NCBI RefSeq assembly: GCF_000221185.1 | Contig: NC_015865.1 | Coordinates: 1,798,001-1,862,000 of the forward strand | Reading direction: 5' to 3' | Length of the DNA stretch: 64,000 bases | Source of the DNA: Thermococcus sp. 4557 | Lineage (GTDB): Archaea > Methanobacteriota_B > Thermococci > Thermococcales > Thermococcaceae | Shown here: one piece after another, positions 1 through 64,000 of the stretch | Numbering within the stretch: the stretch's first letter is position 1 | How the letters are laid out: each line of letters begins with the position of its first letter | Notes under the pieces: model-generated | The model's database searches: none | The model's input: only the letters and a program-made list of their open reading frames with translations | What the model was told of the DNA's origin: nothing | Made by a program: the position numbers and the translations under genes

Positions 1-462
1 TACCTTTTCAACGTCCCCCTTGAGGCGGACGTGGTTCAGCGCGTACTCGTTCACCGCGCTCTCCCAGAGCGAGGCCCCGACAGATGTGACGCACGTGGTT
101 CCTGCCCATGCCGGATCGTCGTCGGCGTAAAGGAGTATAGGCCTCTTGGTTTCCCTGACCAGTGCCGTAACGAGGTTGCTCTCCGTCCAGTGCCAGAGGC
201 CGGCTATTATTCCCGAGACGGAGCTTCCGGCTATGATTTCTCCCGCCTTAAAGCTCTCATCCATCGAATCTACCCCGAAGTTCTTACCGGCTTTGAGGGC
301 CTCGTATTTTCCAAGCCTCTCGTTCACGTCGAGAACCTCAAAGCCGGCCTTCCTCAGCTCCACGATGAGGGCCGAGTGCTTCTCCATCAAAGCCCTCTCG
401 CGCTCGATCGAGAGGGCCGTTGGTCGAGGGTCGGTGAAAGTAATGAGGGCTATCACGGGCAT
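1..462 (-). CDS. sugar isomerase-like protein, L-fucose/L-arabinose isomerase family (3' part missing)
   Basis: Reading the complement from ATG at 462-460 gives an open frame of 154 codons to the window edge, so only the N-terminal part is present. It begins MPVIALITFTDPR and carries a Rossmann-like stretch with GEIIAGSSVSGIIAGLWHW and then RPILLYADDDPAW, the arrangement seen in the N-terminal domains of L-fucose and L-arabinose isomerase-like proteins. Family members interconvert aldoses and ketoses with a divalent metal; the metal ligands would lie in the missing C-terminal part, so the activity cannot be judged. It is divergent from the sugar kinase at 545, and its promoter carries one of three shared palindromes, placed upstream of its TATA box. 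It probably belongs to the same sugar-processing locus. Confidence 0.6.
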   Translation of the reverse strand, partial: MPVIALITFTDPRPTALSIERERALMEKHSALIVELRKAGFEVLDVNERLGKYEALKAGKNFGVDSMDESFKAGEIIAGSSVSGIIAGLWHWTESNLVTALVRETKRPILLYADDDPAWAGTTCVTSVGASLWESAVNEYALNHVRLKGDVEKV

Positions 463-489
463 CACCTTGAAGGGAATCGGCAAAAACTC

Positions 490-498
490 ATATATAAT
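490..498. promoter_or_regulatory. TATA element shared by the divergent isomerase and kinase genes
   Basis: The AT run ATATATAAT reads as a TATA box in both directions. It lies about 28 bases from the ATG of the leftward isomerase gene and about 47 bases from the ATG of the rightward kinase gene. No other TATA-like run is present in the 82-base gap, so one element may serve both, with the palindrome at 511-527 on the kinase side. Confidence 0.55.
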
Positions 499-510
499 GG
501 TTGTGTTATA

Positions 511-527
511 AACCACTTGAAATGGTT
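511..527. promoter_or_regulatory. 17-bp palindromic operator, copy 1
   Basis: AACCACTTGAAATGGTT is an inverted repeat with one mismatch. Two close copies occur at 2639-2655 and 4753-4769, all at promoters of this locus. It lies 12 bases upstream of the TATA box for the leftward isomerase gene and over the expected start site (about 519) of the rightward kinase. The centre-spaced TT-N-AA layout resembles the known TrmB operator class, so the TrmB-type protein at 8952 is the natural candidate binder; that link is inference. Confidence 0.75.
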
Positions 528-544
528 GTATTTTGGTGGTAGAT

Positions 545-1495
545 ATGATCGTTTCGATCGGTGAAGTACTCATAGATTTCATAGCCCTCCAGGAGGGGAA
601 GCTTAAGGACGTGAAGTCCTTCGAGAAGCATCCCGGCGGTGCTCCCGCAAACGTTGCGGTTGGTCTTTCAAGGCTCGGCGTTGAGAGTGCCCTCGTCAGC
701 AAGGTCGGCGACGACCCCTTTGGGGACTTCCTGCTCGAAAGGCTTCGTGATGAGGGTGTAAAGACCTACGTATCCCGGGATGCTGAAAAACATACTGGCG
801 TTGTCTTCGTTCAGCTCATCGGTGCCAAGCCGGAGTTCATTCTCTACGATGGCGTTGCTTACTTCAACCTGAAGCCTGAGGACGTGGAGACGGCCCTTCT
901 TGAGAACGCTGAGACAATTCACTTTGGCACCGTGCTCTTCGCCAGGGAGCCCTCTCGCTCGACGCTCTTTGGAATTTTAGAGGAACTTAAGGGAAAGGTT
1001 CCACTGAGCTACGATGTCAACATAAGGCCCGACCTCTGGCGCGGAAGGGAGGGAGAGATGCTACGGGATATTGAGAGGGCCCTCGGGCTGGCGGATATAG
1101 TTAAGCTCGGCGATGGGGAGCTGGCGTACCTCCGGGACAACGGAATAAACCCTGAAGACTTTGACTTCAAACTTCTCGCGGTGACCTTAGGTGAGAAGGG
1201 CAGCGAGCTGATGAGTGGAGACGCTAAGGTTCACGTCCCTGCTTATAGAGTCGAACCGGTTGACACCACCGGAGCAGGGGATGCCTTCACAGCTGCCCTC
1301 TTAGCCGGCCTTCACTACTCGAACCTGCTCGGTGAGGGGACCATCGATGAGGAGCACCTCAGAAAACTCGGACGCTTCGCAAACCTCGTAGCGGCGCTCT
1401 CAACAACCCTCAGGGGGGCCTGGAGCGTTCCAAAAATGGAGGAAATAGCGATAATGAGGGAGTTCAGGGAGCTCTACCAGCGCTCTAGGAGGTAG
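545..1495 (+). CDS. PfkB-family carbohydrate kinase (fructokinase-like)
   Basis: A 316-residue ribokinase-fold kinase. The N-terminal PfkB signature PGGAPANVAVG lies at about residues 30-40 and the C-terminal signature DTTGAGDAF at about 240-248, with the expected catalytic base Asp at about 246; both are intact. Family members phosphorylate sugars such as fructose or 2-keto-3-deoxygluconate, or myo-inositol. The YDVNIRPDLW stretch in the middle is common in fructokinase and KDG-kinase-like members, but the substrate cannot be fixed from sequence. The ATG at 545 is preferred over an in-frame TTG at 533 because GGTGG lies just before it. It converges on the glycosyltransferase gene, with 22 bases of 3' overlap. 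Confidence 0.85.
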   Translation: MIVSIGEVLIDFIALQEGKLKDVKSFEKHPGGAPANVAVGLSRLGVESALVSKVGDDPFGDFLLERLRDEGVKTYVSRDAEKHTGVVFVQLIGAKPEFILYDGVAYFNLKPEDVETALLENAETIHFGTVLFAREPSRSTLFGILEELKGKVPLSYDVNIRPDLWRGREGEMLRDIERALGLADIVKLGDGELAYLRDNGINPEDFDFKLLAVTLGEKGSELMSGDAKVHVPAYRVEPVDTTGAGDAFTAALLAGLHYSNLLGEGTIDEEHLRKLGRFANLVAALSTTLRGAWSVPKMEEIAIMREFRELYQRSRR

Positions 1496-2616
1496 TCCTT
1501 CTCCTCAAGGAATACCTTCGCCCTCTCCTCTATCAGTTTTTCGGCCTCAAGGGTGCTCATGTCCATCGTTCTCTTGACAAAATCAGCAGTCTTTGCGAAG
1601 TACAGCGGCACGAGGGGTTCCGCCTCGGTTAGAATTCCGTTTTTGTACGCCACCGCCCCGTCGTAGAGGACGTGGCTCCAGAGTCTGTCGTCGAACTCGA
1701 AGGTCTTGAGTGAATCCACCACTCCCTTGAGCGTCTCTTCGTCCAGTGCCCTCCTCAGCACCGGCTCGTGCTGGGCAAAGAGCTCCTTTGCCCTTATCTC
1801 CAGGAGCTCTAAGGTCACCTTTACGGACTCGGGTTCACCTTTCTCAAGCTCCCCGAAGACCGGAACGGGCTCTATCGTTCTCACGTCCTTCCAGACGTTC
1901 TCGTACTTCTCCATCAGCATGAACAGCGTTCCGACGACCTGGTTGAACATGGGGCCGAGCGATGCCGCCGGATCCTTGGGGTCGTGTATCTTCATTCCAA
2001 GGGCCGTCTGGGTGATTTTGAAGCCCCTCGCTATGGCCGTCGTCGTCAGGAATATGTCCACGCCGAAGCGAGCAACGTGCGTCTTCCAGACCTCCTCATC
2101 TTCGAGGTATACTTCCATGAGCTTTCTGCTCACTCCAAAGTCTCCACCTATCGGCTGCCTGACGTTCTTCCCGTAGAGCGAGGCCGTCATTGGGTAGGCT
2201 ATGTTGTTGGTTATGGTTCCGTCCCACTTGTGCCTTATGTAGAGCGGTGCCACGAAGTCGTAGCCCTCCGCGATGGGCTTGGCGAAGCGGTATATCCACT
2301 CGGGGGTTATGCTCCTTAAATCGCTGTCAACGAAGACGAGTGTATTTGCATCTCTTTCGAGGGCGAACTCCATGAGCTCCTTCATGGCGCTTCCCTTCCC
2401 CGGGATGGGCCATCTGTAAACGAAGCTGTGAACCTCGACACCATCCGGAACCTCTGTTCTCAGCACAGCATCCCTCGTCCCATCGGTGCTTCCTCCGTCA
2501 GCGTTGACGACGATTCCCCCTCCGAAGTACTTCTTCAGCCCCTCGGCGGCCTGCTTAACGACAAAAGAGATTGTTTCCGCGTTGTTGTAACTGGGAATTC
2601 CAACGATAACCCTCAT
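1474..2616 (-). CDS. GT-A family glycosyltransferase, glucosylglycerate/mannosylglycerate synthase-like
   Basis: 380 residues with a GT-A nucleotide-sugar domain: GIPSYNNAET at 6-15, NADGGSTDGT at 38-47, GKGSAMKE at 73-80 and a metal-binding DSD at 97-99. The order of motifs (GIPSYN, then DGGSTDGT, then PGKGSAM) matches synthases of glycosylglycerate compatible solutes and related retaining transferases. The helical C-terminal third is typical of that group too. Placement next to a sugar kinase, an ABC importer and a glycerate kinase fits a role in making or breaking glycosylglycerate, but the acceptor is inferred. The start codon follows a strong GGGGGTG site. The palindrome at 2639-2655 lies over its expected transcription start. 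Confidence 0.7.
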   Translation of the reverse strand: MRVIVGIPSYNNAETISFVVKQAAEGLKKYFGGGIVVNADGGSTDGTRDAVLRTEVPDGVEVHSFVYRWPIPGKGSAMKELMEFALERDANTLVFVDSDLRSITPEWIYRFAKPIAEGYDFVAPLYIRHKWDGTITNNIAYPMTASLYGKNVRQPIGGDFGVSRKLMEVYLEDEEVWKTHVARFGVDIFLTTTAIARGFKITQTALGMKIHDPKDPAASLGPMFNQVVGTLFMLMEKYENVWKDVRTIEPVPVFGELEKGEPESVKVTLELLEIRAKELFAQHEPVLRRALDEETLKGVVDSLKTFEFDDRLWSHVLYDGAVAYKNGILTEAEPLVPLYFAKTADFVKRTMDMSTLEAEKLIEERAKVFLEEKDYLLERW

Positions 2617-2638
2617 CCTTTCACCCCCATAAATTTAC

Positions 2639-2655
2639 AACCATTTAAAGTGGTT
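2639..2655. promoter_or_regulatory. 17-bp palindromic operator, copy 2
   Basis: AACCATTTAAAGTGGTT, an inverted repeat matching the copies at 511 and 4753. It sits 15 bases upstream of the TATA box of the rightward oxidoreductase gene and covers the expected start site of the leftward glycosyltransferase gene. This is the same reciprocal geometry as copy 1. Confidence 0.75.
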
Positions 2656-2669
2656 TATTTTGAAAAAGG

Positions 2670-2677
2670 TTATATAC
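2670..2677. promoter_or_regulatory. TATA element shared by divergent glycosyltransferase and oxidoreductase genes
   Basis: TTATATAC contains a symmetric TATATA core usable on both strands. Rightward it predicts a start about 25 bases on, close to the ATG at 2708 (short leader). Leftward it predicts a start near 2648, inside the palindrome. No second TATA-like run is seen in this gap. Confidence 0.5.
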
Positions 2678-2707
2678 TTTTTGCTCCCACAATCTTCGGG
2701 GATTCCT

Positions 2708-3715
2708 ATGGAGCTGAAGGTAGGTGTAATAGGCTGCGGAAACATATTCAACCTCGCCCACAAAAACGCCCTCAAGGTTATGGAGGGCACGAGGGTCGTC
2801 GCATGCATGGACATTGACGGAGAACGGGCCCGCGAGGGCGCGAGGGAGTTTCGGGCGAAGGCGTTCACGAGTCTCGACGAGTTTTTAGATACAGACGTGG
2901 ACATTGTGGAGATACTGACTCCGACGTACACCCACGCAGAACTGGCAGTTGCGGCTCTCAAGGCGGGAAAGCACGTGATAGTGGAGAAGCCGATAGCCCT
3001 CACCGTTGAAGAGGGCGAAAGGATGATAAAAACCGCCGAAAAGAGAGACCTGCACCTCTTCGTTGGCCACGTGAGGCGGTTTGACAAGAGATGGATGCAG
3101 ATGAAGGAGGTCATAAAGAAGCGCAACATCCTCCCCATGCACATCAGAAAGGCCGAAGTCCAGAACCTCCCCTTCCCCCGGGATTACTGGTACTGGGACG
3201 AGAACAGGAGCGGCGGTGTCGCCGTTGACCTCGGAGTCCACGTCACGGACTTCCTGCGCTGGTTCTTCGAGAGCGAACCGGTGAGCGTCTACGCCGTTGG
3301 GAAGGCCATAAAGGAGGAGGCGAGGGCAAACGGCACCTTTGACCACTTCCTAATGATGATCTCCTTTGAGGGTGGGAAGACGGGCATAGCCGAGGTCAGC
3401 TGGGCGTACCCGTACCCCTCGCGCTACGGTGTCTTCTACCACCACGTTGACATCATAGGAAAAAACGGCAGGATACGCTACACCCCGCTGGATACCCCTG
3501 TGGTCGGCGTCGCCAAGGCCAACTTCGAGATGCCCCGCTTCTCACCGCTCCTCTCGACCTTCCCGGATGCCTTCGAGAGGGAGCTGAGGCACTTCTTCAA
3601 CTGCATCAAGGGGAAGGAAGAGCCTGTAGTCACTGCGGAGGATGCATTGATAGCACTGAAGATCGCTGAGAAGGCCAAAGAGAGCGCCCGCAAGGGGGAG
3701 GTGGTTGAGATATGA
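2708..3715 (+). CDS. Gfo/Idh/MocA-family oxidoreductase
   Basis: 335 residues from ATG 2708; upstream in-frame codons are not preceded by a good promoter. The NAD(P)-binding loop GVIGCGN is at about 6-12 and the family motif EKPIAL at 93-98, with the lysine that helps catalysis. The C-terminal alpha/beta substrate domain includes GGVAVDLGVHVTDF. Family members oxidise or reduce sugars, inositols or their derivatives. It is the first gene of a pair: its TGA overlaps the ATG of the next oxidoreductase. The palindrome upstream of its TATA box suggests activation by the local regulator. The substrate is unknown; sugar or inositol dehydrogenation is most likely given the importer downstream. Confidence 0.85.
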   Translation: MELKVGVIGCGNIFNLAHKNALKVMEGTRVVACMDIDGERAREGAREFRAKAFTSLDEFLDTDVDIVEILTPTYTHAELAVAALKAGKHVIVEKPIALTVEEGERMIKTAEKRDLHLFVGHVRRFDKRWMQMKEVIKKRNILPMHIRKAEVQNLPFPRDYWYWDENRSGGVAVDLGVHVTDFLRWFFESEPVSVYAVGKAIKEEARANGTFDHFLMMISFEGGKTGIAEVSWAYPYPSRYGVFYHHVDIIGKNGRIRYTPLDTPVVGVAKANFEMPRFSPLLSTFPDAFERELRHFFNCIKGKEEPVVTAEDALIALKIAEKAKESARKGEVVEI

Positions 3716-4725
3716 GGAAGCTCAACTTCGGAATAATAAGCTACGCCCACCCCCACGCCCTTCGCTTTGCCTCAACCATCGCGGGGGGCAAGCAGACGAA
3801 GCTCGTGGCCATATCCGGCGACGGCTCCAACTCTGACGTAGCGAGGGGCGAGGCCAAGAAGTACGGGGCGAGGTTCTACAGAAACTACAAGGCACTCCTG
3901 AGGGATGAGAACGTCGAGGCGGTTTACATCGCAATCGAGACATACAGACACAAGGAAATAGCCATCAGAGCCGCCGAGGAGGGGAAGCACATACTCCTTG
4001 AGAAACCCATAGCCCTGAACCTCAGGGATGCGGACGAGGTTATAAGGGCCGCTAAAAAGGCCGGCGTAAAGCTCATGCTCCCGTTCAACCCACGCTTCAC
4101 AGAACCCCTGAAAAAAGCCAAAGACATGCTTGATAAAGGGGAAATAGGCCCACTGGAATACGTTCAGGCCATCTCGGAGAACGTTAAGCCCCCGATATTC
4201 CTCCAGGGTCTTGATATGGGCTGGTTCCTGGACGCGAGTAAGTCCGGCGGCGGGGGCTTCATGGACACGGCACCCCACGGTGTTGACTCCCTCCTCTGGC
4301 TCACGGGGGACCTTCCCAAGAAGGTCTACGCGGACATAGGCGCCAAGATATACGGTTTCCCTGTGGATGATATAGGCACCGCCGTCCTTGAGTTCAGAAA
4401 GGGCGTTCTTGCTGTTCTCACTGCCGGCTGGGGCAATCCGAGGGGCTACTCCTACGGCATTGAGATAAAGTACTACCTCGTCGGCAGGGAGGGCTTCCTC
4501 GACGTGAGAACTGCCTACCCGGACTTTACGGTCTACCAGGACAGGGCGGAGAAGATATACTGGGACAGGCCGGACGTCAGGGGGATTGTGAGCTCCTTCG
4601 CCAGGGCCGTCTTGAAGGACGAGGAGGTTCCAATAACCGGGGAAGATGCTAAGAAGAACCTGGCGATAATCCTAGCGGCCTACGAGTCGTCCAGAAAGGG
4701 AAAAACCGTGAAGCCCAGGGTTTAA
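3712..4725 (+). CDS. second Gfo/Idh/MocA-family oxidoreductase
   Basis: 337 residues, translationally coupled to the preceding oxidoreductase through an ATGA overlap. The EKPIAL motif is at 97-102 and the substrate-domain stretch GGGGFMDTAPHGVD is present. The N-terminal dinucleotide loop is unusual: GIISYAHPHA stands where the family has GxGxxG. That loop variant is known in a subset of the family, but it may change cofactor use. Two paralogues side by side suggest a two-step oxidation-reduction of one sugar or inositol, as in inositol and keto-sugar pathways. The importer operon follows after about 120 bases with its own promoter. Confidence 0.82.
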   Translation: MRKLNFGIISYAHPHALRFASTIAGGKQTKLVAISGDGSNSDVARGEAKKYGARFYRNYKALLRDENVEAVYIAIETYRHKEIAIRAAEEGKHILLEKPIALNLRDADEVIRAAKKAGVKLMLPFNPRFTEPLKKAKDMLDKGEIGPLEYVQAISENVKPPIFLQGLDMGWFLDASKSGGGGFMDTAPHGVDSLLWLTGDLPKKVYADIGAKIYGFPVDDIGTAVLEFRKGVLAVLTAGWGNPRGYSYGIEIKYYLVGREGFLDVRTAYPDFTVYQDRAEKIYWDRPDVRGIVSSFARAVLKDEEVPITGEDAKKNLAIILAAYESSRKGKTVKPRV

Positions 4726-4752
4726 TTCCAAACTTTTACTTTTTTGTAATGC

Positions 4753-4769
4753 AACCACTTTCAGTGGTT
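4753..4769. promoter_or_regulatory. 17-bp palindromic operator, copy 3
   Basis: AACCACTTTCAGTGGTT, an inverted repeat with one mismatch. It lies 13 bases upstream of the TATA run at 4783-4790 that drives the importer operon. The position upstream of TATA matches what is expected for activation in Thermococcales TrmB-like systems. Confidence 0.75.
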
Positions 4770-4782
4770 CTAAACACAAATC

Positions 4783-4790
4783 TTATATAT
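4783..4790 (+). promoter_or_regulatory. TATA box of the sugar importer operon
   Basis: TTATATAT lies about 55 bases before the ATG of the binding-protein gene at 4845, predicting a leader of roughly 30 bases that contains GGGTGATG just before the start codon. Confidence 0.6.
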
Positions 4791-4844
4791 GTTGTTCACA
4801 TAAGTCCGTTGAAGTACCTTACTTTAGGGATAGGGTGATGCCCC

Positions 4845-6134
4845 ATGATTAGGAGGTTGTTTGGTGTTCTGTTGGCGGCGGTTGTGTTGTTCGCCGTAGT
4901 GTCCAGTGGCTGTATCTCCCCCGGAGGGGAGGAGAAGGTAACCGTGACGTTTCTGTCAACCCAGCTGAACCCGCCCGAGGAGAGGGCCTTCGTCCAGGAG
5001 GACCTTCTGAAGGGGTTTACATCGGACACAAACATCGAGGTTAATTTCGTCCCGATTTCCTACACGGACATGGTTACGAGGCTCGAGGGTGAGATGCAGA
5101 CTGGAAAGGTCACCATCGACGTCATAGGTGACCTCCACGGCGGTATGGACTATATGTCCTCGAAGGGCTGGCTCGAGGACCTCAGCACGATGCCCAAGCT
5201 CGAGGGAAGGACCTTCATCAGCACCTTTGAGCAGTACTCCTACATCCGCGGCCAGAAGGCCTACGTGCCATGGATGAGCGCTACCTACGTTATGGTCGTT
5301 AACAAGGAGGCCTTCCAGTACCTGCCGGAAGGGCTTACCGAAGAGGACGTCATGAAGGGCACCGACAAGTGGACCTACGATGCCCTCCTCCAGTGGGCCA
5401 AGAACCTCAAGGAGGCCAAGGGACAGCCAGAGCTCGGCTTCCCGGCCGGACCGAAGGGACTCTTCGTCAGGTTCCTCCATGGCTACATCTATCCGAGCTA
5501 CACCGGCTACCAGGCGAAGGAGTTCGACAGTCCCGAGGCCGTTGAGATGTGGGACTACCTCAAGGAACTCTGGCCCTACGTGCACCCGTCGAGCACCACC
5601 TGGGACGCCATGGCTGACCCGCTCTTGAAGGGTGAGGTTCTCATAGCCTGGGATCACACAGCGAGGATTAAGAACGCCATCGAGACCAAGCCGGACCAGT
5701 TCGTCGTTGTGCCGGTTCCGAGGGGACCGAAGGGCAGGGGATTCATAGTCGTCCTCGCCGGCCTCGCCATACCGAAGGGAGCACCGCACAAGGACGAGGC
5801 CTGGAAGCTCATAGACTACCTCACCAAGCCGGACACCCAGGTCAAGGTTCTGGAGAAGGTCGGTTTCTTCCCGACAGTTGAGGAAGCCAGCGGAAAGCTG
5901 CCCGAGGGACCGCTCAAGATACTCGCGGAGGGGGTCCAGGCCCAGGCGAGCACCGAAGATGCCCTCGTCGTCATGATACCGAACCTTGGAGACAAGGGAG
6001 GACAGTTCAAGGAGTACTACAAGCAGGCCTTCGAGAGGATAGTTCTCAACAACGAAGACCCGGCGACGGTAACCAAGGAGATCAAGCCCGACCTCATAAA
6101 GCTCTTCGAGGACGTTGGAGTGCCGGTGCCGTGA
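4845..6134 (+). CDS. sugar ABC transporter, extracellular substrate-binding lipoprotein (family 1)
   Basis: 429 residues with a signal sequence and lipobox ending at SSGC (Cys23), so it is a membrane-anchored binding protein. The body has the family 1 solute-binding layout, with TIDVIGDLHG, AYVPWMSATY and VLAGLAIPKGAPHKDEAW as in MalE-type proteins. It should capture a sugar or sugar-containing solute outside the cell and pass it to the permeases encoded next (13 and 0 bases away). In context the ligand may be a compatible solute or a disaccharide; sequence alone does not say. Expression probably depends on the palindrome at 4753-4769. ATG 4845 is preceded by GGGTGATG. Confidence 0.85.
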   Translation: MIRRLFGVLLAAVVLFAVVSSGCISPGGEEKVTVTFLSTQLNPPEERAFVQEDLLKGFTSDTNIEVNFVPISYTDMVTRLEGEMQTGKVTIDVIGDLHGGMDYMSSKGWLEDLSTMPKLEGRTFISTFEQYSYIRGQKAYVPWMSATYVMVVNKEAFQYLPEGLTEEDVMKGTDKWTYDALLQWAKNLKEAKGQPELGFPAGPKGLFVRFLHGYIYPSYTGYQAKEFDSPEAVEMWDYLKELWPYVHPSSTTWDAMADPLLKGEVLIAWDHTARIKNAIETKPDQFVVVPVPRGPKGRGFIVVLAGLAIPKGAPHKDEAWKLIDYLTKPDTQVKVLEKVGFFPTVEEASGKLPEGPLKILAEGVQAQASTEDALVVMIPNLGDKGGQFKEYYKQAFERIVLNNEDPATVTKEIKPDLIKLFEDVGVPVP

Positions 6135-6147
6135 AGGAGGAGTTCCC

Positions 6148-6999
6148 ATGAAACGGCGCTCTCTCGTTCCCTATCTTTTAATTTTACCGGCTTTCGCGTA
6201 TCTGCTGTTTTTCGTTGGCTATCCCCTTGTTCAGGCCCTCTATCTGGCCTTCACCCAGAACGGTGCCCTCTCCCTTGAGGTATGGCGGAGAACCTTTAGC
6301 GATTACTACTTTTGGAGCGCGTTTAAATACACAATCCTTCTGGCGGGTATCATAGTCCCGACCCAGGTTGCCCTTGCCGTTGTTCTGGCCCTTCTAATGA
6401 ACCGCGTTTTCAAGGGCAAGGACGCCGCCCTCTATGCCCTCATAATTCCCCTCACCATAAGCGACGTGGCGGCTGGTTTGATATGGTACTCCATGCTCTC
6501 CCCCTACGGTTTCATAAACAAGCTTCTCATGAACCTGGGGCTGATAAGCCAGCCGATATACGTATTCGGCTACGAATACCGCATGAGGGAGTTCTTCGCG
6601 ATAGTTATAGCAGAGCTTTGGCGCTCCACGGCGATAGTCTTTGTGATAATCCTGGCCGGCCTTCAGATGATAAGCAAGGAGTACATCGAGGCTGCCGAGG
6701 TCTTCGGGGCGAGCTACTGGACGAGGCTCAGGCGCATCGTTCTGCCGCTCCTGAAGCCCAGCATCCAGAGCGCCCTCATAATAAGAACGCTCTTCGCGAT
6801 GCAGATCTTCGGTATCGTCTGGATACTGGCCGGCAGGGACATCCCGGTTCTTGCCGGTGAGGGCTACTACCAGCTCACGGAGATAAAGGACGCTGGTGTT
6901 GCATCGGTCTACGCCCTCGTGATAGCGGGTCTCTCCATACTGCTCGGCGCGCTGTACATCAAGTTCCTCCGCGCTGAGTACCTGGAGGTGGGAGAATGA
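6148..6999 (+). CDS. sugar ABC transporter permease 1 (MalF-like)
   Basis: 283 residues from ATG 6148, chosen because AAGGAGGAG lies just before it; an upstream in-frame GTG would overlap the binding-protein gene. It has about six membrane segments starting with LVPYLLILPAFAYLLFFVGY. The cytoplasmic EAA loop is near 187-206 (YIEAAEVFGASYWTRLRRI), the contact site for the ATPase. It belongs to the CUT1 group that imports di- and oligosaccharides. The stop overlaps the start of permease 2, so the two are co-translated as a heterodimeric channel. Confidence 0.88.
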   Translation: MKRRSLVPYLLILPAFAYLLFFVGYPLVQALYLAFTQNGALSLEVWRRTFSDYYFWSAFKYTILLAGIIVPTQVALAVVLALLMNRVFKGKDAALYALIIPLTISDVAAGLIWYSMLSPYGFINKLLMNLGLISQPIYVFGYEYRMREFFAIVIAELWRSTAIVFVIILAGLQMISKEYIEAAEVFGASYWTRLRRIVLPLLKPSIQSALIIRTLFAMQIFGIVWILAGRDIPVLAGEGYYQLTEIKDAGVASVYALVIAGLSILLGALYIKFLRAEYLEVGE

Positions 7000-7829
7000 A
7001 CGACGAGACCAAGTACGCCCTCAAAAAGGTGGGGTTCTACACCGCCGTTTTCACGGCCGCGGTCTGGATAGTGATTCCGATCATCATCTCCTTCCTCTAC
7101 GCCTTCACCAGCAAGGCCGACTACTACGACCCGACCAAGATAATCCCGACGAGCTTCACGAGCGAGTACGTCCACACGATACTCTTCACCCTCGGCGCGT
7201 GGGACGGAATAAAGAACAGCGTCATAGTGGCAGTGCTCACCATCATCATAAGCTTCATCCTCGGCGTCCCGGCCGGGTACTCTATAGCCAAGTACATGTT
7301 CCCGGGCAAGGACCACATAAAGCTCTCCATAGTTGCCCTCAGGATGTTCCCGATTCCGGTCATGGCTATACCGCTCCTGGTTCTCTACATAGACCTCCAT
7401 CTGGCGGATACTCTCCTTGGAGTGGCGCTGGCCCACACGGCAATGGCGCTCCCCTTCGTCGTCCTTATAACGTCGAGCATCTTCGCCGGGGTATCCAAGG
7501 AGTATGAGGAGGCCGCGATGGTGTTTGGCCTTACCAGGTTCGGCTCCTTCAGGAAGATAACCCTTCCCCTGGCCCTTCCGGGGCTGGCCGCTGCCGCTAT
7601 GTTCACCTTCGTCATGAGCTGGAACGAGGTCTTCGTTGCCTCGATTCTCACCCTGAACAACAGAACCCTGCCGGCGCAGATACTCTCGATAATGGCCGGC
7701 TCCAGCGGCGGTGCCGCGCCGGACTACTACAAGTTCGCCGCGGCCTTCATAATGACCCTCCCGGCGATGCTGTTCATATTCTTCGCAAGGAAATATCTGG
7801 TCACAATGTGGGGTATAACGCTCAAGTGA
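6996..7829 (+). CDS. sugar ABC transporter permease 2 (MalG-like)
   Basis: 277 residues with about six membrane segments. The EAA loop (YEEAAMVFGLTRFGSFRKI, about 169-187) is clear, and the C-terminal end resembles MalG. It pairs with permease 1 (4-base ATGA overlap) to form the inner-membrane channel. The ATPase gene begins 9 bases after the stop. Confidence 0.88.
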   Translation: MNDETKYALKKVGFYTAVFTAAVWIVIPIIISFLYAFTSKADYYDPTKIIPTSFTSEYVHTILFTLGAWDGIKNSVIVAVLTIIISFILGVPAGYSIAKYMFPGKDHIKLSIVALRMFPIPVMAIPLLVLYIDLHLADTLLGVALAHTAMALPFVVLITSSIFAGVSKEYEEAAMVFGLTRFGSFRKITLPLALPGLAAAAMFTFVMSWNEVFVASILTLNNRTLPAQILSIMAGSSGGAAPDYYKFAAAFIMTLPAMLFIFFARKYLVTMWGITLK

Positions 7830-7838
7830 GGTGTTACC

Positions 7839-8942
7839 ATGGTAGAGGTTAAGCTTGATAGGATAACCAAAAGGTTTGGGGACTTTGAGGCGGTTAAAGA
7901 GCTCACGCTGGAGATAAAGGACGGTGAGTTCCTCGTGCTCCTCGGCCCGAGCGGCTGCGGAAAGACGACGACGCTGAGGATGATTTCTGGCCTTGAGACG
8001 CCCAGCGAAGGCAAGATATACTTCGGCGATAGAGACGTTACATACCTGCCCCCCAAGGACAGGAACATCTCGATGGTATTTCAGAGCTACGCCGTCTGGC
8101 CGCACATGAAGGTCTTCGACAACATAGCCTTCCCGCTCAGAGTGAAGAAGTATCCCGAGGACGAGATAAAGAGGCGCGTCAAGTGGGCGGCCGAACTCCT
8201 CCAGATAGAGGGTCTCCTCGACCGCTATCCAGGACAGCTCAGCGGCGGCCAGAGGCAGCGTGTGGCCGTCGCCAGGGCGATAGTGGTTGAGCCAGACGTT
8301 CTGCTCATGGACGAGCCGCTCAGCAACCTGGACGCCAAACTCAGGGTGGCGATGCGCGCCGAGATCAAGAAGCTCCAGACGAAGCTGAACGTCACGACCA
8401 TCTACGTCACCCACGATCAAGTCGAGGCAATGACGATGGGCGACAGGATAGCGGTTATGAACAAGGGCCGGCTCCTCCAGGTGGGTCCCCCGACGGAGGT
8501 TTACCTCAAGCCCAACTCCCTCTTCGTGGCGACCTTCATAGGCGCTCCCGAGATGAACACCATTGACGCGACGGTTGTGGAGAACGATGGCCTCTTCCTT
8601 GAGGGGGACGGCTTCAAGATACGCCTTCCGGACGACTTCAGGGAAGTCCTCGAGGGGTACATAGGAAAGGAGGTTCTCCTTGGCGTAAGGCCCGAGCACA
8701 TGACCGTGAAGGGCGTTTCGACCCTTGAGCACGTGACGAGGACTGCTGAGATAGAGGGAATCGTTGATTTCATAGAGGCCCTCGGTACGGACACGATAGT
8801 CCACGCCAAGGTTGGGGGAAACATCATCAAGATAAAGCTTCCCGGCCACATACCCCTGCCGGTTGGAGAAAAGATTAAAATAGAGATTGACCTTGACAAC
8901 ATCCATATCTTCGACAGAGACACGGAGAAAGCGATAATCTGA
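7839..8942 (+). CDS. sugar ABC transporter ATP-binding protein (MalK-like)
   Basis: 367 residues. Walker A GPSGCGKT is at 36-43, Q-loop FQSYAVWPH at 81-89, signature LSGGQ at 134-138 and Walker B LLMDEP at 155-160. An OB/TOBE-type C-terminal domain from about 240 onward (ending DLDNIHIFD) marks it as a MalK/MsmX-like CUT1 ATPase. All nucleotide-binding motifs are intact. It powers import by the two permeases just upstream. The TrmB-type regulator gene begins 9 bases after its stop, so regulator and transporter share one transcript. Confidence 0.92.
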   Translation: MVEVKLDRITKRFGDFEAVKELTLEIKDGEFLVLLGPSGCGKTTTLRMISGLETPSEGKIYFGDRDVTYLPPKDRNISMVFQSYAVWPHMKVFDNIAFPLRVKKYPEDEIKRRVKWAAELLQIEGLLDRYPGQLSGGQRQRVAVARAIVVEPDVLLMDEPLSNLDAKLRVAMRAEIKKLQTKLNVTTIYVTHDQVEAMTMGDRIAVMNKGRLLQVGPPTEVYLKPNSLFVATFIGAPEMNTIDATVVENDGLFLEGDGFKIRLPDDFREVLEGYIGKEVLLGVRPEHMTVKGVSTLEHVTRTAEIEGIVDFIEALGTDTIVHAKVGGNIIKIKLPGHIPLPVGEKIKIEIDLDNIHIFDRDTEKAII

Positions 8943-8951
8943 GGTCTGCCT

Positions 8952-9968
8952 ATGGAAGAAAAGGAGATAAAAGCCCGGCTGAAAGAGTTCGGTCTCAATG
9001 AATATGAGGTCAGGGCGTATCTTACACTCATAAAGAACGGAGCGCTGACGGCAGGGGAGCTCGCGACGCTCTCGAAGGTGCCCCAGCCCAGGATATACGA
9101 CGTGATAAGGACGCTCATGGCCAAGGGATTCGTCACGACGAGCCAGGGCAGGCCCAAACAGGTAATCCCCCTCAGCCCGGACAGCGTCATGGACGCTTTG
9201 AAGAGGCGCTACAATGAGCGGATTGACGAGATCAAGAGCGCTTTGGAGAAGCTCTACACTCCGAGAGGGGAGATTGGAAGCGTAACTGTCGTCAAGAGCA
9301 GGATAACGTTCGAGGAGCACGTGAAGAAGGCCATCGAGAAGGCCAGGTTTCATCTGAGCATTGCCGTTCCCAGAGAATTCCTTAGAAAAATCGGGGGACA
9401 ACTCGCCGCCAAAAAGGAAGATGGCGTAAGGATAAACCTCTTCGTTTACGGCAATGGTGAGATTCCAGCGATCGCCAGCGAAATAAGGGCTAGGGAAGTT
9501 CCTGATCCGATACTCATCATCCAGGACAGAGAAGAAGGAGTTTACCTGCCCTATGAGGCGCTGACGTCGAGCAGTTCTCTACTCGGCTACGGACTCATCA
9601 TAAGGGACAACAACCTCCTCTTCATGCTCAACCGCTACTTCTACCACGCCCTCTGGCCGACCGGGAGAGTAGTTTATCGCGAGGAGCGCAGGCTCAAGCT
9701 TCCGAGGGAGTACATCCACATAAGGGAGCTGGTGGAGGACATAAAGACCTTCAATCTGGAGGGGGCAAAGGTTGAGGTTATAGGGAAGTTCGTTCGCTCC
9801 AGGAAACCGGTACACCTCGTGGGCAGGGTGGTGGAGTTTTTTGAGGATGACAACAAGGTCATTTCTAACATTACCGTCAAGACCGAGGACGGAGCCAGGT
9901 ACGTCGTCGGCGGCTGGAACGCGTCACTTGAGGACATCGAGGCCGAGCGGATAGTCCTTTTCGAGTGA
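8952..9968 (+). CDS. TrmB-family transcriptional regulator
   Basis: 338 residues, the full TrmB length. An N-terminal winged helix (about 10-75, with ARELATLS-like LATLSKVPQPRIYDVIRTL) is followed by a short coiled coil and the TrmB sugar-binding region, including a phospholipase D-like part (HLSIAVPREF) and a C-terminal beta domain (about 250-338). TrmB proteins sense sugars and act as repressor or activator depending on operator position. It is encoded in the importer operon, directly before the glycerate kinase, so it is the best candidate to bind the three palindromes of this locus. That assignment is inference from proximity and operator shape. The sugar it senses is unknown. Confidence 0.88.
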   Translation: MEEKEIKARLKEFGLNEYEVRAYLTLIKNGALTAGELATLSKVPQPRIYDVIRTLMAKGFVTTSQGRPKQVIPLSPDSVMDALKRRYNERIDEIKSALEKLYTPRGEIGSVTVVKSRITFEEHVKKAIEKARFHLSIAVPREFLRKIGGQLAAKKEDGVRINLFVYGNGEIPAIASEIRAREVPDPILIIQDREEGVYLPYEALTSSSSLLGYGLIIRDNNLLFMLNRYFYHALWPTGRVVYREERRLKLPREYIHIRELVEDIKTFNLEGAKVEVIGKFVRSRKPVHLVGRVVEFFEDDNKVISNITVKTEDGARYVVGGWNASLEDIEAERIVLFE

Positions 9969-9988
9969 GTTCTCTCAGGGGTGAGAAA

Positions 9989-11311
9989 ATGGACGCCAGA
10001 ACTACCGCACTGGAGATTATGCGATATGCGATTAAAAGCGCCGACCCTTACCTCGCGGTGAAAAGGAACCTTAGGATTGAGGGGAACAAACTGGTCATTT
10101 CTGGTGAGAGGTTCCCGGTTGGTGGGAAAATCTATCTCCTGGCCTTCGGCAAGGCAGCGTGCTCCATGGCGAGAGCAGTCGTTGATACCCTCGGGGAGCG
10201 TATTGAGGAAGGAGTTATCATCACGAAGTACGGCTACGCAGAGGACTGCCCGAGAACGGAAAGGCTGAAGGTCATCGAGGCCGGACACCCCGTTCCAGAC
10301 GAGAACTCCCTCTTGGGCGGAAAGCTCGGACTCGAACTGGCCGAGAAGGTTGGGGAGAATGACATCCTCCTCGTCCTTATCTCCGGTGGTGGGAGTGCGC
10401 TCTTCCTTCTCCCTGAGGAGGGAATAACACTGGAGGACAAGATCGGGACGAACGAGCTCCTCCTGAAGAGCGGGGCAAAGATATACGAGATAAACACTGT
10501 GAGAAAGCACATCTCGGCAGTCAAGGGCGGCAAGCTGGCGAAGCGCGTGAGGGGTAGGGTGATAAGCCTGATCCTCTCGGACGTCGTCGGCGACCCGCTT
10601 GAGGCGATAGCATCGGGCCCGACCGTGAAGGACCCGACCACCTTCCAAGACGCCTACCGGATTTTAAAGCTCTACGGGGTCTGGGAGAAGCTTCCGAAGA
10701 GCGTTAAGAGACACATCGAGCTGGGACTGGGGGGGAAGGCGGAGGAAACCCTCAAGGAAGACCTCCCGAACGTCCACAACTTCATAGTTGGAAGCAACAC
10801 CCTCTCCTGCGAATCTGCCCTGGCGAAGGCGAAGGAGCTCGGCTACAACGCCCTGCTTCTCACAACGACCCTAGAAGGCGAGGCCAGGGAGATAGCCCTG
10901 GCGATAGGCTCGATAGTCCAGGAGATAGCAAAATACGACCGCCCGGTTCCAAAGCCGGCCGTCCTAATAGCCGGCGGCGAGTGGACTGTGACCATTGAGG
11001 GAAAGGCCGGCCTCGGCGGGCCGAATCAGGAGTTTGCCCTGAGTATCGCCAGAAAGATATATGGATTAAACGCCGTGGTTCTGGCGGTTGATACAGATGG
11101 AACGGACGGGCCAACCGATGCTGCCGGCGGGATAGTCGACGGGAAAACGCTTGGACTTCTCAGGGAAGCCGGGGTGGACGTCGAGGAAGTCCTCAGAAGG
11201 CACGACGCCTATAACGCGCTGGAAAAGGCCGGCGCACTCCTCAGGACTGGACCAACTGGAACCAACGTGAACTCGCTGGTGGTGGCGGTCATCCCGAAGG
11301 GACGCCAGTAG
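9989..11311 (+). CDS. glycerate 2-kinase (MOFRL / GK-II family)
   Basis: 440 residues from ATG 9989, which follows AGGGGTGAG; an upstream GTG at 9965 overlaps the regulator gene and is unlikely. Conserved features are LLAFGKAACSMA near 44-55, EAGHPVPDENS near 92-102, LLVLISGGGSALF near 119-131 and the C-terminal DTDGTDGPTDAAGG of the MOFRL domain. The enzyme phosphorylates D-glycerate to 2-phosphoglycerate, feeding lower glycolysis. Being last in an importer-regulator operon, it implies that the imported compound yields glycerate, for example from a glycosylglycerate or from non-phosphorylating sugar breakdown. Confidence 0.92.
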   Translation: MDARTTALEIMRYAIKSADPYLAVKRNLRIEGNKLVISGERFPVGGKIYLLAFGKAACSMARAVVDTLGERIEEGVIITKYGYAEDCPRTERLKVIEAGHPVPDENSLLGGKLGLELAEKVGENDILLVLISGGGSALFLLPEEGITLEDKIGTNELLLKSGAKIYEINTVRKHISAVKGGKLAKRVRGRVISLILSDVVGDPLEAIASGPTVKDPTTFQDAYRILKLYGVWEKLPKSVKRHIELGLGGKAEETLKEDLPNVHNFIVGSNTLSCESALAKAKELGYNALLLTTTLEGEAREIALAIGSIVQEIAKYDRPVPKPAVLIAGGEWTVTIEGKAGLGGPNQEFALSIARKIYGLNAVVLAVDTDGTDGPTDAAGGIVDGKTLGLLREAGVDVEEVLRRHDAYNALEKAGALLRTGPTGTNVNSLVVAVIPKGRQ

Positions 11312-11313
11312 AT

Positions 11314-12114
11314 TCACAGCTCTATGAACTCCCAGCCTTCCCTGTGGGTCTCTATCCCCTCCGCCTTCACGCGTAGGGCCCTTATCTCCTTCTTCAGTCC
11401 CCACAGGAACCCTTCAAAGGCCTCATCATCGGTCAGAACCTCGTAGCTTTCCGGGTACTCATCGCGGAGGAGTTCCTGGAATTCCCTTCCCGATGCACGG
11501 AGGTTGAGCACTTCGAAGAAGTAGCAGTCCGCGAAGCCCCTCGTGTCCTCCACTATGGCGGAAACGTCCGTTATCTCTGGAATTATCGGGCTGACGAAGA
11601 CGTACGTTTTCAAGCCCGCCTCGTGGAGTTCCTTAAGGGCGTTAACCCTCGCCTCGTGAACTGGTGTCAGCGGTTCAAACAGCCTCTTTTCTCTCCCCCT
11701 AAAGCCGTTTATCGTGAGGCCGACCTCTATCGTCCGGAACTCCTTGAAAATGTCGATGTCCCTGGTTACCAGGGGGGACTTGGTGAGCACCGAAAGTTCG
11801 TTCCGCTTGTCCATGTACCTCAACACCCTTCTCGTAAGCTTTAGCTCGGCCTCTATCGGCTGATACGGGTCGCTCACCGTTGACATGACGACGCTCCCAG
11901 AAACGTGCTTTCTCGCCAGGTCGGGTGCGTTGGTCTTGACCTCGACCCAGCTCCCCCATCTCCCGTAGTCCTTCCACCTCGTCAGAAACTTGGCGTAGCA
12001 GTACTCGCATGCGAAGGCACAGCCGACGTACTGGTTGACCGCCCACTCCACGCCCGGAATCTTCGATTTGGTGTAGATGCTCTTGGCGCGCCTCTCTATA
12101 ACCCGAACCTTCAT
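11314..12114 (-). CDS. radical SAM protein, SplB-like
   Basis: 266 residues. The iron-sulfur motif is C-x3-C-x2-C (Cys32, Cys36, Cys39) in YVGCAFACEYCYAKF, as in the spore photoproduct lyase-like (COG1533) group; most radical SAM enzymes use C-x3-C-x2-C as well. It is followed by SGSVVMSTVSDPYQPIE and KSPLVTRDIDIF, both typical of that group. The physiological reaction in archaea is not established. It converges on the glycerate kinase gene and shares no operon with it. Confidence 0.85.
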   Translation of the reverse strand: MKVRVIERRAKSIYTKSKIPGVEWAVNQYVGCAFACEYCYAKFLTRWKDYGRWGSWVEVKTNAPDLARKHVSGSVVMSTVSDPYQPIEAELKLTRRVLRYMDKRNELSVLTKSPLVTRDIDIFKEFRTIEVGLTINGFRGREKRLFEPLTPVHEARVNALKELHEAGLKTYVFVSPIIPEITDVSAIVEDTRGFADCYFFEVLNLRASGREFQELLRDEYPESYEVLTDDEAFEGFLWGLKKEIRALRVKAEGIETHREGWEFIEL

Positions 12115-12152
12115 AAGGACTTTTTGTCCATTCTCCTTAAAAGGTGAGCGGC

Positions 12153-12809
12153 ATGAGGTTGAGGGTTCGCCGTCGGCCGGTTAAGTATGCAAGGCTCGAG
12201 GTAAGGCCGGACGGAACGGTTGTTATCACCGCCCCTGATGGCTTCGATGTCGATAACCTGATCGAGAGGCACCGCGGCTGGCTCGAGGGCAAGCTGGCCG
12301 AGATAGGTGAGCTCAGGGAGATTGCGGAGTCAGGTTTTCCCATCAACGGTGAGTTCTATCAGGTCATCCACGGGAGAAAGCCCAAGGTTCACGAGCGGTT
12401 CAAGACCGTCGTCCTCTCCCCCAACCCCAACGATGTGGTCGACTGCCTGAAGAAGATCCTCCGAAGGGAGCTCCTGCCCCTCGTTGATTCCTACGCCCGC
12501 AGGATGGGGGTGGAACCGGGAAAGGTCTACATCAGACATCAGAAGAGCCGATGGGGGAGCTGTTCCCCCAAGGGGAACCTGAACTTCAACGTTCGCCTCA
12601 TAGCCCTCCCCCGGGAGCTTAGGGAGTACGTTGTAATCCATGAGCTCGCCCATCTGAAGCACATGAACCATTCAAAGGCCTTCTGGGAGCTCGTGGGGGA
12701 GTTCTACCCGGACTACAAAAACGCCAGAAAGGAGCTTAAGAAGTGGTGGAGCATCATAGAGCTCAATCCCTACTGGCGCTTTCTGAGCGGGGAGGATTAC
12801 CAAGGATGA
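12153..12809 (+). CDS. YgjP-like (DUF45) zinc metallopeptidase-related protein
   Basis: 218 residues from ATG 12153, placed 6 bases after AAGGTGA. The zinc motif HELAH is at 163-167 with a third ligand His at 173 (HLKHMNHSKAFW), preceded by QKSRWGSCS at 130-138, the hallmark of the YgjP/SprT-like family. The N-terminal half is a beta-rich domain. Substrates in archaea are unknown. The 3' end overlaps the convergent membrane protein gene by 47 bases. Confidence 0.85.
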   Translation: MRLRVRRRPVKYARLEVRPDGTVVITAPDGFDVDNLIERHRGWLEGKLAEIGELREIAESGFPINGEFYQVIHGRKPKVHERFKTVVLSPNPNDVVDCLKKILRRELLPLVDSYARRMGVEPGKVYIRHQKSRWGSCSPKGNLNFNVRLIALPRELREYVVIHELAHLKHMNHSKAFWELVGEFYPDYKNARKELKKWWSIIELNPYWRFLSGEDYQG

Positions 12810-13971
12810 GCCGTCTGGTTAGGTCTTTCAGGGTGACCAAGACGGGTATGTACAGCACGAACGCCGCAAGCCGGCTGAGACCGTCGAGCGCTGTGCCGTC
12901 GAGGGCGAGAGCTTCTGGGTTCCAGTAGGACACCGGCGACTGTCCCCACGGCGGAAGCGACTTCAGAAGGTCGAAACCCTTCACCATGCCGGATACGGCA
13001 AGCAGCGTCCACTGCAGAAGGCTCACGTCAAGGGCCGCCAGCAGGGCAAAGTACTGGATATTGACAACTTTGCTCAGGCCCAGCATCGCCACTACACCGC
13101 CGGTGAGGGCTTCTTTCTCGTTAATGTCGCCGTTCCAGGCTTTTCTGTATAGATGAATGAGCCCGTATACGAGGGGCAGGGTGAGGAGTATGCCGGTCAT
13201 GACGCCTACCTCGGGTGGAAGCGACGAAGGCGGCTCCACCGGGATGAGTATGCGGCGGATGGCTCCCCCAAGCAGAGGAATACCGAAGAAACCGTAGTTC
13301 ATGGCGAACCTCGCGGCGTGGAAGCCGAGTACCGCCTTTAGGTATCCCCCGGGACTCTCGAGCAGGAACGGCGCCGAGATGGCGAGCCCAATTATGGCCG
13401 CGGTCGTCATGAACCTCGGGATATCCTTTCTCCTCCTCGGCGTTAGCAGGACCGCCAGGAGGATAATGGGTGCGTACTGCTTTGTAAGGGTCGACAGTGC
13501 TGCATAAACCCCCGCTCGCTCTATTCTCCTTTTCTCCAGCTCAACGTACGACTCCAGCATAAGGCCAACGGCCAGGGCATCGAAGTGCCCCCTGAACGGG
13601 CCGATGTAAAGCAGGAGAGGGTTGAACAGGAGCAGAACCGCCCTTTTTGCGTCCCCGCTCATCCGGTAAACCGCATGGGAGAGCACCAGGCTCCCCAGGA
13701 GTGCCGGGACTTTAAGGGCGAGCCTCGCTGCGAGGGGGGACAAGTCGAGTGTATAGAAAGGGGCCACGAGGAGGAAGGGGATCGGCGGATACGAGTACCA
13801 CATCTCGCACATACTTATCTCGCACCAGCTGTACGGGCTGGTTCCGAACCTGGCGAAGGTAAACGCTGAGACCGCTAGAACGTGGCCGTCCATGTAATGG
13901 TAACCCAAGAAAGAAAGTGCCATCTGGAGTATTATTCCCCCGACCGCCGCGAGTTTTAGTCCCCTATCCAT
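12763..13971 (-). CDS. polytopic membrane protein, possible lipid-linked glycosyltransferase
   Basis: 402 residues with about nine to ten hydrophobic segments and a large first external loop. It includes a short pair of acidic residues in RGHFDALAVGLMLES, resembling the GT-C (DUF2029 / mannosyltransferase-like) layout in which early loop acids bind the lipid-linked donor, and STLTKQYAPIILL in the next segment, as seen in several GT-C proteins. No neighbouring glycosylation gene supports the role, so the function is a tentative family guess. The 3' end overlaps the metallopeptidase gene on the other strand. Confidence 0.5.
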   Translation of the reverse strand: MDRGLKLAAVGGIILQMALSFLGYHYMDGHVLAVSAFTFARFGTSPYSWCEISMCEMWYSYPPIPFLLVAPFYTLDLSPLAARLALKVPALLGSLVLSHAVYRMSGDAKRAVLLLFNPLLLYIGPFRGHFDALAVGLMLESYVELEKRRIERAGVYAALSTLTKQYAPIILLAVLLTPRRRKDIPRFMTTAAIIGLAISAPFLLESPGGYLKAVLGFHAARFAMNYGFFGIPLLGGAIRRILIPVEPPSSLPPEVGVMTGILLTLPLVYGLIHLYRKAWNGDINEKEALTGGVVAMLGLSKVVNIQYFALLAALDVSLLQWTLLAVSGMVKGFDLLKSLPPWGQSPVSYWNPEALALDGTALDGLSRLAAFVLYIPVLVTLKDLTRRLILGNPPRSESASRD

Positions 13972-14039
13972 CGAAGATCGGGTAATATAGCTCGCAAAAG
14001 ATATTAAGTTTTTGGGAAAACCCTGACTGGTGTGGCGCA

Positions 14040-14426
14040 GTGGACTTAAGGGATGTCCTCAAACTCCTCGCACTGATGGCCGATGAGATTATCGTTGGCG
14101 TTTTCATCTTCCTGATACTCCCGGAGATAGGTGTGGAGATTCCCCTCTGGGCTGGATTGCTCGTGATAGCTGCCCTCCTGGCCAAGGATTTCCTCATAGC
14201 TCCATTCGTTCTTGGAGGTGGGGCGAACAAAAAGCCCGAGGTGGGTCCCGAGAGGCTGATAGGGAGAACCGCCCTCGTTGTCGAAGACCTTTCTCCAGAA
14301 GGAGTCGTTAAGCTCGATGGCGAGCTCTGGAAGGCGGAGTGTTTAAACGGAACCGCTGGAATGGGTGAGAAGGTTAAAATAGTCTCAGTCATGGGCACTA
14401 AGGTGCTCGTGGAACGCCGAGGGTAG
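14040..14426 (+). CDS. short NfeD-like membrane protein
   Basis: 128 residues starting at GTG 14040, preceded by GGTGTGG. Two membrane segments (about 9-31 and 34-52) are followed by a small OB-like beta domain (IGRTALVVEDLSPEGVVKLDGELWKAEC) that matches the NfeD C-terminal domain. Full NfeD proteins work with stomatin-like partners in membrane protein quality control; no stomatin or protease gene lies next to it here. Its end overlaps the convergent gene by 29 bases. Confidence 0.65.
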   Translation: MDLRDVLKLLALMADEIIVGVFIFLILPEIGVEIPLWAGLLVIAALLAKDFLIAPFVLGGGANKKPEVGPERLIGRTALVVEDLSPEGVVKLDGELWKAECLNGTAGMGEKVKIVSVMGTKVLVERRG

Positions 14427-14835
14427 CAAGAACCGCCGCGAGCTCTTCGGGCTTGTTGGTCGTGAATGAGACCGTCCATCCCTTCTTCTGTCGTATCGTG
14501 ACGCAAGCCCTTCCGGGCAGGGTGAAGTGAATCGTCCCGTAGCAAGAGGTCCAGCCTTCCCGAACCTCAAAGCTCGCAATGTTTTCGATGGGAACAGTCT
14601 TCCTGACTATGAGTCCGATGATGCCTCGTATCCTCAGCTCGCGCTCGTCTATCTCGATTTTAATTGCCATCACGTCCAGGAGCAGAACCGTAACTCCAAT
14701 TGTGGTCGCGAGCATTATCTCAACGCCTTCGCCCGCCTGATACGTCGCGTAGAGGCCCGCGAACATCGCGAGGATTGGAATCAGCATGATGACCTGGAAT
14801 ATCCTGCTCGTCAGGGTCTCCTCGTAGAGCGCCAT
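14398..14835 (-). CDS. membrane protein with PH-like domain, unknown role
   Basis: 145 residues. Two N-terminal hydrophobic segments (about 12-31 and 37-55) precede a beta-rich domain with IEIDERELRIRGIIG and PIENIASFEVR, a pattern seen in bacterial/archaeal PH-like (bPH) domains. The function is unknown. It stands alone between two rightward genes and overlaps the NfeD-like gene at its 3' end. Confidence 0.6.
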   Translation of the reverse strand: MALYEETLTSRIFQVIMLIPILAMFAGLYATYQAGEGVEIMLATTIGVTVLLLDVMAIKIEIDERELRIRGIIGLIVRKTVPIENIASFEVREGWTSCYGTIHFTLPGRACVTIRQKKGWTVSFTTNKPEELAAVLATLGVPRAP

Positions 14836-14902
14836 GCTCTCACCGAAGAAACTTCTCGGTTAGAGCTTTAAAGGTTGGCTTCCAAACCTATGGGGTGGTG
14901 CG

Positions 14903-15328
14903 ATGGTAAGGATAATGCCGGTTGACCGGTTGAGCGACGATGACGTTAGGGAAATCCTGACGAAGTACAAAAAGATCGCCCTCGTGGGCGCTTCACCGAA
15001 GCCCGAGCGCGACGCGAACGATGTTATGCGCTACCTCCTCGAGCACGGCTACGAGGTTTACCCCGTGAACCCCCACTACGATGAAGTCCTTGGAAGAAAG
15101 TGCTATCCGAGCGTTCTCGATATCCCCGACGAGGTAGATATAGTCGACCTCTTCGTGAGGCCCGAGTTCACGATGGACTACGTCGAGCAGGCGATGGAGA
15201 AGGGGGCAAAGGTCGTCTGGTTCCAGTTCAAAACGTACAACAGGGAGGCGTTCAAAAAGGCCAAGGAGGCCGGCCTAACCGCGGTTGCCCACCGCTGCAT
15301 AAAGCAGGAGCACGCGAGGCTCCTTTAG
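14903..15328 (+). CDS. CoA-binding domain protein (YccU-like)
   Basis: 141 residues, ATG after GGGGTGGTG. A Rossmann-type CoA-binding fold: IALVGASPKPERDANDVMR at about 24-42, VYPVNPHYDEVLGRKCYPS and VDLFVRPEFT. It corresponds to the CoA-binding domain of succinyl-CoA synthetase alpha subunits but stands alone, like the YccU family. Ligand binding is expected; the role is unknown. Its stop overlaps the stop of the convergent methyltransferase gene. Confidence 0.88.
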   Translation: MVRIMPVDRLSDDDVREILTKYKKIALVGASPKPERDANDVMRYLLEHGYEVYPVNPHYDEVLGRKCYPSVLDIPDEVDIVDLFVRPEFTMDYVEQAMEKGAKVVWFQFKTYNREAFKKAKEAGLTAVAHRCIKQEHARLL

Positions 15329-16425
15329 CCCCGATACCTCAGCACGTGGATGTCCCTGACGAGTTTGTGCCTCTCCTCGTAGTCGGTGTACCTTCCAACG
15401 ACCTCGAAGCCGAGCTTGGTCAACCACTTCCTCTCCTTTCTATATATTCCCCCGCCGCTCAGCCTGTAGGCGGGGAAGACGAAGACCACCTTTCCGTTCC
15501 TCTTGAGGACATCGCCGAAGCTCTCGAAGACGGGGTAATAGAGCCGGTCCAGCTCGTTGGCGAGCTTTATCGCCTCGCCCCTGCTGGGATTCCTTTTGAG
15601 GGGCTTTCCGAGATAGGGTTCCGTAACCACCGCGTCGAACCTCTGGCGGAAGCACCGCCTCAGCTTCCTCGCGTCGCAGACCTCGAGGTGGGCGGAGCCC
15701 CTCGGGCGGAACTCCTTCCTGAGCCATGCGAGGTTCTTCTTGGCGTCCCGTATTCTCTCCGGGTCTCGGTCGCTTCCGTGGGCACTCAGCCCCTGGAGGA
15801 CGAACTCCTGAACTATCGTCCCTATTCCGCAGAAGGGGTCGAGGAAAGAGCCCTTCCTCACCTCCGTCAGGTTCACCATTATCCTCGCGAGCCTGGGCGG
15901 GATGGAAAGGATGGGCCTCTGAACGGGCCTCTCCACGTCGAGCTTCTTCAGCTCAAACGGGTCTGTAACCTTCACGGTCTCGCCGACCCAGAAGCTCCCG
16001 TCCTCACGGAAGAGGAAGACGAAGTCCTTAACTTCTGGAAAGCCCTTGAGGATGAGCTCCGCTGGCATGGCATAAACTCTGGCGGGTTTGAAGAACTTTG
16101 AGGAGCCTTCCGCCTTGAACTCCCTTTTTATCGCGCTTCCCAGCTTCCTCCAGAGCCTCCAGTCGCTCTCACCGTAGAGGCTGACCGTGAAGAGCCTCGC
16201 GTATTCGAGGTCGCCTATGGCATCCTCTCCTTCGCCGACTATCCGGACCAGTTTGAGTGAGCCCCCCAGCCAGTGGAAGTACCTCTCCACCGCGGTGGAT
16301 GACTCGAATACCAGCCAGTCCCGCGCGGACTCGATAACTCTAACTTTAAGGTTGAACCTTCTGGTGAATGCATAAAATTCTGCCTCACTGAGGCGTGGAT
16401 TTTTGCCAAATATCGCCGCGTACAT
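15325..16425 (-). CDS. Trm11/Trm-G10-like SAM-dependent methyltransferase
   Basis: 366 residues from ATG 16425. The N-terminal half resembles the RNA-binding region of tRNA guanine-N2 methyltransferases (COG1041); the C-terminal Rossmann domain has the SAM-binding FLDPFCGIGTIVQEF. The catalytic motif IV, normally D/N-PPY, reads TEPYLG here, so it may be a paralogue with a different target from the m2G10 enzyme. A KVVFVFPAYRLS strand follows as in the family. tRNA or rRNA methylation is likely but the site is not. A GTG-rich 120-base gap separates it from the next gene on the other strand. Confidence 0.75.
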   Translation of the reverse strand: MYAAIFGKNPRLSEAEFYAFTRRFNLKVRVIESARDWLVFESSTAVERYFHWLGGSLKLVRIVGEGEDAIGDLEYARLFTVSLYGESDWRLWRKLGSAIKREFKAEGSSKFFKPARVYAMPAELILKGFPEVKDFVFLFREDGSFWVGETVKVTDPFELKKLDVERPVQRPILSIPPRLARIMVNLTEVRKGSFLDPFCGIGTIVQEFVLQGLSAHGSDRDPERIRDAKKNLAWLRKEFRPRGSAHLEVCDARKLRRCFRQRFDAVVTEPYLGKPLKRNPSRGEAIKLANELDRLYYPVFESFGDVLKRNGKVVFVFPAYRLSGGGIYRKERKWLTKLGFEVVGRYTDYEERHKLVRDIHVLRYRG

Positions 16426-16544
16426 GGTCGCATCCTTCGAGGGAGCCCTTAAAAACGTTCCGAGGGTTAGGTTAATAAGATGTGATGTGCAATAAAGAAT
16501 AAGGGTGATGTGTAAAATCCACAACTGTACGGGGGATATGTGGC

Positions 16545-17828
16545 ATGATTGTCAAGGAAATCCTCGCCTCGGTTGAGGCGATTCCAGACCCCTATATAAA
16601 ATCGGTAACGTACGCTAAAATAGGTGAGAGGCTTGCCAAGGCCAGGGACGGCAGTTATAAAGCCGCGTTTCTAAAGGCTCTTGAGACGGCGAAGGAGATA
16701 GAGGATCCCGTGAAGATGTTCCGGGCGCTCCTGTCGGTCGGTTATTCTCTCGGTAGGGCGGGTCTCAAGTCTTCCAAGAGGATATACCAGGGTGTTCTTG
16801 AGGACTCCCGCGTTCTCCCCACACCCCAGAGGGACGTTATAATGAGAACCGCCGCGGCGTACATGCTTGCCTTGGGGGAGGTGGCCGAGGCAATCCTCTA
16901 CGCGCTGGAGGTGAACGACCGCACCCTCAGGAACGAGATTCTTCTCGAGATTATCCGGGCCAACACGAAGATGATTGGGCGGGAGCAGCTAAAGGCCGCC
17001 TCTCGCATCAGGAAGAGCAAACTTGCCCTTGAGTACATCGACGGTGAGCCCTACCGCTCCAAGGCCCTTCTTGAGCTGATCAAGGCATACCTAGCCCTCG
17101 GGAGCTACGAAAACGGAATCTCGCTGATACTGGAGATAGGGGTGAAGGAGTGGGCGAGGCACGCCTTCAAGGAGGTGGCCTTCTACCTGAAGGATCGGGA
17201 GGTGCTCGGTCACTACATAGATTCCCTTGAGGCCGTCGCCAACGGACTGATTGAGAAGTTTGGGGAGGAGTTCACCGAGGAGCTTGCCCTCGCATTCGCC
17301 TTAAGCGGCGAGGGAGTTTCCGCCGCCGAGCTTATACGGCGCCTGGAGAACAGCGATGAGGTGTTTGTTAAACTCGCTCTGGACCTCCTGGAAAGGGATC
17401 ACAACGTTCTCCCGGCTTTCATATCGCCCCTTGAGGACGATGAGGCGGAACTCGTCGGGAAGGCCGTGATGAACCGCATCCTGGAAAGGCCCGAGCTCGG
17501 GGGATGGGAGGTAGTCGGGGCCATAGGCAAGAGCACGTCCAGCGAGGAGGTATGGGCCAAGATCGCCCGCTACTACGTCATTGCGGGCGAGCTGGAGGGT
17601 GCTATGAAGGTTGGAAGCCTGCTGAGGGACGAGAGGCTTCGCTCGATAGTCATGGCCGACATCGCCCACCATCTGGTCAAGAATGGGGATATTGAGCGTG
17701 CCATCGATGCCGCCCTCGAGGTTCGCGACCCCAAATTCTCTTCGATCCTTGTCTCCGAAATCCTGATAAAAGCTCTCGAACAGGAGCTTCCGGGGAGGGT
17801 TAAGCAGTGGAACGGCTCAAAGCACTGA
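16545..17828 (+). CDS. alpha-helical repeat protein of unknown function
   Basis: 427 residues, almost entirely helical, with repeated units of about 33-35 residues of the form DPYIKSVTYAKIGERL, EDPVKMFRALLSVGYSL, PYRSKALLELIKAYL and RDERLRSIVMADIAHHL. It looks like a TPR- or HEAT-like solenoid that would bind another protein. No signal peptide is seen. It heads an operon: the next gene starts 21 bases before its stop, and a YjbQ-family gene follows. Similar proteins appear typical of Thermococcales; no function is known to me. Confidence 0.7.
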   Translation: MIVKEILASVEAIPDPYIKSVTYAKIGERLAKARDGSYKAAFLKALETAKEIEDPVKMFRALLSVGYSLGRAGLKSSKRIYQGVLEDSRVLPTPQRDVIMRTAAAYMLALGEVAEAILYALEVNDRTLRNEILLEIIRANTKMIGREQLKAASRIRKSKLALEYIDGEPYRSKALLELIKAYLALGSYENGISLILEIGVKEWARHAFKEVAFYLKDREVLGHYIDSLEAVANGLIEKFGEEFTEELALAFALSGEGVSAAELIRRLENSDEVFVKLALDLLERDHNVLPAFISPLEDDEAELVGKAVMNRILERPELGGWEVVGAIGKSTSSEEVWAKIARYYVIAGELEGAMKVGSLLRDERLRSIVMADIAHHLVKNGDIERAIDAALEVRDPKFSSILVSEILIKALEQELPGRVKQWNGSKH

Positions 17829-18094
17829 GGAAGTCGAGGAGCAATCGGGTGGAGTTTATAGCGGACATGATCTCCCTTCTCCTGGCCGACAAGGAGCTGT
17901 ACTCCGACGAGGTTCTTTTCAGGGATGCGGTTGAGGAGATATACTCCACCCTGCGCTCGGAGGTCACCGAGAAAGGCAGAAGAGACCTCGTCGATGCCTA
18001 CGAGCTGGCGGTTCTCCTCAAGGCGGTAGTGTCCGGCAGGGTTAAGGGTGCCGAGGAGCTGCTGGTGGAGATCAGAAAGAACCTGCCCGGGTGA
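17807..18094 (+). CDS. small helical protein, unknown
   Basis: 95 residues from GTG 17807, overlapping the helical-repeat gene by 22 bases, which implies coupled translation. It is helical and charged (ADMISLLLADKELYSDEVLF), with no recognised domain. It may be a partner of the solenoid protein, which is inference from coupling only. Confidence 0.6.
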   Translation: MERLKALRKSRSNRVEFIADMISLLLADKELYSDEVLFRDAVEEIYSTLRSEVTEKGRRDLVDAYELAVLLKAVVSGRVKGAEELLVEIRKNLPG

Positions 18095-18098
18095 TGGC

Positions 18099-18521
18099 AT
18101 GCTCTTTGAGATTGAGGTTTCCACGGAGGAGAGGCTCCAGATAGTTGATATAACCCCCGAGGTCCAGAGGCTGGTCTATCGCTCAGGGGTTAAACATGGC
18201 ATCGCCGTCGTTTTTGTCAGACACACAACCACCGGTCTCCTTATAAACGAGGCTGAAAGCGGGCTTCTTCGGGACATTAAAGCTCGGATGAAAGAGCTGG
18301 TTCCTGAGGGTGCCGGCTACGCCCACGACCGCATAGACAGCAACGCCCACGCACACCTGCGGGCGACCCTCTTCCTGAACCCCGAGGTCGTCGTTCCCAT
18401 AGACGGGGCCGAGCTCCAGCTCGGGACCTGGCAGCGGATACTCTTCATCGAGCTGGACGGCCCGAGGCGCAGGAAGGTTCAGGTCATGGTGTGTCCATGT
18501 CCGGAGTTCCCTGGGGAGTAA
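18099..18521 (+). CDS. YjbQ-family protein (UPF0047)
   Basis: 140 residues from ATG 18099, 4 bases after the previous stop. The family pattern VVFVRHTTTGLLINEAESGLL and AYAHDRIDSNAHAHL is intact, with the conserved histidines and the C-terminal GTWQRILFIELDGPRRRKV. Members show weak thiamine phosphate synthase activity, and their true role is unsettled. It closes a three-gene operon. Confidence 0.9.
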   Translation: MLFEIEVSTEERLQIVDITPEVQRLVYRSGVKHGIAVVFVRHTTTGLLINEAESGLLRDIKARMKELVPEGAGYAHDRIDSNAHAHLRATLFLNPEVVVPIDGAELQLGTWQRILFIELDGPRRRKVQVMVCPCPEFPGE

Positions 18522-18528
18522 CACGCAT

Positions 18529-19086
18529 TCAAACGTACTGGGCGTAGTACGCCAGTCTCTTGATTAGCTCGTTGAACCCCTCGTAGGTGACCAGAGAGAG
18601 GGGTATCGCATCCTGCTCAAGGCGCTTCTTTATTATCCGCCTTATTTCCTCCACCCTCTCCGGTGGGACGAGGTCTATCTTGTTGATGACAACGATTATC
18701 GGCTTCTCGTAGCGGAACTTGAGCATGTGGTGGAGCTTCTCCATGCCCCTGTGCAGGCCGACGGTGGCATCGACCATGTGAATGACTATATCCGCGGAGA
18801 CTATCTCGTCAATTATCTCCCGGAACCTCTCCTCGCTCAGGACCTTGCCCCTCAGCTCCCTCTGGGGGTCGAAGAGGCCGGCGGTGTCTATGAGCACGAA
18901 CTCATCGGCTCCTCCGAGGGGGTTCTTCATGCTCTTCGGTATCTTGAGCTTTCCGAAGCGTTTTCTGATTACACCCTTGGTCGTTCCTGGGAGGTTCTCC
19001 ACCTCCGAGATTTTGCCCCCGATTAGAGCATTCATGAGCGTTGACTTGCCGGCGTTCTCGGCACCGATAATCGCAACCTTTATCAT
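18529..19086 (-). CDS. small Era/Obg-like GTPase
   Basis: 185 residues. P-loop GAENAGKST at 8-16, G2 threonines in GTTKG, G3 DTAG near 70 and G4 NKID near 138; the G5 region is less clear. No KH or TGS domain follows, so it is a bare G domain of the Era/YihA-like class. These GTPases commonly assist ribosome assembly; that role is inferred here. It converges on the YjbQ gene and is divergent from the gene at 19137. Confidence 0.85.
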   Translation of the reverse strand: MIKVAIIGAENAGKSTLMNALIGGKISEVENLPGTTKGVIRKRFGKLKIPKSMKNPLGGADEFVLIDTAGLFDPQRELRGKVLSEERFREIIDEIVSADIVIHMVDATVGLHRGMEKLHHMLKFRYEKPIIVVINKIDLVPPERVEEIRRIIKKRLEQDAIPLSLVTYEGFNELIKRLAYYAQYV

Positions 19087-19136
19087 ACCTTCACCCCCAA
19101 ATAGGATAAGACCACGCCTCTATAAAGGTGATGAAC

Positions 19137-19451
19137 ATGCCCAAGCGGGTTAAACTCGGTCATCATTACTATTACATCGTTACGGTTGATGAGCTTCATT
19201 CCGGTGGTTTCAGGGGTAAGAACGTTGTCATCGAGGGCACCATCGAGGACAAGCCCCTTGTGGAGTTCCTTCCCATGGAGTTACCTGGTTACCGCACGAC
19301 CTTTAAAGTTTCCGGCCTCAGGGTGGAGTTTTCGGGAAGTCCGTGCCTCGGAAAGGGCGAATGGGTGAAGGTCTACGGCCGCTTCCTCGGCGACTGCATA
19401 ATGGCGAGTGCCATCGAAACCGAAAGGGCGGTTTTCACAACGGAGGAATGA
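19137..19451 (+). CDS. small beta-rich protein, possible OB fold
   Basis: 104 residues from ATG 19137, which sits 6 bases after AAGGTG; two earlier in-frame starts are worse spaced. The pattern KNVVIEGTIEDKP, followed by GEWVKVYGRFLGDCIMAS, suggests an OB-type barrel of the replication-factor kind, but no conserved motif proves it. It ends directly before the HD-domain gene, with which it shares an operon. Confidence 0.5.
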   Translation: MPKRVKLGHHYYYIVTVDELHSGGFRGKNVVIEGTIEDKPLVEFLPMELPGYRTTFKVSGLRVEFSGSPCLGKGEWVKVYGRFLGDCIMASAIETERAVFTTEE

Positions 19452-19453
19452 AA

Positions 19454-20011
19454 ATGTCTCTTCTCGACCTTTTTATCGAGGCTGGAAACCTGAAAAAACT
19501 TCCCAGAACGGGCTGGCTCCTCCGGGGCGTTTCAAACCCCGAGAGCATAGCGGACCACAGCTACCGCGTTGCCCTGATAACTCTCTTTCTGGCCGACGAG
19601 CTGAGGGCGAAGGGCGTTGAGATAGACGTTGAGCGGGCCCTCAAGATAGCGGTTCTCCACGACCTCGCCGAGGCGAGGGTCACCGACATACCCCTGACGG
19701 CGCAGTACTACCTTGACAAGGGCAAGGCCGAGAAGAAGGCCGCGATGGAGCTTTTCATAAAGACCCCAAACCCGAGGGAGTACTTCAGGCTCTGGCGCGA
19801 GTACGAGGAGGGTCTCAGCTTGGAGGGCAGGCTGGTTAAGTTCGCGGACAAGCTGGAGATGCTGGTTCAGGCCCTCGAGTACGAGAGGGCCGGCTTCAGA
19901 GACCTCGACGAGTTCTGGGGCGCGCTGGATTCCCTCCGGGAGAGCGAGTTCTACGGGCACTTCCGGGAGCTCGTGGAGGAGCTTGCGGGGATAAGGGGAA
20001 AGGTTAAATAG
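19454..20011 (+). CDS. HD-domain phosphohydrolase (YfbR/HDDC2-like)
   Basis: 185 residues from ATG 19454, 7 bases after GGAGG; the ATG at 19448 is too close to that site. The family hallmarks are SIADHSYRVALI near 29-40 and VLHDLAEARVTDIP near 67-80, giving the H...HD...D metal ligands. Relatives cleave 5'-deoxynucleoside monophosphates. Nucleotide housecleaning is the likely job. Confidence 0.88.
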   Translation: MSLLDLFIEAGNLKKLPRTGWLLRGVSNPESIADHSYRVALITLFLADELRAKGVEIDVERALKIAVLHDLAEARVTDIPLTAQYYLDKGKAEKKAAMELFIKTPNPREYFRLWREYEEGLSLEGRLVKFADKLEMLVQALEYERAGFRDLDEFWGALDSLRESEFYGHFRELVEELAGIRGKVK

Positions 20012-20020
20012 TTGTAAGGC

Positions 20021-20033
20021 GATTAGTCTAATC
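20021..20033. promoter_or_regulatory. 13-bp palindrome directly before the ATPase start codon
   Basis: GATTAGTCTAATC is a perfect inverted repeat around a central T and ends one base before the ATG at 20034. AGGTTAAATAG lies about 20 bases upstream and could be the TATA region. Its position would block transcription or translation start, so it may be an operator for autoregulation. No second copy was noticed. Confidence 0.4.
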
Positions 20034-21392
20034 ATGATGCAACAATTCATCGATAGGAGGAGCGAACTTGAAGCCCTGGAAAGGGCTTTTGAGGGTGATA
20101 AAGCTGAGCTGATAGTGATTTACGGCAGGAGGAGAGTTGGGAAGACTGCCCTCATCTTGAAAGCGGTGGAGGGATTTCATCACCTCTACTTCCTGGCCGA
20201 TGAGAGGAGTGAAAACGAAAATCTCTCCGAGTTCAGGAAAAAGGTTGCGGGGTTTCTGGGTGATGACCTCATCGCCCGCTCGAATCTTGGCTGGCTTGAG
20301 CTGTTTCAGCTCCTTGCGGAGCGGGGAGATGGTGTGGTCGTTATAGACGAGCTTCCCTACCTCGTTGAGGCGAACCCGGCGTTCCCTTCCCTTCTCCAGA
20401 AAGCATGGGATCTTCATCTCCAGAACTCGAAAATCAAGCTCGTCCTCGTCGGTTCGTCCATTGGGATGATGGAAAGGCTCCTTGGGCACAAAAGTCCGCT
20501 TTATGGTCGCAGAACCATGCAGCTCGACGTGACACCCCTGAAATACTGGCACGTTCCGGAGTTTCTTCCCGCTTATTCTCCGGAGACCTGGATGATGGTT
20601 TACGGCGTTGCCGACGGGATACCCCTGTATCTGAATCAGTTCGATGGGAACTCCTCCTTCTGGGAAAACGTTGAGAGGCTCTTCCTTCGGAAGGAAAGCC
20701 CGCTCTACACTGAGGCTGAATTCCTGCTGAGACAGGAATTCCGGGAACCCGCGCGCTACTTCTCGATACTCAAAGCCATAGCCTTTGGAAAGACCAAGTT
20801 CGGCGACATCGTGAACTTCACGGGCTTCGACAGGGGTACTGTCTCGCGCTACCTCGACAACCTCGCGAGGATTCGTGTGATCAGAAAGGTTTACTCGGCC
20901 TTTGAGCCGGAAACGAGGAGAAACAGGCGCTACGAGTTTGCCGACAACTACTTCCGTTTCTGGTTCCGCTTCGTTTATTCAAACAGGGAAAGAATCGAGC
21001 GGGAGCTTTACGGTGATGTTTTGGGGAGCGTCAGGCGGGATTTTGACCACTACATGGGTCCAGTCTTTGAAAAGGCTGCCTTGGATTTCCTGTGGAGAAA
21101 GTTCGCATTTGAGAGGGGAGGTAGATGGTGGCGAAAGGGCGAGGAGATCGACTTCGTCGGCCTGAAGGGTGAAACCGCGTACTTCTTCGAGGTCAAGTGG
21201 GGCACTTTAAGCCATCGAGAGGCCCTTGGGGTTCTTAAAAGGCTTGAGGAAAAGGCCAAGAACGTCAAAACGGGGGTGGAGAAAAGGCGCTTTGGCATCG
21301 TTGCCAGGAGCGTTGAGGGCAGGGAGGAATTTGAGGAGGAAGGCTTCATCATCTTTGAGCTTGGCGATCTCTTTATCGGAGCCCAGCGATGA
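20034..21392 (+). CDS. archaeal AAA-type ATPase with C-terminal DUF234 domain
   Basis: 452 residues. Walker A GRRRVGKTAL is at 31-40 and Walker B VVVIDELPYL at about 99-108, in the archaeal MoxR/STAND-like ATPase layout that opens FIDRRSELEALERAF. A winged-helix stretch (VSRYLDNLARIRVIRKVY) and a DUF234 tail with EEIDFVGL and YFFEVKW follow; the latter resembles the D-ExK core of a PD-(D/E)XK nuclease. This family is abundant in Thermococcales and its role is unknown. ATG 20034 is used; ATG 20037 is possible. Confidence 0.9.
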   Translation: MMQQFIDRRSELEALERAFEGDKAELIVIYGRRRVGKTALILKAVEGFHHLYFLADERSENENLSEFRKKVAGFLGDDLIARSNLGWLELFQLLAERGDGVVVIDELPYLVEANPAFPSLLQKAWDLHLQNSKIKLVLVGSSIGMMERLLGHKSPLYGRRTMQLDVTPLKYWHVPEFLPAYSPETWMMVYGVADGIPLYLNQFDGNSSFWENVERLFLRKESPLYTEAEFLLRQEFREPARYFSILKAIAFGKTKFGDIVNFTGFDRGTVSRYLDNLARIRVIRKVYSAFEPETRRNRRYEFADNYFRFWFRFVYSNRERIERELYGDVLGSVRRDFDHYMGPVFEKAALDFLWRKFAFERGGRWWRKGEEIDFVGLKGETAYFFEVKWGTLSHREALGVLKRLEEKAKNVKTGVEKRRFGIVARSVEGREEFEEEGFIIFELGDLFIGAQR

Positions 21393-21452
21393 GGGTCTTT
21401 CAATCCCTCAATCGACAAGGCCACAGTCTTTCTTCACCCGGGAAAACAAAAC

Positions 21453-21460
21453 CGTTAACG
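21453..21460. promoter_or_regulatory. palindrome CGTTAACG upstream of wtpA
   Basis: CGTTAACG, within AACCGTTAACGTTAA, lies about 25 bases upstream of the TATA run at 21485-21492 and about 70 before the wtpA ATG. Its place suits an operator controlling tungstate uptake, but no regulator gene is adjacent. Confidence 0.35.
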
Positions 21461-21464
21461 TTAA

Positions 21465-22556
<1,092 letters not shown>

Positions 22557-22594
22557 GGTTTTTATTTCCTCTTTCCAACTCTATGGGGATCGCC

Positions 22595-23347
22595 ATGGGG
22601 ACGAGGCACGACTACACACTCTACTTTTTCGCCGCGATCGGGAGCTTCCTGGTGGTTTACATAGCCCTGCCCCTGCTTGTTATACTGGCTAAGCAGGCCT
22701 CCGACTTGGGCATGCTCGTTAAGACCCTTCACGACGCCTACGTTATCGAGGCCCTCAGGAACTCCCTCCTTACAGCGACGGCGACAGCTCTCATAGCTCT
22801 CCTCTTCGGCGTCCCCCTCGGCTACGTTCTCGCGAGGAACGAGTTTCCGGGGAAAAGCCTCGTCCAGGCTCTGGTTGATGTCCCAATCGTCATTCCGCAC
22901 TCCGTAGTTGGAATAATGCTCCTCGTCACCTTTTCGAGCGCGATCCTCGACAGCTACACGGGTATAATCGCGGCGATGCTCTTTGTCTCCGCCCCGTTCA
23001 CGATAAACGCCGCGAGGGACGGCTTCCTTGCGGTCGACGAGAAGCTCGAGCACGTCGCCAGGACCCTCGGCGCCTCAAGGCTGAGGGCCTTCTTCTCGGT
23101 TTCGCTCCCGATGGCGTTTCCGGCCATAGCGAGCGGGGCCATAATGACGTGGGCTCGCGCTATAAGCGAGGTGGGTGCGATACTCATCGTTGCGTACTAC
23201 CCGAAGACGGCCCAGGTTCTCGTCATGGAGTACTTCAACAACTACGGTCTGAGGGCATCGAGACCGATTTCCGTTATCCTCATCGTGATGAGCCTCACCG
23301 TTTTCGTTATCCTGCGCTGGCTCGTGGGGAGGAAGGCCAATGCTTGA
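22595..23347 (+). CDS. wtpB: tungstate transporter permease WtpB
   Basis: 250 residues from ATG 22595 (ATGGGGATCGCC precedes it); the frame is open further upstream, with GTG 22553 and ATG 22583 as alternatives, but the chosen start matches the usual WtpB N terminus ([12 protein letters not shown]). About six membrane segments and the ABC permease loop [16 protein letters not shown] are present. It forms the channel for tungstate passed from WtpA. Its end overlaps the ATPase gene by 8 bases. Confidence 0.92.
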
Positions 23348-24374
23348 GGTAAAGTCCGTTTCCAAGGACTGGAAGGAGTTCCGGCTGAGGGAGATAAGCT
23401 TTGACGTGAGTGAGGGGGAGCACTTCATAATCCTCGGCCCGAGCGGGGCCGGGAAGACGGTGCTCCTTGAGATAATAGCGGGCATAATCGAACCCGACGC
23501 CGGGAGTGTCCTTCTCAACGGTGAGGACATAACCCACTGGCCGCCGGAGAGGCGCGGCCTCGCCTACATCCCCCAGAACTACGCCCTCTTCCCCCACATG
23601 AGCGTCTTCGACAACATAGCCTTCGGGCTTAAGCTCCGTAGGGTTCCGAGGGCAGAAATCGAGAGAAAAGTTAAGGAAATAGCCGGGGTTCTGGGCATAG
23701 CCCACCTTCTCCACAGAAAGCCGAAAACGCTGAGCGGCGGGGAGAGCCAGCGCGTGGCCATAGCCAGGGCCCTCGTTGTGGAGCCCGAGCTTCTGCTCAT
23801 GGACGAGCCCTTCGCGAACCTCGACGTTCAGACGAGGGGGAAGCTCATCAACGAGATGAAGCGCTGGAAGCGGGAGCTCGGCTTCACCGCGCTGCACGTT
23901 ACCCACTCCTTCGAGGAGGCGGTGGGCCTGGGCGACAGGGTGGGCGTTATGCTCGATGGGAGGCTCATCCAGACCGGCTCCGTTCGGGACGTCTTTTCGA
24001 GACCATCTAGTGAAGAAGTCGCGCGGTTCCTCGGCTTCGAGAATATCATAGAGGGCACCGCGGAGGGAAGGATCCTGAGGAGCAACGGCGTCGAGATAGA
24101 GCTTCCGGCGGAGGCGAGGGGAAGGGTTCGCGTTGGCCTGAGGCCCGAGGACATAATCCTCTCGCTGGAGCCCATTAGAACGTCCGCGAGGAACGAGTTC
24201 AAAGCCCTGGTCGAGTCGGTTGAAGAACTCGGCCCCCTCGTCAGGGTTCATCTGAGAATCGGCGGCCTGTATCTGAGGGCGTTCATAACCCGCTCCTCGA
24301 TGCTGGAGATGGGAATAACGAAGGGACGGGAGGTCTACGTCAGCTTCAAGGCGAGCGCCCTTCACGTCTTCTGA
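23340..24374 (+). CDS. wtpC: tungstate transporter ATP-binding protein WtpC
   Basis: 344 residues. Walker A GPSGAGKT near 32-39, signature LSGGE near 126-130 and Walker B LLMDEP near 147-152 are intact. A C-terminal TOBE-like domain ([14 protein letters not shown] onward) matches ModC/WtpC proteins and may sense the oxyanion. It overlaps wtpB and converges with trmO by 29 bases. Confidence 0.94.
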
Positions 24375-24807
24375 GACCCGTTTTTGGCATCGTGTAAAGC
24401 CTACTCTCCCAAAGTCTGGCCTCCTCCGGGCAGTCAAGCCTCTCCACAAAAGGCTTGATGTCGACGACCGGCGTGCCGTCAAAGGCATCGATCTCGTCTA
24501 TGTAGAGCCTCCCTTTTTCTATGCGGTGTATCCTGACGGTGTAGAGCGCTATGGGGTTGGGTCTGACGGGCGAACGGGTGGCAAAGACTCCCCTGAGCGG
24601 GTTCTCCAGGTTCCCGCGCGGGTGCACTTTGAGAACCCCTCTTCCCTTCTGCCTGTCGCTCTCGTGAAACCAGAGGATCAGCTTTATCCAGTCATCTTCG
24701 TTGAGGCCTTCTACCGCTTCCCAGAACTCGGGGAGGATCTCGATGAAGGTCTCTTCGTTTTTCTGGACATATCCGACCGGGACGAGTTTGAAGGGTTCGA
24801 AGTTCAT
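24346..24807 (-). CDS. trmO: tRNA (adenine-N6)-methyltransferase TrmO-like (TsaA/UPF0066)
   Basis: 153 residues from ATG 24807, which follows GGGTG. The family pattern [22 protein letters not shown] and [17 protein letters not shown] is intact. TrmO methylates the t6A37 base of tRNA using SAM. Archaeal members are shorter than E. coli TrmO, as here. It lies just downstream of the SAH hydrolase gene on the same strand (27 bases), so they may be co-transcribed. Confidence 0.85.
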
Positions 24808-24834
24808 TGTCAACACCCGAAAAGAAAAGGGGAA

Positions 24835-26100
24835 TCAGGTCCCGTGCTCCCAGCTCTCCAGGTATTTCCTCTGCTCCTCGGTGAGCTCCTCGATTTTTAT
24901 CCCCATCGAGGCGAGCTTTATCCTTGCCACCATCTCGTCTATCTCCCTCGGGAGCACGTAGACCTTTGGCTCAAGCCTCTCGTGGTTGTTCAGTATGTAT
25001 TCGGCCGCCTTCGCCTGAAGGGCGAAGCTCATGTCCATTATCTCCGCAGGGTGGCCGTCGGCGGCCGCCAAGTTGACCAGCCTGCCCTCGGCGAGCAGGT
25101 AGAGCCTCCTTCCGTCCGCCATCCTGTACTCGGTTATGTTCGGCCTCGGCTCGCTTATCTCGACGGCCAGCTCCTCGAGGTCCGGTTTGCTTATCTCGAC
25201 GTCGAAGTGGCCGGCGTTGGCCATTATGACGCCGTCCTTCATGACCTCGAAGTGCTCCCGCCGTATGCAGTTGATGTCGCCCGTCGAGGTGATGAAGATG
25301 TCGCCCACCTTCGCCGCTTCCATCATGTTCATGACCAGGAACCCGTCCATCCTCGCCTCCAACGCCCTAATCGGGTCGACCTCCACGACTATGACAGTCG
25401 CGCCGAGACCGCGGGCGCGCATGGCTATGCCCCTGCCGCACCAGCCGTAGCCGACAACGACGACGTTCTTACCCGCTATCAGCAGGTTGGTGGTTCTCAG
25501 AATTCCGTCCCACGTTGACTGGCCGGTGCCGTAGCGGTTGTCGAAGAGGTATTTGGTGTAGCTGTCGTTCACCGCTATTATCGGGAACCTCAGAACGCCG
25601 TCTTTCTCCATGGCACGGAGCCTTATGACGCCCGTTGTAGTCTCTTCGCTCGCTCCCCAGAGTCCGTCTATCAGCTCGGTTCTCTCCTTCAGCACCGTCG
25701 AGACCATGTCCGCGCCGTCGTCTATGATTATGTTCGGTTCTATGTCAAGCGCCTTGTGCATGAACTCGTAGTACTGCTCCCTGTCCTCCCCGCGGATCGC
25801 GTAGACCTTTACCCCTGCCTTAGCTAAAGCCGCGACAACGTCGTCCTGTGTCGAGAGCGGGTTGCTTGCCGCCGCCGAGACCTCCGCACCGGCCGCCTTA
25901 AGGGTGAGAAGCAGAAAAGCCGTCTTCATCTCAAGGTGCAGCGTCGTCGCGATTCTGACACCTTTGAAGGGTTTCTTCTCCTCAAAGTCCTTCCTTATCG
26001 TCTGGAGAACCGGCATAAAGCGCGAAACCCAGTCTATCTTTTTCTCGCCGCTGGGGGCCAGGGCGATGTCCTTAACGCAGTAATCCCTCGTGCAGTCCAT
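24835..26100 (-). CDS. ahcY: S-adenosylhomocysteine hydrolase
   Basis: 421 residues from the third of three tandem ATG codons, 26100, following GGTGATG. Hallmarks are [15 protein letters not shown], the NAD loop [13 protein letters not shown] and the catalytic [18 protein letters not shown]; the N-terminal HLEMKTAFL is also typical. It splits S-adenosylhomocysteine, the by-product of methyl transfer, into adenosine and homocysteine. It is compact, lacking the insertions of eukaryotic enzymes, as expected for archaea. Confidence 0.95.
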
Positions 26101-26153
26101 CATCATCACCGCAGGGTTTTTAATCTGGAGGGTTAAAAAGGATTGGTGTCGCT

Positions 26154-26735
26154 ATGATAATCGACCTCTCCCTCCCCATCTCGGAGAACACCCCGGTTTA
26201 TCCGGACGACCCGCCCGTGAGCCTGAAGCTCTGGGCCGTCATCGACAGGGACGGCTACTACATGAACGTTCTCAAGATGGGCGAGCACACCGGGACTCAC
26301 GTCGATGCGCCGGCGCACTTCGTGCCCAGGGGGAAGACCATCGACGAGATGCCGCTTGAGAAGTTCATCGGAGAGGGCATCGTTCTGGACGTCAGGGATG
26401 GGGATGGGCCTGTAGGACTCGACGAGATTCCCGACGGCGGCTACTTTGGAAAGATGGTGCTTTTCCTGACGGGCGGCAGGGAGCTCTCCCCGGAGGTGGC
26501 GCTGTTTCTGGTGGCGGAGGGTGCAAGGGCCGTCGGGACTGATGCCATGAGCATCGGCGACGACGCCGTTCACAAGATACTCCTGAGCGCTGAGGTGCCT
26601 GTGTTTGAGAACCTGGCCAATCTGGAACTCCTCATCGGGATGGAATTCACCTTTGCAGCGTTCCCCCTGAGAATAGAGGGCGGCTCGGGAAGCCCCGTCA
26701 GGGCGGTGGCGATAGTTCAGCGGGAATTGGAATGA
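26154..26735 (+). CDS. cyclase-family metal-dependent hydrolase
   Basis: 193 residues. The zinc motif HTGTHVDAPAHF is at 45-56, with a conserved VPVFENLANLELL and a C-terminal PLRIEGGSGSPVRAVAI, all typical of the cyclase/kynurenine formamidase family (PF04199). These hydrolyse N-formyl or ring amide bonds. The substrate is not evident. It overlaps the Rnp4 gene by 19 bases at its end. Confidence 0.88.
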   Translation: MIIDLSLPISENTPVYPDDPPVSLKLWAVIDRDGYYMNVLKMGEHTGTHVDAPAHFVPRGKTIDEMPLEKFIGEGIVLDVRDGDGPVGLDEIPDGGYFGKMVLFLTGGRELSPEVALFLVAEGARAVGTDAMSIGDDAVHKILLSAEVPVFENLANLELLIGMEFTFAAFPLRIEGGSGSPVRAVAIVQRELE

Positions 26736-27136
26736 TTTTCTGACGGTGCTTTGGTCTCCCGTCCATTTTCGACGGTTTCCCCCGTAAGGGAGGCTTTTCT
26801 ACGCTCCTTCTGCTCCCTGATGTACGGGTGCCTCATGATGTGGCCGCAGTTGAGGCACTTGATGACAACGTGGCCGTTCCTGAGCCTCACTCTGGCGTTA
26901 ACGCCCGGGACGAGGAAGGAGTGGCATTTTTTGCAGTAGCGGCGTTTCCACTTCCTGGGCATCCTTATTCTGGCCTTCTGCTGGACTGCGAGGGCTATCT
27001 CAACGTAGCGGTTGGCCAGCTCCGGCTCGTAGGGGAATACCCTCCCCGCGAGGGTGAAGAGGGTCTCAATCCTCTCGCGGGCGATTCTGCGCTTTTCTCT
27101 CTGCTCCCTCTGGCGGATGAATTTTTTCTTGCTCAT
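26717..27136 (-). CDS. rnp4: ribonuclease P protein component 4 (Rpp21 homologue)
   Basis: 139 residues. An N-terminal helical part rich in Arg/Lys is followed by a zinc ribbon with Cys68, Cys71, Cys94 and Cys97 (YCKKCHSFL and KCLNCGH). This is the archaeal RNase P subunit that partners Rpp29 on the RNA. The C-terminal tail is poorly conserved and acidic-polar. It lies 4 bases downstream of the MCM-like gene and is probably co-transcribed with it. Confidence 0.92.
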   Translation of the reverse strand: MSKKKFIRQREQREKRRIARERIETLFTLAGRVFPYEPELANRYVEIALAVQQKARIRMPRKWKRRYCKKCHSFLVPGVNARVRLRNGHVVIKCLNCGHIMRHPYIREQKERRKASLTGETVENGRETKAPSENHSNSR

Positions 27137-27140
27137 AGTA

Positions 27141-28676
27141 TCACCGTATCAGTATCAGCTTTCCAGGAAACGGCTCGTAAATGTAGCCGGTGGCTATAAA
27201 CTTTTCAATCAGATTGAGGGCGTCCCGTTCGTTAAAGCCGTTCTTCAGCATCTCACTCAGGAACTCCTCCCTGGTGACTTCTCCGAGGGGGCTTGTGGAG
27301 GCCAGGTCGTGGAAGATCTGGAGGGCCTTCTGGGCGCGGACATCGTAGGGGATGTAGCGCTCATATTCTTTCTCCAGCTTCATTATGACCTCGGGCCGCT
27401 TTCTAACGAGCTCGCCAAAAACCACGTTCCACTCGTTCAGTATCGTATCATCGATCTCCCTGACGTCTTTAACCGCCCTATCCGTTACCTTTCCGTAGAA
27501 CCGGGTGATGGCCCCAAAGAGCCTGCTGTCGAGATAGAACCTCATCCCCAGGTGAAGCACGCCGCTGGGGGTCGTCAGCTTCTCAAACGTTTCGCTGTAC
27601 TCTTTCCTGCCCCATCTCCTCCATTTCAGGTGCTCGTCCCGCAGTCTGCTCAGCTCCCCGTGGCCCATTGATAGATAGCGCTCCCTGTTGATGAAAATGG
27701 TCACGAGCAGGTTGGGAATAAGCTGGCGGAATTCCCTGTTCTCCTCGAAGTATGGCTTCTCCTCCCAGGGCATCATTACAAAGGGCGTTTCAGAAATCTT
27801 TGCCAGGGGATCGGTTGGATTTGCCTCGATATCCTGGGGCAGCAGGCCGATCGCCCTTTTGTTTACTATATGCCCTTCGCTCCATTTCGGCACTCCCGTC
27901 AGTCCTTTCCTCGAGGAGGGGATGTAGTATTTCATGTCCGTCCCGTTGGGGTTGTGGACACGGAAATCGATGTCCAGTACCGGGTCGATTATCTCAAGGG
28001 TAGTCTCTTTCCTCAGGCGGACCTCCCACGGCAGGCTCGACTGGAAGTATTTCAATGCCTTCCAGAGGGCCAGGAGCCCCATGTTTTCCCCGTACTTGTA
28101 AACGGTGTACTCGAAGCCCTCGCCCCATTGGAGGGCCTCGCTTCCCCAGATGATATACGGGACGCCGTAGAGTGAATAGATGAGGGCCTTCATCATATCC
28201 TTGCGGACGTAGATGGTCCTTTCGAACAGGTCAACCACCTCGCGCCTGCTCAGCGCGAACTCCCTGTAGTCCTTCCAGTACTCGGAATAGTCCCTTCCCT
28301 CGATTGAGGCGGCGTGGATCATCCTCAGGTTTCCCCACCGGTACGCGTCCGCGGTTCCATTCACTACAACATAGCTCCCGGGCCTGACGTCTCCACTAAC
28401 TACAGTGTTTTCAGTTGCTCGTATGACGAGGTATGTCCTGAACTCGTCGTCTCTCAGTCCCCTCAGCTCTGAAGGGGAGAGGGGGGACAGGAGGTAGTAC
28501 GCGGCGTCCCTCGGGGCGTTGGGGGGCTTTCTACCCAGCAGAAAACCGGCTATCTCGACGTCCTCACCGTTTTTAAGCCGCTGAACTTCCATCTGAAACT
28601 CCCGGAGCCTTCTGCCTGGGCTCAGCGGCTCTCTTGTCCTCTCCAGCCTAAGCAGTTCCAGTATCTCCCTCTCCAT
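27141..28676 (-). CDS. MCM helicase-related protein lacking Walker A (degenerate MCM)
   Basis: 511 residues. Residues 80-126 resemble the MCM OB-fold end: SGDVRPGSYVVVNGTA then MIHAASIE. Residues 147-171 (VVDLFERTIYVRKDMMKALI and SLYG) resemble the MCM linker before its ATPase core, and 256-282 (RKGLTGVPKW, SEGHIVNKRAIGLLP) resembles the region up to Walker B. The tail from about 440 fits the MCM C-terminal winged helix and ends YIYEPFPGKLILI. No GDPGxxKS Walker A or DEID Walker B is present, so it cannot be an active helicase. The role may be structural or regulatory in replication. The start has no leader (TATA at 28701-28708), and Rnp4 follows. Confidence 0.6.
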   Translation of the reverse strand: MEREILELLRLERTREPLSPGRRLREFQMEVQRLKNGEDVEIAGFLLGRKPPNAPRDAAYYLLSPLSPSELRGLRDDEFRTYLVIRATENTVVSGDVRPGSYVVVNGTADAYRWGNLRMIHAASIEGRDYSEYWKDYREFALSRREVVDLFERTIYVRKDMMKALIYSLYGVPYIIWGSEALQWGEGFEYTVYKYGENMGLLALWKALKYFQSSLPWEVRLRKETTLEIIDPVLDIDFRVHNPNGTDMKYYIPSSRKGLTGVPKWSEGHIVNKRAIGLLPQDIEANPTDPLAKISETPFVMMPWEEKPYFEENREFRQLIPNLLVTIFINRERYLSMGHGELSRLRDEHLKWRRWGRKEYSETFEKLTTPSGVLHLGMRFYLDSRLFGAITRFYGKVTDRAVKDVREIDDTILNEWNVVFGELVRKRPEVIMKLEKEYERYIPYDVRAQKALQIFHDLASTSPLGEVTREEFLSEMLKNGFNERDALNLIEKFIATGYIYEPFPGKLILIR

Positions 28677-28700
28677 CGAACGGTTCTATTGACCGTAAAG

Positions 28701-28708
28701 TTTATAAA
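28701..28708. promoter_or_regulatory. symmetric TATA box for 5S rRNA and the MCM-like gene
   Basis: TTTATAAA reads the same on both strands. Rightward it lies about 24 bases before the 5S rRNA start; leftward it lies about 25 bases before the ATG at 28676, giving a leaderless transcript. Confidence 0.6.
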
Positions 28709-28730
28709 CCCTCCGCGGCAGGTATGTATC

Positions 28731-29586
<856 letters not shown>

Positions 29587-29625
29587 GCTTTTAAGTTTCT
29601 CCTCGCTCTTTTCTCGGGTGGTGCT

Positions 29626-30270
29626 ATGGTCAAGCTCATAGCCTTCGATCTTGAGGGAACCCTGGTCAAATCCATTTCCAGCTGGGTTGAACTCCACAAG
29701 CGCTTTGGAACCTGGGAGAAGGGAAAGGAATACGCCGAGCTTTTCTTTGAGGGAAAAATAGACTACGTGAAGTGGGCCGAGCTCGACGCCTCTCTGTGGA
29801 AGGGCCACACCAGGGAAGAGATCATGGAATGGGCGAACTCGGTTGAGTACATGGATGGGGCCAGGGAGCTCATCGAGTTTCTTCGGGAGAACGACTTCAG
29901 GATAGCGATACTCAGCAGCGGTCTCATGTGCCTGGCTGGAAGGATTGCGAGGGAACTTGGGGTTGACTACGTCTTCGCCAACGAGCTGATATTCGACGAG
30001 AACGGCGTCGTCACGGGAAAGGTCAACCCCCTCGTTGACTTCAAGAGCAAGGGGACGATACTCAGGGAGCTGAAGGCGGAGATTGAACCCGAGCTGACGG
30101 TGGCGGTTGGAGACGGCTTCAACGACCTGAGCATGTTTAAAGAGGCCGACGTCAGCATAGCGATAAACCCGCACGAGGGTGTCGAGGGCGACCACAACGT
30201 TGAGAGCCTCCACGAGGTCATGGAGATAATAGCGGGACTGGTGGGGGAAGGGGCTGAACGGGGTCGGTGA
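29626..30270 (+). CDS. HAD-superfamily phosphatase, phosphoserine phosphatase-like
   Basis: 214 residues. Motif I is DLEGTLV at 8-14: the nucleophile Asp8 is present but the second acid is Glu10 instead of Asp. Motif II ILSSGL, motif III Lys (FKSKGT) and motif IV GDGFNDLSMF follow the PSP pattern. PSP-like members of Thermococcales often show this DLEGT form. It probably hydrolyses a small phosphate ester, with phosphoserine possible. Confidence 0.78.
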   Translation: MVKLIAFDLEGTLVKSISSWVELHKRFGTWEKGKEYAELFFEGKIDYVKWAELDASLWKGHTREEIMEWANSVEYMDGARELIEFLRENDFRIAILSSGLMCLAGRIARELGVDYVFANELIFDENGVVTGKVNPLVDFKSKGTILRELKAEIEPELTVAVGDGFNDLSMFKEADVSIAINPHEGVEGDHNVESLHEVMEIIAGLVGEGAERGR

Positions 30271-30332
30271 AGGGCGTGTTCATCACGCCCGCCCGTGGGG
30301 GCGGTCTCAGCAAAGCAAAAGCTCCTCATTCC

Positions 30333-30397
30333 CCTGTCGGCCCGGCCGGAATCCCCGCCTCACTCCTCCGCGGGGTGGGCGGACGCCGGGCCGGCGG
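30333..30397 (-). ncRNA. H/ACA box guide RNA candidate
   Basis: On the minus strand a single GC-rich hairpin ends in an ACA box (complement of 30335-30337). Its lower stem is nine perfect pairs (30385-30393 with 30338-30346), an internal loop of 9 and 6 bases follows, then a 6-bp upper stem (30370-30375 with 30353-30358) capped by an 11-base purine-rich loop (GGAGGAGTGAG) that could form the K-loop. The upper stem is 15 bases from the ACA, the rule for archaeal H/ACA guides. A TTTTAAG promoter-like run at 30417-30424 suits a start near 30395. The target uridine is not identified. Confidence 0.6.
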
Positions 30398-30436
30398 TGG
30401 CTTCTCCGCGCGGGAGCTTAAAAGTCTAACCCCGAT

Positions 30437-31645
30437 TCACAGCCCTGCAACCTTGAGCTGTATCCACCAGAAGATATCGCCCCAGAAGTAGCTTATCAGG
30501 AAGCCCAGGAAGAGCGCCGGGGCAAAGGGCATTGACTTTTTCCTTAGGAATGAGTTTTCAAGCCTTCCCTCCTCCACGAGGCGTTTAAGCTCTTCTATCT
30601 GCTCTTTCCTGAGACCCTCCGCGGAGGATGATGCAATAACCCTCCCGTAGTCGGGCCGGAGAAGGGATGGGTCCGCGGAGGTGACGGCGTTCTTGATGCG
30701 TGTGAAGAGGTCGTCTCTGTCCCTGCCAATTTTTCCGTCCCTCTCGAATACTGTTTCCCCAAGTATATCCCACTCTTCAAGCGCTTCGACGGGCACTTCT
30801 TCCATCAGGACGCTCCTTCTCATAAACTTCACAAGGGAGAAAAACACCTTGAACAGGTACAGCACGGCGAGGAGCTTTAGGAAAGCCCTTGCCATCGGCA
30901 GCGGGTCGATGTACAGGAGATACATCAGAACGGTTATTCCAATGACATCCCCGACTTTTCTGAACTTGCCCAGGACGTATATCACCGCCACTGTGAGGAT
31001 CCACGACCAGATTCCGGCTATGACCACTCCCGTCGTTTCGTAGATCATCAGCCGGAGGCCCAGGGCGGCCATTATCCAGAGGGCAACCTCAGCGGTCAGC
31101 CGTGCCCTGTCCGTGAATATCTTTCTTAGCTCCTCGAACTGCTTTCTGGCGATGATCACGCCGAAGGAGTAGATGAATATGAACGGGAAGATCGCTATGA
31201 TGCTGTTAAGCAGCACGGTCAGTGGATAGAGCGGGTAGCCTATGGCATAGGGAGGCACCATTGACGCGGTCGAGGGCGGGTAAGGGAGCAGTGCGGAGAA
31301 TCCGGCCAGTATCACGGCGTCGCCGCTGGCCCAGGCGCCGATGTAATAGAGCAGCAGGCCCAGAATAAGGCCCAGAATAAGCCCCAGAATCCCGGAAACG
31401 GCGAGGATAGTGTTGTGCTGGGTGTGGAGTCCCTGGTAGAGGTAGTAAAGTATGCCGACCTCGACGGCGGGGATTGGTATCCTGTCGAGGAGCCCCTCGC
31501 TTTCCTCACTCTCCCATCCGAGAAGCTTTCCGATGAGTGCAAGGGTTGGAAAAATGTGTATATCATCTATGAATCCCGTTTTCATATCGGTATACGAAGT
31601 AACGACTCCCATAACCAGTCCCAGAAGAAGGGGAACGTATTCCAT
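30437..31645 (-). CDS. archaeal prepilin peptidase (A24 family, EppA/FlaK-like)
   Basis: 402 residues with several membrane segments. Catalytic aspartates fit the A24 family: Asp20 in SYTDMKTG and Asp109 in GAWASGDA. The long hydrophilic insert (about 285-370) and a C-terminal membrane helix are extra to the core. It cleaves class III signal peptides of pilins. The 55-residue pilin-like gene lies 9 bases upstream on the same strand, so it likely processes that substrate class; assigning EppA rather than FlaK type is inference. Confidence 0.82.
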   Translation of the reverse strand: MEYVPLLLGLVMGVVTSYTDMKTGFIDDIHIFPTLALIGKLLGWESEESEGLLDRIPIPAVEVGILYYLYQGLHTQHNTILAVSGILGLILGLILGLLLYYIGAWASGDAVILAGFSALLPYPPSTASMVPPYAIGYPLYPLTVLLNSIIAIFPFIFIYSFGVIIARKQFEELRKIFTDRARLTAEVALWIMAALGLRLMIYETTGVVIAGIWSWILTVAVIYVLGKFRKVGDVIGITVLMYLLYIDPLPMARAFLKLLAVLYLFKVFFSLVKFMRRSVLMEEVPVEALEEWDILGETVFERDGKIGRDRDDLFTRIKNAVTSADPSLLRPDYGRVIASSSAEGLRKEQIEELKRLVEEGRLENSFLRKKSMPFAPALFLGFLISYFWGDIFWWIQLKVAGL

Positions 31646-31654
31646 GATTTCACC

Positions 31655-31822
31655 TCAGAGGTCTTCAAGTATCTCCTGTCTCACCTGGGTCACGTAGTTG
31701 GAGATGGCCTCGTTCATGTTCTTGACACCGTTGAGCACCACTCTGGCAGCGATGAGCACGAGCACTAGCACTGCCGCCAGCATGAAAAGGTACTCAATGG
31801 CCCCCTGGGCGCTTCTTCTCAT
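31655..31822 (-). CDS. small class III signal peptide (pilin-like) protein
   Basis: 55 residues, found by translating the complement from ATG at 31822-31820 and ending in TGA. The N terminus MRRSAQGAIEYLFML has the QGAIEY type III signal (DUF361-like QxxxExxL) followed by a hydrophobic helix (AAVLVLVLIAARVVL) and a short polar tail. It should be cut after the basic stretch and built into a pilus or similar filament. It is co-oriented with the peptidase gene 9 bases downstream. The size is at the small end for such pilins. Confidence 0.8.
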   Translation of the reverse strand: MRRSAQGAIEYLFMLAAVLVLVLIAARVVLNGVKNMNEAISNYVTQVRQEILEDL

Positions 31823-31906
31823 CTCTCACACCTGACTTTAATTCGGTGCTAAAGGATTTAAAAGTTTCCATCAGCCTTTTAAGCGGGGAGTGGAATCTGG
31901 GTCGTG

Positions 31907-32257
31907 ATGAGGATGAGAGTGTACAGGTTGAGGGTTCGCGAGGAATACTTGGACTACATAAAGTCCGGCGAGAAGAGGATAGAGGTCAGGGTTGCCTACC
32001 CTCAGTTCAGGGGAATGAAGCCCGGCGACAAGATAATCTTCAACGATCAGGTTCCCGCAGTGGTTACGGGCGTGAAGGAGTACGAGACGTTCCGCCAGGT
32101 TCTGAGGGAAGAGCCAATAAAGAAAATCTTCCCTGATGAGCCGAGCTTTGAGAGGGCCGTGAAGAGGTTCCACGGCATGTACCCGAAGTGGAAGGAGAAC
32201 CGCTACGGCGTCATCGCCATAAGGTTCAAGCTCGTGGGTGAGAAAAGCGGGCGGTGA
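31907..32257 (+). CDS. ASCH-domain protein, small
   Basis: 116 residues from ATG 31907; ATG 31913, just after GTGATGAGG, is equally possible. The ASCH pattern is clear: [43 protein letters not shown] and GVIAIRF. ASCH domains are PUA-like RNA-binding folds; a few are RNases or nucleoside hydrolases. The next gene is another ASCH protein that begins before this one stops, so the pair is an operon. Confidence 0.8.
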
Positions 32258-32262
32258 TCCCG

Positions 32263-32832
32263 GTGCGCCACCTGGAGTTCGACGGACGCTACGCCGATGC
32301 GATACTGGGCGGAAGGAAGAGGGCAACGGTAAGGCTCGGCAGGAGGCCGAATCTGGAGCCCGGAGATGAAGTCCTTCTGCACTCGGGAGGCTACGCGATA
32401 GGGAAGGCGGTTATCGAGAGGGTCGAGAGCAAAACGGTTGGTGAGCTCACCGACGAGGACGCTTTTCTGGACGGATTTTCGAGCAGGGAGGAGCTGATAA
32501 GGGCCCTCAAAAGCCACTACAAGTACGTTAACGACGACTCCACCGCCCACGTTATAGTCTTCCGTCTCGTGGAGCGCTTTGAGAAGCCGGTCATGAGCTC
32601 GGACTACGCCTACGAGGGTAACCTACCCCTCGAGATAGCCGAGAAGGCCCTTAAACATCTTGACCTCTCCGACGAGGACAGAAAGCTCCTTGAACTCTTC
32701 CTCCAGGCGGGAAGTCTGAGAAAGGCCGCCCACAGGCTCGGCGGCATGAACAAGAGGTACCTGATTAGGGACGCCCTCAGGAGGGCCTATAGTGAGCTGA
32801 AAAAGAGGGGCATCATGGGGCCGAAGGTTTGA
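32263..32832 (+). CDS. ASCH-domain protein with C-terminal helix-turn-helix-like tail
   Basis: 189 residues from GTG 32263, which sits 5 bases after GGCGGTGA; GTG 32254 is possible. An ASCH fold spans about 1-100 (GRKRATVRLGRRPNLEPGDEV). A helical segment then includes LFLQAGSLRKAAHRLGGMNKR, which looks like a helix-turn-helix. RNA or DNA binding is likely; the target is unknown. It overlaps the convergent Lrp-type gene by 20 bases. Confidence 0.75.
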   Translation: MRHLEFDGRYADAILGGRKRATVRLGRRPNLEPGDEVLLHSGGYAIGKAVIERVESKTVGELTDEDAFLDGFSSREELIRALKSHYKYVNDDSTAHVIVFRLVERFEKPVMSSDYAYEGNLPLEIAEKALKHLDLSDEDRKLLELFLQAGSLRKAAHRLGGMNKRYLIRDALRRAYSELKKRGIMGPKV

Positions 32833-33079
32833 GCCCCTCGACTACGCTTGTTTCCTCTCCGTTTTTAACGGCCGAGATTATGGCCGGCATGAGCTTGAAG
32901 GTTCCGCCGTGGATTACACTCTTGAGGTCTCTCATGAACTCCTCCATCTCGAATTCGTCCCGAAACTCCAGCTTGGCTATGAAGTCGTACTCCCCGTAGA
33001 GCCAGTATCCTTCGACGGGGAGCTTTTCCAGAACCTCGTCCCGGACGCCCCAGACGAGGAGTATCGCCTCGATTTCCAT
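32813..33079 (-). CDS. stand-alone Lrp/AsnC ligand-binding (RAM) domain protein
   Basis: 88 residues from ATG 33079 with the ferredoxin-like alpha/beta pattern of the Lrp effector domain (EAILLVWGVRDEVLEKL, GEYDFIAKLEFRDEFEMEEF). No DNA-binding domain is attached, which is common for archaeal RAM proteins that sense amino acids or partner with full Lrp proteins. ATTTTATCC-type TATA lies upstream (about 33100). Confidence 0.78.
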   Translation of the reverse strand: MEIEAILLVWGVRDEVLEKLPVEGYWLYGEYDFIAKLEFRDEFEMEEFMRDLKSVIHGGTFKLMPAIISAVKNGEETSVVEGLKPSAP

Positions 33080-33228
33080 CACCTCTGCTTCGTCCCCGGG
33101 AGCGGATAAAAGTCTTTCTAACGTTTTTCCGTCATAGGTGCAACTTTCTGAAAGATTTTAGGGCCCAACTTGTCGTTCTGCCGGGCAAGGGTTTTAACGT
33201 CCGCACCCAACTCCCTCAGGTGGTCCTG

Positions 33229-33936
33229 ATGAAAGCCGTCTTCTTCGATTTCGTGGGCACGCTCATAACGAAGGAGGGGGAAAACGTTACCCATCAGAAC
33301 ATCGTGAGGGAGGTCCTCAGAAAGGCCGGGAGGGAAGACCTCGACTACGTGAAGCTCTGGGAGGAGTACGAGGCCGAAAGCTCCGCGATGTTCAAGGAAC
33401 TAACCGGCAAGCCCTACGTCAAAATCCGGGACGTCGACACCGAGGCCATGCGGAAGGTGGCCGAGCGCTACGGCTTTCCGGTTCCCGATGACTTCTGGGA
33501 GATAAGCATAGCCATGCACGAGCGCTACGGTCAGCTCTTTCCGGATGTCGTTAAGACGATTAAGGCCCTCAAAGACCTCGGCCTCCACGTCGGAATCGTA
33601 ACCGACTCGGACAACGACTACATCGAGGCCCATCTCAAGGCCCTCGGAATCTACGACCTGTTTGACTCCATAACGACCAGCGAGGATGCCGGTTTCTACA
33701 AGCCCCACGAGATGCCCTTTAGGCTCGCCCTCGAAAGGGCGGGCGTTGAAGCGAGCGAAGCCCTCTACGTCGGCGATAACCCTGCCAAAGACTGCGTTGG
33801 GGCCAAGAAGGCCGGCATGATGAGCGTCCTCCTCGACCCGAATGGCGCGAAGAGGGAACTGTGGGGCAACTGCGACTTCGCGGTCTCAAAGCTGGGCGAG
33901 GTCGTTGAAATAGTGAGGGGCTTGATGGAAAAATAA
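33229..33936 (+). CDS. HAD-superfamily hydrolase
   Basis: 235 residues from ATG 33229, 5 bases after AGGTGG. Motif I DFVGTL, motif II VTDSDND, motif III KPHEMPF and motif IV GDNPAKDCVGAKKAGM follow the haloacid dehalogenase/phosphatase (PGP-like) type. The acid pair of motif I is D-x-V instead of D-x-D, so phosphatase activity should be tested. Substrate unknown. Confidence 0.85.
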   Translation: MKAVFFDFVGTLITKEGENVTHQNIVREVLRKAGREDLDYVKLWEEYEAESSAMFKELTGKPYVKIRDVDTEAMRKVAERYGFPVPDDFWEISIAMHERYGQLFPDVVKTIKALKDLGLHVGIVTDSDNDYIEAHLKALGIYDLFDSITTSEDAGFYKPHEMPFRLALERAGVEASEALYVGDNPAKDCVGAKKAGMMSVLLDPNGAKRELWGNCDFAVSKLGEVVEIVRGLMEK

Positions 33937-33947
33937 AGAAGGATGTC

Positions 33948-34013
33948 AGGGTCAGCAACGGCAGGGCTCTTCATCGCCTTGGCGGCTCGCCTAGCGAAAT
34001 TCTCGTCATCCCC
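33948..34013 (-). ncRNA. C/D box guide RNA, likely targeting 23S rRNA helix 69-71 region
   Basis: On the minus strand the four boxes are in order: C ATGACGA (complement of 34003-34009), D' GCGA (33987-33990), C' ATGAAGA (33968-33974) and D CTGA (33952-33955). Both guides and the D'-C' spacer are 12 bases, the normal archaeal spacing. The D' guide complements TAGCGAAATTC, a nearly universal 23S rRNA sequence near E. coli 1930-1940; by the N+5 rule the methylated base is the C of UAGC. The D guide complements CAACGGCAGGGC, which I cannot place. C and C' each differ from consensus by one base. Confidence 0.85.
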
Positions 34014-34021
34014 CTTCTTTT

Positions 34022-34588
34022 TCACTCCTTGAGTCTCTGATGGGCCGCGTAAAGCCTCTGGAGAACGGTTATCCACGCCAGAACCGCAACCGCGTAGACT
34101 CCGTACTCAACGTAGCCGAAGAGCGCGGTGATGATTATTATCAGCAGCCGCTCCGCCCTCTCGGCTATGCCAACGGCCAGCCTTCCGGAGCCTGCCAGTT
34201 CGGCCCTGCACCGCTCGTAGCTCACCAGGTAGCTCCCCATGAAAGCTATGAACGCAACGCGCCAGTCCACGAGGTTTCCGAGGGCTATTCCGAAGAGAAC
34301 CGCCCCGTCGCTTATCCTGTCGAAGGTGGAGTCGAGGAAGGCGCCAAAGCGGCTCGTCTTTCCGGTTAATCTGGCGAGCGTTCCGTCGAGGGCATCTATA
34401 AGCGAGCCGAGGAGCAGAACGAGGGCTGCTATGGCCTGCTCGCCGCGGTAGAAGAAGTACGCGCCGGCGAGGCTTATCAGCAGGCCGAGGACGGTTATCG
34501 TGTTCGGCGTAACGCCGGCCCTCGCGAGGGGCCGGACGATGGCTTCAAGGTAACCCCTGACGTTTTCGCGGTAGTTGTTGAGCACCAT
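34022..34588 (-). CDS. CDP-alcohol phosphatidyltransferase, archaetidylinositol phosphate synthase-like
   Basis: 188 residues from ATG 34588, after GAGGGTTGCGG. The CDP-alcohol motif DALDGTLAR (65-73) with Gly82, Asp86 and Asp90 (GAFLDSTFDR) is complete. Several membrane segments follow. Archaeal members make archaetidylinositol phosphate from CDP-archaeol and inositol phosphate or other archaetidyl alcohols. It lies 9 bases after trm56, suggesting a shared transcript. Confidence 0.85.
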   Translation of the reverse strand: MVLNNYRENVRGYLEAIVRPLARAGVTPNTITVLGLLISLAGAYFFYRGEQAIAALVLLLGSLIDALDGTLARLTGKTSRFGAFLDSTFDRISDGAVLFGIALGNLVDWRVAFIAFMGSYLVSYERCRAELAGSGRLAVGIAERAERLLIIIITALFGYVEYGVYAVAVLAWITVLQRLYAAHQRLKE

Positions 34589-34597
34589 CCGCAACCC

Positions 34598-35134
34598 TCA
34601 CTCAAGCTCGATTATCTTTTTGCCCCTCTCCTGCGGGATTATCCTGAGCTTTGCGTTCTGGAACTCCTTCCTCAGGCCCTGTCCTTCAAGGAGTCTGTCC
34701 AGGAAGACCGCCAAAGCGGCAACCTCACTGTGCGGCTGGTTCCCAACGCCGACGTTGTAGTCTGCCATCTCGTAGACCTCCCTGGGCACCTTCTCGGCGC
34801 CGACGACGACGAGCACATCCCTGCCTTCCTTCAGCTCTCCCTGGATTTGGGGCATCGCGTCGTCGATGTGGATTCCGTACATCGTGAGGTGGACTATCAC
34901 CCCACTATTCTCCTTCCATTCCCTCAGGATTCTCTTCCAGCTGGGGTCGAATGCTATCTCGAAGGGCCCTCCCCAGCGCCTCACGACGTCCTCGACGCTG
35001 TCCCTCACGTGCTCGTCCACTTCGGCCGCGATGATGATTCTATCCGCCCCGAAGGCCCTCGCCGTTAGGGCCACGTGGGTCGTTATCCTCTTATCCCTCT
35101 CTGGTCTGTGTCCAAGGCGAAGGACGGTTATCAT
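34598..35134 (-). CDS. trm56: tRNA (cytidine-56 2'-O)-methyltransferase
   Basis: 178 residues of the SPOUT family, typical length. Archaeal Trm56 hallmarks are [18 protein letters not shown] at 4-21, [15 protein letters not shown] and [19 protein letters not shown]. It methylates the 2'-O of C56 in tRNA using SAM, independent of a guide RNA. It overlaps the preceding lipoprotein gene by 4 bases. Confidence 0.92.
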
Positions 35135-36738
35135 CCCACATCACCCGCGAATATTTTCCAGTAGCGCGTGAAATCGTCGCTCCACTCCATGTCCCTGTAA
35201 AACTCGTACATGGTTTTTACGTTTTGCTCTATTCTCTTGGTGCTGTACTCCTCCATCACCCTGTTGAGGTCATCGTTGTTTGGCGCCGATGAGAGAAGGA
35301 AGAGCGCGTAGAGTCTCTCGTTCTCGTTCAAATTGTCGAGTACCCTGGTGAGCTTCGAGCGCAGCTCCGGCTTCAGCCTTCCGCTCACGACGCTTATGAG
35401 CCTGTCTTCGAGGTCCGCGATGAAGTCCCCGGTAACGTCGACATGCTCATGCCCCCTGAGCTCCGTCGGGCTCTGTGCCACCATCCTGTAGCCGTCCTCG
35501 GTTATTAGCTGATACAGTCTGGGGAAGTACGGGCTGGCCAGGTACTCCTCGAGGGAGCCTATGAAGCCGTGCTCGATGTCCACGACGTACCAGCCGTCCG
35601 TGGTGTAGAACTCCGTCACGGGTCTCTGTGTGCAGTCCGTCCCGTTGTACAGCGTTACGATCCTCGCGGGGATATCTATGGAGCGCAGCATTGCCGTCGT
35701 GAGTATCTGGCCCTCCGCGTAGCTCAGCCTATCCTGGAGGAGTATCTTATCCGGCTCAAGGGTGGAGGTCGTGTCCCCGAAGAAGTAGGTGCGCATCATC
35801 CAGCCGTAGATGGCCTTCGCAGCGCCCGGCTCGGAGCTGGCGTTTCCTATTATCTTGAGGGTGAGGTTCCTGAGCTCCGTCCTGTTAAAAGCGGGGGTTG
35901 AGTTGTAGCGCTCGGACCAGTAGCCGTCAACGAGATATCCGTCGGTGATCCAGTGGTATTTGAGGTCATACGCGTCCTTAAGAGTTCCGCTGTCCGCGTT
36001 CCATGGCCTCCACGTTACCTCAAGGGGCACGCTTTCGTTGACGCTCTTCTCGGAGCCGCCTATTTTGTACCGGAGCATCGCCGAGATGTATCCTTTCCTG
36101 TATGCGTAAGGGGCCTTCACAGTGTACCGGAGGGTTATCCTCCCGTTCTCGCCGATGCTCTCCGGAAGCGCGTCCGCACTCACCACCCTCATCCCATCGA
36201 GGAGGTCGAGTCTGATATCCAGCAGGTCAATCGGAGCCTCCAGCTTGTTCCTTATTGTGACAGTTATCGTGGAGGTCTCACCGCCATGGAGGGTCTCGGG
36301 TCCGCTTATCTCGAGCCCTATCTCGTCCGAGGGCGTCGCTCCCGTGGAAACGAACACCCTAAACTGGCCGTAGAAGCCGGTCCAGGTTCGCTTAAGCTCA
36401 TCGGTCAGTTCGAGGGATAGCTTGAGGTTGTAGTAGCCGGGTATTGCCGGTGCCTTGAGTATCCAGACCAGCTGAACGGAGTGGCCCACGGGCAGGACGT
36501 CGGGGAACTTCGGTTCCTGAAGTATCTGGAAGCCCTCGTCGCCCAGGACGAGCGTTGCCCCGGTCAGGCCCACCTTTCCGGTGTTGTTGACGAACACGAT
36601 GACGTGGAGCGTTCCGTCGGGTGCGACGACCGTTCTATCAACCGAGAACCTAACCTCCGCCGGCGGCTTGAAGAGGCATCCCGAGGTCACCACTATGAGA
36701 ATGAGGAGAGGAACCAGGATGGCTTTTCTCATTTTCAT
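35131..36738 (-). CDS. lipoprotein with Ig-like domains and a catalytically dead transglutaminase-like domain
   Basis: 535 residues. A lipobox ends at TSGC (Cys21). Two beta-sandwich regions (about 25-130 and 140-245) with NNTGK/NKLEAP-type motifs precede a transglutaminase-like fold. There the catalytic Cys is replaced by Ala ([14 protein letters not shown] aligns with CEGHA...LLRA), and the catalytic His is absent (RPVTEFY for HAWVEFY), while the Asp (GWYVVD) remains. It is therefore probably a binding or scaffold protein. The C-terminal helical part may contact other surface proteins. It leads an operon with Trm56 and the lipid enzyme. Confidence 0.72.
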
Positions 36739-36779
36739 CTTCCAAACCCTTTAAAGCCCCCACCGTTAATAAGTTTTAG

Positions 36780-37559
<780 letters not shown>

Positions 37560-37604
37560 AAAGTGTTTTGAGGAAAATGGAGCAATTTGATGTGGGTGAA
37601 AAGA

Positions 37605-37805
37605 ATGGGGGAGATAACCCTTAGGGTTCGCGTTCCTGATGGTATGGAACTACTGTTTGAACGGGAGGTAAAGGCGCTGGTTAAAGCTTTCGAAGGCGGA
37701 AAGAAGAGACCGAGGGTTACCCTCGATGATGTGTTCGGCATCGTCAGGAGCGAGAAGAGCGCCAAGGAGCTGAGGTTGGAGGCCTATGAGGAGCTCTTTG
37801 GTTGA
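37605..37805 (+). CDS. VapB-type antitoxin
   Basis: 66 residues from ATG 37605, 6 bases after GGGTGA; two earlier in-frame starts are weaker. It shows an N-terminal beta strand and two helices (ITLRVRVPDGMELL, then a basic GGKKRPRVTLDDVFGIV), as in archaeal antitoxins paired with PIN toxins. The DNA-binding part is unclear. The toxin gene overlaps its end by 20 bases. Confidence 0.72.
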   Translation: MGEITLRVRVPDGMELLFEREVKALVKAFEGGKKRPRVTLDDVFGIVRSEKSAKELRLEAYEELFG

Positions 37806-38262
37806 TTCGTCGGTTATTATTGAGGCCCTGAAGGGTAATCCCGTTGCCAAGCGAGTGCTTCAGTCAATTGAAAACGATCCGAAGTTTATAAACCCAATAA
37901 TTTTCAGCGAAGTCCTGTTTGTTTTTCTGAAACTCGTTACTGGCAAGAGCTACCTTACGCTGAGGGGCAATCCTGAAGAGATTGGAAAACACAGGGATAA
38001 GCTTGAGAAGGTATATCTTTATCTCAGGGACAATTTCTCGGAGCTTCCCCTCACTGAAGAGATAGAAGAGAAGGCCTTTGAGTTCGTTCTGAATTACGGC
38101 CTGCTCCCCAACGATGCCATAATACTTTCGACCGCAAAGTTCTATGGGCTGTCACTCGTAACACTTGATGATGACTTTTTGCTTCCTTCCCGTTCCGAGG
38201 GAGTGGAAGTTATCACAGGTGATTCGTTCAGCGAAACTGAACGGGCAGTTCAAAAAGATTGA
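37786..38262 (+). CDS. PIN-domain toxin, VapC type
   Basis: 158 residues. Acid residues of the PIN active site are at Asp7 (LVDSSVIIE), Asp in LPNDAIIL near 106 and the pair in TLDDDFL near 126; Glu in IFSEVLF near 41 is also typical. It should cleave RNA when freed from the antitoxin. It overlaps the antitoxin gene by 20 bases, the classic coupled layout, and precedes nadM. Confidence 0.85.
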   Translation: MRSSLVDSSVIIEALKGNPVAKRVLQSIENDPKFINPIIFSEVLFVFLKLVTGKSYLTLRGNPEEIGKHRDKLEKVYLYLRDNFSELPLTEEIEEKAFEFVLNYGLLPNDAIILSTAKFYGLSLVTLDDDFLLPSRSEGVEVITGDSFSETERAVQKD

Positions 38263-38276
38263 AAGGGGTGGTTGTC

Positions 38277-38843
38277 GTGGTCAAGCGCGGTCTATTCGTC
38301 GGCCGGTTCCAGCCGGTTCATAACGGCCACATAAAGGCGCTCGAATTCGTTTTTTCACAGGTTGATGAGGTGATACTGGGCATCGGAAGCGCCCAGGCGA
38401 GCCATACGCTGAAGAACCCCTTCACGACGAGCGAGAGGATGGAGATGCTCATCCGGGCCCTGAACGAGACGCACCTGGCGGACAAGCGCTACTACCTGAT
38501 TCCGCTCCCGGACATCAACTTCAACGCCATCTGGGCGACCTACGTGGTGAGCATGGTTCCGCGCTTCGACGTCGTCTTCACCGGGAACTCGCTCGTCGCC
38601 CAGCTCTTCCGCGAGAAGGGCTACGAGGTCATCGTCCAGCCGATGTTCAGGAAGGACATCCTCTCGGCGACCGAGATAAGGAAGCGCATGGTCGAAGGAC
38701 AGCCCTGGGAGGAGCTAGTGCCCAAGAGCGTGGCCGAGTTCATCAGGGAGATAAAGGGCTGCGAAAGGATAAAGATGCTCGCGACGAACCTTGAAAAGAA
38801 CGAGAAGGAGCTCCAGGCGCCGATAAGGATTCCTGAGTTTTAA
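38277..38843 (+). CDS. nadM: nicotinamide-nucleotide adenylyltransferase
   Basis: 188 residues from GTG 38277, after GGGGTGG. GRFQPVHNGH (9-18) holds the HxGH nucleotidyltransferase motif, and the C-terminal SATEIRKRM is the second. It makes NAD+ from NMN and ATP, as in other archaeal NadM enzymes. It ends 3 bases beyond the convergent MFS gene start of overlap. Confidence 0.92.
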   Translation: MVKRGLFVGRFQPVHNGHIKALEFVFSQVDEVILGIGSAQASHTLKNPFTTSERMEMLIRALNETHLADKRYYLIPLPDINFNAIWATYVVSMVPRFDVVFTGNSLVAQLFREKGYEVIVQPMFRKDILSATEIRKRMVEGQPWEELVPKSVAEFIREIKGCERIKMLATNLEKNEKELQAPIRIPEF

Positions 38844-40024
38844 GGGCGACTTGCTGCTCCCGTCTTCCTTCTTCTGCTCAGCTTTACAAACATAGCTCCA
38901 GCCATTAAAAACAGCCCCAAGCTAGCCGCGTACGGCAGCGTTGCGTGGACGCTCGCCAAAGCGCCGGCTATGAAGGGCGTGAAGAGGCCAATGAGCTTCC
39001 TGTAACTCGATATCGCCGCGTGGAACTCGCTGGCCTTCTCCCTTGGAATAAGCTTGAACATCCAGGAGCGGTAGAAGGGGAACCAGAATGTGTTCCCGAA
39101 GTCGCCGACCGCGTAAACAACAAGAGCGAGCCAAAATGGAGGAGACAGGGCCATCACCAGAGCGTAGAAGGCGTTAATCAGCATGCCGACCCCTATCGCC
39201 TGGAATCCCTTCCCCTTCGGAACCCTCTCGCTCGCGTAGGTCCCTATTATTGAGGCCAGACTGCTCGCGCAGGCTATCAGCGTTACCTCGAACACCGTCT
39301 TGTGGAGCACGAAGACGACGTAGTTGATGAGCACCAGCTCAGGAGCGAGCGCCCAGGCGAGCGTTAGTAAGGCCTCGAAGGCGAGGAGAACCTTGAACTC
39401 GCCAGCCTTGAAAGTAAAGCCCTCCGGTGTTATCCCCTCCTCCCTGCCGACCGATGGCAGGAAGAACCATATGTAGGCCACCGTGACGGCCGAGAAGAGG
39501 CCGAAGAATATGAACGCCCAGCGGTAGTTCTCCGCGCCGGGGTAGAGGTAGCCGAAGATGTAGCCGAGAATCGGGAAGGTTATCAGCCTCGCTATCTCCG
39601 GCAGGCGGAGATGCCAGGCGAATATCTCCTCGTACTTGTCCCCGGGGTAAATTATCTGCTCGTAGGCGCGGTAGAGGGGGTAGAGAACCGTTGAGAGCTT
39701 CTCCACGGTCCTTCCGGCGAAGAGCATGAGTGGGGCCATGGCGCCTCTGGCAAGGCCGTAGAGGACGTAGGCGATGCCGTCGAGTATGTCTATTGCGATG
39801 AGGCCCTTCTTAATGTCCCAGCGGTTGAACAGCCTGCCGAAGAGATACGTTAGGGGAATCGCGAGGATGTTGACGGCAGTGAAGAACGCCCCGACCTCAA
39901 GGACGGAGTAGCCGACCTTCATCATGTAGAGCGGGAAGAGTATCCAGACTATCAGGCCGGGAGCGATGAGCGTGTGGTAGAGCATGTATGCCCTGGCTTC
40001 CCTCGGAATCTCACTCCAGCGCAT
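38840..40024 (-). CDS. major facilitator superfamily transporter
   Basis: 394 residues with about 12 predicted membrane segments. A conserved first-loop region (LYLFGRLFNRWDIKKG) fits the MFS A motif in degenerate form. No substrate motif is recognisable. It stands alone and converges with nadM. Confidence 0.75.
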   Translation of the reverse strand: MRWSEIPREARAYMLYHTLIAPGLIVWILFPLYMMKVGYSVLEVGAFFTAVNILAIPLTYLFGRLFNRWDIKKGLIAIDILDGIAYVLYGLARGAMAPLMLFAGRTVEKLSTVLYPLYRAYEQIIYPGDKYEEIFAWHLRLPEIARLITFPILGYIFGYLYPGAENYRWAFIFFGLFSAVTVAYIWFFLPSVGREEGITPEGFTFKAGEFKVLLAFEALLTLAWALAPELVLINYVVFVLHKTVFEVTLIACASSLASIIGTYASERVPKGKGFQAIGVGMLINAFYALVMALSPPFWLALVVYAVGDFGNTFWFPFYRSWMFKLIPREKASEFHAAISSYRKLIGLFTPFIAGALASVHATLPYAASLGLFLMAGAMFVKLSRRRKTGAASRP

Positions 40025-40185
40025 CTGAAGCCCCGTTCATATTACAACCGGAATCTTTAAACGTTTCTCAGACACTTGGCGTAAATCAGCGCCGGCTCGC
40101 CCTCTCATGAAGACCGCAGGCTTGCTAAACGTACTCACCGGCTTAATTTCTCAAGAAGCTTTAAATGGAGTTCCTCCAAGTTCGG

Positions 40186-41304
40186 ATGGCGGTCAATGTG
40201 CTGAGGAGATTGATTCCACTCACGGCGTTTTTCATCATTCTTCTGGTTATTTTTGGTCTGCTGTTCGTCAATCAAACTCCTAACCTTCAGTCCTGCGAGG
40301 GCAACGTCACCTATACCCTATCGCCGGATGCCAACGGCTCCCTCGGCGTCCTGATAGTCTACATGGATCCGGGCATAAGCCACGAGAGGGCGGAGGCCGT
40401 TTTTGACGCGGCTAAGAAGGCGGGTGCGAAGTGGGTGAGGATAGGCCTCATCTGGGCGCTGGCCGAGCCCTCGCCAGGGGAGTACAACTTCACCGAGTTC
40501 GACTGGATAATCAACGCCGCGCTCCAGAGAAACCTCTCCGTGCTTCCCGTCGTGATGTTCACACCAAAGTGGGCCTCGGGAAAACCGGACGCGGAGGATT
40601 ACTACCTCTATCCGCCGGCGAAGGGCGAATACCTCCACGATTTCGCAAAGGCCCTGGCCATACACTACCGCTGGAGGATAACCCACTGGGAGCTCTGGAA
40701 CGAGCCGGACATGAGGGGCTTCCTCAAAGACCTCGACGGGGACGGCTCGACCGCCGACGAGTACGCGGAGATGCTGGCCTACTTCTACAGCGGCATAAAG
40801 AGCGGAGACCCGAATGCAAAGGTCGTCCTCGGCGGGCTTGCCAATTCCAAGGTCGAGCCCTCCTGCGAGAAGGGCTACCTCCGGAAGCTTCTGAGTGACC
40901 CGAATTTTCCAGCCGGGAGGAACTTCGATGTGGCGAACATCCACACGAACTTCCGGAGTCCCGAGGATATAATTCAGGAAATCCGGGAGACCCGGGCGAT
41001 TCTACATGAATTCGGCCTCGAAAAGCCCCTCTGGATAACGGAGACGAGCTACACTCCCGTTAAGAGGTTCCAGATTCTGCCGTGCTATCAGGGAGGGGAG
41101 GGGTTTGAGCGCTACGTCCATGATGCGCTTGTGGTTGAGCTGAACGAAGGCGCCGAGGTGGTCTTCTGGGCGGCCCTCCACGACTACGGGAGCGACAGGC
41201 CGGAGAGCGACCCCTACAAACACTCCGGGCTCTACACCTACGACCTTGAGCCGAAAAAGGCGGTGGAAGTGTTTAGAGAGTTGAGCGAGGAGCTGGAAAG
41301 ATAG
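40186..41304 (+). CDS. membrane-anchored glycoside hydrolase-like protein, clan GH-A fold
   Basis: 372 residues from ATG 40186; GTG 40198 (after GGCGGT) and ATG 40165 are alternatives. One N-terminal membrane segment anchors it outward. The body has the (beta/alpha)8 pattern of GH39/GH5-like enzymes: WVRIGLIWALAEP, then HWELWNEPDM with the acid/base Glu, and later PLWITETSYT with the nucleophile Glu. A TTTAAAT promoter run lies at about 40159-40166. It probably acts on external glycans; the linkage is unknown. Its end is 2 bases from the convergent acetyltransferase gene. Confidence 0.7.
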   Translation: MAVNVLRRLIPLTAFFIILLVIFGLLFVNQTPNLQSCEGNVTYTLSPDANGSLGVLIVYMDPGISHERAEAVFDAAKKAGAKWVRIGLIWALAEPSPGEYNFTEFDWIINAALQRNLSVLPVVMFTPKWASGKPDAEDYYLYPPAKGEYLHDFAKALAIHYRWRITHWELWNEPDMRGFLKDLDGDGSTADEYAEMLAYFYSGIKSGDPNAKVVLGGLANSKVEPSCEKGYLRKLLSDPNFPAGRNFDVANIHTNFRSPEDIIQEIRETRAILHEFGLEKPLWITETSYTPVKRFQILPCYQGGEGFERYVHDALVVELNEGAEVVFWAALHDYGSDRPESDPYKHSGLYTYDLEPKKAVEVFRELSEELER

Positions 41305-41305
41305 G

Positions 41306-41929
41306 TTAATCCAGCCACCCCTCCAGGGCCCTGTTAACGAGTCTCAAAAACTCTTCTTTTGTTCCATCCTTTCTGTAGAACTCGTCCAGCAGCTCCATGA
41401 AGCGTTTCTCCTCCTCTGTGAACTTTTCACCCTTCCAACGGAAGATTCTGAACCTCTCGCCGAGGAGCTCAACGGTATGGAAGCCGCTATCTCTGGGCGT
41501 TGGCTCAAGGTCCTTCACGAGCTCGATGGTGTTAATCGTATCGTAGCCGAGCTTTTTCCAGAAGGCTATTGCATCTTTGTCCTGGGGCAGGACGAGGAGG
41601 TATATGGCGTCGTCGTGCTCCTTCACCTCCTCCTCGGCCCTCTCAACGAGTGCCCTCCCGATGCTCCTGCCCCTAAATTCTGGCCTGACGAAGAGCTCTT
41701 CAATCCAGAAGCAGCCCTCGCGCGAGGAGAGCCGTATGAAGCCCGCCGGTTCTCTTTCGTAGGCGAGGAAGATTACGTCGCAGCGCCTGAAATAGCTCTC
41801 CGCTTCCTTTCTATAGCTCTCCTCTTCGTCCGGCCTCCAGCCCTGCTTCTCTCTGAGCTCCTTGAAGAACTCAATGTAGAGATTTTGAAAGTCGGAAAGG
41901 CGCTCCTTGGTCAGGCGAACTATTTCCAT
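41306..41929 (-). CDS. GNAT-family acetyltransferase
   Basis: 207 residues. The acetyl-CoA motif LFVRPEFRGRSIGRALVERAEEE is near 90-112, preceded by AYEREPAGFIRL. A C-terminal helical extension of about 50 residues exceeds the basic fold. The substrate is unknown. Confidence 0.85.
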   Translation of the reverse strand: MEIVRLTKERLSDFQNLYIEFFKELREKQGWRPDEEESYRKEAESYFRRCDVIFLAYEREPAGFIRLSSREGCFWIEELFVRPEFRGRSIGRALVERAEEEVKEHDDAIYLLVLPQDKDAIAFWKKLGYDTINTIELVKDLEPTPRDSGFHTVELLGERFRIFRWKGEKFTEEEKRFMELLDEFYRKDGTKEEFLRLVNRALEGWLD

Positions 41930-41942
41930 CTTTCTGTCCCTC

Positions 41943-42968
41943 CTACATTCTAAGCGTCCCCTCCTCCATCAGGGGCTCCCCGTCCACGAGCACCGTCGGG
42001 TTCAGGACGACGAAGTCTATGTGTATTCCCGACTCGTTCGCTCCCCCGAGGTGCAGGTTGTGGCCTATCGCCACGTGAACCGTCCCGAGGGCCTTCTCGT
42101 CGAAAATCCTGAGGCCGAGGGGTCTAACCCCAGGGTTCAGTCCGATTCCGAACTCCGCTATAACGTCGCCTCCAGGCGTTTCAAGCCTATCCCTAAGCCC
42201 GCCGGCCCTTTCACCACTCACCGAGACGACCCTGCCGGCGCGAAACTCCAGCTCAAGGCCGTCGTGCGGAAGTACGAGCCTCCCGAAGGCGGAGCTCTCC
42301 AGGGGGGCTACGTAGACCTCTCCCGCCGGAATCTCGACCTCACACTCCCTCCGCTCCAGCTGGCAGTCGCGGAGCGTCCCATCCTCAAGGCCCGGCTCTC
42401 TCCCCTCGACGCTGAATCTAAGCCGTGTGCCGTTCCCGTCCGTTAGGAGGACCTCCTTCGCCCCGCTGAGCCGCTCCATGAGCTTAACTCCGAGCCGGCG
42501 CATCCAGGCGTAGTCCACGCTTACTGCGGAGGCGAACTCGCGGAGGTACTCGTCCGGGTCTATCCCGTCCTCCTCAAGCCACGCCGGCGATGGGAGGTTC
42601 ACGAGGAGTGTGGGAACCTTTTCCTCCTGCAGGAGGCTGTAGACGGCGTCCCAGAAGGAAAACACCCTCCTCCGGACCTTCCCGGGGAGATTATCAACGG
42701 CTGTGTACTGGGAGAGCCATACCACGACGTCGGCCCTCTTGATTATTGCCCCGAGGCCATCCGGGGGCCTTTCAGGAAAGTCGCTTACCAGGGAGTCGTC
42801 GAAGCCCCATACGAGGGGGAATGCGCCGGTGCGCATGGCTTCCTCCGCTAACAGGCTGGCAAAGTCCCCGTTGTGCGCCCCGTGGATTATCAGCACCGTT
42901 TCGTTTTTCCCGACGAGTGCTGAGTCCTGGATTATGCGCCTCGCGGCGCTTCTGAGTTCCCCGTTCAT
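41943..42968 (-). CDS. M29-family aminopeptidase-like protein
   Basis: 341 residues from ATG 42968, after GGTG. The C-terminal metal ligands fit family M29: FGIGLNPGVRP, EKALGTVHVAIGHN and HIDFVVLNP. The N-terminal half is shorter and more divergent than in thermophilic aminopeptidase T. It should release N-terminal residues from peptides, using two metal ions. It lies 9 bases downstream of the second acetyltransferase gene on the same strand. Confidence 0.78.
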   Translation of the reverse strand: MNGELRSAARRIIQDSALVGKNETVLIIHGAHNGDFASLLAEEAMRTGAFPLVWGFDDSLVSDFPERPPDGLGAIIKRADVVVWLSQYTAVDNLPGKVRRRVFSFWDAVYSLLQEEKVPTLLVNLPSPAWLEEDGIDPDEYLREFASAVSVDYAWMRRLGVKLMERLSGAKEVLLTDGNGTRLRFSVEGREPGLEDGTLRDCQLERRECEVEIPAGEVYVAPLESSAFGRLVLPHDGLELEFRAGRVVSVSGERAGGLRDRLETPGGDVIAEFGIGLNPGVRPLGLRIFDEKALGTVHVAIGHNLHLGGANESGIHIDFVVLNPTVLVDGEPLMEEGTLRM

Positions 42969-42977
42969 CTTAGACAC

Positions 42978-43790
42978 CTACACCAGCTTTTTCCTGAACA
43001 CTAAAACGTTAGGCTCCTCAGTCTCCTCCCAGAGGAAGAGACCGAGCCTCTTCAGTCCCGGTAGGAGGGGCTTAACACCGCTCGGGAGCATTACCTCGAA
43101 CTCCTCCCATCCCCTCTCGCGAGCAACCCAGGCCATTCCCGGGAGCGTGGCCTTAAGCGTTGCCAGTCCAACGTCGAGGGGCGTGAACGTTGCCTCTCCC
43201 TTCGGAACGAGGAAGCGGAAGCCGTTGAAGTCGTAGAATTCGGCCTTCGCCTTCAGCCATTCGAGGCTCTCATGACTCCTGCGGAGAAACTTCAATCCGG
43301 CGGGAATTACGCCGAGGGTCAGGTCTTCCAGGCTGGGCTCTATCATCGCTGGCTCCTCGGGCTCGAAGGTGGAAACTTTCGCCCCCAGGTTGAAGAACTT
43401 CGCGGTTATCGAGAAGCCGTCTCTCTTTGCCATGGCTATGCTCTCGCGGCTGAGGAAGTAGGTCGCAAACTCAAGGGCCTCGATTCTGCCTTCCCTAGCG
43501 AGCTTCTCCCCCAGTTCGAGCAGAAAGTTGTGGAGCTTTCTCCCGTAGCCCCTGCCCCTGTAGTCCGGGTGAACCCTGAGGCCTTCCATCCAGCCGACCT
43601 TCCTGGGGAGAAAAGTCATCTTCGCAGTGCCTATGACCTTTCCGTCCAGCTCAAGCACGTAGAAGTTTCCATCTTCAAGCCACTCGTCGAAGACCCTCGC
43701 GAGGTAGTCCTCGCCGCCCCAGGTGAGCCTCGCTATTTCCTCGATGAAGGGTTTATCTTCCGGTTTAGCCTCGCGGATGAGCGGTTCCAT
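42978..43790 (-). CDS. GNAT-family acetyltransferase, two-domain
   Basis: 270 residues. An N-terminal GNAT domain has LRVHPDYRGRGYGRKLHNFLLEL (acetyl-CoA loop, about 76-98), and a second beta-alpha part follows from about 150, possibly a degenerate second GNAT domain. Substrate unknown. Probably in an operon with the downstream aminopeptidase-like gene, with 9 bases between. Confidence 0.85.
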   Translation of the reverse strand: MEPLIREAKPEDKPFIEEIARLTWGGEDYLARVFDEWLEDGNFYVLELDGKVIGTAKMTFLPRKVGWMEGLRVHPDYRGRGYGRKLHNFLLELGEKLAREGRIEALEFATYFLSRESIAMAKRDGFSITAKFFNLGAKVSTFEPEEPAMIEPSLEDLTLGVIPAGLKFLRRSHESLEWLKAKAEFYDFNGFRFLVPKGEATFTPLDVGLATLKATLPGMAWVARERGWEEFEVMLPSGVKPLLPGLKRLGLFLWEETEEPNVLVFRKKLV

Positions 43791-43855
43791 GGTATCACCA
43801 ATGATGGTTGGGGAAACCTTTTAAGGCCCTTTCCCAATTACGCTCGGTGGTGTTA

Positions 43856-44356
43856 ATGAATCGCCTCGTCTCAATCATCGTTGCCCTGCTCGTCCTCTCA
43901 GCTTTCCTCGGCTACGCCTACCATGGGAAGAGCGCCGAGGTTGACGACGCCAGGGTGGGCCTAATGGCCGTCTCCAACACCGCCCTCTTCTGTCTGTCGG
44001 ACATGGGTGCCCTCGAAACGATGCTCGAAAACAACGCGAGCGAGGAACTCATAAGGGAGCGGACTGGAAGGTACGCCCACTGCGCGCAGATGCTCGCGGA
44101 GGCCACAGTATCGCTCTACGATATCAATGGGGAGGAGAAGTACTGGAACCTCCACGTCGCGGCTACAAACCTCATGGATTACTTCAACCACGCTAGGAAC
44201 AGTGAGGATCCGCGAGAAGTCGTGGCCGAAAACCTAGACGTCCTCCTGCAGATTGACCGCGAGATTTCGAGGATGTACCAGGAGTGGGGAAAGGGCAACG
44301 TCACCGAGGACATGACCTCCAAGCTTCTCAACCTGACGGAAGGCCTCTCGTGGTGA
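43856..44356 (+). CDS. exported or membrane-anchored protein, unknown
   Basis: 166 residues from ATG 43856, after GGTGGTG. A hydrophobic N-terminal segment (IIVALLVLSAFLGYAY) serves as signal or anchor, and the rest is helical, with Cys at about 43 and 74. No domain is recognised. It overlaps the convergent MFS gene by 29 bases. Confidence 0.6.
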   Translation: MNRLVSIIVALLVLSAFLGYAYHGKSAEVDDARVGLMAVSNTALFCLSDMGALETMLENNASEELIRERTGRYAHCAQMLAEATVSLYDINGEEKYWNLHVAATNLMDYFNHARNSEDPREVVAENLDVLLQIDREISRMYQEWGKGNVTEDMTSKLLNLTEGLSW

Positions 44357-45491
44357 TGGCAAAGAGCCCCACTGCGAGAGCCCCGATAAGAAACGCCACC
44401 GGAGTCAGGCATAACGTTTTTACACCTTTCTCGACCAGCCACGCAAAAACCAGTTGCGACAGCGGAATCACCAGCGTCGCGAGGGCGTCAAAGATACCCC
44501 TGACAGTTCCAAGGCTCTCCAGGGGGATGAACTTCTGCATCAGGCTGTTGAATGAAACGTTGAGGAGCTCCCCGCCGAAGCCAAGGAGGAAAACCGCCGG
44601 GAACAGCGCTACCACCGCGGGGACGCCGGCAATGAGGAGTGCGGTGCTCTGGAGTAGCATTCCGAGGATCAGCGGCCGTTTTAGTCCGGCCAGCCTCTTC
44701 CGGGCCAGGTAGGTCAGCCCCGCGACTGCCACGAGGCTTCCGACCGTCGTGAGTCCCTGGAGGAGACCGTATAGAACCTTACCTTTTGCGAGTTCCCTCA
44801 GGGAGGCAAAGACGAATATCCTGAAGGAGCCGATGGCGAAGTTGAAGAGCAGCACCGAGGCGAGTACTCCAACCACGAGCCGACGGCTGATTTGTAGCCG
44901 TTTCTCTTCCCTTGCCGCCTCTGTCCCTTCGCGCTTCACCTCGACGTTCAGGTAGGGAAGGAGGGTGAGGGCCCCCATGAGAAGGAGAACCGCGTCGAGG
45001 AACATTGCCCTTATTCCGAAGCGATACGCCAAGAACCCCGCCAGCGGAAACGCCACGAGTGAGACACCGTTCCCTACAGTTGCCAGCGCCGCGTTCAGTC
45101 CCTGAAGCTCACTCTCGTCAAGGGTCATTGAGGCTACCAGCGAAAGCCCGTAGTAGCGGTGGAGTATGTCCAGGGCGGAGATGCCCGAAACGATGAGGTA
45201 GAAGGCCGGGACGTTCGAGGAGAGCGGGATTATGAGAACCGCTAGCAGGGCCTGAAGGATGAGCGCGAGGAAAGCGAGCCTGACTTTCTTGGCCGTTCTG
45301 TCGAGGGTTCTCCCGAGGATTGGGGGAAGGATGACCCACGGCAGGTGGGTGAAGAGCGCAAAACCGCCGATGCTCAGTAGCGAGCCGGTGGTATCCAGCA
45401 GGCTCCAGGGCAGGGCGACGCTCTCGATTGCATCCCCCGCTATTCTGAGGGACGATGTGAGCATATGCAGGCGGTAGAGGGTTCGCTTCAT
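44328..45491 (-). CDS. major facilitator superfamily transporter
   Basis: 387 residues with about 11-12 membrane segments. LPWVILPPILGRTLDRTAKKVRL is the A-motif region. It resembles the MFS group of macrolide/antibiotic or metabolite exporters, but the substrate is unknown. A pseudo-palindrome (TGAAATGAATTTCA) lies in the gap to the divergent methyltransferase gene. Confidence 0.8.
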   Translation of the reverse strand: MKRTLYRLHMLTSSLRIAGDAIESVALPWSLLDTTGSLLSIGGFALFTHLPWVILPPILGRTLDRTAKKVRLAFLALILQALLAVLIIPLSSNVPAFYLIVSGISALDILHRYYGLSLVASMTLDESELQGLNAALATVGNGVSLVAFPLAGFLAYRFGIRAMFLDAVLLLMGALTLLPYLNVEVKREGTEAAREEKRLQISRRLVVGVLASVLLFNFAIGSFRIFVFASLRELAKGKVLYGLLQGLTTVGSLVAVAGLTYLARKRLAGLKRPLILGMLLQSTALLIAGVPAVVALFPAVFLLGFGGELLNVSFNSLMQKFIPLESLGTVRGIFDALATLVIPLSQLVFAWLVEKGVKTLCLTPVAFLIGALAVGLFAITTRGLPSG

Positions 45492-45553
45492 GAGGGGAAA
45501 GTCGGAGGGAGGATTTAAAAGAATTGTGAAATGAATTTCATACGGGATTTGAA

Positions 45554-46156
45554 ATGGGAAAGTGGGACTTTGACAACTGGGCGGAGAGCTACGACGAGGA
45601 CGTAACAGCGGAGGACTGGATACACAGAGATTACTTGACTGTTCTCAAGCTCGTTGCGGAGAGGGCTAGGGGCCTTGTTGTGGACATTGGCTGTGGCGCC
45701 GGAAACATCTTGGGCTTTCTCAACTGTGAGGGGTACATAGGCGTTGAGCCATCCACTGGTATGAGAGGGAAGTTTTTAGGAAAACACGGCTTTGAGCCGC
45801 TCAACGGCCACTTCTTGGCCCTTCCTCTGCCGGACGGATCAGTAGACACCGTAATAACGACTTACGCCTTCCACCACGTGCCGGATGAGGAGAAGGAGGA
45901 CGCAATAAGGGAAATGCTCCGGGTTCTGAAACCTGGCGGGAGAATCATAATAGCGGATGTGATGTTCGAGTCGGAGGAGGAAAAAAGGCGCATCGGCGAG
46001 ATGGACGGCATAACCGAGGAGATAGAGGACGAGTACTTTGCCACGGTTGATGGGCTGAAGGAAATCTCCGCAAGGCTGGGGCTGGAGTGCCGGTTCGAGA
46101 GGGTGAACCGCTACGTCTGGATTGTTGAAATGGTCACCTCTGGCCGGAAAGACTAA
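45554..46156 (+). CDS. class I SAM-dependent methyltransferase
   Basis: 200 residues. SAM-binding motif VVDIGCGAGNILGFL near 42-56, then VEPSTGM and LPLPDGSVDTVITTYAFHHV with the post-motifs. The MLRVLKPGGRIIIADV strand is typical of small-molecule methyltransferases. The N terminus FDNWAESYDEDV resembles the UbiE/YrrT-like class. A TTTAAAAG run near 45513-45520 is its TATA box. Confidence 0.85.
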   Translation: MGKWDFDNWAESYDEDVTAEDWIHRDYLTVLKLVAERARGLVVDIGCGAGNILGFLNCEGYIGVEPSTGMRGKFLGKHGFEPLNGHFLALPLPDGSVDTVITTYAFHHVPDEEKEDAIREMLRVLKPGGRIIIADVMFESEEEKRRIGEMDGITEEIEDEYFATVDGLKEISARLGLECRFERVNRYVWIVEMVTSGRKD

Positions 46157-46181
46157 ATGATTGACCACCTTATGCACAATC

Positions 46182-46622
46182 ATGGCCGACGAGGAGCTTG
46201 CCAGGGAAGTTCATGAGCTCAGAAAAGCCCTTGAGGAGCTCAGGGAGAGCTTCGCCATTGTTTCTCAGATGGCGCAGGCCTACCTTAGGCTCATCAACAT
46301 ATACGCCCAGTACGGCGGGCTCAGCGTGGACCTCGTCGTCCCTGAGGTCAGGAGCGACCCGATAGCGCGGGAAATAGTCCGGATTCTCTTCGACCTGAAG
46401 AGGGCCAACGTGAGCCAGATAGCGCGGGAGCTGAAGGGGAGGCGCGGAAAGGCCTCGCGGAACACCGTTAGGGCCAAGCTGGCCGAGCTGAGGGAAATGG
46501 GCATCGTTGTCGAGGCCCACGGCGAGAGGGGGAAGGTCTACGCCCTTTCCAAGAGAGTGGTCAAAAAGTGGCTCGAAATGATCGGAATGCCGATTAGGCT
46601 TGACCAGACTAATGATTATTGA
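46182..46622 (+). CDS. winged-helix DNA-binding protein with N-terminal coiled coil
   Basis: 146 residues from ATG 46182. The N-terminal third is a coiled-coil-like helix (ELAREVHELRKALEELRESF) and the rest a winged helix (VSQIARELKGRRGKASRNTV, then KLAELREMGIVVEAHG). It is the first gene of a three-gene operon with two small proteins of unknown role, and probably regulates that operon or another local target. Confidence 0.75.
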   Translation: MADEELAREVHELRKALEELRESFAIVSQMAQAYLRLINIYAQYGGLSVDLVVPEVRSDPIAREIVRILFDLKRANVSQIARELKGRRGKASRNTVRAKLAELREMGIVVEAHGERGKVYALSKRVVKKWLEMIGMPIRLDQTNDY

Positions 46623-46632
46623 GGTGGTTGAT

Positions 46633-47124
46633 ATGGTGGATGAAAGGGTAGGAACCCCGAAGAAACTGGAGGAGCTCCTCGACGAGCTGGTCGAGGGGAT
46701 AAGGAACGCCCAGAGCGTGGAGGAGGTCGAACTCCTCAAGAAGAAGGCCGAGATTGTAGAGGATCTTATCGAGACCTACGAGGGCGACAAGGACCTCGAC
46801 AAGATACCGGCCCTCATGGAGAAGGTCGGCGACATGATGGAGGACATCCTCAAACCGCTCAAAGAGCTCCTCAACGAGCTCTACAGCCCGGAAAGGGTCC
46901 AGGCTATGGGCAGGAGCGTGGTCGAGTTCTACAAGAACCTCACAGAGGCAGGGATGGACAAAGATGCCGCCCTTGAGCTGACGAAGGAGTACATGGAAGC
47001 AATAAACCCCGGAAAGAAGCTCATGGAGATGCTCGGCGAGATGGCTGGCAGGGGACGGCACTTCGGCCCCATCAACATCGCCCAGGGGCAATCCGGGGAT
47101 AAACGGAAGGGGGATGGTGAGTGA
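46633..47124 (+). CDS. helical acidic protein of unknown function
   Basis: 163 residues from ATG 46633, 5 bases after GAGGTGG. It is strongly helical and acidic in its first two thirds, with a C-terminal segment HFGPINIAQGQSGD. No domain is recognised. It lies 10 bases after the DNA-binding gene and overlaps the next start by 4 bases, so the three are one operon. Confidence 0.65.
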   Translation: MVDERVGTPKKLEELLDELVEGIRNAQSVEEVELLKKKAEIVEDLIETYEGDKDLDKIPALMEKVGDMMEDILKPLKELLNELYSPERVQAMGRSVVEFYKNLTEAGMDKDAALELTKEYMEAINPGKKLMEMLGEMAGRGRHFGPINIAQGQSGDKRKGDGE

Positions 47125-47342
47125 GGCTTCTTCGCTCCGCCCTCTATCTCCTGTTTCTTCGCGTCCCAGCGATTCTGTTCAGGATGGCGGGCATGGTCAG
47201 GATAACTAACCGGGCGAAGCGAGGCTTTAAACGGGCGCTTCTGGATGGAGGCCTTCCGGCAGAGGTCGCCGATGAGCTGGTTAGGGACTTTGACCCCGCC
47301 TCGCCGCTCAGGGAGACGCTTTTCAGGTTTTCCAGGAGGTAG
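47121..47342 (+). CDS. small hydrophobic-N-terminus protein, unknown
   Basis: 73 residues from GTG 47121, sharing 4 bases with the previous stop. A hydrophobic N-terminal helix (SALYLLFLRVPAILFRMAGM) is followed by a basic amphipathic part (NRAKRGFKRALLDGGL). It could sit at the membrane as the third part of the operon, but the sequence has no known domain. Confidence 0.55.
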   Translation: MRLLRSALYLLFLRVPAILFRMAGMVRITNRAKRGFKRALLDGGLPAEVADELVRDFDPASPLRETLFRFSRR

Positions 47343-47355
47343 CCGCTTTTCCCAT

Positions 47356-49245
47356 TTACTCCCACATTGCCTCGGCTGAGATTTTGACGCCCGACCTGTC
47401 CCCGTAGAGCAGTATCAGGACGTCCATGTCCCCGTAGGTGGAAACCTCAATGTACACCGCTTTCCCGCTTTTCTCGAAGAGGTCGTTGGCCGCCAGGTGT
47501 CTCCTTGCATCATGGGACGGAAGCTCGGCGTAGTCCCTCTCTACCCACCCCGTTTCAAGGAACGCCTTCTTTAGCTGGAGGTAGACCTCCCGGCCGAGGC
47601 CGTAGGGGTAGAACAGCACCGCGGCCCTTGCTCCCCCGGAAGAGACGTTGCCCTCCAGTTTGTAGATGTATCCGTCGAACTCCAGTCCCTCCCTAGCTGT
47701 CCAATCCCATGGCTTCACGTCGTTCCTTAGTTTGCCGAAGGAGAGCAGCGCGCCGGGACTGGTCCCACCCGTGCCGACCACGTGCCAGAAGAAGTCGCTG
47801 GTCGAGTATCGGGGCTTCTTGACGACGACCGCGAGGTAGTGGTTGTAGCGGTACTGGACGAAGACAGTTATCTCATCCGCGTCCCGGGCGAAGGTTCTCG
47901 CGTAGGGCTCCCTTCCGTCGTCGGTTCTCTCCCAGCCCCCGGCCAGGAGCTTTTCGGTCAGCTCGTCGAGCGCGGTGAGGTAGGCTGTGGCGTTCGGATA
48001 AACGAGGAGCATGAACTCGACGTCGCCGGCCCTGCCCGTGTACCAGGCCGCCGCGGGGACTTCGGGAATATCGACGAAGTCGGTCGTGATGTTGAAGTCC
48101 TTCCTGAGGTCATCGAGGACCATCGATATCACCGTTCCCGGCCTCACGCTTCTCTCGCTGACCGGCTTAAACACTCCCCTAGGTAAGTCATCTCCCCGCT
48201 CGAAGGAGAGCCCTTCCGTAGGGTCATCCCATTCCCATAACATGTCCATGATGTCTTTAACTTCCTCTGGGTTCCCCGACAGCAGGGTAACGCGCTCCAT
48301 ACCGGCAATCCTCGCCAGTTCGATGTAGATTCCGGTGCCATCCGCCTCGAAGTAGTCGCCAACTACCATACTCCCCGCAGGGTTCCGGGTGTAGGTGTCG
48401 ACATACTCATCCCCGACCCAGCCGTTTTTGAGGAAGGCTTCCTTGAGCTGGAGGTAAACCTCCCTGCCTTCATAAGGGCGGTAAACAAGGAAGACCGCCT
48501 TAACACCGGTGCCCTTAATCACTCCCTCCCTCGCCTCGAGGTAACCGTCGAATGAAATTCCCTCCTCCCCCATCCAGCTCTCTTCCACAACATCCACGGG
48601 CAGAAAGAGGCCCAGAACCTTGCCCGGATTGGGCCCAATGGTGATAATGCTCCACGTGAATTCCGAGAGGCGCATCGCCCTCTCTTCCGAATCCCCTCCT
48701 GCGGTCCTCGCCACGAACAGGACGTAGAAGTAGCGCTCGTAGGTGTAGAACGCCGTGTAGCTCTCGTTTTCCTTCTCCCAGAAGTTTCCGTCTCCCCGCC
48801 GGAAGCCGTTCTCAAGCAGGAGTTCCACCATGTCGTTCATGGCCCCTTCAACCGCGGTTGAATTTGGGTAAGCAAAGAGGCCGAACTCAATTCCGTCCGC
48901 AGTCCCGGTAAAGCTTGAGAGGCTCCTCGGGGGCAGGGGTATGTCCACGGGGCTTTCAGTGACGTTGTATTTCTCGGAAATTCTGGAGACCACCCCACTG
49001 ACGGAGTTTTCCGGAGAATACGAGAACCAGTCCACCCGTTTCGGCTTGAACGTTCCAGATGGGAACGTGGCCTTTGCTTCCTCCAGGGGGGATGTGTTTT
49101 CGGAGGTGTACTCGCCCGCACCTTCATGGGTCGTCTCAATCACCGGGCTTTCTGTTTTCTCTCCCTGCGGGCTGTTGATGCATCCGCCTGACATCGTGAT
49201 CAGAATTATGAGGATGAATGAAACAATAATTTCGACGCGCCTCAT
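47356..49245 (-). CDS. secreted lipoprotein with internal duplication
   Basis: 629 residues from ATG 49245, after GGGGGTTCTC; a signal peptide with lipobox ends at SGGC near residue 22. Two copies of a unit of about 270-290 residues can be matched: FPSGTFKPKR... and LPRGVFKPVSE..., then DVEFMLLVYPNATA/GIEFGLFAYPNSTA, and REVYLQLKEAFLKNGWV / REVYLQLKKAFLETGWV. The fold and role are unknown. It is probably an extracellular surface protein. Confidence 0.72.
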   Translation of the reverse strand: MRRVEIIVSFILIILITMSGGCINSPQGEKTESPVIETTHEGAGEYTSENTSPLEEAKATFPSGTFKPKRVDWFSYSPENSVSGVVSRISEKYNVTESPVDIPLPPRSLSSFTGTADGIEFGLFAYPNSTAVEGAMNDMVELLLENGFRRGDGNFWEKENESYTAFYTYERYFYVLFVARTAGGDSEERAMRLSEFTWSIITIGPNPGKVLGLFLPVDVVEESWMGEEGISFDGYLEAREGVIKGTGVKAVFLVYRPYEGREVYLQLKEAFLKNGWVGDEYVDTYTRNPAGSMVVGDYFEADGTGIYIELARIAGMERVTLLSGNPEEVKDIMDMLWEWDDPTEGLSFERGDDLPRGVFKPVSERSVRPGTVISMVLDDLRKDFNITTDFVDIPEVPAAAWYTGRAGDVEFMLLVYPNATAYLTALDELTEKLLAGGWERTDDGREPYARTFARDADEITVFVQYRYNHYLAVVVKKPRYSTSDFFWHVVGTGGTSPGALLSFGKLRNDVKPWDWTAREGLEFDGYIYKLEGNVSSGGARAAVLFYPYGLGREVYLQLKKAFLETGWVERDYAELPSHDARRHLAANDLFEKSGKAVYIEVSTYGDMDVLILLYGDRSGVKISAEAMWE

Positions 49246-49316
49246 GAGAACCCCCGGCAATTTTTGGATTTCAAATTATAAATGCTTTTCCCTTCAAAGT
49301 TGTTTTAGCGGGTCGT

Positions 49317-49847
49317 TCATTGCTCTCTAAACCTCTCGTAGATAAGCTCGTCGAGGTATCGCCCATTACTCCAGACGTGCTCTCTGAACCGTCCGCTCAA
49401 AGAGAACCCGTTCTTTTCAAGGACGCGTATGGAGGGCAGATTGTCCTCATGGACCTTCGCCCAGACCTTGTGGAGGTTGAGATGAGCAAAGGCGTAATCA
49501 CAGAGGAGCCTCACCGTCTCCGTCCCGTAGCCCTTTCCCCTCTCTTCCGGTGAAAGGTAGTAGAGTATCTCCCCCCACCTTGCCTGCCAGTTAATCCAGT
49601 TGAAGCCGGCTATGCCCACGAGCTTTCCGCCCTCATTTTCTATCACCGCGAAAGTGGGACTTTTCTCCCTGTTCTTCTTCAGCTCCTCGTAGAACTCCTC
49701 CTCTTCTTCGGGCAGGGTGAAGTGGGCCGAGTTAAAGAGGCCCCTAACGGTACTCCTGTCGTTGAACCACTCCCAGCTTTTGCCGAGGTCTTCCTTGAGA
49801 AGAATCGCCAGGGAGACCTTTTTACCCTTCAAGATTATCGGGCGCAT
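49317..49847 (-). CDS. RimJ/RimL-type N-acetyltransferase
   Basis: 176 residues from ATG 49847, 6 bases after GGTG; two earlier in-frame starts are less well spaced. The acetyl-CoA loop EERGKGYGTETVRLL is clear, with the RimJ-like AHLNLHKVWAKVHEDNLPSIRVLEKNGF after it. Protein N-terminal or small-molecule acetylation is expected. It follows the membrane protein gene immediately. Confidence 0.88.
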   Translation of the reverse strand: MRPIILKGKKVSLAILLKEDLGKSWEWFNDRSTVRGLFNSAHFTLPEEEEEFYEELKKNREKSPTFAVIENEGGKLVGIAGFNWINWQARWGEILYYLSPEERGKGYGTETVRLLCDYAFAHLNLHKVWAKVHEDNLPSIRVLEKNGFSLSGRFREHVWSNGRYLDELIYERFREQ

Positions 49848-49857
49848 GGGCATCACC

Positions 49858-50526
49858 TCACAGGATCATACTGAGCAACCACACGAAAATCGGAACTTTG
49901 AGATTTTTAGTCCTCCGGGCAACGAAATACGTGAGCAGAGCAAACGTTGCCATATAAATCCCAAGAAGGAGCGCCTGGGTATGCGGAACAACTATAACGT
50001 TGAGGACATGGGCAAGGCCCCAGAGGGGGGCAGGTAAAATGACCGCCAGTCTTTCGCCACCCAGTTTCACCGCTCCAGCGTACAGGAGATTGACTGCCAA
50101 AATTTCGAGGAAGTAGTAGATGTACTCGGAGATCAAAGAGGCAACGGCAAGCCACTCATTGGGGGATATTCCAAGGTGATACCGAAATTCCCTGAGAATC
50201 TGAAGTGAATAGCCGTCTCCAAGGTAGGCCACCTCAACGGCAAGGAAGAAAAGGACGATAGCAAGTGAATACGTTAGTTCCTTTTTCTCGAATCTCCCTT
50301 TTCCGAGGTCACTGAAATCCATATCAAGCCATCTGAGCATAGCGAACATTATCAAAAACCTCGAGAGATTTATAGCCCACACCTTTGATAGATACATTGT
50401 CGAGCTCTGGGAAATCCAAGAGCCGGTGATCGATTTAAAGACCCACGCTACTCCAATCTCAAGGCCCCAGATAACGAAGAGGAACCACGCGAGGGCAAAG
50501 GCTATGGGTTTCTTCATTCCCATCAT
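49858..50526 (-). CDS. multi-pass membrane protein, CPBP-like but motifs degenerate
   Basis: 222 residues with about six membrane segments. The layout resembles CPBP intramembrane proteases, but the EExxxR motif is not evident (a lone Glu in YYFLEILAVNL); HVLNVIVVP offers one conserved-type His. It may therefore lack activity. Starts at ATG 50526, 50523 or 50517 are all possible. TTTAAAAG near 50545-50552 is its TATA box. Confidence 0.5.
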   Translation of the reverse strand: MMGMKKPIAFALAWFLFVIWGLEIGVAWVFKSITGSWISQSSTMYLSKVWAINLSRFLIMFAMLRWLDMDFSDLGKGRFEKKELTYSLAIVLFFLAVEVAYLGDGYSLQILREFRYHLGISPNEWLAVASLISEYIYYFLEILAVNLLYAGAVKLGGERLAVILPAPLWGLAHVLNVIVVPHTQALLLGIYMATFALLTYFVARRTKNLKVPIFVWLLSMIL

Positions 50527-50681
50527 TGATTACAACGGGACATTCTTTTAAAGCTTTACGCTATTTCGTTGTTGGATTATGCAATGAAAAGAGGTACTAA
50601 AGACGTTCCTGCAGGCCTCAGACTTAGGCCGACCCGGATCTCAGTGTTTTGTTAAACAGAATAAACTAGAAAACGCGGTAT
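50527..50681. other. intergenic region with a small hairpin
   Basis: 155 bases hold the promoter of the leftward membrane protein gene and a perfect 5-bp hairpin, GGCCT CAGACTT AGGCC, near 50615-50631. No tRNA-like fold, box motif or convincing reading frame was found. The hairpin may terminate the beta-rich protein gene that ends at 50682. Confidence 0.3.
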
Positions 50682-51611
50682 TCAGCCCTCGATTGACCGA
50701 ATCACCATCTCGATTTTCTCCCCTTCCCTCACACCGATGGCGATACCTCCCCTCAGAACCTCGACCCAGCCGTTTTCCCATAGCTCCCTTACCTCCGGCT
50801 CTCCTCCCCCGGAAATCTCGACCACAACGGCCTTTCCTTCAAGCTCGCCCCCAACGAGGAGCCTATTGCCTGCGGACAGGAGTGAGGTGGCGCTCCCCTC
50901 GCCAAGCTCGATTTCCTGGCCACCAACCTGAACCCAGAAGTTTTTCCCCTGGTAGCCCGCCAGCACGAGCTTCTCATTCCAGCGGCAGGCGTTCAGTGCT
51001 ATTCCCCCGGCGAGAACCTTTTCGCCGAGCGGCTCGCCGTCTTTGGTAAACTCGAAGGCCCTGACCGTCCACCTTTCTTCTTTGACACTTCCGATGGTCA
51101 CTGGACCGTTTTCCGACGGGAGCAGGGCCGTGAAGACGGCATCCTCCCAGCTCCCGAAGTCCCTCAGCCAGAGGATCTCTCCCTCGGGGGAAACCTTTCC
51201 GATGAGGAACCCCTTGTCGCCTGGCCTTCCGGTTTCTCCTGCGATGAAGAATCCATCTCCCTCAGGGAGGATCGAATAGACCGCCCCGTTGTTTCTAACG
51301 TTGAGCTTCAGCTCCCAGAGTGGATTTAAGCTCTCATCGAGCCTCGCCAGATATGCCTTCCAGCCCTCGCCACCCTCGGGTGTTGCAACCCCTTCAACCG
51401 CCCCGCCTATCAGGTAGCCGTCGTCGAGATTGAGCGCGCTGTGTCCCTCCCAGTCGTTCTCTCCCGCTAAAAAGCGGGTCTCGGTTATTTCCTCACCGTC
51501 GAGCCTCGCGAGCATGATTTTGTAGTTCCTTCCATCATGGACGCTTCCGATTAGGAGGTCTTTAGCCGCAGCAACCGGAACTGTTTCAACGCCGAAGGAG
51601 TAGGTTCTCAT
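50682..51611 (-). CDS. beta-propeller-like protein, unknown
   Basis: 309 residues, mostly short beta strands in repeated units such as GYLIGGAVEG, GFFIAGETGRPGDKGFLIGKV and RLLVGGELEGKAVVVEI. The pattern suggests a WD/PQQ-like beta propeller of about six blades. There is no signal peptide, which is unusual for such proteins and suggests a cytoplasmic role. No catalytic motif is seen. Confidence 0.6.
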   Translation of the reverse strand: MRTYSFGVETVPVAAAKDLLIGSVHDGRNYKIMLARLDGEEITETRFLAGENDWEGHSALNLDDGYLIGGAVEGVATPEGGEGWKAYLARLDESLNPLWELKLNVRNNGAVYSILPEGDGFFIAGETGRPGDKGFLIGKVSPEGEILWLRDFGSWEDAVFTALLPSENGPVTIGSVKEERWTVRAFEFTKDGEPLGEKVLAGGIALNACRWNEKLVLAGYQGKNFWVQVGGQEIELGEGSATSLLSAGNRLLVGGELEGKAVVVEISGGGEPEVRELWENGWVEVLRGGIAIGVREGEKIEMVIRSIEG

Positions 51612-51679
51612 TCTACATCCCCAAATTACTACTAGAAAAGGTTTTTAAGGTTGTCCCTCAATGTTATCCGGTGGTTCCC

Positions 51680-51994
51680 TTGCAGGATGACGTGGCAGTG
51701 ATTTTTGCAGTGATTGCGATAGCCCTTTTCTTTGCACCCGCTCTACTTCTGGGGCAGGTTTACCTTGTCCTTGTCTTTCTATACCTTCTCGCACTCTACA
51801 TTTCGGAGCGTGCGGGGCTAGCTTGGTTGGAGGGAATGGTTTCAGTCGTGTTCGCTCTGGTCTTTGCCTTCCTACTAATGGAGAAACTCGGACAGTGGGA
51901 CGTTCGCCTGTTCCTACTCTTCGCTGTCCTTGCTTTGATTTCAGCCATCAGGAGGCTGAAGAATGAGAGTAGCTCTGATACCGATGCGAGTTGA
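51680..51994 (+). CDS. small membrane protein
   Basis: 104 residues from TTG 51680, 5 bases after GGTGG; GTG 51671 is an alternative. Three hydrophobic segments cover most of it, with a polar tail. No domain is recognised. Its end overlaps the nitrilase gene by 32 bases, so translation may be coupled. Confidence 0.6.
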   Translation: MQDDVAVIFAVIAIALFFAPALLLGQVYLVLVFLYLLALYISERAGLAWLEGMVSVVFALVFAFLLMEKLGQWDVRLFLLFAVLALISAIRRLKNESSSDTDAS

Positions 51995-52640
51995 GGTCAG
52001 AGATTTTGAGGCCAACTGGCAGGAGTTCGAACGGAGGTTCAGTGAGGCCCTGCAACATGAGCCTGACCTCGTCGCCTTTCCTGAATACTGCCTGACGGGC
52101 TTTGCCGAGTGGGACTTTAGCGGGGCGGGGCTCTACGACGAGATAGTCGGGAGGGTGAGCAAGCTTGCCAAGGAGGCGGGCGTTTATATCGTCTTCGGCC
52201 TCCTTGAACCCTACAAGAACTGTGTCTACAACTCCGCCCTGCTCATCGGTCGGAACGGCGAAGTTCTCCTCAAGCACCGCAAGTTCCAGGAGCCGATGAA
52301 GTTCTGCACCGGCAACACCGTAAAGGCGGCAAGAACCGAGTTCGGAAAGGTCGCGATAATCATCTGCGGCGACCTGTACAACAAGCGGATAGCGAAGTGG
52401 ATCAGACGGAAAAGGCCGGACTTCGTCTTCACGCCAATGGATCGCTCGCCGTGGGGTGAGTTCAACCTCGAGGAGGAGGTGGCCGACATGGGAAGGCGAG
52501 TTGCCCTCCTTGGGGTCAGAACGTTCATAGTAAACAGCTTCAGCCACTGGGACAGCTTCGGCGGCGCGTGGTTCTTTGACTCCGATGGGAAGCTTCTGGC
52601 GTCATCGAGGGGAGATGAGATTCTGGTTGTAGAGGTCTGA
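51963..52640 (+). CDS. carbon-nitrogen hydrolase (nitrilase superfamily)
   Basis: 225 residues. The catalytic triad is present: Glu in FPEYCLTGF near 40, Lys in LLKHRKFQEP near 104, and Cys in IICGDLYNKR near 137. The length is short for the family. The N terminus MRVALIPMRVEV is typical. It hydrolyses an amide or nitrile, probably a small amide in nitrogen recycling; the substrate is unknown. Confidence 0.9.
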   Translation: MRVALIPMRVEVRDFEANWQEFERRFSEALQHEPDLVAFPEYCLTGFAEWDFSGAGLYDEIVGRVSKLAKEAGVYIVFGLLEPYKNCVYNSALLIGRNGEVLLKHRKFQEPMKFCTGNTVKAARTEFGKVAIIICGDLYNKRIAKWIRRKRPDFVFTPMDRSPWGEFNLEEEVADMGRRVALLGVRTFIVNSFSHWDSFGGAWFFDSDGKLLASSRGDEILVVEV

Positions 52641-52689
52641 GCTCCGAAACCCTTAAGCCCAGCCCTACCAAAGATTATCCGGTGATTCC

Positions 52690-53019
52690 ATGGAGCTCTA
52701 TGACGTTTCCGAATTCTGGAAGTTTGACCTCCGCGTCGGCCTTGTAAGGAAGGCCGAGAAGCTGAAACGAACGAGGAAGCTGATAAAGCTCGACGTTGAC
52801 TTTGGAACCGAGCGGAGGACGATAATAACGGGCATAGCCGACCAGTACAGTCCGGAGGAGCTTGAGGGCAAGAAGTTCATCTTCGTCCTCAACCTGAAGC
52901 CGAAGGAGTTCTCCGGTGTGAAGAGCGAGGGCATGCTTATAGTGTCGGAAAACGAGGACGGGAGGGTTTACCTCCTGCCCGTTCCGGAGGAGGTTCCAGC
53001 GGGAACGAAGGTGTGGTAG
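52690..53019 (+). CDS. tRNA-binding domain protein (MetRS beta-type OB fold)
   Basis: 109 residues. An OB fold of the EMAP/CsaA type: FDLRVGLVRKAEKLKRTRKLIKLDVDFG and IITGIADQYSPEELEGKKFIFVLNL. It matches the beta subunit of archaeal methionyl-tRNA synthetase, which is often separate from the catalytic chain. It may bind tRNA non-specifically. The phosphatase gene begins 1 base after its stop. Confidence 0.85.
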   Translation: MELYDVSEFWKFDLRVGLVRKAEKLKRTRKLIKLDVDFGTERRTIITGIADQYSPEELEGKKFIFVLNLKPKEFSGVKSEGMLIVSENEDGRVYLLPVPEEVPAGTKVW

Positions 53020-53020
53020 C

Positions 53021-53473
53021 ATGTGGCGCTCGGCCAAGTTCATAGACGATAACGTTGCCTTCTCGAGGATGCCGGCGAGGAGTGAAATAGACGAAGTTGC
53101 CGAAACCTTCGATGCGGTGGTTGTGCTCGTTGAGGAGTTTGAGCTTCCCTACAGCTTAAGCGAGTGGCAGAAACGAAACGTTGAGGTTCTCCACAGCCCC
53201 GTTCGGGATTTTTCGGCCCCTGCTCTTGATCAGCTCCTCGAAATCCTCCGCTGGATTGGGGCGAGGGTTGCGGAGGGCAAGAAGGTTCTGATTCACTGCA
53301 TGGGCGGCTTCGGGAGGAGCGGAACGGTTGCCGTTGCCTGGGTGATGTACTCCAGGAGGCTCCCCCTGAGGGAAGCCCTAAAAAGGGTTCGTGGGGTACG
53401 GCCCGGCGCGGTTGAGGTGGAGGAGCAGATGGGTGTTCTGAAGGAGCTGGAAAGGCTCCTCAGAAGCCGTTGA
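53021..53473 (+). CDS. dual-specificity protein phosphatase
   Basis: 150 residues. The active-site loop HCMGGFGRSGT (HCxxGxxRS) is near 91-101, with the general acid Asp in HSPVRDFSAP. It dephosphorylates Tyr and possibly Ser/Thr residues. Family members are common in Thermococcales. Co-transcription with the tRNA-binding gene is likely (1-base gap). Confidence 0.9.
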   Translation: MWRSAKFIDDNVAFSRMPARSEIDEVAETFDAVVVLVEEFELPYSLSEWQKRNVEVLHSPVRDFSAPALDQLLEILRWIGARVAEGKKVLIHCMGGFGRSGTVAVAWVMYSRRLPLREALKRVRGVRPGAVEVEEQMGVLKELERLLRSR

Positions 53474-54023
53474 AGCTCACCACCTCTTCGAGCCTTCTCC
53501 TCTCGTACTTCGGCTTCGGGTCTGCGGGATAGCCAACCGGCAGTATCGTCTGGAGCTTGTAGTCCTTTGGAGCATTCAAAAGCTCCTCGACGGGCTTCGG
53601 GTTGGGCGGAGTGTAGGTTACCGTCCCGAGGCCGAGCTCTTCAAGTGCAAGGAGAAGGTAGCCGACCGCTATCCATGTTGATTGGAGCCAGTAAGGTGCC
53701 TTCGTGTGGCCGAAGACGAGTATCAGGTAGGGCGCCTCGCTGAGAAACGGCTTCTCCGGCTTAAAGCCCCTGGCGTTGAGCCATGCCATCAGGTCGCCCT
53801 TGGTTCTGGAGTAGAACTTTTCCTCTTCGCCCTCGCAGAGCTCCCGTATCTTCCCCTTGAGCCAGTCGTCGTCCACAACCACGAACTTCCAGGGCTGGGC
53901 GTTCATGCCGCTCGGCGCTTCCTTTGCCGCCTTGATGGCCTTCATCACGTCCTCCTTCGGGGGCCTGTCAGGAAGGAATTCCCTCACGGTCTTCCTCCTC
54001 TTCGCCAGCTCGAGAACGCGCAT
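53460..54023 (-). CDS. nitroreductase-family FMN oxidoreductase
   Basis: 187 residues from ATG 54023, after GGTGATG; an upstream ATG at 54116 adds an unconserved leader. Hallmarks: LAKRRKTVREFLPDRPP, APSGMNAQPWKFVVV and GTVTYTPPNPKPVEELLN. It binds FMN and reduces a small acceptor, with NAD(P)H. It ends inside the phosphatase 3' region (14-base overlap). Confidence 0.9.
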   Translation of the reverse strand: MRVLELAKRRKTVREFLPDRPPKEDVMKAIKAAKEAPSGMNAQPWKFVVVDDDWLKGKIRELCEGEEEKFYSRTKGDLMAWLNARGFKPEKPFLSEAPYLILVFGHTKAPYWLQSTWIAVGYLLLALEELGLGTVTYTPPNPKPVEELLNAPKDYKLQTILPVGYPADPKPKYERRRLEEVVSFNGF

Positions 54024-54064
54024 GGCATCACCGGTTTCTTTTGGGCGAGAACGGATAAAAACGT

Positions 54065-54814
54065 TTAGACGTAGAACACCATCCCATCGTAAGCTACGAG
54101 AACTCTGTTCCCCCACTTCCTCCTCACGTAGTCCGTCAGCTCTAGGAATGGCAGGTTCTTATGGGAGATGTGGCTGAGGACGGTCCTCTCCGCAAGCTTA
54201 AGCCCTATCTCGGCTGCCTCATCAACGTTGTTGTGATACGGGTCGTCGGTCCCTGGGGGATAGGTCGCGTCAACTATCGCCAGCCTGAGGGGTGCCTCCT
54301 CCCCGAGGAACTCCCACGTCTCCGTTGGGAGGCCTTTGGTATCGTAGAGGAGAGCAATGCTCTTTCCATCCTCCTCGATGAGGTACCCGAGGGTCTCGAC
54401 TTGGTGGTTCAGGCGGAGCGCCGTGATTTTAAGGGTGTCTATTTCAACGGTGTCGCCCGGCTTTATCGTCTTCGGCTGGAGGTTCTTGGGCTCACGGAGA
54501 ATTAGAGCATCGGCATGTCCCTCCGGCGCGTAGAGCGGCGTTTCTAAGGCCATCCATCTGAGCTTGTAGAGGCCGTAGATGTGGTCGTGGTGCCAGTGCG
54601 TGAGGAAAATCGCCTCCAGCGGAACGTTCAGGAAGTCCCTTATGTCGGTTCCAACGTCGAAGAGAACGGCTTTTCCCGTTTCGGTTATGATGGCCAGCGT
54701 TGAGGGCCTCCTCTGGGCGAAGCCGAACTTCCTCGCCTCGCTGCATGTCGGACAGGTGCAGAGGTGCGCCGGAATTCCCTCGCTCCCACCGGTGCCGATG
54801 AAGTAGACTATCAA
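54065..54814 (-). CDS. metallo-beta-lactamase fold hydrolase (PhnP/RNase Z-like)
   Basis: 249 residues from TTG 54814, 5 bases after GGTGG; two GTG codons just upstream are also in frame. The motif THWHHDH (HxHxDH) is near 76-82, with AALLYDTKG-type (IALLYDTKG) and VLSHISHKN later. The N terminus GTGGSEGIPAHLCTCPTC is typical of the PhnP group that hydrolyses cyclic phosphates. The substrate is not certain. Confidence 0.85.
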   Translation of the reverse strand: MIVYFIGTGGSEGIPAHLCTCPTCSEARKFGFAQRRPSTLAIITETGKAVLFDVGTDIRDFLNVPLEAIFLTHWHHDHIYGLYKLRWMALETPLYAPEGHADALILREPKNLQPKTIKPGDTVEIDTLKITALRLNHQVETLGYLIEEDGKSIALLYDTKGLPTETWEFLGEEAPLRLAIVDATYPPGTDDPYHNNVDEAAEIGLKLAERTVLSHISHKNLPFLELTDYVRRKWGNRVLVAYDGMVFYV

Positions 54815-54878
54815 ACCCACCACCTATTTCATGGCTGTGAAATAGTTCCCTTATAAGGATTGCCGCCAACTCCTGAAC

Positions 54879-55343
54879 ATGAGGTTCATAGCGGACATGA
54901 TGCTCGGCCGTCTCGCGAGGTGGCTCCGGCTGTACGGCTACGATACGCTCTACGGCGTTGAGGACGACGATGAGATAATCCGCGCTGCCCTCAGAGAGGG
55001 CAGGGTGATACTCACCCGCGACTCCGGCCTCGCCGGGAGGGCCGAAAAGCGGGGTGTGGGTGTTATCCTCCTCTCCTCGAACTCCCTTGAGGGGCAGGTC
55101 GAGGAGCTCATGCGTTTTGGCCTGGAGTTCAGGGAGCTTTTTCCGGCCAACGCACGCTGTCCCAAATGCAACGGGCTGATAAGGCCCGTTTCGAAGGAAG
55201 AGGTTAAGGATAGAGTCCCGGAGAGCGTTTACGAGCGCTATGACGAGTTCTACGTCTGCGAGAACTGCGGTCAAATCTACTGGCCGGGAAGGCAGTGGAT
55301 GGAGATGCTGAAAATAGACCGGAAATTAAGAAAAGAAGGCTAG
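54879..55343 (+). CDS. Mut7-C RNase-domain protein with zinc ribbon
   Basis: 154 residues. The N-terminal PIN-like Mut7-C part has FIADMMLGRLARWLRLYGYDT (Asp6 acidic core) and TRDSGLAGRAEKRG; the C-terminal zinc ribbon has CPKC and CENC. It is expected to be a nuclease or RNA-binding protein, but the target is unknown. It faces the MBL gene and is convergent with the transporter gene, 4-base overlap. Confidence 0.87.
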   Translation: MRFIADMMLGRLARWLRLYGYDTLYGVEDDDEIIRAALREGRVILTRDSGLAGRAEKRGVGVILLSSNSLEGQVEELMRFGLEFRELFPANARCPKCNGLIRPVSKEEVKDRVPESVYERYDEFYVCENCGQIYWPGRQWMEMLKIDRKLRKEG

Positions 55344-56329
55344 TGAAGAGGGTGGTGGCAGGCCACGAAGTGATTGTGGCTTATCTCCACCAGCTCCGGC
55401 TCGTGGGCTATGCAGACCTCGCTGGCGAGCGGGCACCTCGGGTGGAAGCGGCATCCCCTTGGCAGGTTCGCCGCGTTGGGGACTTCTCCCGTTATCTTGA
55501 ACTTTTTCTCCTTTTTCCTGCGCTCTATTGAGGGAACTGCCTCTATGAGGGCTCTTGTGTACGGGTGGGCGGGGTTCTTGAGAACCTCCTCGGTCGGGCC
55601 GATCTCGACTATCTTGCCGAGGTACATCACCGCTATCCTGTCCGCTATGAGCTTGCCGACCGCTATGTCGTGGGTTATGAAGAGCTGGCTGAGGTTGTAC
55701 TCCCTCTCGAAGCTTTCAAGGAGCTCGAGGATCGAGGCGCGCATGGAGACGTCTATCATCGAGACCGCTTCGTCCGCCACCACGAACTCCGGCTTCAGGA
55801 CCATCGCCCTGGCTATCACGACGCGCTGCCTCTGGCCGCCGCTTAGATGGTGGGGATACCTGTCGTAGAACTCATCCTCAGGGGTCAGGCCGACGCGCTT
55901 CAGCATTCTGAGGGCTATCTCCTTCGCCTCCTCCTTCTCGGCTATCCCATGGACGAGGAGCGGATGGGCTATCGCATCGCCGATCTTCATCCTGGGGCTT
56001 AGGCTGGCGTAGGGGTCCTGAAAGATTATCTGCATCCTCCGCCTGAAGGGCCTCATCTCCTCGCGGGAGAGCTCCGTTATATCCGTTCCGTCGAAGATTA
56101 TCTTACCCTCCGTGGGCTCTATAAGCCTCAAAACGGTCCTTCCGGCGGTCGTTTTACCGCAGCCGCTCTCGCCGATGAGTGCCAGAACCTCGCCCCTGTC
56201 TATCTCGAAACTGATGCCGTCAACGGCCCTGACGTAGCGCACCTGTTCCTTCCTGAGCACCTCGAGTATGTTCCTCCTTATAGGGAAGTACTTCTTCAGG
56301 TTCTCAACGCGAAGCAGTGGCTCGCTCAT
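55340..56329 (-). CDS. oligopeptide/oligosaccharide ABC transporter ATPase (DppF-like)
   Basis: 329 residues. Walker A GESGCGKT near 51-58, signature LSGGQRQR near 165-172 and Walker B FVVADEAVS near 183-191 are intact. The C-terminal family region includes NPAHPYTRALIEAVPS and a cluster of cysteines (GCRFHPRCPLA..C) thought to bind a cluster in this family. Asp in the Walker B is followed by Glu, as expected. It is the last gene of the five-gene importer operon on the minus strand. Confidence 0.9.
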   Translation of the reverse strand: MSEPLLRVENLKKYFPIRRNILEVLRKEQVRYVRAVDGISFEIDRGEVLALIGESGCGKTTAGRTVLRLIEPTEGKIIFDGTDITELSREEMRPFRRRMQIIFQDPYASLSPRMKIGDAIAHPLLVHGIAEKEEAKEIALRMLKRVGLTPEDEFYDRYPHHLSGGQRQRVVIARAMVLKPEFVVADEAVSMIDVSMRASILELLESFEREYNLSQLFITHDIAVGKLIADRIAVMYLGKIVEIGPTEEVLKNPAHPYTRALIEAVPSIERRKKEKKFKITGEVPNAANLPRGCRFHPRCPLASEVCIAHEPELVEISHNHFVACHHPLH

Positions 56330-57297
56330 TCCCCCGCACCCCCGTAGAGATGGCAGGCCACGAAGTGGCCCTTCTCGTACTCTATCATCTCGGGCTCGAC
56401 CGCGTCGCAGAGGCCCTTAAGCGTCGAGCGCTCCTTGAAAACCGGGCACCTTGGGTGGAACCGGCAGCCCGGAGGCGGGCTCCTCAGGTCGGGTGGGTAT
56501 CCAGGAATCGCCCTGACCTCGCTCTCCTTCCAGAGGTCTGGAACCGCCTCGATGAGCGCCTTCGTGTACGGATGGAGCGGGTTCTCGACTATCTGCTCAA
56601 CGGTTCCGAACTCGACGAGCTTCCCCGCGTACATGACGGCTATCTTGTCGCTCCTCTCGGCTGCAAGCGAGATGTCGTGGGTAACGAAGTAGATGCTCGT
56701 TCCCTCGGCCTTGAGGGCGTCTATGAGGTCCATTATGGAGTCCTGCACGATAACGTCCAGAGCGGTCGTCGGTTCGTCCGCGATGAGGAGCTTCGGGTTG
56801 AAGGCCATCGCCATCGCTATGCTTATCCTCTGCCTCTGGCCGCCGCTGAGCTGGTGGGGGTAGTAGTCGAGCCTGTCGGGCGGGAGGTTGACCTTCTCGA
56901 GGAGCTCCTTCGCCCTCTCCCGCGCTTCATCCTCCGGGACGCCGTGGACGGTCATGACCTCGACCATCTGGTCGCCGACTTTCCTGAGGGGGTCGAGGCT
57001 GGTCATTGGGTCCTGGAATATCATGCTGATGTCCTTTCCGCGGATCTTCCTAAGCTCCTCCTTGCCTATCTTCAGCAGGTCCTTTCCCTCGAAGATGACC
57101 TCGCCCGAGACTATCTTCCCCGGCGACGGGACGATGTTCATTATCGCGTGAGCGACCGTGGATTTTCCGCTTCCGCTCTCCCCGACGAAGGTGACCCACT
57201 CTCCCCTGCCTATGCTGAACGTCACGTTCTCGGCCCCTTTGACGACTCCAGCGAGGGTGTAGTAGTAGATGCTCAGGTTCTTGACTTCGAGCAGCAT
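56326..57297 (-). CDS. oligopeptide/oligosaccharide ABC transporter ATPase (DppD-like)
   Basis: 323 residues. Walker A GESGSGKS near 38-45, signature LSGGQRQR near 152-159 and Walker B LLIADEPT near 174-181 are intact, with the family tail NPLHPYTKALIEAVPDLW and GCRFHPRCP. It pairs with the DppF-like ATPase, overlapping it by 4 bases. Together they power the permease pair upstream. Confidence 0.9.
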   Translation of the reverse strand: MLLEVKNLSIYYYTLAGVVKGAENVTFSIGRGEWVTFVGESGSGKSTVAHAIMNIVPSPGKIVSGEVIFEGKDLLKIGKEELRKIRGKDISMIFQDPMTSLDPLRKVGDQMVEVMTVHGVPEDEARERAKELLEKVNLPPDRLDYYPHQLSGGQRQRISIAMAMAFNPKLLIADEPTTALDVIVQDSIMDLIDALKAEGTSIYFVTHDISLAAERSDKIAVMYAGKLVEFGTVEQIVENPLHPYTKALIEAVPDLWKESEVRAIPGYPPDLRSPPPGCRFHPRCPVFKERSTLKGLCDAVEPEMIEYEKGHFVACHLYGGAGE

Positions 57298-57302
57298 TCA
57301 CA

Positions 57303-58151
57303 TCACCTCGTTCCAAGGGAGAGCCTCTCGCTGAGGGCCTCTCCTATCAGCGCGAAGGCCATGGCCAGGAGCATTATCATTATTCCCGGGAAGAAGACCA
57401 GCCACCAGTAGCCGTCGAGCAGGAATGGCTGGCCGACGCGCAGGTCGTATCCCCAGTCGGGCGTCGGCGGCGTTACAGACAGTCCCAGGAAGCTCAGGCC
57501 GGCCTCCGTCAGTATGGCATCCGCGACGCTGAGGGTGAAGACTACCAGTATGGTCGGCGCGAGGTTGGGCAGGATGTACTTGAACATGACCTCCTTGTCC
57601 CTTGCGCCTATCGCGTGGGCCGCCTCAACGAAGAGCTGGCCGGTGAAGCTGAGGGTCTGCCCGCGAACCATCCTGAAGTAGGTCGGCACGTAGACGAAGC
57701 TTATCGCTATGGCCGTGTTTATCGGACTCGGGCCCAGAACCACCGCGATGACCATCGCGAGGATCAAAGCGGGGAACGCGTAGATGCTGTCCATTATCAC
57801 GCTCAGCGTTCTGTCGATTTTTCCACCGTGGTAGCCGGAGAGCAGTCCGAGGGGAATTCCTATCGCCATCGAGAGCAGCGTCGCTATGAATACGACGTAG
57901 AGGACGACCCTTGAGCCCCAGACTATCCTTGAGAACATGTCCTGGCCGAGCCTGTTGGTTCCCATGAGGTGGTCCGGGCTGGGCGGGGCGAAGACGTCGT
58001 CGCTGCTCTGAGTCGGGTCATAGGGGGCTATCCAGGGGGCGAAGATCGCCATTATGACCACGATGAGGACGATGATTATGCCGAAGATGAGCATGCCCCT
58101 GCCGGGTTTCTTCCCGAAGACGAACTCGGTAAGTTTTCCTACTATCTCCAT
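57303..58151 (-). CDS. oligopeptide/oligosaccharide ABC permease (DppC-like)
   Basis: 282 residues from ATG 58151, after GAGGTGG. About six membrane segments, with FAPWIAPYDP and the EAA-type loop FVEAAHAIGARDKEVMFK. The DppC-type N-terminal hydrophobic segment (GRGMLIFGIIIVLIVVIMAI) is present. It forms the channel with DppB-like protein (10 bases upstream). Confidence 0.9.
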   Translation of the reverse strand: MEIVGKLTEFVFGKKPGRGMLIFGIIIVLIVVIMAIFAPWIAPYDPTQSSDDVFAPPSPDHLMGTNRLGQDMFSRIVWGSRVVLYVVFIATLLSMAIGIPLGLLSGYHGGKIDRTLSVIMDSIYAFPALILAMVIAVVLGPSPINTAIAISFVYVPTYFRMVRGQTLSFTGQLFVEAAHAIGARDKEVMFKYILPNLAPTILVVFTLSVADAILTEAGLSFLGLSVTPPTPDWGYDLRVGQPFLLDGYWWLVFFPGIMIMLLAMAFALIGEALSERLSLGTR

Positions 58152-58161
58152 CTTGACCACC

Positions 58162-59181
58162 TCAGTACTTCACCCTCGGGTCGAGCAGTGCATAGACTAT
58201 GTCCACTATGAGGCTGATGATGCCGACGAAGAAGGCGAAGAATATCACGGCACCCTGGATGGCGTTGTAGTCGCGGTAGTCTATCCTGTCCACAAGGAAC
58301 GTTCCCATTCCCGGCCAGCTGAAGGTCGTCTCGGTAAGAACCGCGCCTCCGAGGAGTATGGCGAACTGGAGTCCCATTAGGGTAACGACGGGTATGAAGG
58401 CGTTCTTCAGCGCGTACCACATGACCTTTCTGTCGGCAACACCCCTGGCGTAGTAGGCCCTTATGAAGTCCTGGCTGAGGACGTCAACCATGTTGTTCCT
58501 CACCAGCCTCGTGTACGCTCCGCTGAGGACGATTCCCAGCGTCAACGCCGGGAGGATGAGGTGTCTGACGGAGCTCACGAAGGCCTCCCAGTTGCCCGTC
58601 AGAATGCTGTCGAGGACGTAGAGGCCGGTCACCGTGTGGAGGTTGACCCCCGGATCGAGCCTGCCCGAGGTGGGCAGCCAGTGGAGGTGGATGCCGAAGA
58701 GGTACTGGAGCATCATGCCGAACCAGGGTATGAAGAGAGTGTAAGCGATTATGCTGTAGACCCTCATGGCAGTGTCCGTCTTCGTTCCCTTCCGGGTGGC
58801 CCCTATCACTCCGGTAAGGAGGCCCAGGAGCACGCTGACGGTGAAGGCCCAGAGGGCGAGCTCAAGCGTTGCCGGGAAGCGCTGGGCTATGTAGTCCCAC
58901 ACGGGCTTCCCCATTGGAAAAGCCAGCGTAACCCCGAAATCACCGTGGAGGACGCCCTTGAGGTAGTCGAAGTACTGGACGTAGAGGGGCTTGTCGAGCC
59001 CAGCCATCTGCATGAGGTGCTCCAGCTGCTCCGGGGGAATGTTCTTCGTTCCCACGACTGCCATAACGGGGTTTCCGGGGAGGATTCTCAGGAAGAAGAA
59101 CACGAGGGTGTAGAGGATTAGGATCGTCGGAATTATCATGAGCGCCCTGATTATTATGTACTGACCGAGTCCCCTGGCCAC
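58162..59181 (-). CDS. oligopeptide/oligosaccharide ABC permease (DppB-like)
   Basis: 339 residues, about six membrane segments and the conserved DFIRAYYARGVADRKVMWYHAL-like loop (QDFIRAYYARGVADRKVMW). It matches DppB/OppB permeases. It lies 48 bases downstream of the binding-protein gene and upstream of DppC. All operon members read leftward. Confidence 0.9.
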   Translation of the reverse strand: MARGLGQYIIIRALMIIPTILILYTLVFFFLRILPGNPVMAVVGTKNIPPEQLEHLMQMAGLDKPLYVQYFDYLKGVLHGDFGVTLAFPMGKPVWDYIAQRFPATLELALWAFTVSVLLGLLTGVIGATRKGTKTDTAMRVYSIIAYTLFIPWFGMMLQYLFGIHLHWLPTSGRLDPGVNLHTVTGLYVLDSILTGNWEAFVSSVRHLILPALTLGIVLSGAYTRLVRNNMVDVLSQDFIRAYYARGVADRKVMWYALKNAFIPVVTLMGLQFAILLGGAVLTETTFSWPGMGTFLVDRIDYRDYNAIQGAVIFFAFFVGIISLIVDIVYALLDPRVKY

Positions 59182-59229
59182 GTTATCACCCCTTCGTTAA
59201 TTGAGACAAAAAGGAGTGAAAGAAGGAAA

Positions 59230-60783
59230 TCACTCCTTGTAGAGGGTCGAGTAGCGGAATATCATGTCCGGCCCGATGGTTACTCCCTTGACGTTCTTCT
59301 GGGTCACCACGAAGAGCTTGCCCTGTATCAGCGGTATGTAGGGAACGTCCTGGGCGAGTATGTCCTGGACCTGCTCGTAGAGCTTCGTCCTCTCGTTCTG
59401 GTCGCTGAGCCTCTGGGCCTGGCTCAGGAGGTCGTCCATCGTCGGGTTGGCGTAGCCGGTTCCGGCCCAGCTGTTGGCGGTGCTCTTGAGGAACGGGGTG
59501 GTGTAGTCGTCCGGGTCAAGGTAGTCCGGGTACCAGCCGAGCAGATAGACCTGCATCTGGCCGTTCCTGGCGTAGTCGGTGTAGGTTCCCCATTCGGCGC
59601 TCTTGATGGTGACCTTTATCATTCCGGTCTTCTCCCACTGCTCCTTGAGCATCTGGGCGAGGTCAGCCTCGGTGTCGCCGTAGTGGGTCGGCGTGTACCA
59701 GAGCTGTATCTCCAGCGGGTTGCTCTCGGAGTAGCCGGCTTCGCTGAGGAGCGCCTTGGCCTTCTCCATGTTGCCGTCGCCGTACTTGTCCTTGAAGACG
59801 TCCTTGTGGCTCCACATTCCGTTCGGGACAAGGCTGTAGAGGGGCTCAACGGTTCCCATGAAGACCTTCTGGGCTATCTCCGGCCTGTCAACGGCCGCCG
59901 CGAGCGCCTGCCTGACCTTGACGTTGCTCGTCGGGTCGTTCTTGGTGTTGAGGCAGATGTAGCGGATGAATCCGCCCGGAACCTCTATGACGTTGAAGTT
60001 CTCGTCCTTCTTCAGGCTGTCTATGTCGCTGGGCCTGAGAGTCCTCCAGGCGATGTCTATCTCGCCGTTCTGGAGGGCGAGGCGCATGGTCGAGGCGTCG
60101 CGGTAGAACTTGATGATTATCTTCTCGGTCTTGGGCTTCTCGCCGTAGTAGTTCGGGTTGGCCTCGAGAACGAGCTCTTCATCGCGCACCCACTTGGTTA
60201 TCTTGTAGGGGCCGGCACCGCCTGCAGTCTGGTCGCTCTGTATCTGGTCCGGGGCGTAGTCGGGGTGGACCGGGAAGTACGGCGGGGTCGTGAGGAGGGC
60301 CAGGAAGTATGCGGTTGGCTGCTTGAGGTAGAAGACAACCGTGTAGTCGTCCTTCGCTTCAACCTTGTCAACAAAGTCCGTAACGAGCCAGGACGGGTCG
60401 CCCTGGATGGTCATTACCCTCTCGATGCTCCTGACGACGTCCTTTGCGGTTAAGGGAGTTCCGTCCGCGAATTTAAGGTCCTTCCTCAGGTGGAAGGTCC
60501 AAACGGTCGAGTCCTCGTTGACCTCCCAGCTCTCTGCCAGAGCCGGCTCGATTTCGAGGGTTCCCGGCTTGTATTTCACCAGGCCCTCCATGACGTTGTT
60601 GAGAACCTCCCAGGTGTAGAAGTCGTAGGCGTTCGAGGGGTCAAGGTCAGTCACCTTGTCAGTAACGCCCATCACTATCGTCGCTGTCTCTTCCTCTCCG
60701 CCACCGCCGCTTATACATCCGCTGGCCACTACAGAAAAAACAACCAAAAACACCAGAGCCAATGTCGCGTACTGCCGTCGCAT
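59230..60783 (-). CDS. family 5 ABC transporter substrate-binding lipoprotein
   Basis: 517 residues. Lipobox at VASGC (Cys23) and family 5 motifs: VMGVTDKVTDLDPSNAYD, WTFHLRKDLKFADGTPLTAKDV and LYSLVPNGMWSHKDVF. It captures the substrate. In Thermococcales, family 5 proteins bind oligopeptides or oligosaccharides such as cellobiose, so the ligand is open. TTTAAATGC at about 60820-60828 is the likely TATA box. It heads the operon. Confidence 0.9.
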   Translation of the reverse strand: MRRQYATLALVFLVVFSVVASGCISGGGGEEETATIVMGVTDKVTDLDPSNAYDFYTWEVLNNVMEGLVKYKPGTLEIEPALAESWEVNEDSTVWTFHLRKDLKFADGTPLTAKDVVRSIERVMTIQGDPSWLVTDFVDKVEAKDDYTVVFYLKQPTAYFLALLTTPPYFPVHPDYAPDQIQSDQTAGGAGPYKITKWVRDEELVLEANPNYYGEKPKTEKIIIKFYRDASTMRLALQNGEIDIAWRTLRPSDIDSLKKDENFNVIEVPGGFIRYICLNTKNDPTSNVKVRQALAAAVDRPEIAQKVFMGTVEPLYSLVPNGMWSHKDVFKDKYGDGNMEKAKALLSEAGYSESNPLEIQLWYTPTHYGDTEADLAQMLKEQWEKTGMIKVTIKSAEWGTYTDYARNGQMQVYLLGWYPDYLDPDDYTTPFLKSTANSWAGTGYANPTMDDLLSQAQRLSDQNERTKLYEQVQDILAQDVPYIPLIQGKLFVVTQKNVKGVTIGPDMIFRYSTLYKE

Positions 60784-60912
60784 AAGGTGTCACCGATGAA
60801 TATTTACGCGCATTCATGCATTTAAATCTTTCGTAGTGTTCATTATTGGACCGACGAAGTCCACACATGAGCCCGGGGCAAAGTTGATATATGCTCCACC
60901 CAATTTCCCCCC

Positions 60913-61614
60913 ATGGACTGGGAAGAATGGAAGCCCCTCTACCTCCGCATCGTTCGGGAGATGGGGTACTCGATTGAGGCTGATAGAAGGGCCGCCCAGC
61001 TCCTCAGGGCGCTCCTCCTCGAGGAGGATGAATACATCCTGTGGGACGAGCTGGCGGCCGTCGTCGGGAGAAAGGCCTACGTCTTCGGCTGCGGGCCCAG
61101 CCTGGAGGATGCCCTCGGGGAGTTTGATTTTTCAGATGGGACGTTGATAGCCGCCGATGGGGCAACCTCCGCACTCCTAGGGCAGAATATGATGCCGGAC
61201 ATCATCGTCTCCGACCTTGATGGCAGGATTCCCGACATAAAGCTCGCCAACGATAGGGGGTCATTCCTCGTCGTCCACGCCCACGGGGACAACGTCGATA
61301 AGCTGACGTCATATGTACCCCTCTTCTCAAGGATACTCGGGACGACCCAGACGGAACCGCTGGACATCGTTTACAACTTCGGCGGCTTTACCGACGGAGA
61401 CAGGGCCGCTTTTCTGGCCGAGGAGCTGGGCGCGAGGGAGATAGTTCTGGTCGGCTTCGACTTCGGCGAAACCGTGGGGAGGTGGAGCAAGCCCGGGTTG
61501 AGGGAGCACGCCCCGATATGGGAGAGCAAGAGGAAGAAGTTCGAGTTCGCGAAGGAACTGCTGAAATGGCTGGAGAAGAATGGGAAGGCGAGGATTGATT
61601 ATCTGACCCTTTGA
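60913..61614 (+). CDS. mptE: 6-hydroxymethylpterin pyrophosphokinase MptE
   Basis: 233 residues. DUF115/MptE hallmarks: FGCGPSLEDALGEF, ADGATSALL, DIIVSDLDGRIPDI, NFGGFTDGDRAAFLA and VGFDFGE. It makes the pyrophosphate activated pterin of the archaeal tetrahydropterin pathway. A GATATATGC TATA run lies about 30 bases upstream, so the transcript is leaderless. Thermococcales use the tetrahydropterin in C1 transfer. Confidence 0.9.
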   Translation: MDWEEWKPLYLRIVREMGYSIEADRRAAQLLRALLLEEDEYILWDELAAVVGRKAYVFGCGPSLEDALGEFDFSDGTLIAADGATSALLGQNMMPDIIVSDLDGRIPDIKLANDRGSFLVVHAHGDNVDKLTSYVPLFSRILGTTQTEPLDIVYNFGGFTDGDRAAFLAEELGAREIVLVGFDFGETVGRWSKPGLREHAPIWESKRKKFEFAKELLKWLEKNGKARIDYLTL

Positions 61615-61631
61615 AATGAGGTAATCCTCGG

Positions 61632-62939
61632 TCAGAACCCGGCCACAAAGACCTTCCAGGGGTAAAACGCCACCCTTTCACTTATCTCGTATTTCTCACC
61701 CAGCACGATTCCCCTCTCTGCCCCCAGGCGTTCCATGCTCCTCTCCACCTGGTCCTTCCGAAGCTTGCCGAGACCGACCTCGACGACAGCCCTTTCCCCG
61801 TTCAGCTCAAGGACGAAGTCCGCTCCGCCCCTGCCGGGCTCGTAGCACAGCCGGCCGTTTCCCGATTTTGAGAGGAGGAACAGGTAGAACGCCACGACGT
61901 CTTCGAGCAGAGAAGCGAAGACCTCCTTTCTGTTGAGGTTGAAGCCCGAGCTGAAGAGCAGGGCCGACTTGATCGGAACCGCGAGGAACTTGATTTTGGG
62001 GCTTTTCCGGATGGCCTTCGCGGGAGAACCGCAGGGTGGAATCCTCTGCACGAGGCTGGCCTTCTCCAGGGCATCGACCAGCTTCATAACGGTCCCCTTG
62101 GCCAGCCCGAGGGTTTTTGACAGCCTCTCGTAGCTGAAGCGCTCGCCCTTCGGGGTCGCGAGAAGGTGGAGCAGGTCGAAGGCCCGGTCGAGAGTTTCGG
62201 CGTCGAACTCGTGAACCTCCCGCAGGTCGCGGTAGACAACGCGGTCGAGCATCGCCGTCAATCGTTCGTAAACCTCCCATTCTTCCATTCCGAGGGCGAG
62301 CGGCATCGCGCCGGCCCTGACGTAGGTCTCGACGTCCGCCATCACGGGGGGCATCGAGATTTCTTCTCCCCTCATGATTCTCCCCATGAGTTCCGGCAGT
62401 TCCCGGCCCGTTTTGAGGTGGTGGTACTCCCTAAAGGTCATGGGAAAGAGCTCCCTGTGAAGGGCCCTTCTCGCGAGATCCGGGCTTTCCCTGAGCTTTA
62501 TCGCCGAAGAACCCGTTGCCATTATGAAGAACCTACGTTCGTCGTGGAGGAGCTTGATCTTCAAATCCCAATCCTTCTCGTACTGAACCTCGTCGAGGAG
62601 AAGTACCGCCTTCTCGGGCCTTACCAGTCGCTTGTACGCCTCAACCACCTCCAGCAGCTCTAGGCCGAGGGCCCTCAGCCGGTCGAGGGAGAGGTAGAGA
62701 ACCCCGTTGGGGCCGACCTCTTTCAGGGCTTCAAAGTACAGCTGGGCGAGCAGAGTCGTTTTTCCAACTCCCCTGATTCCGAGCAGAAGGATTGTATCGG
62801 GGTTTCCACCCTTCAGGTACCTCCCAACCTTTGAGTACAGCCAGTTGTAGAGGTGTCTCTTATGGGGCTTGTTGTAGGGGGTGAGCAGGGTGGGGGTGCT
62901 CGTTAGGTGCTCCACAATTAGGTCATCTGGTTGAACCAT
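61632..62939 (-). CDS. AAA-type ATPase with DUF4143-like tail
   Basis: 435 residues from ATG 62939, after GGTGGTG; an upstream ATG at 62993 lies beyond this site. Walker A LGIRGVGKTTLL near 49-60, Walker B AVLLLDEVQ near 107-115, then a sensor region MATGSSAIKL. A winged-helix stretch (YERLSKTLGLAKGTVMKLVDALE) and a nuclease-like C terminus (GGADFVLELNGERAVVEVGLG) follow. It is a second relative of the DUF234 ATPase at 20034, and its role is unknown. Confidence 0.88.
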   Translation of the reverse strand: MVQPDDLIVEHLTSTPTLLTPYNKPHKRHLYNWLYSKVGRYLKGGNPDTILLLGIRGVGKTTLLAQLYFEALKEVGPNGVLYLSLDRLRALGLELLEVVEAYKRLVRPEKAVLLLDEVQYEKDWDLKIKLLHDERRFFIMATGSSAIKLRESPDLARRALHRELFPMTFREYHHLKTGRELPELMGRIMRGEEISMPPVMADVETYVRAGAMPLALGMEEWEVYERLTAMLDRVVYRDLREVHEFDAETLDRAFDLLHLLATPKGERFSYERLSKTLGLAKGTVMKLVDALEKASLVQRIPPCGSPAKAIRKSPKIKFLAVPIKSALLFSSGFNLNRKEVFASLLEDVVAFYLFLLSKSGNGRLCYEPGRGGADFVLELNGERAVVEVGLGKLRKDQVERSMERLGAERGIVLGEKYEISERVAFYPWKVFVAGF

Positions 62940-63045
62940 AACACCACCATTTTGGTTATTATATTGAACCAACTTATAAACGTTTGTTCCCACGGGTGGG
63001 CGATTATCGAGAATTCAAAAATAGAACATAGAAAGCGGAAGTTTA

Positions 63046-63873
63046 TTAGACTAGGTCCTTGAGCTTCTTGACCTTTCCGGCTTTTATCTCGATGTAACCG
63101 GCCCTCTTGAGGAAGCGGAGGACCTCCTCGACGGCCCTTGGGGAGTAGTTGATGACGAGGGTTCCCTTCTCGGTGGGTATCGAGATGGGGGAGGCCCTCA
63201 TGAACGCCTTGACCAGGTCTTCCTCAGGAACCTTCTCGTTGCCGAGGGACTTGAGTATCTCCCCCGAGAGAATCGAGCGGCCTATAAGCGCGAAGTAAAC
63301 CCTCAGAAGGTAGTCCTCGGGGAAGTAGCGCGACGCTATCTTTCCGAGGGTGTTTATCTTGGCTATGTCCAGCTCGAGTATCTCGAACTCGTACTCCATG
63401 GTGAGGTCGGTGAAGGCGAACTGCTTGGCTATCCTCTCGGCGCTCTCGGGGCTGTGAACGAGGTTGAAGGGGAACTTGAACTCGAAGCGGAGCTTCGTGA
63501 CGTCAACGCCCTCCCTCAGCTTGATGACGCCGTCGCTGTAGTCTATGGCGCCGTTCCTCGTGAGCTGGTCGAGGAGCTCAGCCACCCACGGCCCCTCCTG
63601 GAGGAGGGTCTCGAACCTCTCGCCGACCTTGATGTGCTCCAGTATGTGGTTGAGGCTCTCCTTGAACGAAACGAAGCCCTCCCTGAGGGCCTCCCTGTCG
63701 GCCCCCTCTATGACGTCTATCTGCGCGCTTATCTCCTCGAGGGTTCCCTCGAGCAGGTATCCCACGAACGCCTCGTATCCGAGTCTCTCATGAAGCTCGA
63801 ACTTGATGCCTTCCCGTCTCAGGTCTTCCAAAAACGATTTCTTTACGGATTCACTCTTCGTGACGAACCTCAT
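63046..63873 (-). CDS. Thermococcales conserved helical protein
   Basis: 275 residues from ATG 63873, after GGTGATAGA; an upstream ATG at 63978 adds a leader without support. The body is helical with a C-terminal winged-helix-like stretch (YSPRAVEEVLRFLKRAGYIEIK). No known domain. It is divergent from the gene at 63936, with a shared promoter region around 63895-63912. Confidence 0.6.
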   Translation of the reverse strand: MRFVTKSESVKKSFLEDLRREGIKFELHERLGYEAFVGYLLEGTLEEISAQIDVIEGADREALREGFVSFKESLNHILEHIKVGERFETLLQEGPWVAELLDQLTRNGAIDYSDGVIKLREGVDVTKLRFEFKFPFNLVHSPESAERIAKQFAFTDLTMEYEFEILELDIAKINTLGKIASRYFPEDYLLRVYFALIGRSILSGEILKSLGNEKVPEEDLVKAFMRASPISIPTEKGTLVINYSPRAVEEVLRFLKRAGYIEIKAGKVKKLKDLV

Positions 63874-63935
63874 TCTATCACCGAACCGGAAACGGTTAAA
63901 AGCCTTATAGGTTTTTGGTTTCTGGAGGTGAGCGC

Positions 63936-64000
63936 ATGGGCGAGAAGCAGTACCTGCTCGACAAGACCCTTGAGACATGGAAGGGGAAGAGGGTTGCCCT
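63936..64000 (+). CDS. start of a conserved protein, possibly Sm/LSm-like (truncated by window end)
   Basis: The first 21 codons are visible from ATG 63936, 5 bases after GGAGGTGAG: MGEKQYLLDKTLETWKGKRVA. A short basic-hydrophobic start like this precedes Sm-type RNA-binding domains in some Thermococcales proteins, but too little is present to decide. Confidence 0.4.
   Translation, partial: MGEKQYLLDKTLETWKGKRVA

Follow-up and report, generated by a model that had tools for sequence, protein, structure and literature searches.

In a 64,000-nucleotide stretch of the Thermococcus sp. 4557 genome (the window, to which positions refer unless a genome coordinate is given), a 17-bp dyad lies to one side of a single TATA element in each of two divergent gene pairs, preceding the predicted promoter in one direction and coinciding with the start predicted in the other. 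The best reading of this arrangement, and probably the correct one, is reciprocal control by the cluster-encoded regulator TrmBL5 at shared-TATA divergent promoters. The original prediction held that a single binding event could turn one arm of each pair on and the other off: the observation behind it is real and stronger than first stated, the geometry and shared TATA elements are well supported by comparison of related genomes, and reciprocal control itself is partly supported, its sign being taken by analogy with the paralogous regulator TrmBL1. Binding, ligand, start sites, and pathway are what we infer from the sequence.

Genes, dyads, and predicted shared core promoters

The cluster begins with ISO (1-462, minus strand), the N-terminal part of a 494-aa L-fucose-isomerase-like protein (Fucose_iso_C) that continues to the left of the window and is followed downstream by genes for an MGH1/GDE-like glycosidase and then a GH130 phosphorylase (matches to MGH1-like_GH/GDE and Glyco_hydro_130). 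Divergent from ISO is KIN (545-1495, plus strand), a PfkB-family sugar kinase. The minus-strand GT (1474-2616) encodes a family-2 glycosyltransferase (MGS_GT, 46.6 bits), a distant relative of mannosylglycerate synthase and glucosyl-3-phosphoglycerate synthase (GpgS, 55.5 bits against a cutoff of 262), and diverges from two plus-strand Gfo/Idh/MocA oxidoreductase genes, OX1 (2708-3715) and OX2 (3712-4725), the latter overlapping the end of OX1. The plus strand continues with a sugar ABC transporter (4845-8942), made up of a solute-binding protein (SBP; 4845-6134), permeases (6151-6999 and 6996-7829), and an ATPase (7839-8942), and then with a TrmB-family regulator (8952-9968) and GLYK (9965-11311), a glycerate 2-kinase family protein that more likely starts near 9989. 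Two functional clues were discarded: an identity of KIN as myo-inositol kinase (its closest solved relative is PH1459), and GT homologs in two bacterial MAGs (L079 and L080), which have no other cluster gene beside them.

The dyad (consensus AACCAYTTnnARTGGTT; half-site form AACCAY-N5-RTGGTT) occurs in three copies, all within this cluster, each of which we propose as a TrmBL5 operator. Dyad A (AACCACTTGAAATGGTT, 511-527, center 519) occupies the ISO/KIN intergenic region, dyad B (AACCATTTAAAGTGGTT, 2639-2655, center 2647) the GT/OX1 intergenic region, and dyad C (AACCACTTTCAGTGGTT, 4753-4769) a position 5' of the ABC-transporter promoter, where there is no divergent partner. The original prediction had recognized the same operator in both divergent pairs, which is confirmed, and had missed the third copy. 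Across the whole genome (2,011,320 bases), the pattern AACCAYTTNNARTGGTT, the looser pattern AACHAYNNNNNRTDGTT, and the looser half-site AACHAY-N5-RTDGTT each match at these three places only, and the reversed pattern, used as a control, gave 0 and 1 matches per strand. Matches to AACCAY-N5-RTGGTT are mostly local to the cluster in nine other TrmB-positive genomes as well. We found no earlier report of the motif in the openly searchable literature.

Core promoters were scored with a BRE/TATA matrix derived ab initio by unsupervised training on 244 kb of the genome, which supplied 149 upstream regions (consensus GCGAAAGGTTTATAAAC; median distance of 37 bp from TATA center to start codon in the training genome), with shuffled upstream sequences as the score background (95th percentile, 7.7; 99th percentile, 9.3). 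Between ISO and KIN, the matrix places one core promoter at 481-506, with a KIN-side BRE at 481-489, TATATAAT at 491-498, and an ISO-side BRE at 499-506, scoring 10.7 bits toward ISO (minus strand) and 9.0 bits toward KIN (plus strand), with TATA centers at 493/494. The GT/OX1 promoter (2661-2684) has an OX1-side BRE at 2661-2668, the TATA element TTATATAC at about 2669-2677, and a GT-side BRE at about 2677-2684 that reads CAAAAAG on the minus strand; it scores 14.2 bits toward OX1 (plus) and 15.3 bits toward GT (minus), with TATA centers at 2673/2672, values that carry a mild circularity in that the OX1 and GT regions were part of the training set. Both pairs thus have the form that defines a bidirectional BRE-TATA-BRE promoter, a lone TATA flanked by two BREs, and because each scores almost as well in one direction as in the other, the core promoter by itself would favor neither. 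The transporter-operon BRE/TATA (4774-4790, plus strand, ACACAAATCTTATATAT) is one-directional, with a reverse score of only 7.8.

A single TATA common to each divergent pair was part of the original prediction, which named separate TATA boxes as a finding that would contradict it. We looked for such boxes and found none: the best alternatives scored 1.8 bits for KIN and 4.9 bits for GT and were rejected on score and on their weakness in orthologs. ISO has one weaker alternative (8.4 bits, center 508), and in every ortholog the shared element ranks first for ISO.

The predicted spacing also held. The palindromes had been placed 12 to 15 bases upstream of the TATA elements of ISO and OX1, and the gaps from dyad edge to TATA core are 12 and 14 bases, respectively, with no overlap of a BRE. 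Dyad and TATA centers lie 25 to 26 bp apart in both divergent pairs, a distance that puts the dyad upstream for ISO, OX1, and the transporter operon and on the predicted starts of KIN and GT. With start sites predicted about 25 bp from the TATA center, transcription would begin at about 469 for ISO, 518 for KIN, 2698 for OX1, and 2647 for GT; the predicted KIN and GT starts therefore fall at the dyad centers (519 and 2647), as had been proposed, and those of ISO and OX1 about 50 bp past them. For one gene of each pair, the operator would thus precede the promoter; for its partner, it would coincide with the transcription start.

Identity of the regulator and the sign expected from TrmBL1

The regulator contains both a TrmB domain (PF01978, 75.6 bits; cutoff, 25.6) and a Regulator_TrmB domain (PF11495, 173.7 bits; cutoff, 22.2) and thus has the domain makeup of the full-length, sugar-sensing TrmB type. 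Sequence matches identify it as the ortholog of Thermococcus barophilus TrmBL5 (TERMP_01835), the same gene in the same transporter cluster: both published RT-qPCR primers for TERMP_01835 match inside the ortholog at locus L102, and the L102 contig reproduces a published sequence exactly at its published coordinate, 1,624,822-1,624,836 (PMC10667668), matches on the strength of which we take the genome concerned (G086) to be T. barophilus MP. The L102 ortholog is 62% identical to the window regulator, and gene order is the same. A study of TrmBL4 proposed a TrmB-like site, TACTN6AGATA, near the T. barophilus transporter promoter, found TERMP_01835 expression unaffected by TrmBL4 deletion, and listed TrmBL5 only as a possible regulator of its own cluster (PMC10667668); the L102 dyad, at 1,624,854-1,624,870, lies 18 bp from that site. 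In the literature open to reading, we found no report of a binding site, sign, or ligand for TrmBL5, and the dyads would supply a candidate operator and target set for a protein so far named there without a known site. Among 33 aligned TrmBL5 orthologs, 67% of the approximate recognition helix is invariant, versus 25% of the effector domain.

The yardstick for sign is the system formed by TrmBL1 (Tgr) and the Thermococcales Glycolytic Motif, or TGM (PMC4706686, PMC4158304), which resembles the present one in its TrmB-family DNA-binding and sugar-binding domains and in a 17-bp dyad found at the same two positions relative to TATA. The two systems are nevertheless distinct. The window regulator scores 137.9 bits against the TrmBL1 equivalog model NF047390, whose cutoff is 650, and is 30% identical to a separate TrmBL1 paralog encoded in the same genome (G000:C1:1179306); the cluster dyads read AACCAY-N5-RTGGTT rather than TATCAC-N5-GTGATA; and the TrmBL1 regulon is global, whereas the one proposed here is local, with three sites. 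In this genome and its relatives, TrmBL1 sites cluster 22 to 28 bp downstream and 23 to 28 bp upstream of the TATA center. In Pyrococcus furiosus, TrmBL1 repressed each of nine tested templates whose site lay downstream; of three whose site lay upstream, it activated two and had no effect on the other, and dual action was proposed for the divergent PF1538/PF1539 promoter region (PMC4706686). The rule invoked by the original prediction, that upstream sites of TrmB-like regulators activate and downstream sites repress, is therefore documented for TrmBL1, whose placement supports, by analogy, the sign predicted for TrmBL5.

TrmBL1 also has a shared-TATA promoter of its own in this genome. At L183 (G000:C1:1289650-1290500), a shared TATA (GGCATATAAACC) with a TGM at locus position 381 has a TGM-like site on each side and is flanked by divergent genes for a GH57-amylase-like protein and a secreted glycan-active protein, a layout that recurs in relatives (L156, L159, L168, L169, L178, and L176). 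The two sites would cover both starts, which makes the one-sided arrangement of the TrmBL5 dyads a real contrast.

Conservation across relatives

Our comparison covered the cluster in about 45 family genomes. All 37 genomes that encode a TrmB ortholog have the GT/OX1 dyad, and none of the nine that lack the ortholog has it; of these nine, eight come from a single genus and the other (G025) from the window's own. Because the genomes are related, the counts are not independent, and Fisher's P value of 9e-10 is nominal only, with at least two independent events behind it. The transporter dyad is found in 35/35 OX2-SBP regions, always at the upstream position, and 11 of the 12 intergenic regions between ISO and KIN retain theirs. 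In four of these (L083, L084, L085, and L087), both half-sites have been altered in step to yield the perfect dyad AACAAC-N5-GTTGTT, as expected if symmetry were under selection; the two remaining operators in each of these genomes stay AACCAY.

Promoter architecture is equally persistent. Spacing between dyad and TATA centers is 24 to 28 bp at all OX1, SBP, and ISO promoters and on the GT and KIN sides (about 80 promoters), one TATA carries a BRE on both sides in all TrmB-positive genomes, and the one-sided layout is common to five genera. The ISO/KIN core promoter is conserved in 12/12 regions (medians of 12.2 bits for KIN and 11.6 bits for ISO), and the GT side of the OX1 TATA bears a conserved reverse BRE, reading CTTTTG or CTTTCG in the OX1 direction. 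Median reverse BRE/TATA scores are 13.8 on the GT side, 7.8 at the nondivergent SBP promoter, and 5.0 across 81 genome promoters.

At L097, which has lost the ISO/KIN dyad, TATA and KIN are 36 bp apart instead of 51 bp, close to the genome median of 37 bp; at L129, which has neither TrmB nor dyad, the GT/OX1 promoter is still BRE-TATA-BRE, with an intergenic gap of only 68 bp. In several genomes (L082, L088, L089, L090, and L094), the kinase sits behind another gene and has no dyad, so its opposite control is not conserved.

Three clusters have been rearranged. L109 (G076) has acquired transposon-like DNA in two places, one separating OX1 from the dyad/TATA and one within OX2, and its dyad and GT are intact; at L116 (G080), deletion has reduced the cluster to GT, OX1, ATPase, and regulator fragments, and the dyad is gone; and at L108 (G078), the whole ABC transporter is absent and the regulator directly follows OX2, with the GT/OX1 dyad still present.

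Probable reciprocal control, its alternatives, and related systems

The reading we favor takes the dyad as the operator of TrmBL5, offset by about 25 bp from a balanced BRE-TATA-BRE promoter. Once bound there, TrmBL5 would contact or recruit TFB/TBP on its own side of the TATA and promote transcription away from the operator, activating the ISO operon, OX1-OX2, and the transporter-TrmBL5 operon, whose promoter is one-directional. In that position TrmBL5 would also cover the start of the gene on the other side (KIN or GT), and a polymerase facing one way would exclude a polymerase facing the other, so KIN and GT would be repressed. Uptake and breakdown genes would then rise together as the glycosyltransferase (and here the kinase) falls, and the regulator, the last gene of the transporter cluster, would reinforce itself. 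The purpose may be to prevent synthesis of a glycoside by GT during the import and degradation of one; the hydrolase, GH130, and glycerate-kinase neighbors are consistent with a hexosylglycerate or a mannoside.

The best evidence for an activating position is the third, nondivergent dyad, as judged from its placement. As a counterpoint, the OX1 and GT core promoters are near consensus, which is atypical where TFB recruitment is needed. The kinase half of the proposal is the weaker one, both because the kinase lies elsewhere without a dyad in several genomes and because opposing an isomerase to a kinase makes less metabolic sense than opposing oxidoreductases and a transporter to a glycosyltransferase; an isomerase and a sugar kinase might be expected to act together, which counts against their opposite control. 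A bolder version, which we advance tentatively as a possibility, would make TrmBL5 an orientation switch of the preinitiation complex: where two near-equal BREs surround one TATA, the operator-bound protein would set the docking side of TFB and so choose between the two opposing genes, twice in one cluster and across five genera.

Near-consensus OX1/GT promoters, strong unaided, would also fit plain co-repression, in which bound TrmBL5 is broad enough to block both the near-side TFB/BRE and the far-side start, keeping both arms and the transporter off until it is released by a sugar ligand. In P. furiosus, the TM operon is repressed by TrmB bound over BRE/TATA, with sugars as inducers (PMC4158304, PMC4706686), and joint derepression would be metabolically sensible for ISO, KIN, and transporter genes that all look catabolic. 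We nevertheless consider it unlikely: the dyad stands 12 to 14 bp outside the TATA core and clear of the BRE, unlike the TrmB/malE site; the co-repressed TrmBL1 promoter at L183 has two sites, one per start, whereas the TrmBL5 pairs have only one; and at the one-directional transporter promoter the site is confined to the upstream position in 35 of 35 genomes.

Less probable still is activation alone, with TrmBL5 activating the genes for which it is upstream and KIN and GT losing purely by polymerase competition at the shared TATA. At bidirectional promoters of Escherichia coli, activators repress the divergent RNA mainly through such competition, and activator binding without activation has no effect on that RNA (PMC12825309); the SBP site, moreover, uses the upstream position without any divergent partner. 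Against it, the dyad centers lie within about 1 base of the predicted KIN and GT starts, where TrmBL1 represses single promoters (PMC4706686), and the outcome would still be reciprocal, differing from the favored reading in mechanism alone. That the palindrome belongs to another regulator, as the neighboring TACTN6AGATA site might suggest, or forms an RNA hairpin, attenuator, or terminator unrelated to the linked TrmB protein is very improbable, given the perfect co-occurrence of dyad and TrmB ortholog (with G025 lacking both), the indifference of TERMP_01835 to TrmBL4 deletion (PMC10667668), and the position of the dyads upstream of three start sites, where they would have no RNA role.

Divergent reciprocal control by TrmBL1, SurR, and CopR and the BRE-TATA-BRE promoter are already known in Thermococcales; new here are the putative operator and local regulon of TrmBL5 and its repeated one-sided placement on predicted shared-TATA promoters in five genera. 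The BRE-TATA-BRE promoters of P. furiosus likewise have one TATA with a BRE on each side, and starts 49 bp apart in the tested case compare with about 49 to 51 bp predicted here; unlike those, where the second transcript was taken as antisense noise, both directions here enter conserved protein genes, and an operator is present on one side only (PMC6640164). CopR at copR/copA of P. furiosus, shown in vitro, also raises one divergent gene and lowers the other, but it is an Lrp-type octamer that sits between separate promoters, whose starts are 96 bp apart, rather than beside a shared TATA (PMC7830388); P. furiosus SurR, as cited in PMC4706686, has the same pair of effects. In E. coli, one-way activation cuts the opposite RNA at a pseudosymmetrical promoter, although these are bacterial sigma-70 promoters and repression is by polymerase competition (PMC12825309). 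With one TATA, two BREs, and one operator, the TrmBL5 promoters would offer compact natural templates for how an archaeal regulator sets promoter direction, with natural controls in the one-directional transporter promoter, the operator-less promoters of L097 and L129, and the two-site TrmBL1 promoter of L183.

A further TrmBL1-type site lies elsewhere in the genome (L151; G000:C1:787285-787301), where a TGM with one mismatch is positioned upstream (+26) of the phosphoglucose isomerase TATA. We did not count it as an example of activation, since its placement conflicts with the listing of the P. furiosus ortholog, PF0196, with a downstream site; a real L151 site would imply control of different sign in the two species.

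Follow-up and report, generated by a model that had tools for sequence, protein, structure and literature searches.

Do the three copies of a 17-bp palindrome at the promoters of a sugar-uptake locus in Thermococcus sp. 4557 represent the operators of one regulator, and if so, of which one? In the window, meaning the whole 64,000-bp stretch of DNA analysed, the copies lie at 511–527 (AACCACTTGAAATGGTT), 2639–2655 (AACCATTTAAAGTGGTT) and 4753–4769 (AACCACTTTCAGTGGTT, which has one mismatch to the consensus given in a preliminary description made from the sequence alone). That description had placed them at exactly these positions, at promoters of one locus and nowhere else in the window, and this was borne out: a TATA box adjoins each palindrome, and no further match appeared when up to three mismatches were allowed. 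Shuffled windows gave a mean of 0.30 matches, and three matches arose in one of 100 shuffles. Exact matches to AACCAYTTNNARTGGTT number three in the complete 2,011,320-bp genome, all in the sugar-uptake locus, with 0.007 per genome expected from base composition. On the strength of the whole-genome count, the shuffles and the conservation described below, a chance origin was rejected. A wider regulon was also rejected, as the two nearest misses in the genome (1354065 and 33420) fall within long open reading frames, and one-mismatch matches outside the locus were about as common as those of a reversed-pattern control.

The locus comprises four transcription units rather than the five transcripts assumed previously: a pfkB kinase gene, a glycosyltransferase (GT) gene on the minus strand, idhA-idhB, and a run of genes for a solute-binding protein (SBP), two permeases, an ATPase, a regulator of the TrmB family (TrmBL5) and a glycerate kinase. 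The PfkB-family sugar kinase (545–1495, plus strand; Pfam PF00294) has PH1459 as its closest solved relative (PDB 3ewm, E 7e-100). The GT (1474–2616, minus strand; PF21969, PRK13915, PDB 2y4k/7p5l) is related by sequence to solved mannosylglycerate synthase and glucosyl-3-phosphoglycerate synthase enzymes. Two Gfo/Idh/MocA dehydrogenases, idhA (2708–3715) and idhB (3712–4725), are followed on the same plus strand by the SBP (4845–6134; PF01547), permease 1 (6148–6999) and permease 2 (6996–7829; both PF00528), a MalK/UgpC-type ATPase (7839–8942; PF00005 and PF17912, with NF008653 above its cut-off), the regulator (8952–9968) and a MOFRL-family glycerate 2-kinase (9989–11311; PF13660 and PF05161, best model NF041176 below its cut-off). 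The glycerate 2-kinase is the terminal operon gene in genera g1 and g2. Comparison of the SBP with solved relatives gave only weak and mixed matches for its substrate. Because the six genes from SBP to glycerate 2-kinase are tightly spaced and appear to form one operon behind the third palindrome, the regulator falls under its own operator; the gap of 9 nt after the ATPase gene indicates that it probably shares a transcript with the transporter and controls its own expression.

The TrmB-type regulator noted at this locus is a protein of 338 aa in which the N-terminal TrmB helix-turn-helix (PF01978) and the C-terminal effector domain (PF11495) both score above their gathering cut-offs, and it has already been named. 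The gene at locus L074 matches the qPCR primers that were published for TERMP_01835 of T. barophilus (PMC10667668) with zero mismatches, and the published coordinates 1,624,822–1,624,836, read in genome G086, give a sequence of the published type TACT-N6-AGATA. Given this agreement of primers and coordinates, G086 very probably corresponds to the T. barophilus genome in that publication, and the regulator to TrmBL5. In a maximum-likelihood tree, TrmBL5 proteins form one clade (support 97/96) beside TrmBL4 and apart from TrmB and TrmBL1; assignment to the named equivalog TrmBL1 was rejected, with a score of 137.9 bits against the NCBIfam NF047390 cut-off of 650 bits. Among the residues listed for DNA and sugar contact in the TrmB family (PMC4158304), the DNA-contact Y49/D50 pair is invariant across TrmBL5, and residues equivalent to the sugar-contact G320 and E326 are retained as G and E in the alignment. 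The recognition helix VPQPRIYD is almost invariant among TrmBL5 proteins. The literature names TrmBL5 but describes no operator or regulon for it, and our literature search on the motif, TrmBL5 and the pathway found nothing on the pathway.

Where the regulator is present, the palindromes are conserved. TrmBL5 orthologues with 52–91% identity occur in five of the six genera of the order, with the same gene neighbourhood where contigs allow. The preliminary description had named a lack of conservation upstream of orthologous genes as an outcome that would refute it; its interpretation passed this test, as the palindrome is conserved there in five Thermococcaceae genera. Among genomes encoding TrmBL5 with readable promoters, the site occurs at 36/36 SBP promoters and 34/34 GT promoters; it is also present at 34 of 35 idhA promoters, the exception being G076, in which the site is kept but has been parted from idhA by an insertion. 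In alignments that were not anchored on the site, the best-conserved 17-bp window of the SBP promoter was the site itself (1.61 bits per column, mean 0.63), while at the idhA promoter the best window lay 3 bases off the site (1.53, mean 0.83; site itself 1.50). The pfkB site is less widespread, being found in 11 of 18 genomes having pfkB, four of which carry the variant AACAAC...GTTGTT; in several genomes pfkB stands behind another gene without an operator, and the gene was not found at the g4–g6 loci examined. The pfkB site is lineage-specific, and the GT/idhA and SBP sites are the conserved core. Exact sites occur in 21 of 61 genomes of the genus, all 21 of which encode TrmBL5, the reversed pattern occurs in none, and every exact site that was placed lies at the sugar-uptake locus, in keeping with the small regulon suggested earlier. 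An alignment-based search of genome contigs returned matches only to Thermococcales/Thermococci records, and a single-protein scan of the same contigs gave no matches.

Eleven genomes (G013, G039, G056 and eight of genus g3) have idhA-idhB without the regulator and transporter at the locus, and none of their 11 idhA promoters carries the site, though the divergent GT is retained in nine. G039 aligns to its relatives through the promoter and displays a decayed operator (TTTACGGCTATTTGAGGTTGTTT in place of TTTACAACCATTTAAAGTGGTTT) with the TATA box preserved. A degraded locus in G080, from which the DNA-binding domain of the regulator has been deleted, has no site. In G078 the transporter has been lost, and TrmBL5, now directly behind idhB, is kept along with the GT/idhA site. 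The two-way table for idhA (34/35 vs 0/11) gives p ~1e-9 by hand calculation, a value overstated by genome relatedness; the counts are not independent, and the case depends mainly on about three or four absences of the regulator that look separate. In these control genomes the transporter is missing together with TrmBL5, so another factor lost at the same time would fit the pattern.

Based on these distributions, TrmBL5 is very probably the cognate regulator of the palindromes and is predicted to bind them, in line with the preliminary description, and the likeness of the palindrome to TrmB-family boxes supports a TrmB-family protein as the binder. That a regulator encoded elsewhere binds the palindrome instead seems improbable. 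Any factor lost along with the transporter would leave the same pattern, and the core resembles the boxes of other TrmB paralogues, but G013 has a TrmBL1-type paralogue and no sites, G078 retains TrmBL5 and a site without the transporter, deletion of TrmBL4 in T. barophilus had no effect on this cluster (PMC10667668), and TrmBL5 is the sole regulator encoded in the conserved locus. Perfect inverted repeats could also fold as RNA hairpins or attenuators in 5′ leaders. At idhA and SBP, however, the repeat lies upstream of the TATA box and thus outside the transcript, and its conserved TAC flank and fixed distance to TATA indicate recognition as DNA, which makes the hairpin reading very improbable. 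The probability that the repeats stem from chance, or from a promoter block inherited by descent without selection acting on the site, is close to negligible: close relatives do share flanking sequence as well, but the flanks are less conserved than the site, the site persists at 52–91% regulator identity, and it is lost or decayed where the regulator is absent.

The placement of the putative operators provides clues to how TrmBL5 might act. The dyad is 25–26 bp from the centre of the TATA box at each of the window's four promoters: it lies upstream of the box at idhA and SBP, and downstream of it, where transcription is expected to start, at GT and pfkB. Operator 1 (dyad 519) follows the pfkB TATA box (491–496, plus strand, identified from sequence) at a distance of 25–26 bp, a repressor position. 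Operator 3 (dyad 4761) lies 25 bp upstream of the SBP operon TATA box (4783–4789, plus strand), an activator position; the TATA match starts 11–13 bp after the site in 36/36 genomes, and 11–16 bp after it when idhA and SBP are taken together. Operator 2 (dyad 2647) lies 26 bp upstream of the idhA TATA box and 26 bp downstream of the same TATA box as read for GT.

The GT-idhA intergenic region contains one conserved TATA box (2670–2676; TTATATA, minus strand TATATAA), apparently common to both divergent promoters. A BRE-like A-run occupies the idhA side (2662–2669, plus strand; GAAAAAGG, conserved alignment columns), and comparison of promoters identified a reverse BRE-like element for GT on the other side (2677–2684, minus strand; GCAAAAAG). 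The sequence CTTTYG/CTTTTG (CRAAAG/CAAAAG on the GT strand) follows the TATA box in nearly all idhA promoters with a divergent GT. It is absent in G039 and G056, which have no divergent GT, and in G076, where the insertion intervenes. Conservation ends right after the TATA box at the SBP promoter and runs on past it at the GT-idhA promoter. A shared TATA box is made likely by this conserved reverse element, which is gone where GT is not divergent or an insertion intervenes; whether one box in fact serves both promoters is nevertheless an even call.

We hypothesize that a TrmBL5 dimer would bind the inverted repeat AACCAYTTNAARTGGTT, which spans 17 bp and usually has TAC in front of it, through its TrmB-type recognition helix. 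Bound TrmBL5 would act as an activator from operators located upstream of BRE/TATA, at idhAB and, by autoregulation, at the SBP-ABC-TrmBL5-glycerate kinase operon, and as a repressor from operators on the start site, at GT and at those pfkB genes that have the site. Where GT and idhA diverge, binding to the single operator beside the apparently shared TATA box would favour idhA and block GT, and a sugar-type ligand of the C-terminal domain may set or relieve the bound state. Dual action is predicted from these positions, as TrmBL1/Tgr activates from upstream sites and represses from start-site sites (PMC4158304). We have good confidence in the explanation as a whole, with the palindromes as operators of the locus-encoded TrmBL5. 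The division into activation and repression by operator position, which follows the TrmBL1/Tgr rule, is somewhat favoured. A more tentative suggestion is that one TATA box, with a BRE on each side, serves both divergent promoters and that the single TrmBL5 operator beside it would act as a direction switch, the same bound dimer recruiting transcription toward idhAB and blocking it toward GT.

An upstream site need not activate, because TrmB represses from a site at BRE/TATA. TrmBL5 could accordingly repress all four promoters with its ligand as inducer, as TrmB does at the trehalose/maltose operon, where it acts as a repressor at TACT-N3-AGTA on the BRE/TATA box (PMC4158304); ABC operons are also often induced by their substrate. 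We consider uniform repression rather unlikely, since the 11–16 bp between site and TATA box at idhA and SBP leaves room for the BRE, as at activating TGMs (TATCAC-N5-GTGATA boxes), and the reverse arrangement is conserved for GT and pfkB. As for the ligand, maltose is no obvious candidate, because adding sugar had only a slight effect on TERMP_01835 in T. barophilus (PMC10667668).

The gene content of the locus suggests what may be controlled. With a GT resembling mannosylglycerate and glucosylglycerate synthases next to a glycerate 2-kinase, the locus may serve glycosyl-glycerate metabolism, and the importer with the two dehydrogenases may form a regulatory arm opposite to that of the GT. 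In this order, mannosylglycerate is known to be made via MpgS. A link to MpgS-type synthesis was considered and rejected, as MpgS is found in 58 of 94 genomes, shows no clear tie to the locus and is absent from the present genome.

These results predict a well-conserved regulon confined to a single locus, with a new operator specificity, for a named but uncharacterised TrmB-family member. We are highly confident that site and regulator belong together, and moderately so that control is dual. TrmBL5, whose role has been reported as unclear, thereby gains a predicted operator and a target list, which may also explain the scant matches of published TrmB and TGM motifs in T. barophilus and T. piezophilus promoters. 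The GT-idhA promoter offers a clean case for studying choice of promoter direction in archaea and activation and repression by one factor. TrmBL5 is also relevant to piezophysiology, as the T. barophilus transporter cluster is pressure-responsive, with higher expression at high pressure (PMC10667668).

One of the nearest known relatives of this system is TrmBL5 of T. barophilus (TERMP_01835), an orthologue with the same gene neighbourhood whose published primers match. Upstream of TERMP_01840, a search for TrmBL4 sites had put forward the only candidate so far (TACTTAAAGGAGATA), which differs in sequence from the palindrome and lies about 18 bp away from it; the palindrome is at 1,624,854–1,624,870 in G086. 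TrmB of P. furiosus and T. litoralis is, like TrmBL5, a local regulator of an adjacent sugar ABC operon, and the ACT-N3-AGT core of its box TACT-N3-AGTA is in register with the palindrome. Unlike that box, the palindrome has CACT...AGTG and conserved outer AAC/GTT triplets and does not overlap TATA; the trehalose/maltose operator at BRE/TATA was rejected as an identity for the third site, which reads CACT-N3-AGTG and is clear of TATA. TrmBL5 further differs from TrmB in the proposed control of additional enzymes and a divergent promoter.

The palindrome had been described as distinct from TGM, the box of TrmBL1 in P. furiosus and Tgr in T. kodakarensis. This holds for the outer triplets, which are AAC/GTT in the palindrome and TAT/ATA in TGM, but the 17-bp length, the centre and the CAC-N5-GTG core are shared, and the palindrome also contains the ACT-N3-AGT of the TrmB box. 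TGM itself was not found within 2 mismatches near these promoters, its single window match (12224) being at chance level. Positions relative to TATA, either upstream or at +1, correspond between the two motifs, whereas TrmBL5 sites are restricted to one locus and TGM marks a glycolysis-wide regulon. Aligned on their dyads, TGM (TATCACNNNNNGTGATA), the TrmBL5 palindrome (AACCACTTNAAGTGGTT) and the TrmB box (nnnTACTNNNAGTAnnn) have length, centre and inner A-C...G-T in common and differ in their outer triplets, and the recognition helices differ in parallel (PQPRIYDV in TrmBL5, PHTRVYDV in TrmBL1 and PYNRVYDT in TrmB). Three boxes that share a register and differ in outer triplets and recognition helix provide a compact system for examining the DNA-recognition code of the TrmB family.

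Similarity of the importer's binding protein and permeases to those of the window varies among loci, being 60–67% at L037, L055 and L084, much lower than for the neighbouring genes there (77–97%), whereas at L039 and L044 these proteins are almost identical (98–100%). This suggests that the transporter was swapped through gene exchange with the same operator kept. Upstream of pfkB in four genomes (L036, L039, L041 and L043), the standard operator is replaced by AACAACCAAAAGTTGTT, a palindrome with changed bases relative to it, which represents either a tuned operator or drift. At another homologous locus (L079, genome G076), an insertion between the glycosyltransferase gene and idhA parts the operator from idhA, and idhB is split by an insertion within the gene; these insertions are a natural disruption of the locus.

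The idhA upstream regions of seven genomes that we take to be Pyrococcus (L137–L143) are missing the TrmBL5 site and carry a second conserved element, CCGTCACTTTTTT or a near variant, which is missing upstream of idhA at L144. This element is a candidate site, possibly for a regulator other than TrmBL5.

A screen for TrmBL4 sites (PMC10667668) proposes a site upstream of TERMP_01840 in T. barophilus and makes no mention of the conserved palindrome nearby. The proposed site (L074, 13823–13837) is not palindromic and is positioned immediately downstream of the TATA element, with the conserved palindrome ~18 bp away.

Follow-up and report, generated by a model that had tools for sequence, protein, structure and literature searches.

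The minus-strand RNA encoded at about positions 30393-30260 of the window, that is, the whole analyzed stretch of 64,000 nucleotides of the Thermococcus sp. 4557 genome (NC_015865.1, 1,798,001 to 1,862,000), is very probably the ortholog of Pyrococcus abyssi Pab21/sR9 (RF00065), produced as one short transcript from its own promoter. It is a composite RNA, with an H/ACA guide in the 5' half and a box C/D guide in the 3' half, and represents a new, slightly altered member of an already known family. The first-pass annotation, made from the letters alone, had placed an H/ACA guide candidate at 30333-30424; the H/ACA hairpin within this span stands, and the 3' half of the RNA had been left out, given that the box C/D RNA runs on to about 30260.

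Family membership

The first-pass annotation had suggested that the hairpin might match a small RNA known from Pyrococcus and had named a covariance-model search as the check. In a permissive cmscan of positions 30200-30500, the RF00065 (snoR9) model was matched over its positions 1-87 with 75.1 bits (E = 1.2e-17), below the gathering score of 90 bits, and the suggested Pyrococcus RNA turned out to be Pab21, snoR9 in Rfam. A second RF00065 piece, at the C'-D end, scored 18.2 bits (E = 0.036) in the same scan; at the gathering level, the scan of the window returned 5S rRNA only. The match falls into two pieces because it is interrupted by the 21-nt spacer between boxes D' and C', and it is split likewise in G039 and G044, which also have long spacers. 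The ortholog in G016, with an H/ACA module identical to that of the window and a short spacer, has an RF00065 score of 107.1. Four further long-spacer orthologs (G026, G029, G038 and G040) score 91.6-99.5 bits and thus pass the cut-off, so that the spacer explains the sub-cut-off score only in part. The window RNA is therefore best described as an ortholog by descent and by place, and not as a member of RF00065 by Rfam's own cut-off. In practical terms, the guide RNA annotated here is missed by the default cut-off of Rfam in this genome and in its close relatives G039 and G044.

RF00065 unites Pab21 and sR9 of P. abyssi, which form one transcript in that organism (PMC4652768, in excerpt), and the RF00065 match that we obtained in G004 (230449-230575, minus strand) has the coordinates given for P. 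abyssi snoR9/Pab21 in the same excerpt. Both a C/D part and an H/ACA part are described for sR9 (PMC2241582, in excerpt), and P. abyssi Pab21 RNPs reconstituted in vitro pseudouridylate their substrate (PMC3726423, in excerpt). The window RNA is like these in the order of its parts, in sequence, in the K-loop, the ACA box and both C/D guides; it differs in the D'-C' spacer, which is 21 nt long with a predicted hairpin, compared to 5 nt in P. abyssi Pab21/sR9, in box C (ATGAGGA), in box D (CCGA) and in the score under the Rfam cut-off. HgcE/Pab105, HgcF/Pab35, HgcG/Pab40 and Pab91 belong to the same guide class but are distinct RNAs; HgcE itself was found elsewhere in the Thermococcus sp. 4557 genome and in other genomes. 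HgcF was dropped as a family match because it reached only 9.3 bits, on the plus strand.

The H/ACA module

The H/ACA module (30335-30393; like all parts of the RNA, on the minus strand) is delineated by the RF00065 match, the alignment of orthologs and covariation. The 5' strand of the lower stem, CGGCCCGGC (30385-30393), pairs perfectly over 9 bp with the 3' strand, GCCGGGCCG (30338-30346), and the ACA box (30335-30337) follows directly. Above this stem lies the pocket-like internal loop, formed by the 5' pocket (30384-30376), with the 5' guide strand GTCCGCCC at 30377-30384, and the 3' pocket (30352-30347), with the 3' guide strand TTCCG at 30347-30351. The 6-bp upper stem, in which CCCCGC (30370-30375) pairs with GCGGGG (30353-30358), carries a K-loop-like apical loop, GGA-GGAG-UGA-G (30359-30369), in which GA and UGA, the presumed binding site of L7Ae, show no variation among 43 distinct orthologs. 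By sequence, tandem G-A pairs of a K-loop stand on the upper stem, and the GA stem, set against the 10 pairs or layers sought, comprises six Watson-Crick pairs, one G-G, two G-A and a possible A-A layer.

Exactly 15 nt (30352-30338) separate the ACA box from the pair that closes the pocket. Other Pyrococcus H/ACA guides have a lower stem of 7-9 bp and an ACA box 14-16 nt from the upper stem, and the same excerpt (PMC4652768) is the source of the 14-16 nt rule applied here; with 9 bp and 15 nt, the window RNA lies within both ranges. Hence, sequence and structure bear out the archaeal H/ACA geometry claimed in the first-pass annotation, including the perfect 9-bp stem, the pocket-like loop and the upper stem 15 bases from ACA.

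The box C/D module

The box C/D module (30260-30334), the sR9 ortholog, was recognized by RF00065 and by the pattern of the D' and D guides. It is closed by a GGGG/CCCC stem (30334-30331 with 30263-30260) and contains, in order, box C (ATGAGGA, 30323-30329, one mismatch to RUGAUGA), the 11-nt D' guide GCTTTTGCTTT (30312-30322), box D' (CTGA, 30307-30310), the 21-nt D'-C' spacer (30286-30306), box C' (TGATGA, 30280-30285), the 10-nt D guide CACGCCCTTC (30269-30278) and box D (CCGA, 30264-30267, one mismatch to CUGA). All four boxes and the closing stem of a box C/D RNA are thus present, with a single deviation in each of C and D. The spacer is predicted to form a 6-bp hairpin (30304-30299 with 30294-30289). 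Pyrococcus C/D guides reportedly have a K-loop at C'/D', to go by the title of a 2005 paper by Nolivos. The window RNA shares boxes C, D', C' and D and two guides with them but, unlike them, bears the predicted hairpin in its C'/D' loop, so that the K-loop would become an ordinary K-turn.

Promoter and genomic neighborhood

A TATA-like box, TTTTAA (30418-30423, minus strand), begins 30 nt ahead of the H/ACA stem, the fitting distance noted in the first-pass annotation. Of the 61 intact parsed orthologs, 57 have a TATA-like hexamer that begins 26-32 nt ahead of the stem, compared to 1 of 61 with such a hexamer anywhere in a 50-nt control stretch downstream.

The neighbors of the RNA are a prepilin-peptidase-like gene (30437-31645, minus strand) and a HAD-like phosphatase gene (29626-30270, plus strand), both named from their translations rather than by family search, and box D (30267-30264) is opposite the final codons of the phosphatase gene. 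The same two neighbors, in the same orientation, flank 47 of the 62 intact orthologs and 18 of the 22 tested orthologs without an H/ACA half. Between these two convergent genes, the unit has the opposite orientation in 5 intact orthologs (L056, L057, L058, L067 and L080, in G019, G020, G021, G033 and G072, respectively) and in 4 without the H/ACA half (L047, L046, L049 and L050, in G001, G041, G067 and G093); relative to the window, these orthologs are flipped in place. In G030, where one neighbor was detected, the intact unit is probably inverted as well. Neither neighbor was detected beside the RNA in the 9 Pyrococcus (g3) members, including P. abyssi. The window also contains a 5S rRNA gene (28733-28854, plus strand), about 198 kb from the 16S-23S operon (genome positions 1623996-1628761).

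Folding, covariation and rival readings of the hairpin

Folding energy proved uninformative as a test of the hairpin alone (z = -1.57, with 16 of 200 shuffles equally good); extended to all 134 nt of the RNA, the same test gives z = -2.40, with 5 of 200 shuffles doing as well. The minimum-energy fold of the single window sequence pairs the upper part otherwise, with the 5' guide concealed by the alternative upper stem. The alignment fold of the orthologs, in turn, reproduces the proposed H/ACA structure. Covariation was evaluated with the 43 distinct sequences among the 61 intact parsed orthologs, in which the 15 H/ACA pairs form in 97.2% of the cells. Nine of these 15 pairs show changes on both sides, compared to a mean of 4.3 in shuffles, of which 1 in 500 reaches 9, and to at most 2 when the partners are slid; one of the five covariation measures, further pair types, is unremarkable (reached by 120 of 500 shuffles). 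Because of the RF00065 homology and the covariation, rather than the energy, which by itself is unconvincing, we hold the hairpin to be real and not a product of chance.

A GC-rich hairpin arising by chance, or serving as the terminator of the upstream prepilin-peptidase-like gene, would be in keeping with the unremarkable energy and with the location of the GC-rich stem 43 nt downstream of the stop codon of that gene. The conserved family, the compensatory changes, the GA/UGA loop and the ACA box leave this reading with a negligible probability; covariation rules out the terminator, and the finding that 5 or 6 of the 62 intact orthologs have the unit inverted, with the two flanking genes as before, does not suit such a role. 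A different possibility is that the C/D half alone works in Thermococcus sp. 4557, with the H/ACA half a decaying remnant, as could be suspected from the 23 of 85 orthologs in which the H/ACA half is lost or decayed and the C/D half kept (see below). However, the lower stem in the window is a perfect 9 bp, the GA/UGA, ACA and UUCC guide residues of the window match invariant or nearly invariant columns, and the nearest relatives in the rpoB tree (G014, G016, G023, G039 and G044) keep the hairpin as well, so we regard a remnant as very unlikely and a two-part guide RNA as the appropriate description.

Predicted rRNA targets and proposed function

The base methylated under the direction of a box C/D guide is picked by the fifth-nucleotide rule. 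The D' guide is a full complement of 23S positions 204-214 and the D guide of 23S positions 52-61, and the rule, applied to these exact complements, yields 23S G207 and G55, respectively, as the predicted methylation sites. Among 3000 random 14-mers from the window, 20 reach an 11-nt match and 78 a 10-nt match. These predicted C/D targets appear better supported than the H/ACA target, 16S U867, which we hold with moderate confidence.

The H/ACA pocket is somewhat more likely to address 16S U867 (context GGAA-UU-GGCGGG, in the numbering of the 16S rRNA of this genome) than any other uridine. In a first, gapless scan with the window pocket, this site was outside the six best, the neighboring 16S U868 took second place if A30352 was included in the pocket, and U867 was third with a P. 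abyssi-like pocket. Once 1-2 unpaired guide bases were permitted adjacent to the upper stem, by a rule added after this first scan, U867 emerged as a site for all 61 intact parsed orthologs and ranked first for 44; its score is reached by 96 of 300 shuffled pockets for the window and by 30 of 300 for P. abyssi. A 23S target in Thermococcus sp. 4557 instead is possible but distinctly less probable: with the window pocket, 23S U1583 (29.0) and U1066 (27.0) score higher than 16S U867 (24.5), and they take the top rank in 14 and 2 of the 61 orthologs, respectively, to be set against the recurrence of U867 in every intact ortholog. Furthermore, the base 3' of the Pab21 target uridine is itself a U (PMC3726423, in excerpt), which favors the U867-U868 pair and does not fit U1583 or U1066, each of which is followed by A. 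S922 is described as a site common to two guides (PMC4652768).

Most likely, Cbf5-Nop10-Gar1 and L7Ae would bind the stem, the ACA box and the K-loop of the H/ACA half, and the pocket would hold the rRNA stretch in which one uridine, preferentially 16S U867, is converted to pseudouridine. The C/D half would direct fibrillarin to 2'-O-methylate 23S G207 through the D' guide and G55 through the D guide. Genes for Cbf5 and Nop10 are present in the genome of Thermococcus sp. 4557, and we infer that the RNA is expressed and active in this organism, just as we infer precisely which uridine it addresses and where it directs methylation.

Distribution in Thermococcaceae

RF00065 was matched in 83 of the 94 Thermococcaceae genomes (59 above the cut-off) and the exact two-guide C/D pattern in 84, with no matches for the reversed control; the union of the two gives 85 genomes with an ortholog. 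Nine genomes yielded neither match (G003, G034, G045, G046, G050, G052, G055, G063 and G083); seven of these are just 73-94% complete, and G034 and G046 are 98-99% complete. A looser pattern hit 4 places in three of the nine, none of them sR9-like by eye. In G034, a single contig of 1.52 Mb, neither half could be convincingly traced, although both are present in G015, its sister genome by rpoB; G034 may have lost the RNA altogether. Under strict filters, RF00065 was not matched in any of 21 further genomes from the phylum; among 14 control genomes, that of Methanocaldococcus jannaschii yielded a sub-cut-off match. Second, weak RF00065 matches of 26-28 bits in three genomes (G068:C24:14554-14666, G069:C3:268856-268969 and G093:C6:14233-14355) are perhaps other guide RNAs.

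Apparent repeated loss of the H/ACA half and variation of the spacer

Conservation of the stem in relatives, which together with expression the first-pass annotation had named as the touchstone of its candidate, was found in most of the family: the H/ACA hairpin is kept in 62 of the 85 orthologs and lost or decayed in 23, all of which retain the C/D half. Of these 23, the genus of the window accounts for 6, g4 for 12, g2 and g5 for 2 each, and g6 for 1. Intact and lost hairpins were told apart by reading the parser table, with no fixed cut-off: G013, G060 and G059 were kept as intact with 7 lower-stem pairs, and G091 and G056 were called decayed despite 7 pairs, given that their upper part is missing or disrupted. 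The hairpin of G072, which carries ACG instead of ACA and escaped the parser, is counted among the 62 intact orthologs and not among the 61 parsed ones.

In a tree of the rpoB domain (93 sequences of this one gene; G035, with no rpoB match, was left out), four losses are nested inside the genus of the window: G066 beside the intact G051 (support 98), G056 beside G060 (99), G041 together with G067 (100) beside G068 (81), and G054 and G064 grouped in a clade alongside four intact genomes (97). In g5, the 5' part of the hairpin survives in both G091 and G092; in G092, the remainder is gone, and G091 has a lower-stem remnant with ACA. Parsimony requires 9 changes of the H/ACA state, or 8 without the misplaced G010, with three g2 outgroup genomes that do not form a clade; in g2, g4 and g6, the absence of the H/ACA half could reflect either loss or ancestral absence. 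The genes for Cbf5 and Nop10 are present in the three tested genomes that lack the H/ACA half (G079, G001 and G041). G010 is a fragmented assembly, in which the rpoB fragment groups with g4, another genus, and snoR9 is Pyrococcus-like; it is possibly a mixed assembly.

The D'-C' spacer measures 3-5 nt in 76 of the 85 orthologs and 15-22 nt in nine (G000, G026, G029, G038, G039, G040, G044, G054 and G064). The nine fall in two separate parts of the rpoB tree, with G014 and G016 inside one of these parts without a long spacer, a distribution that takes 4 changes by parsimony. The spacers of G000, G039, G044, G029, G040 and G064 fold into hairpins of 5-7 bp, and the hairpins are weak in G026, G038 and G054. 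None of the nine is clearly better than shuffles (z from -1.58 to +1.11), and we rejected the spacer hairpin as a demonstrated selected element because it folds no better than many shuffled sequences.

We see about an even chance that the modules of this composite guide RNA are in flux: the H/ACA half would have been lost on several independent occasions, with the C/D half retained, and the C'/D' K-loop would have been extended by a hairpin, into a K-turn, more than once. If so, the guided pseudouridine would be dispensable in the lineages that lack the H/ACA half, or made there by another guide. Such a distribution lends itself to a natural experiment, in that a single predicted rRNA pseudouridine is expected to set relatives that carry the H/ACA half apart from those that do not, provided that no other guide makes the mark. 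In the open-licence papers searched, we found neither the spacer hairpin nor a recurrent loss of the H/ACA half described; read from sequence as they are, the H/ACA losses and spacer lengths would be modest additions to the identification of the RNA. In L106 (G054) and L200 (G064), both of which lack the H/ACA half, the C/D RNA starts directly after the apparent stop codon of the prepilin-peptidase-like gene, and it may depend on the transcript of that gene.
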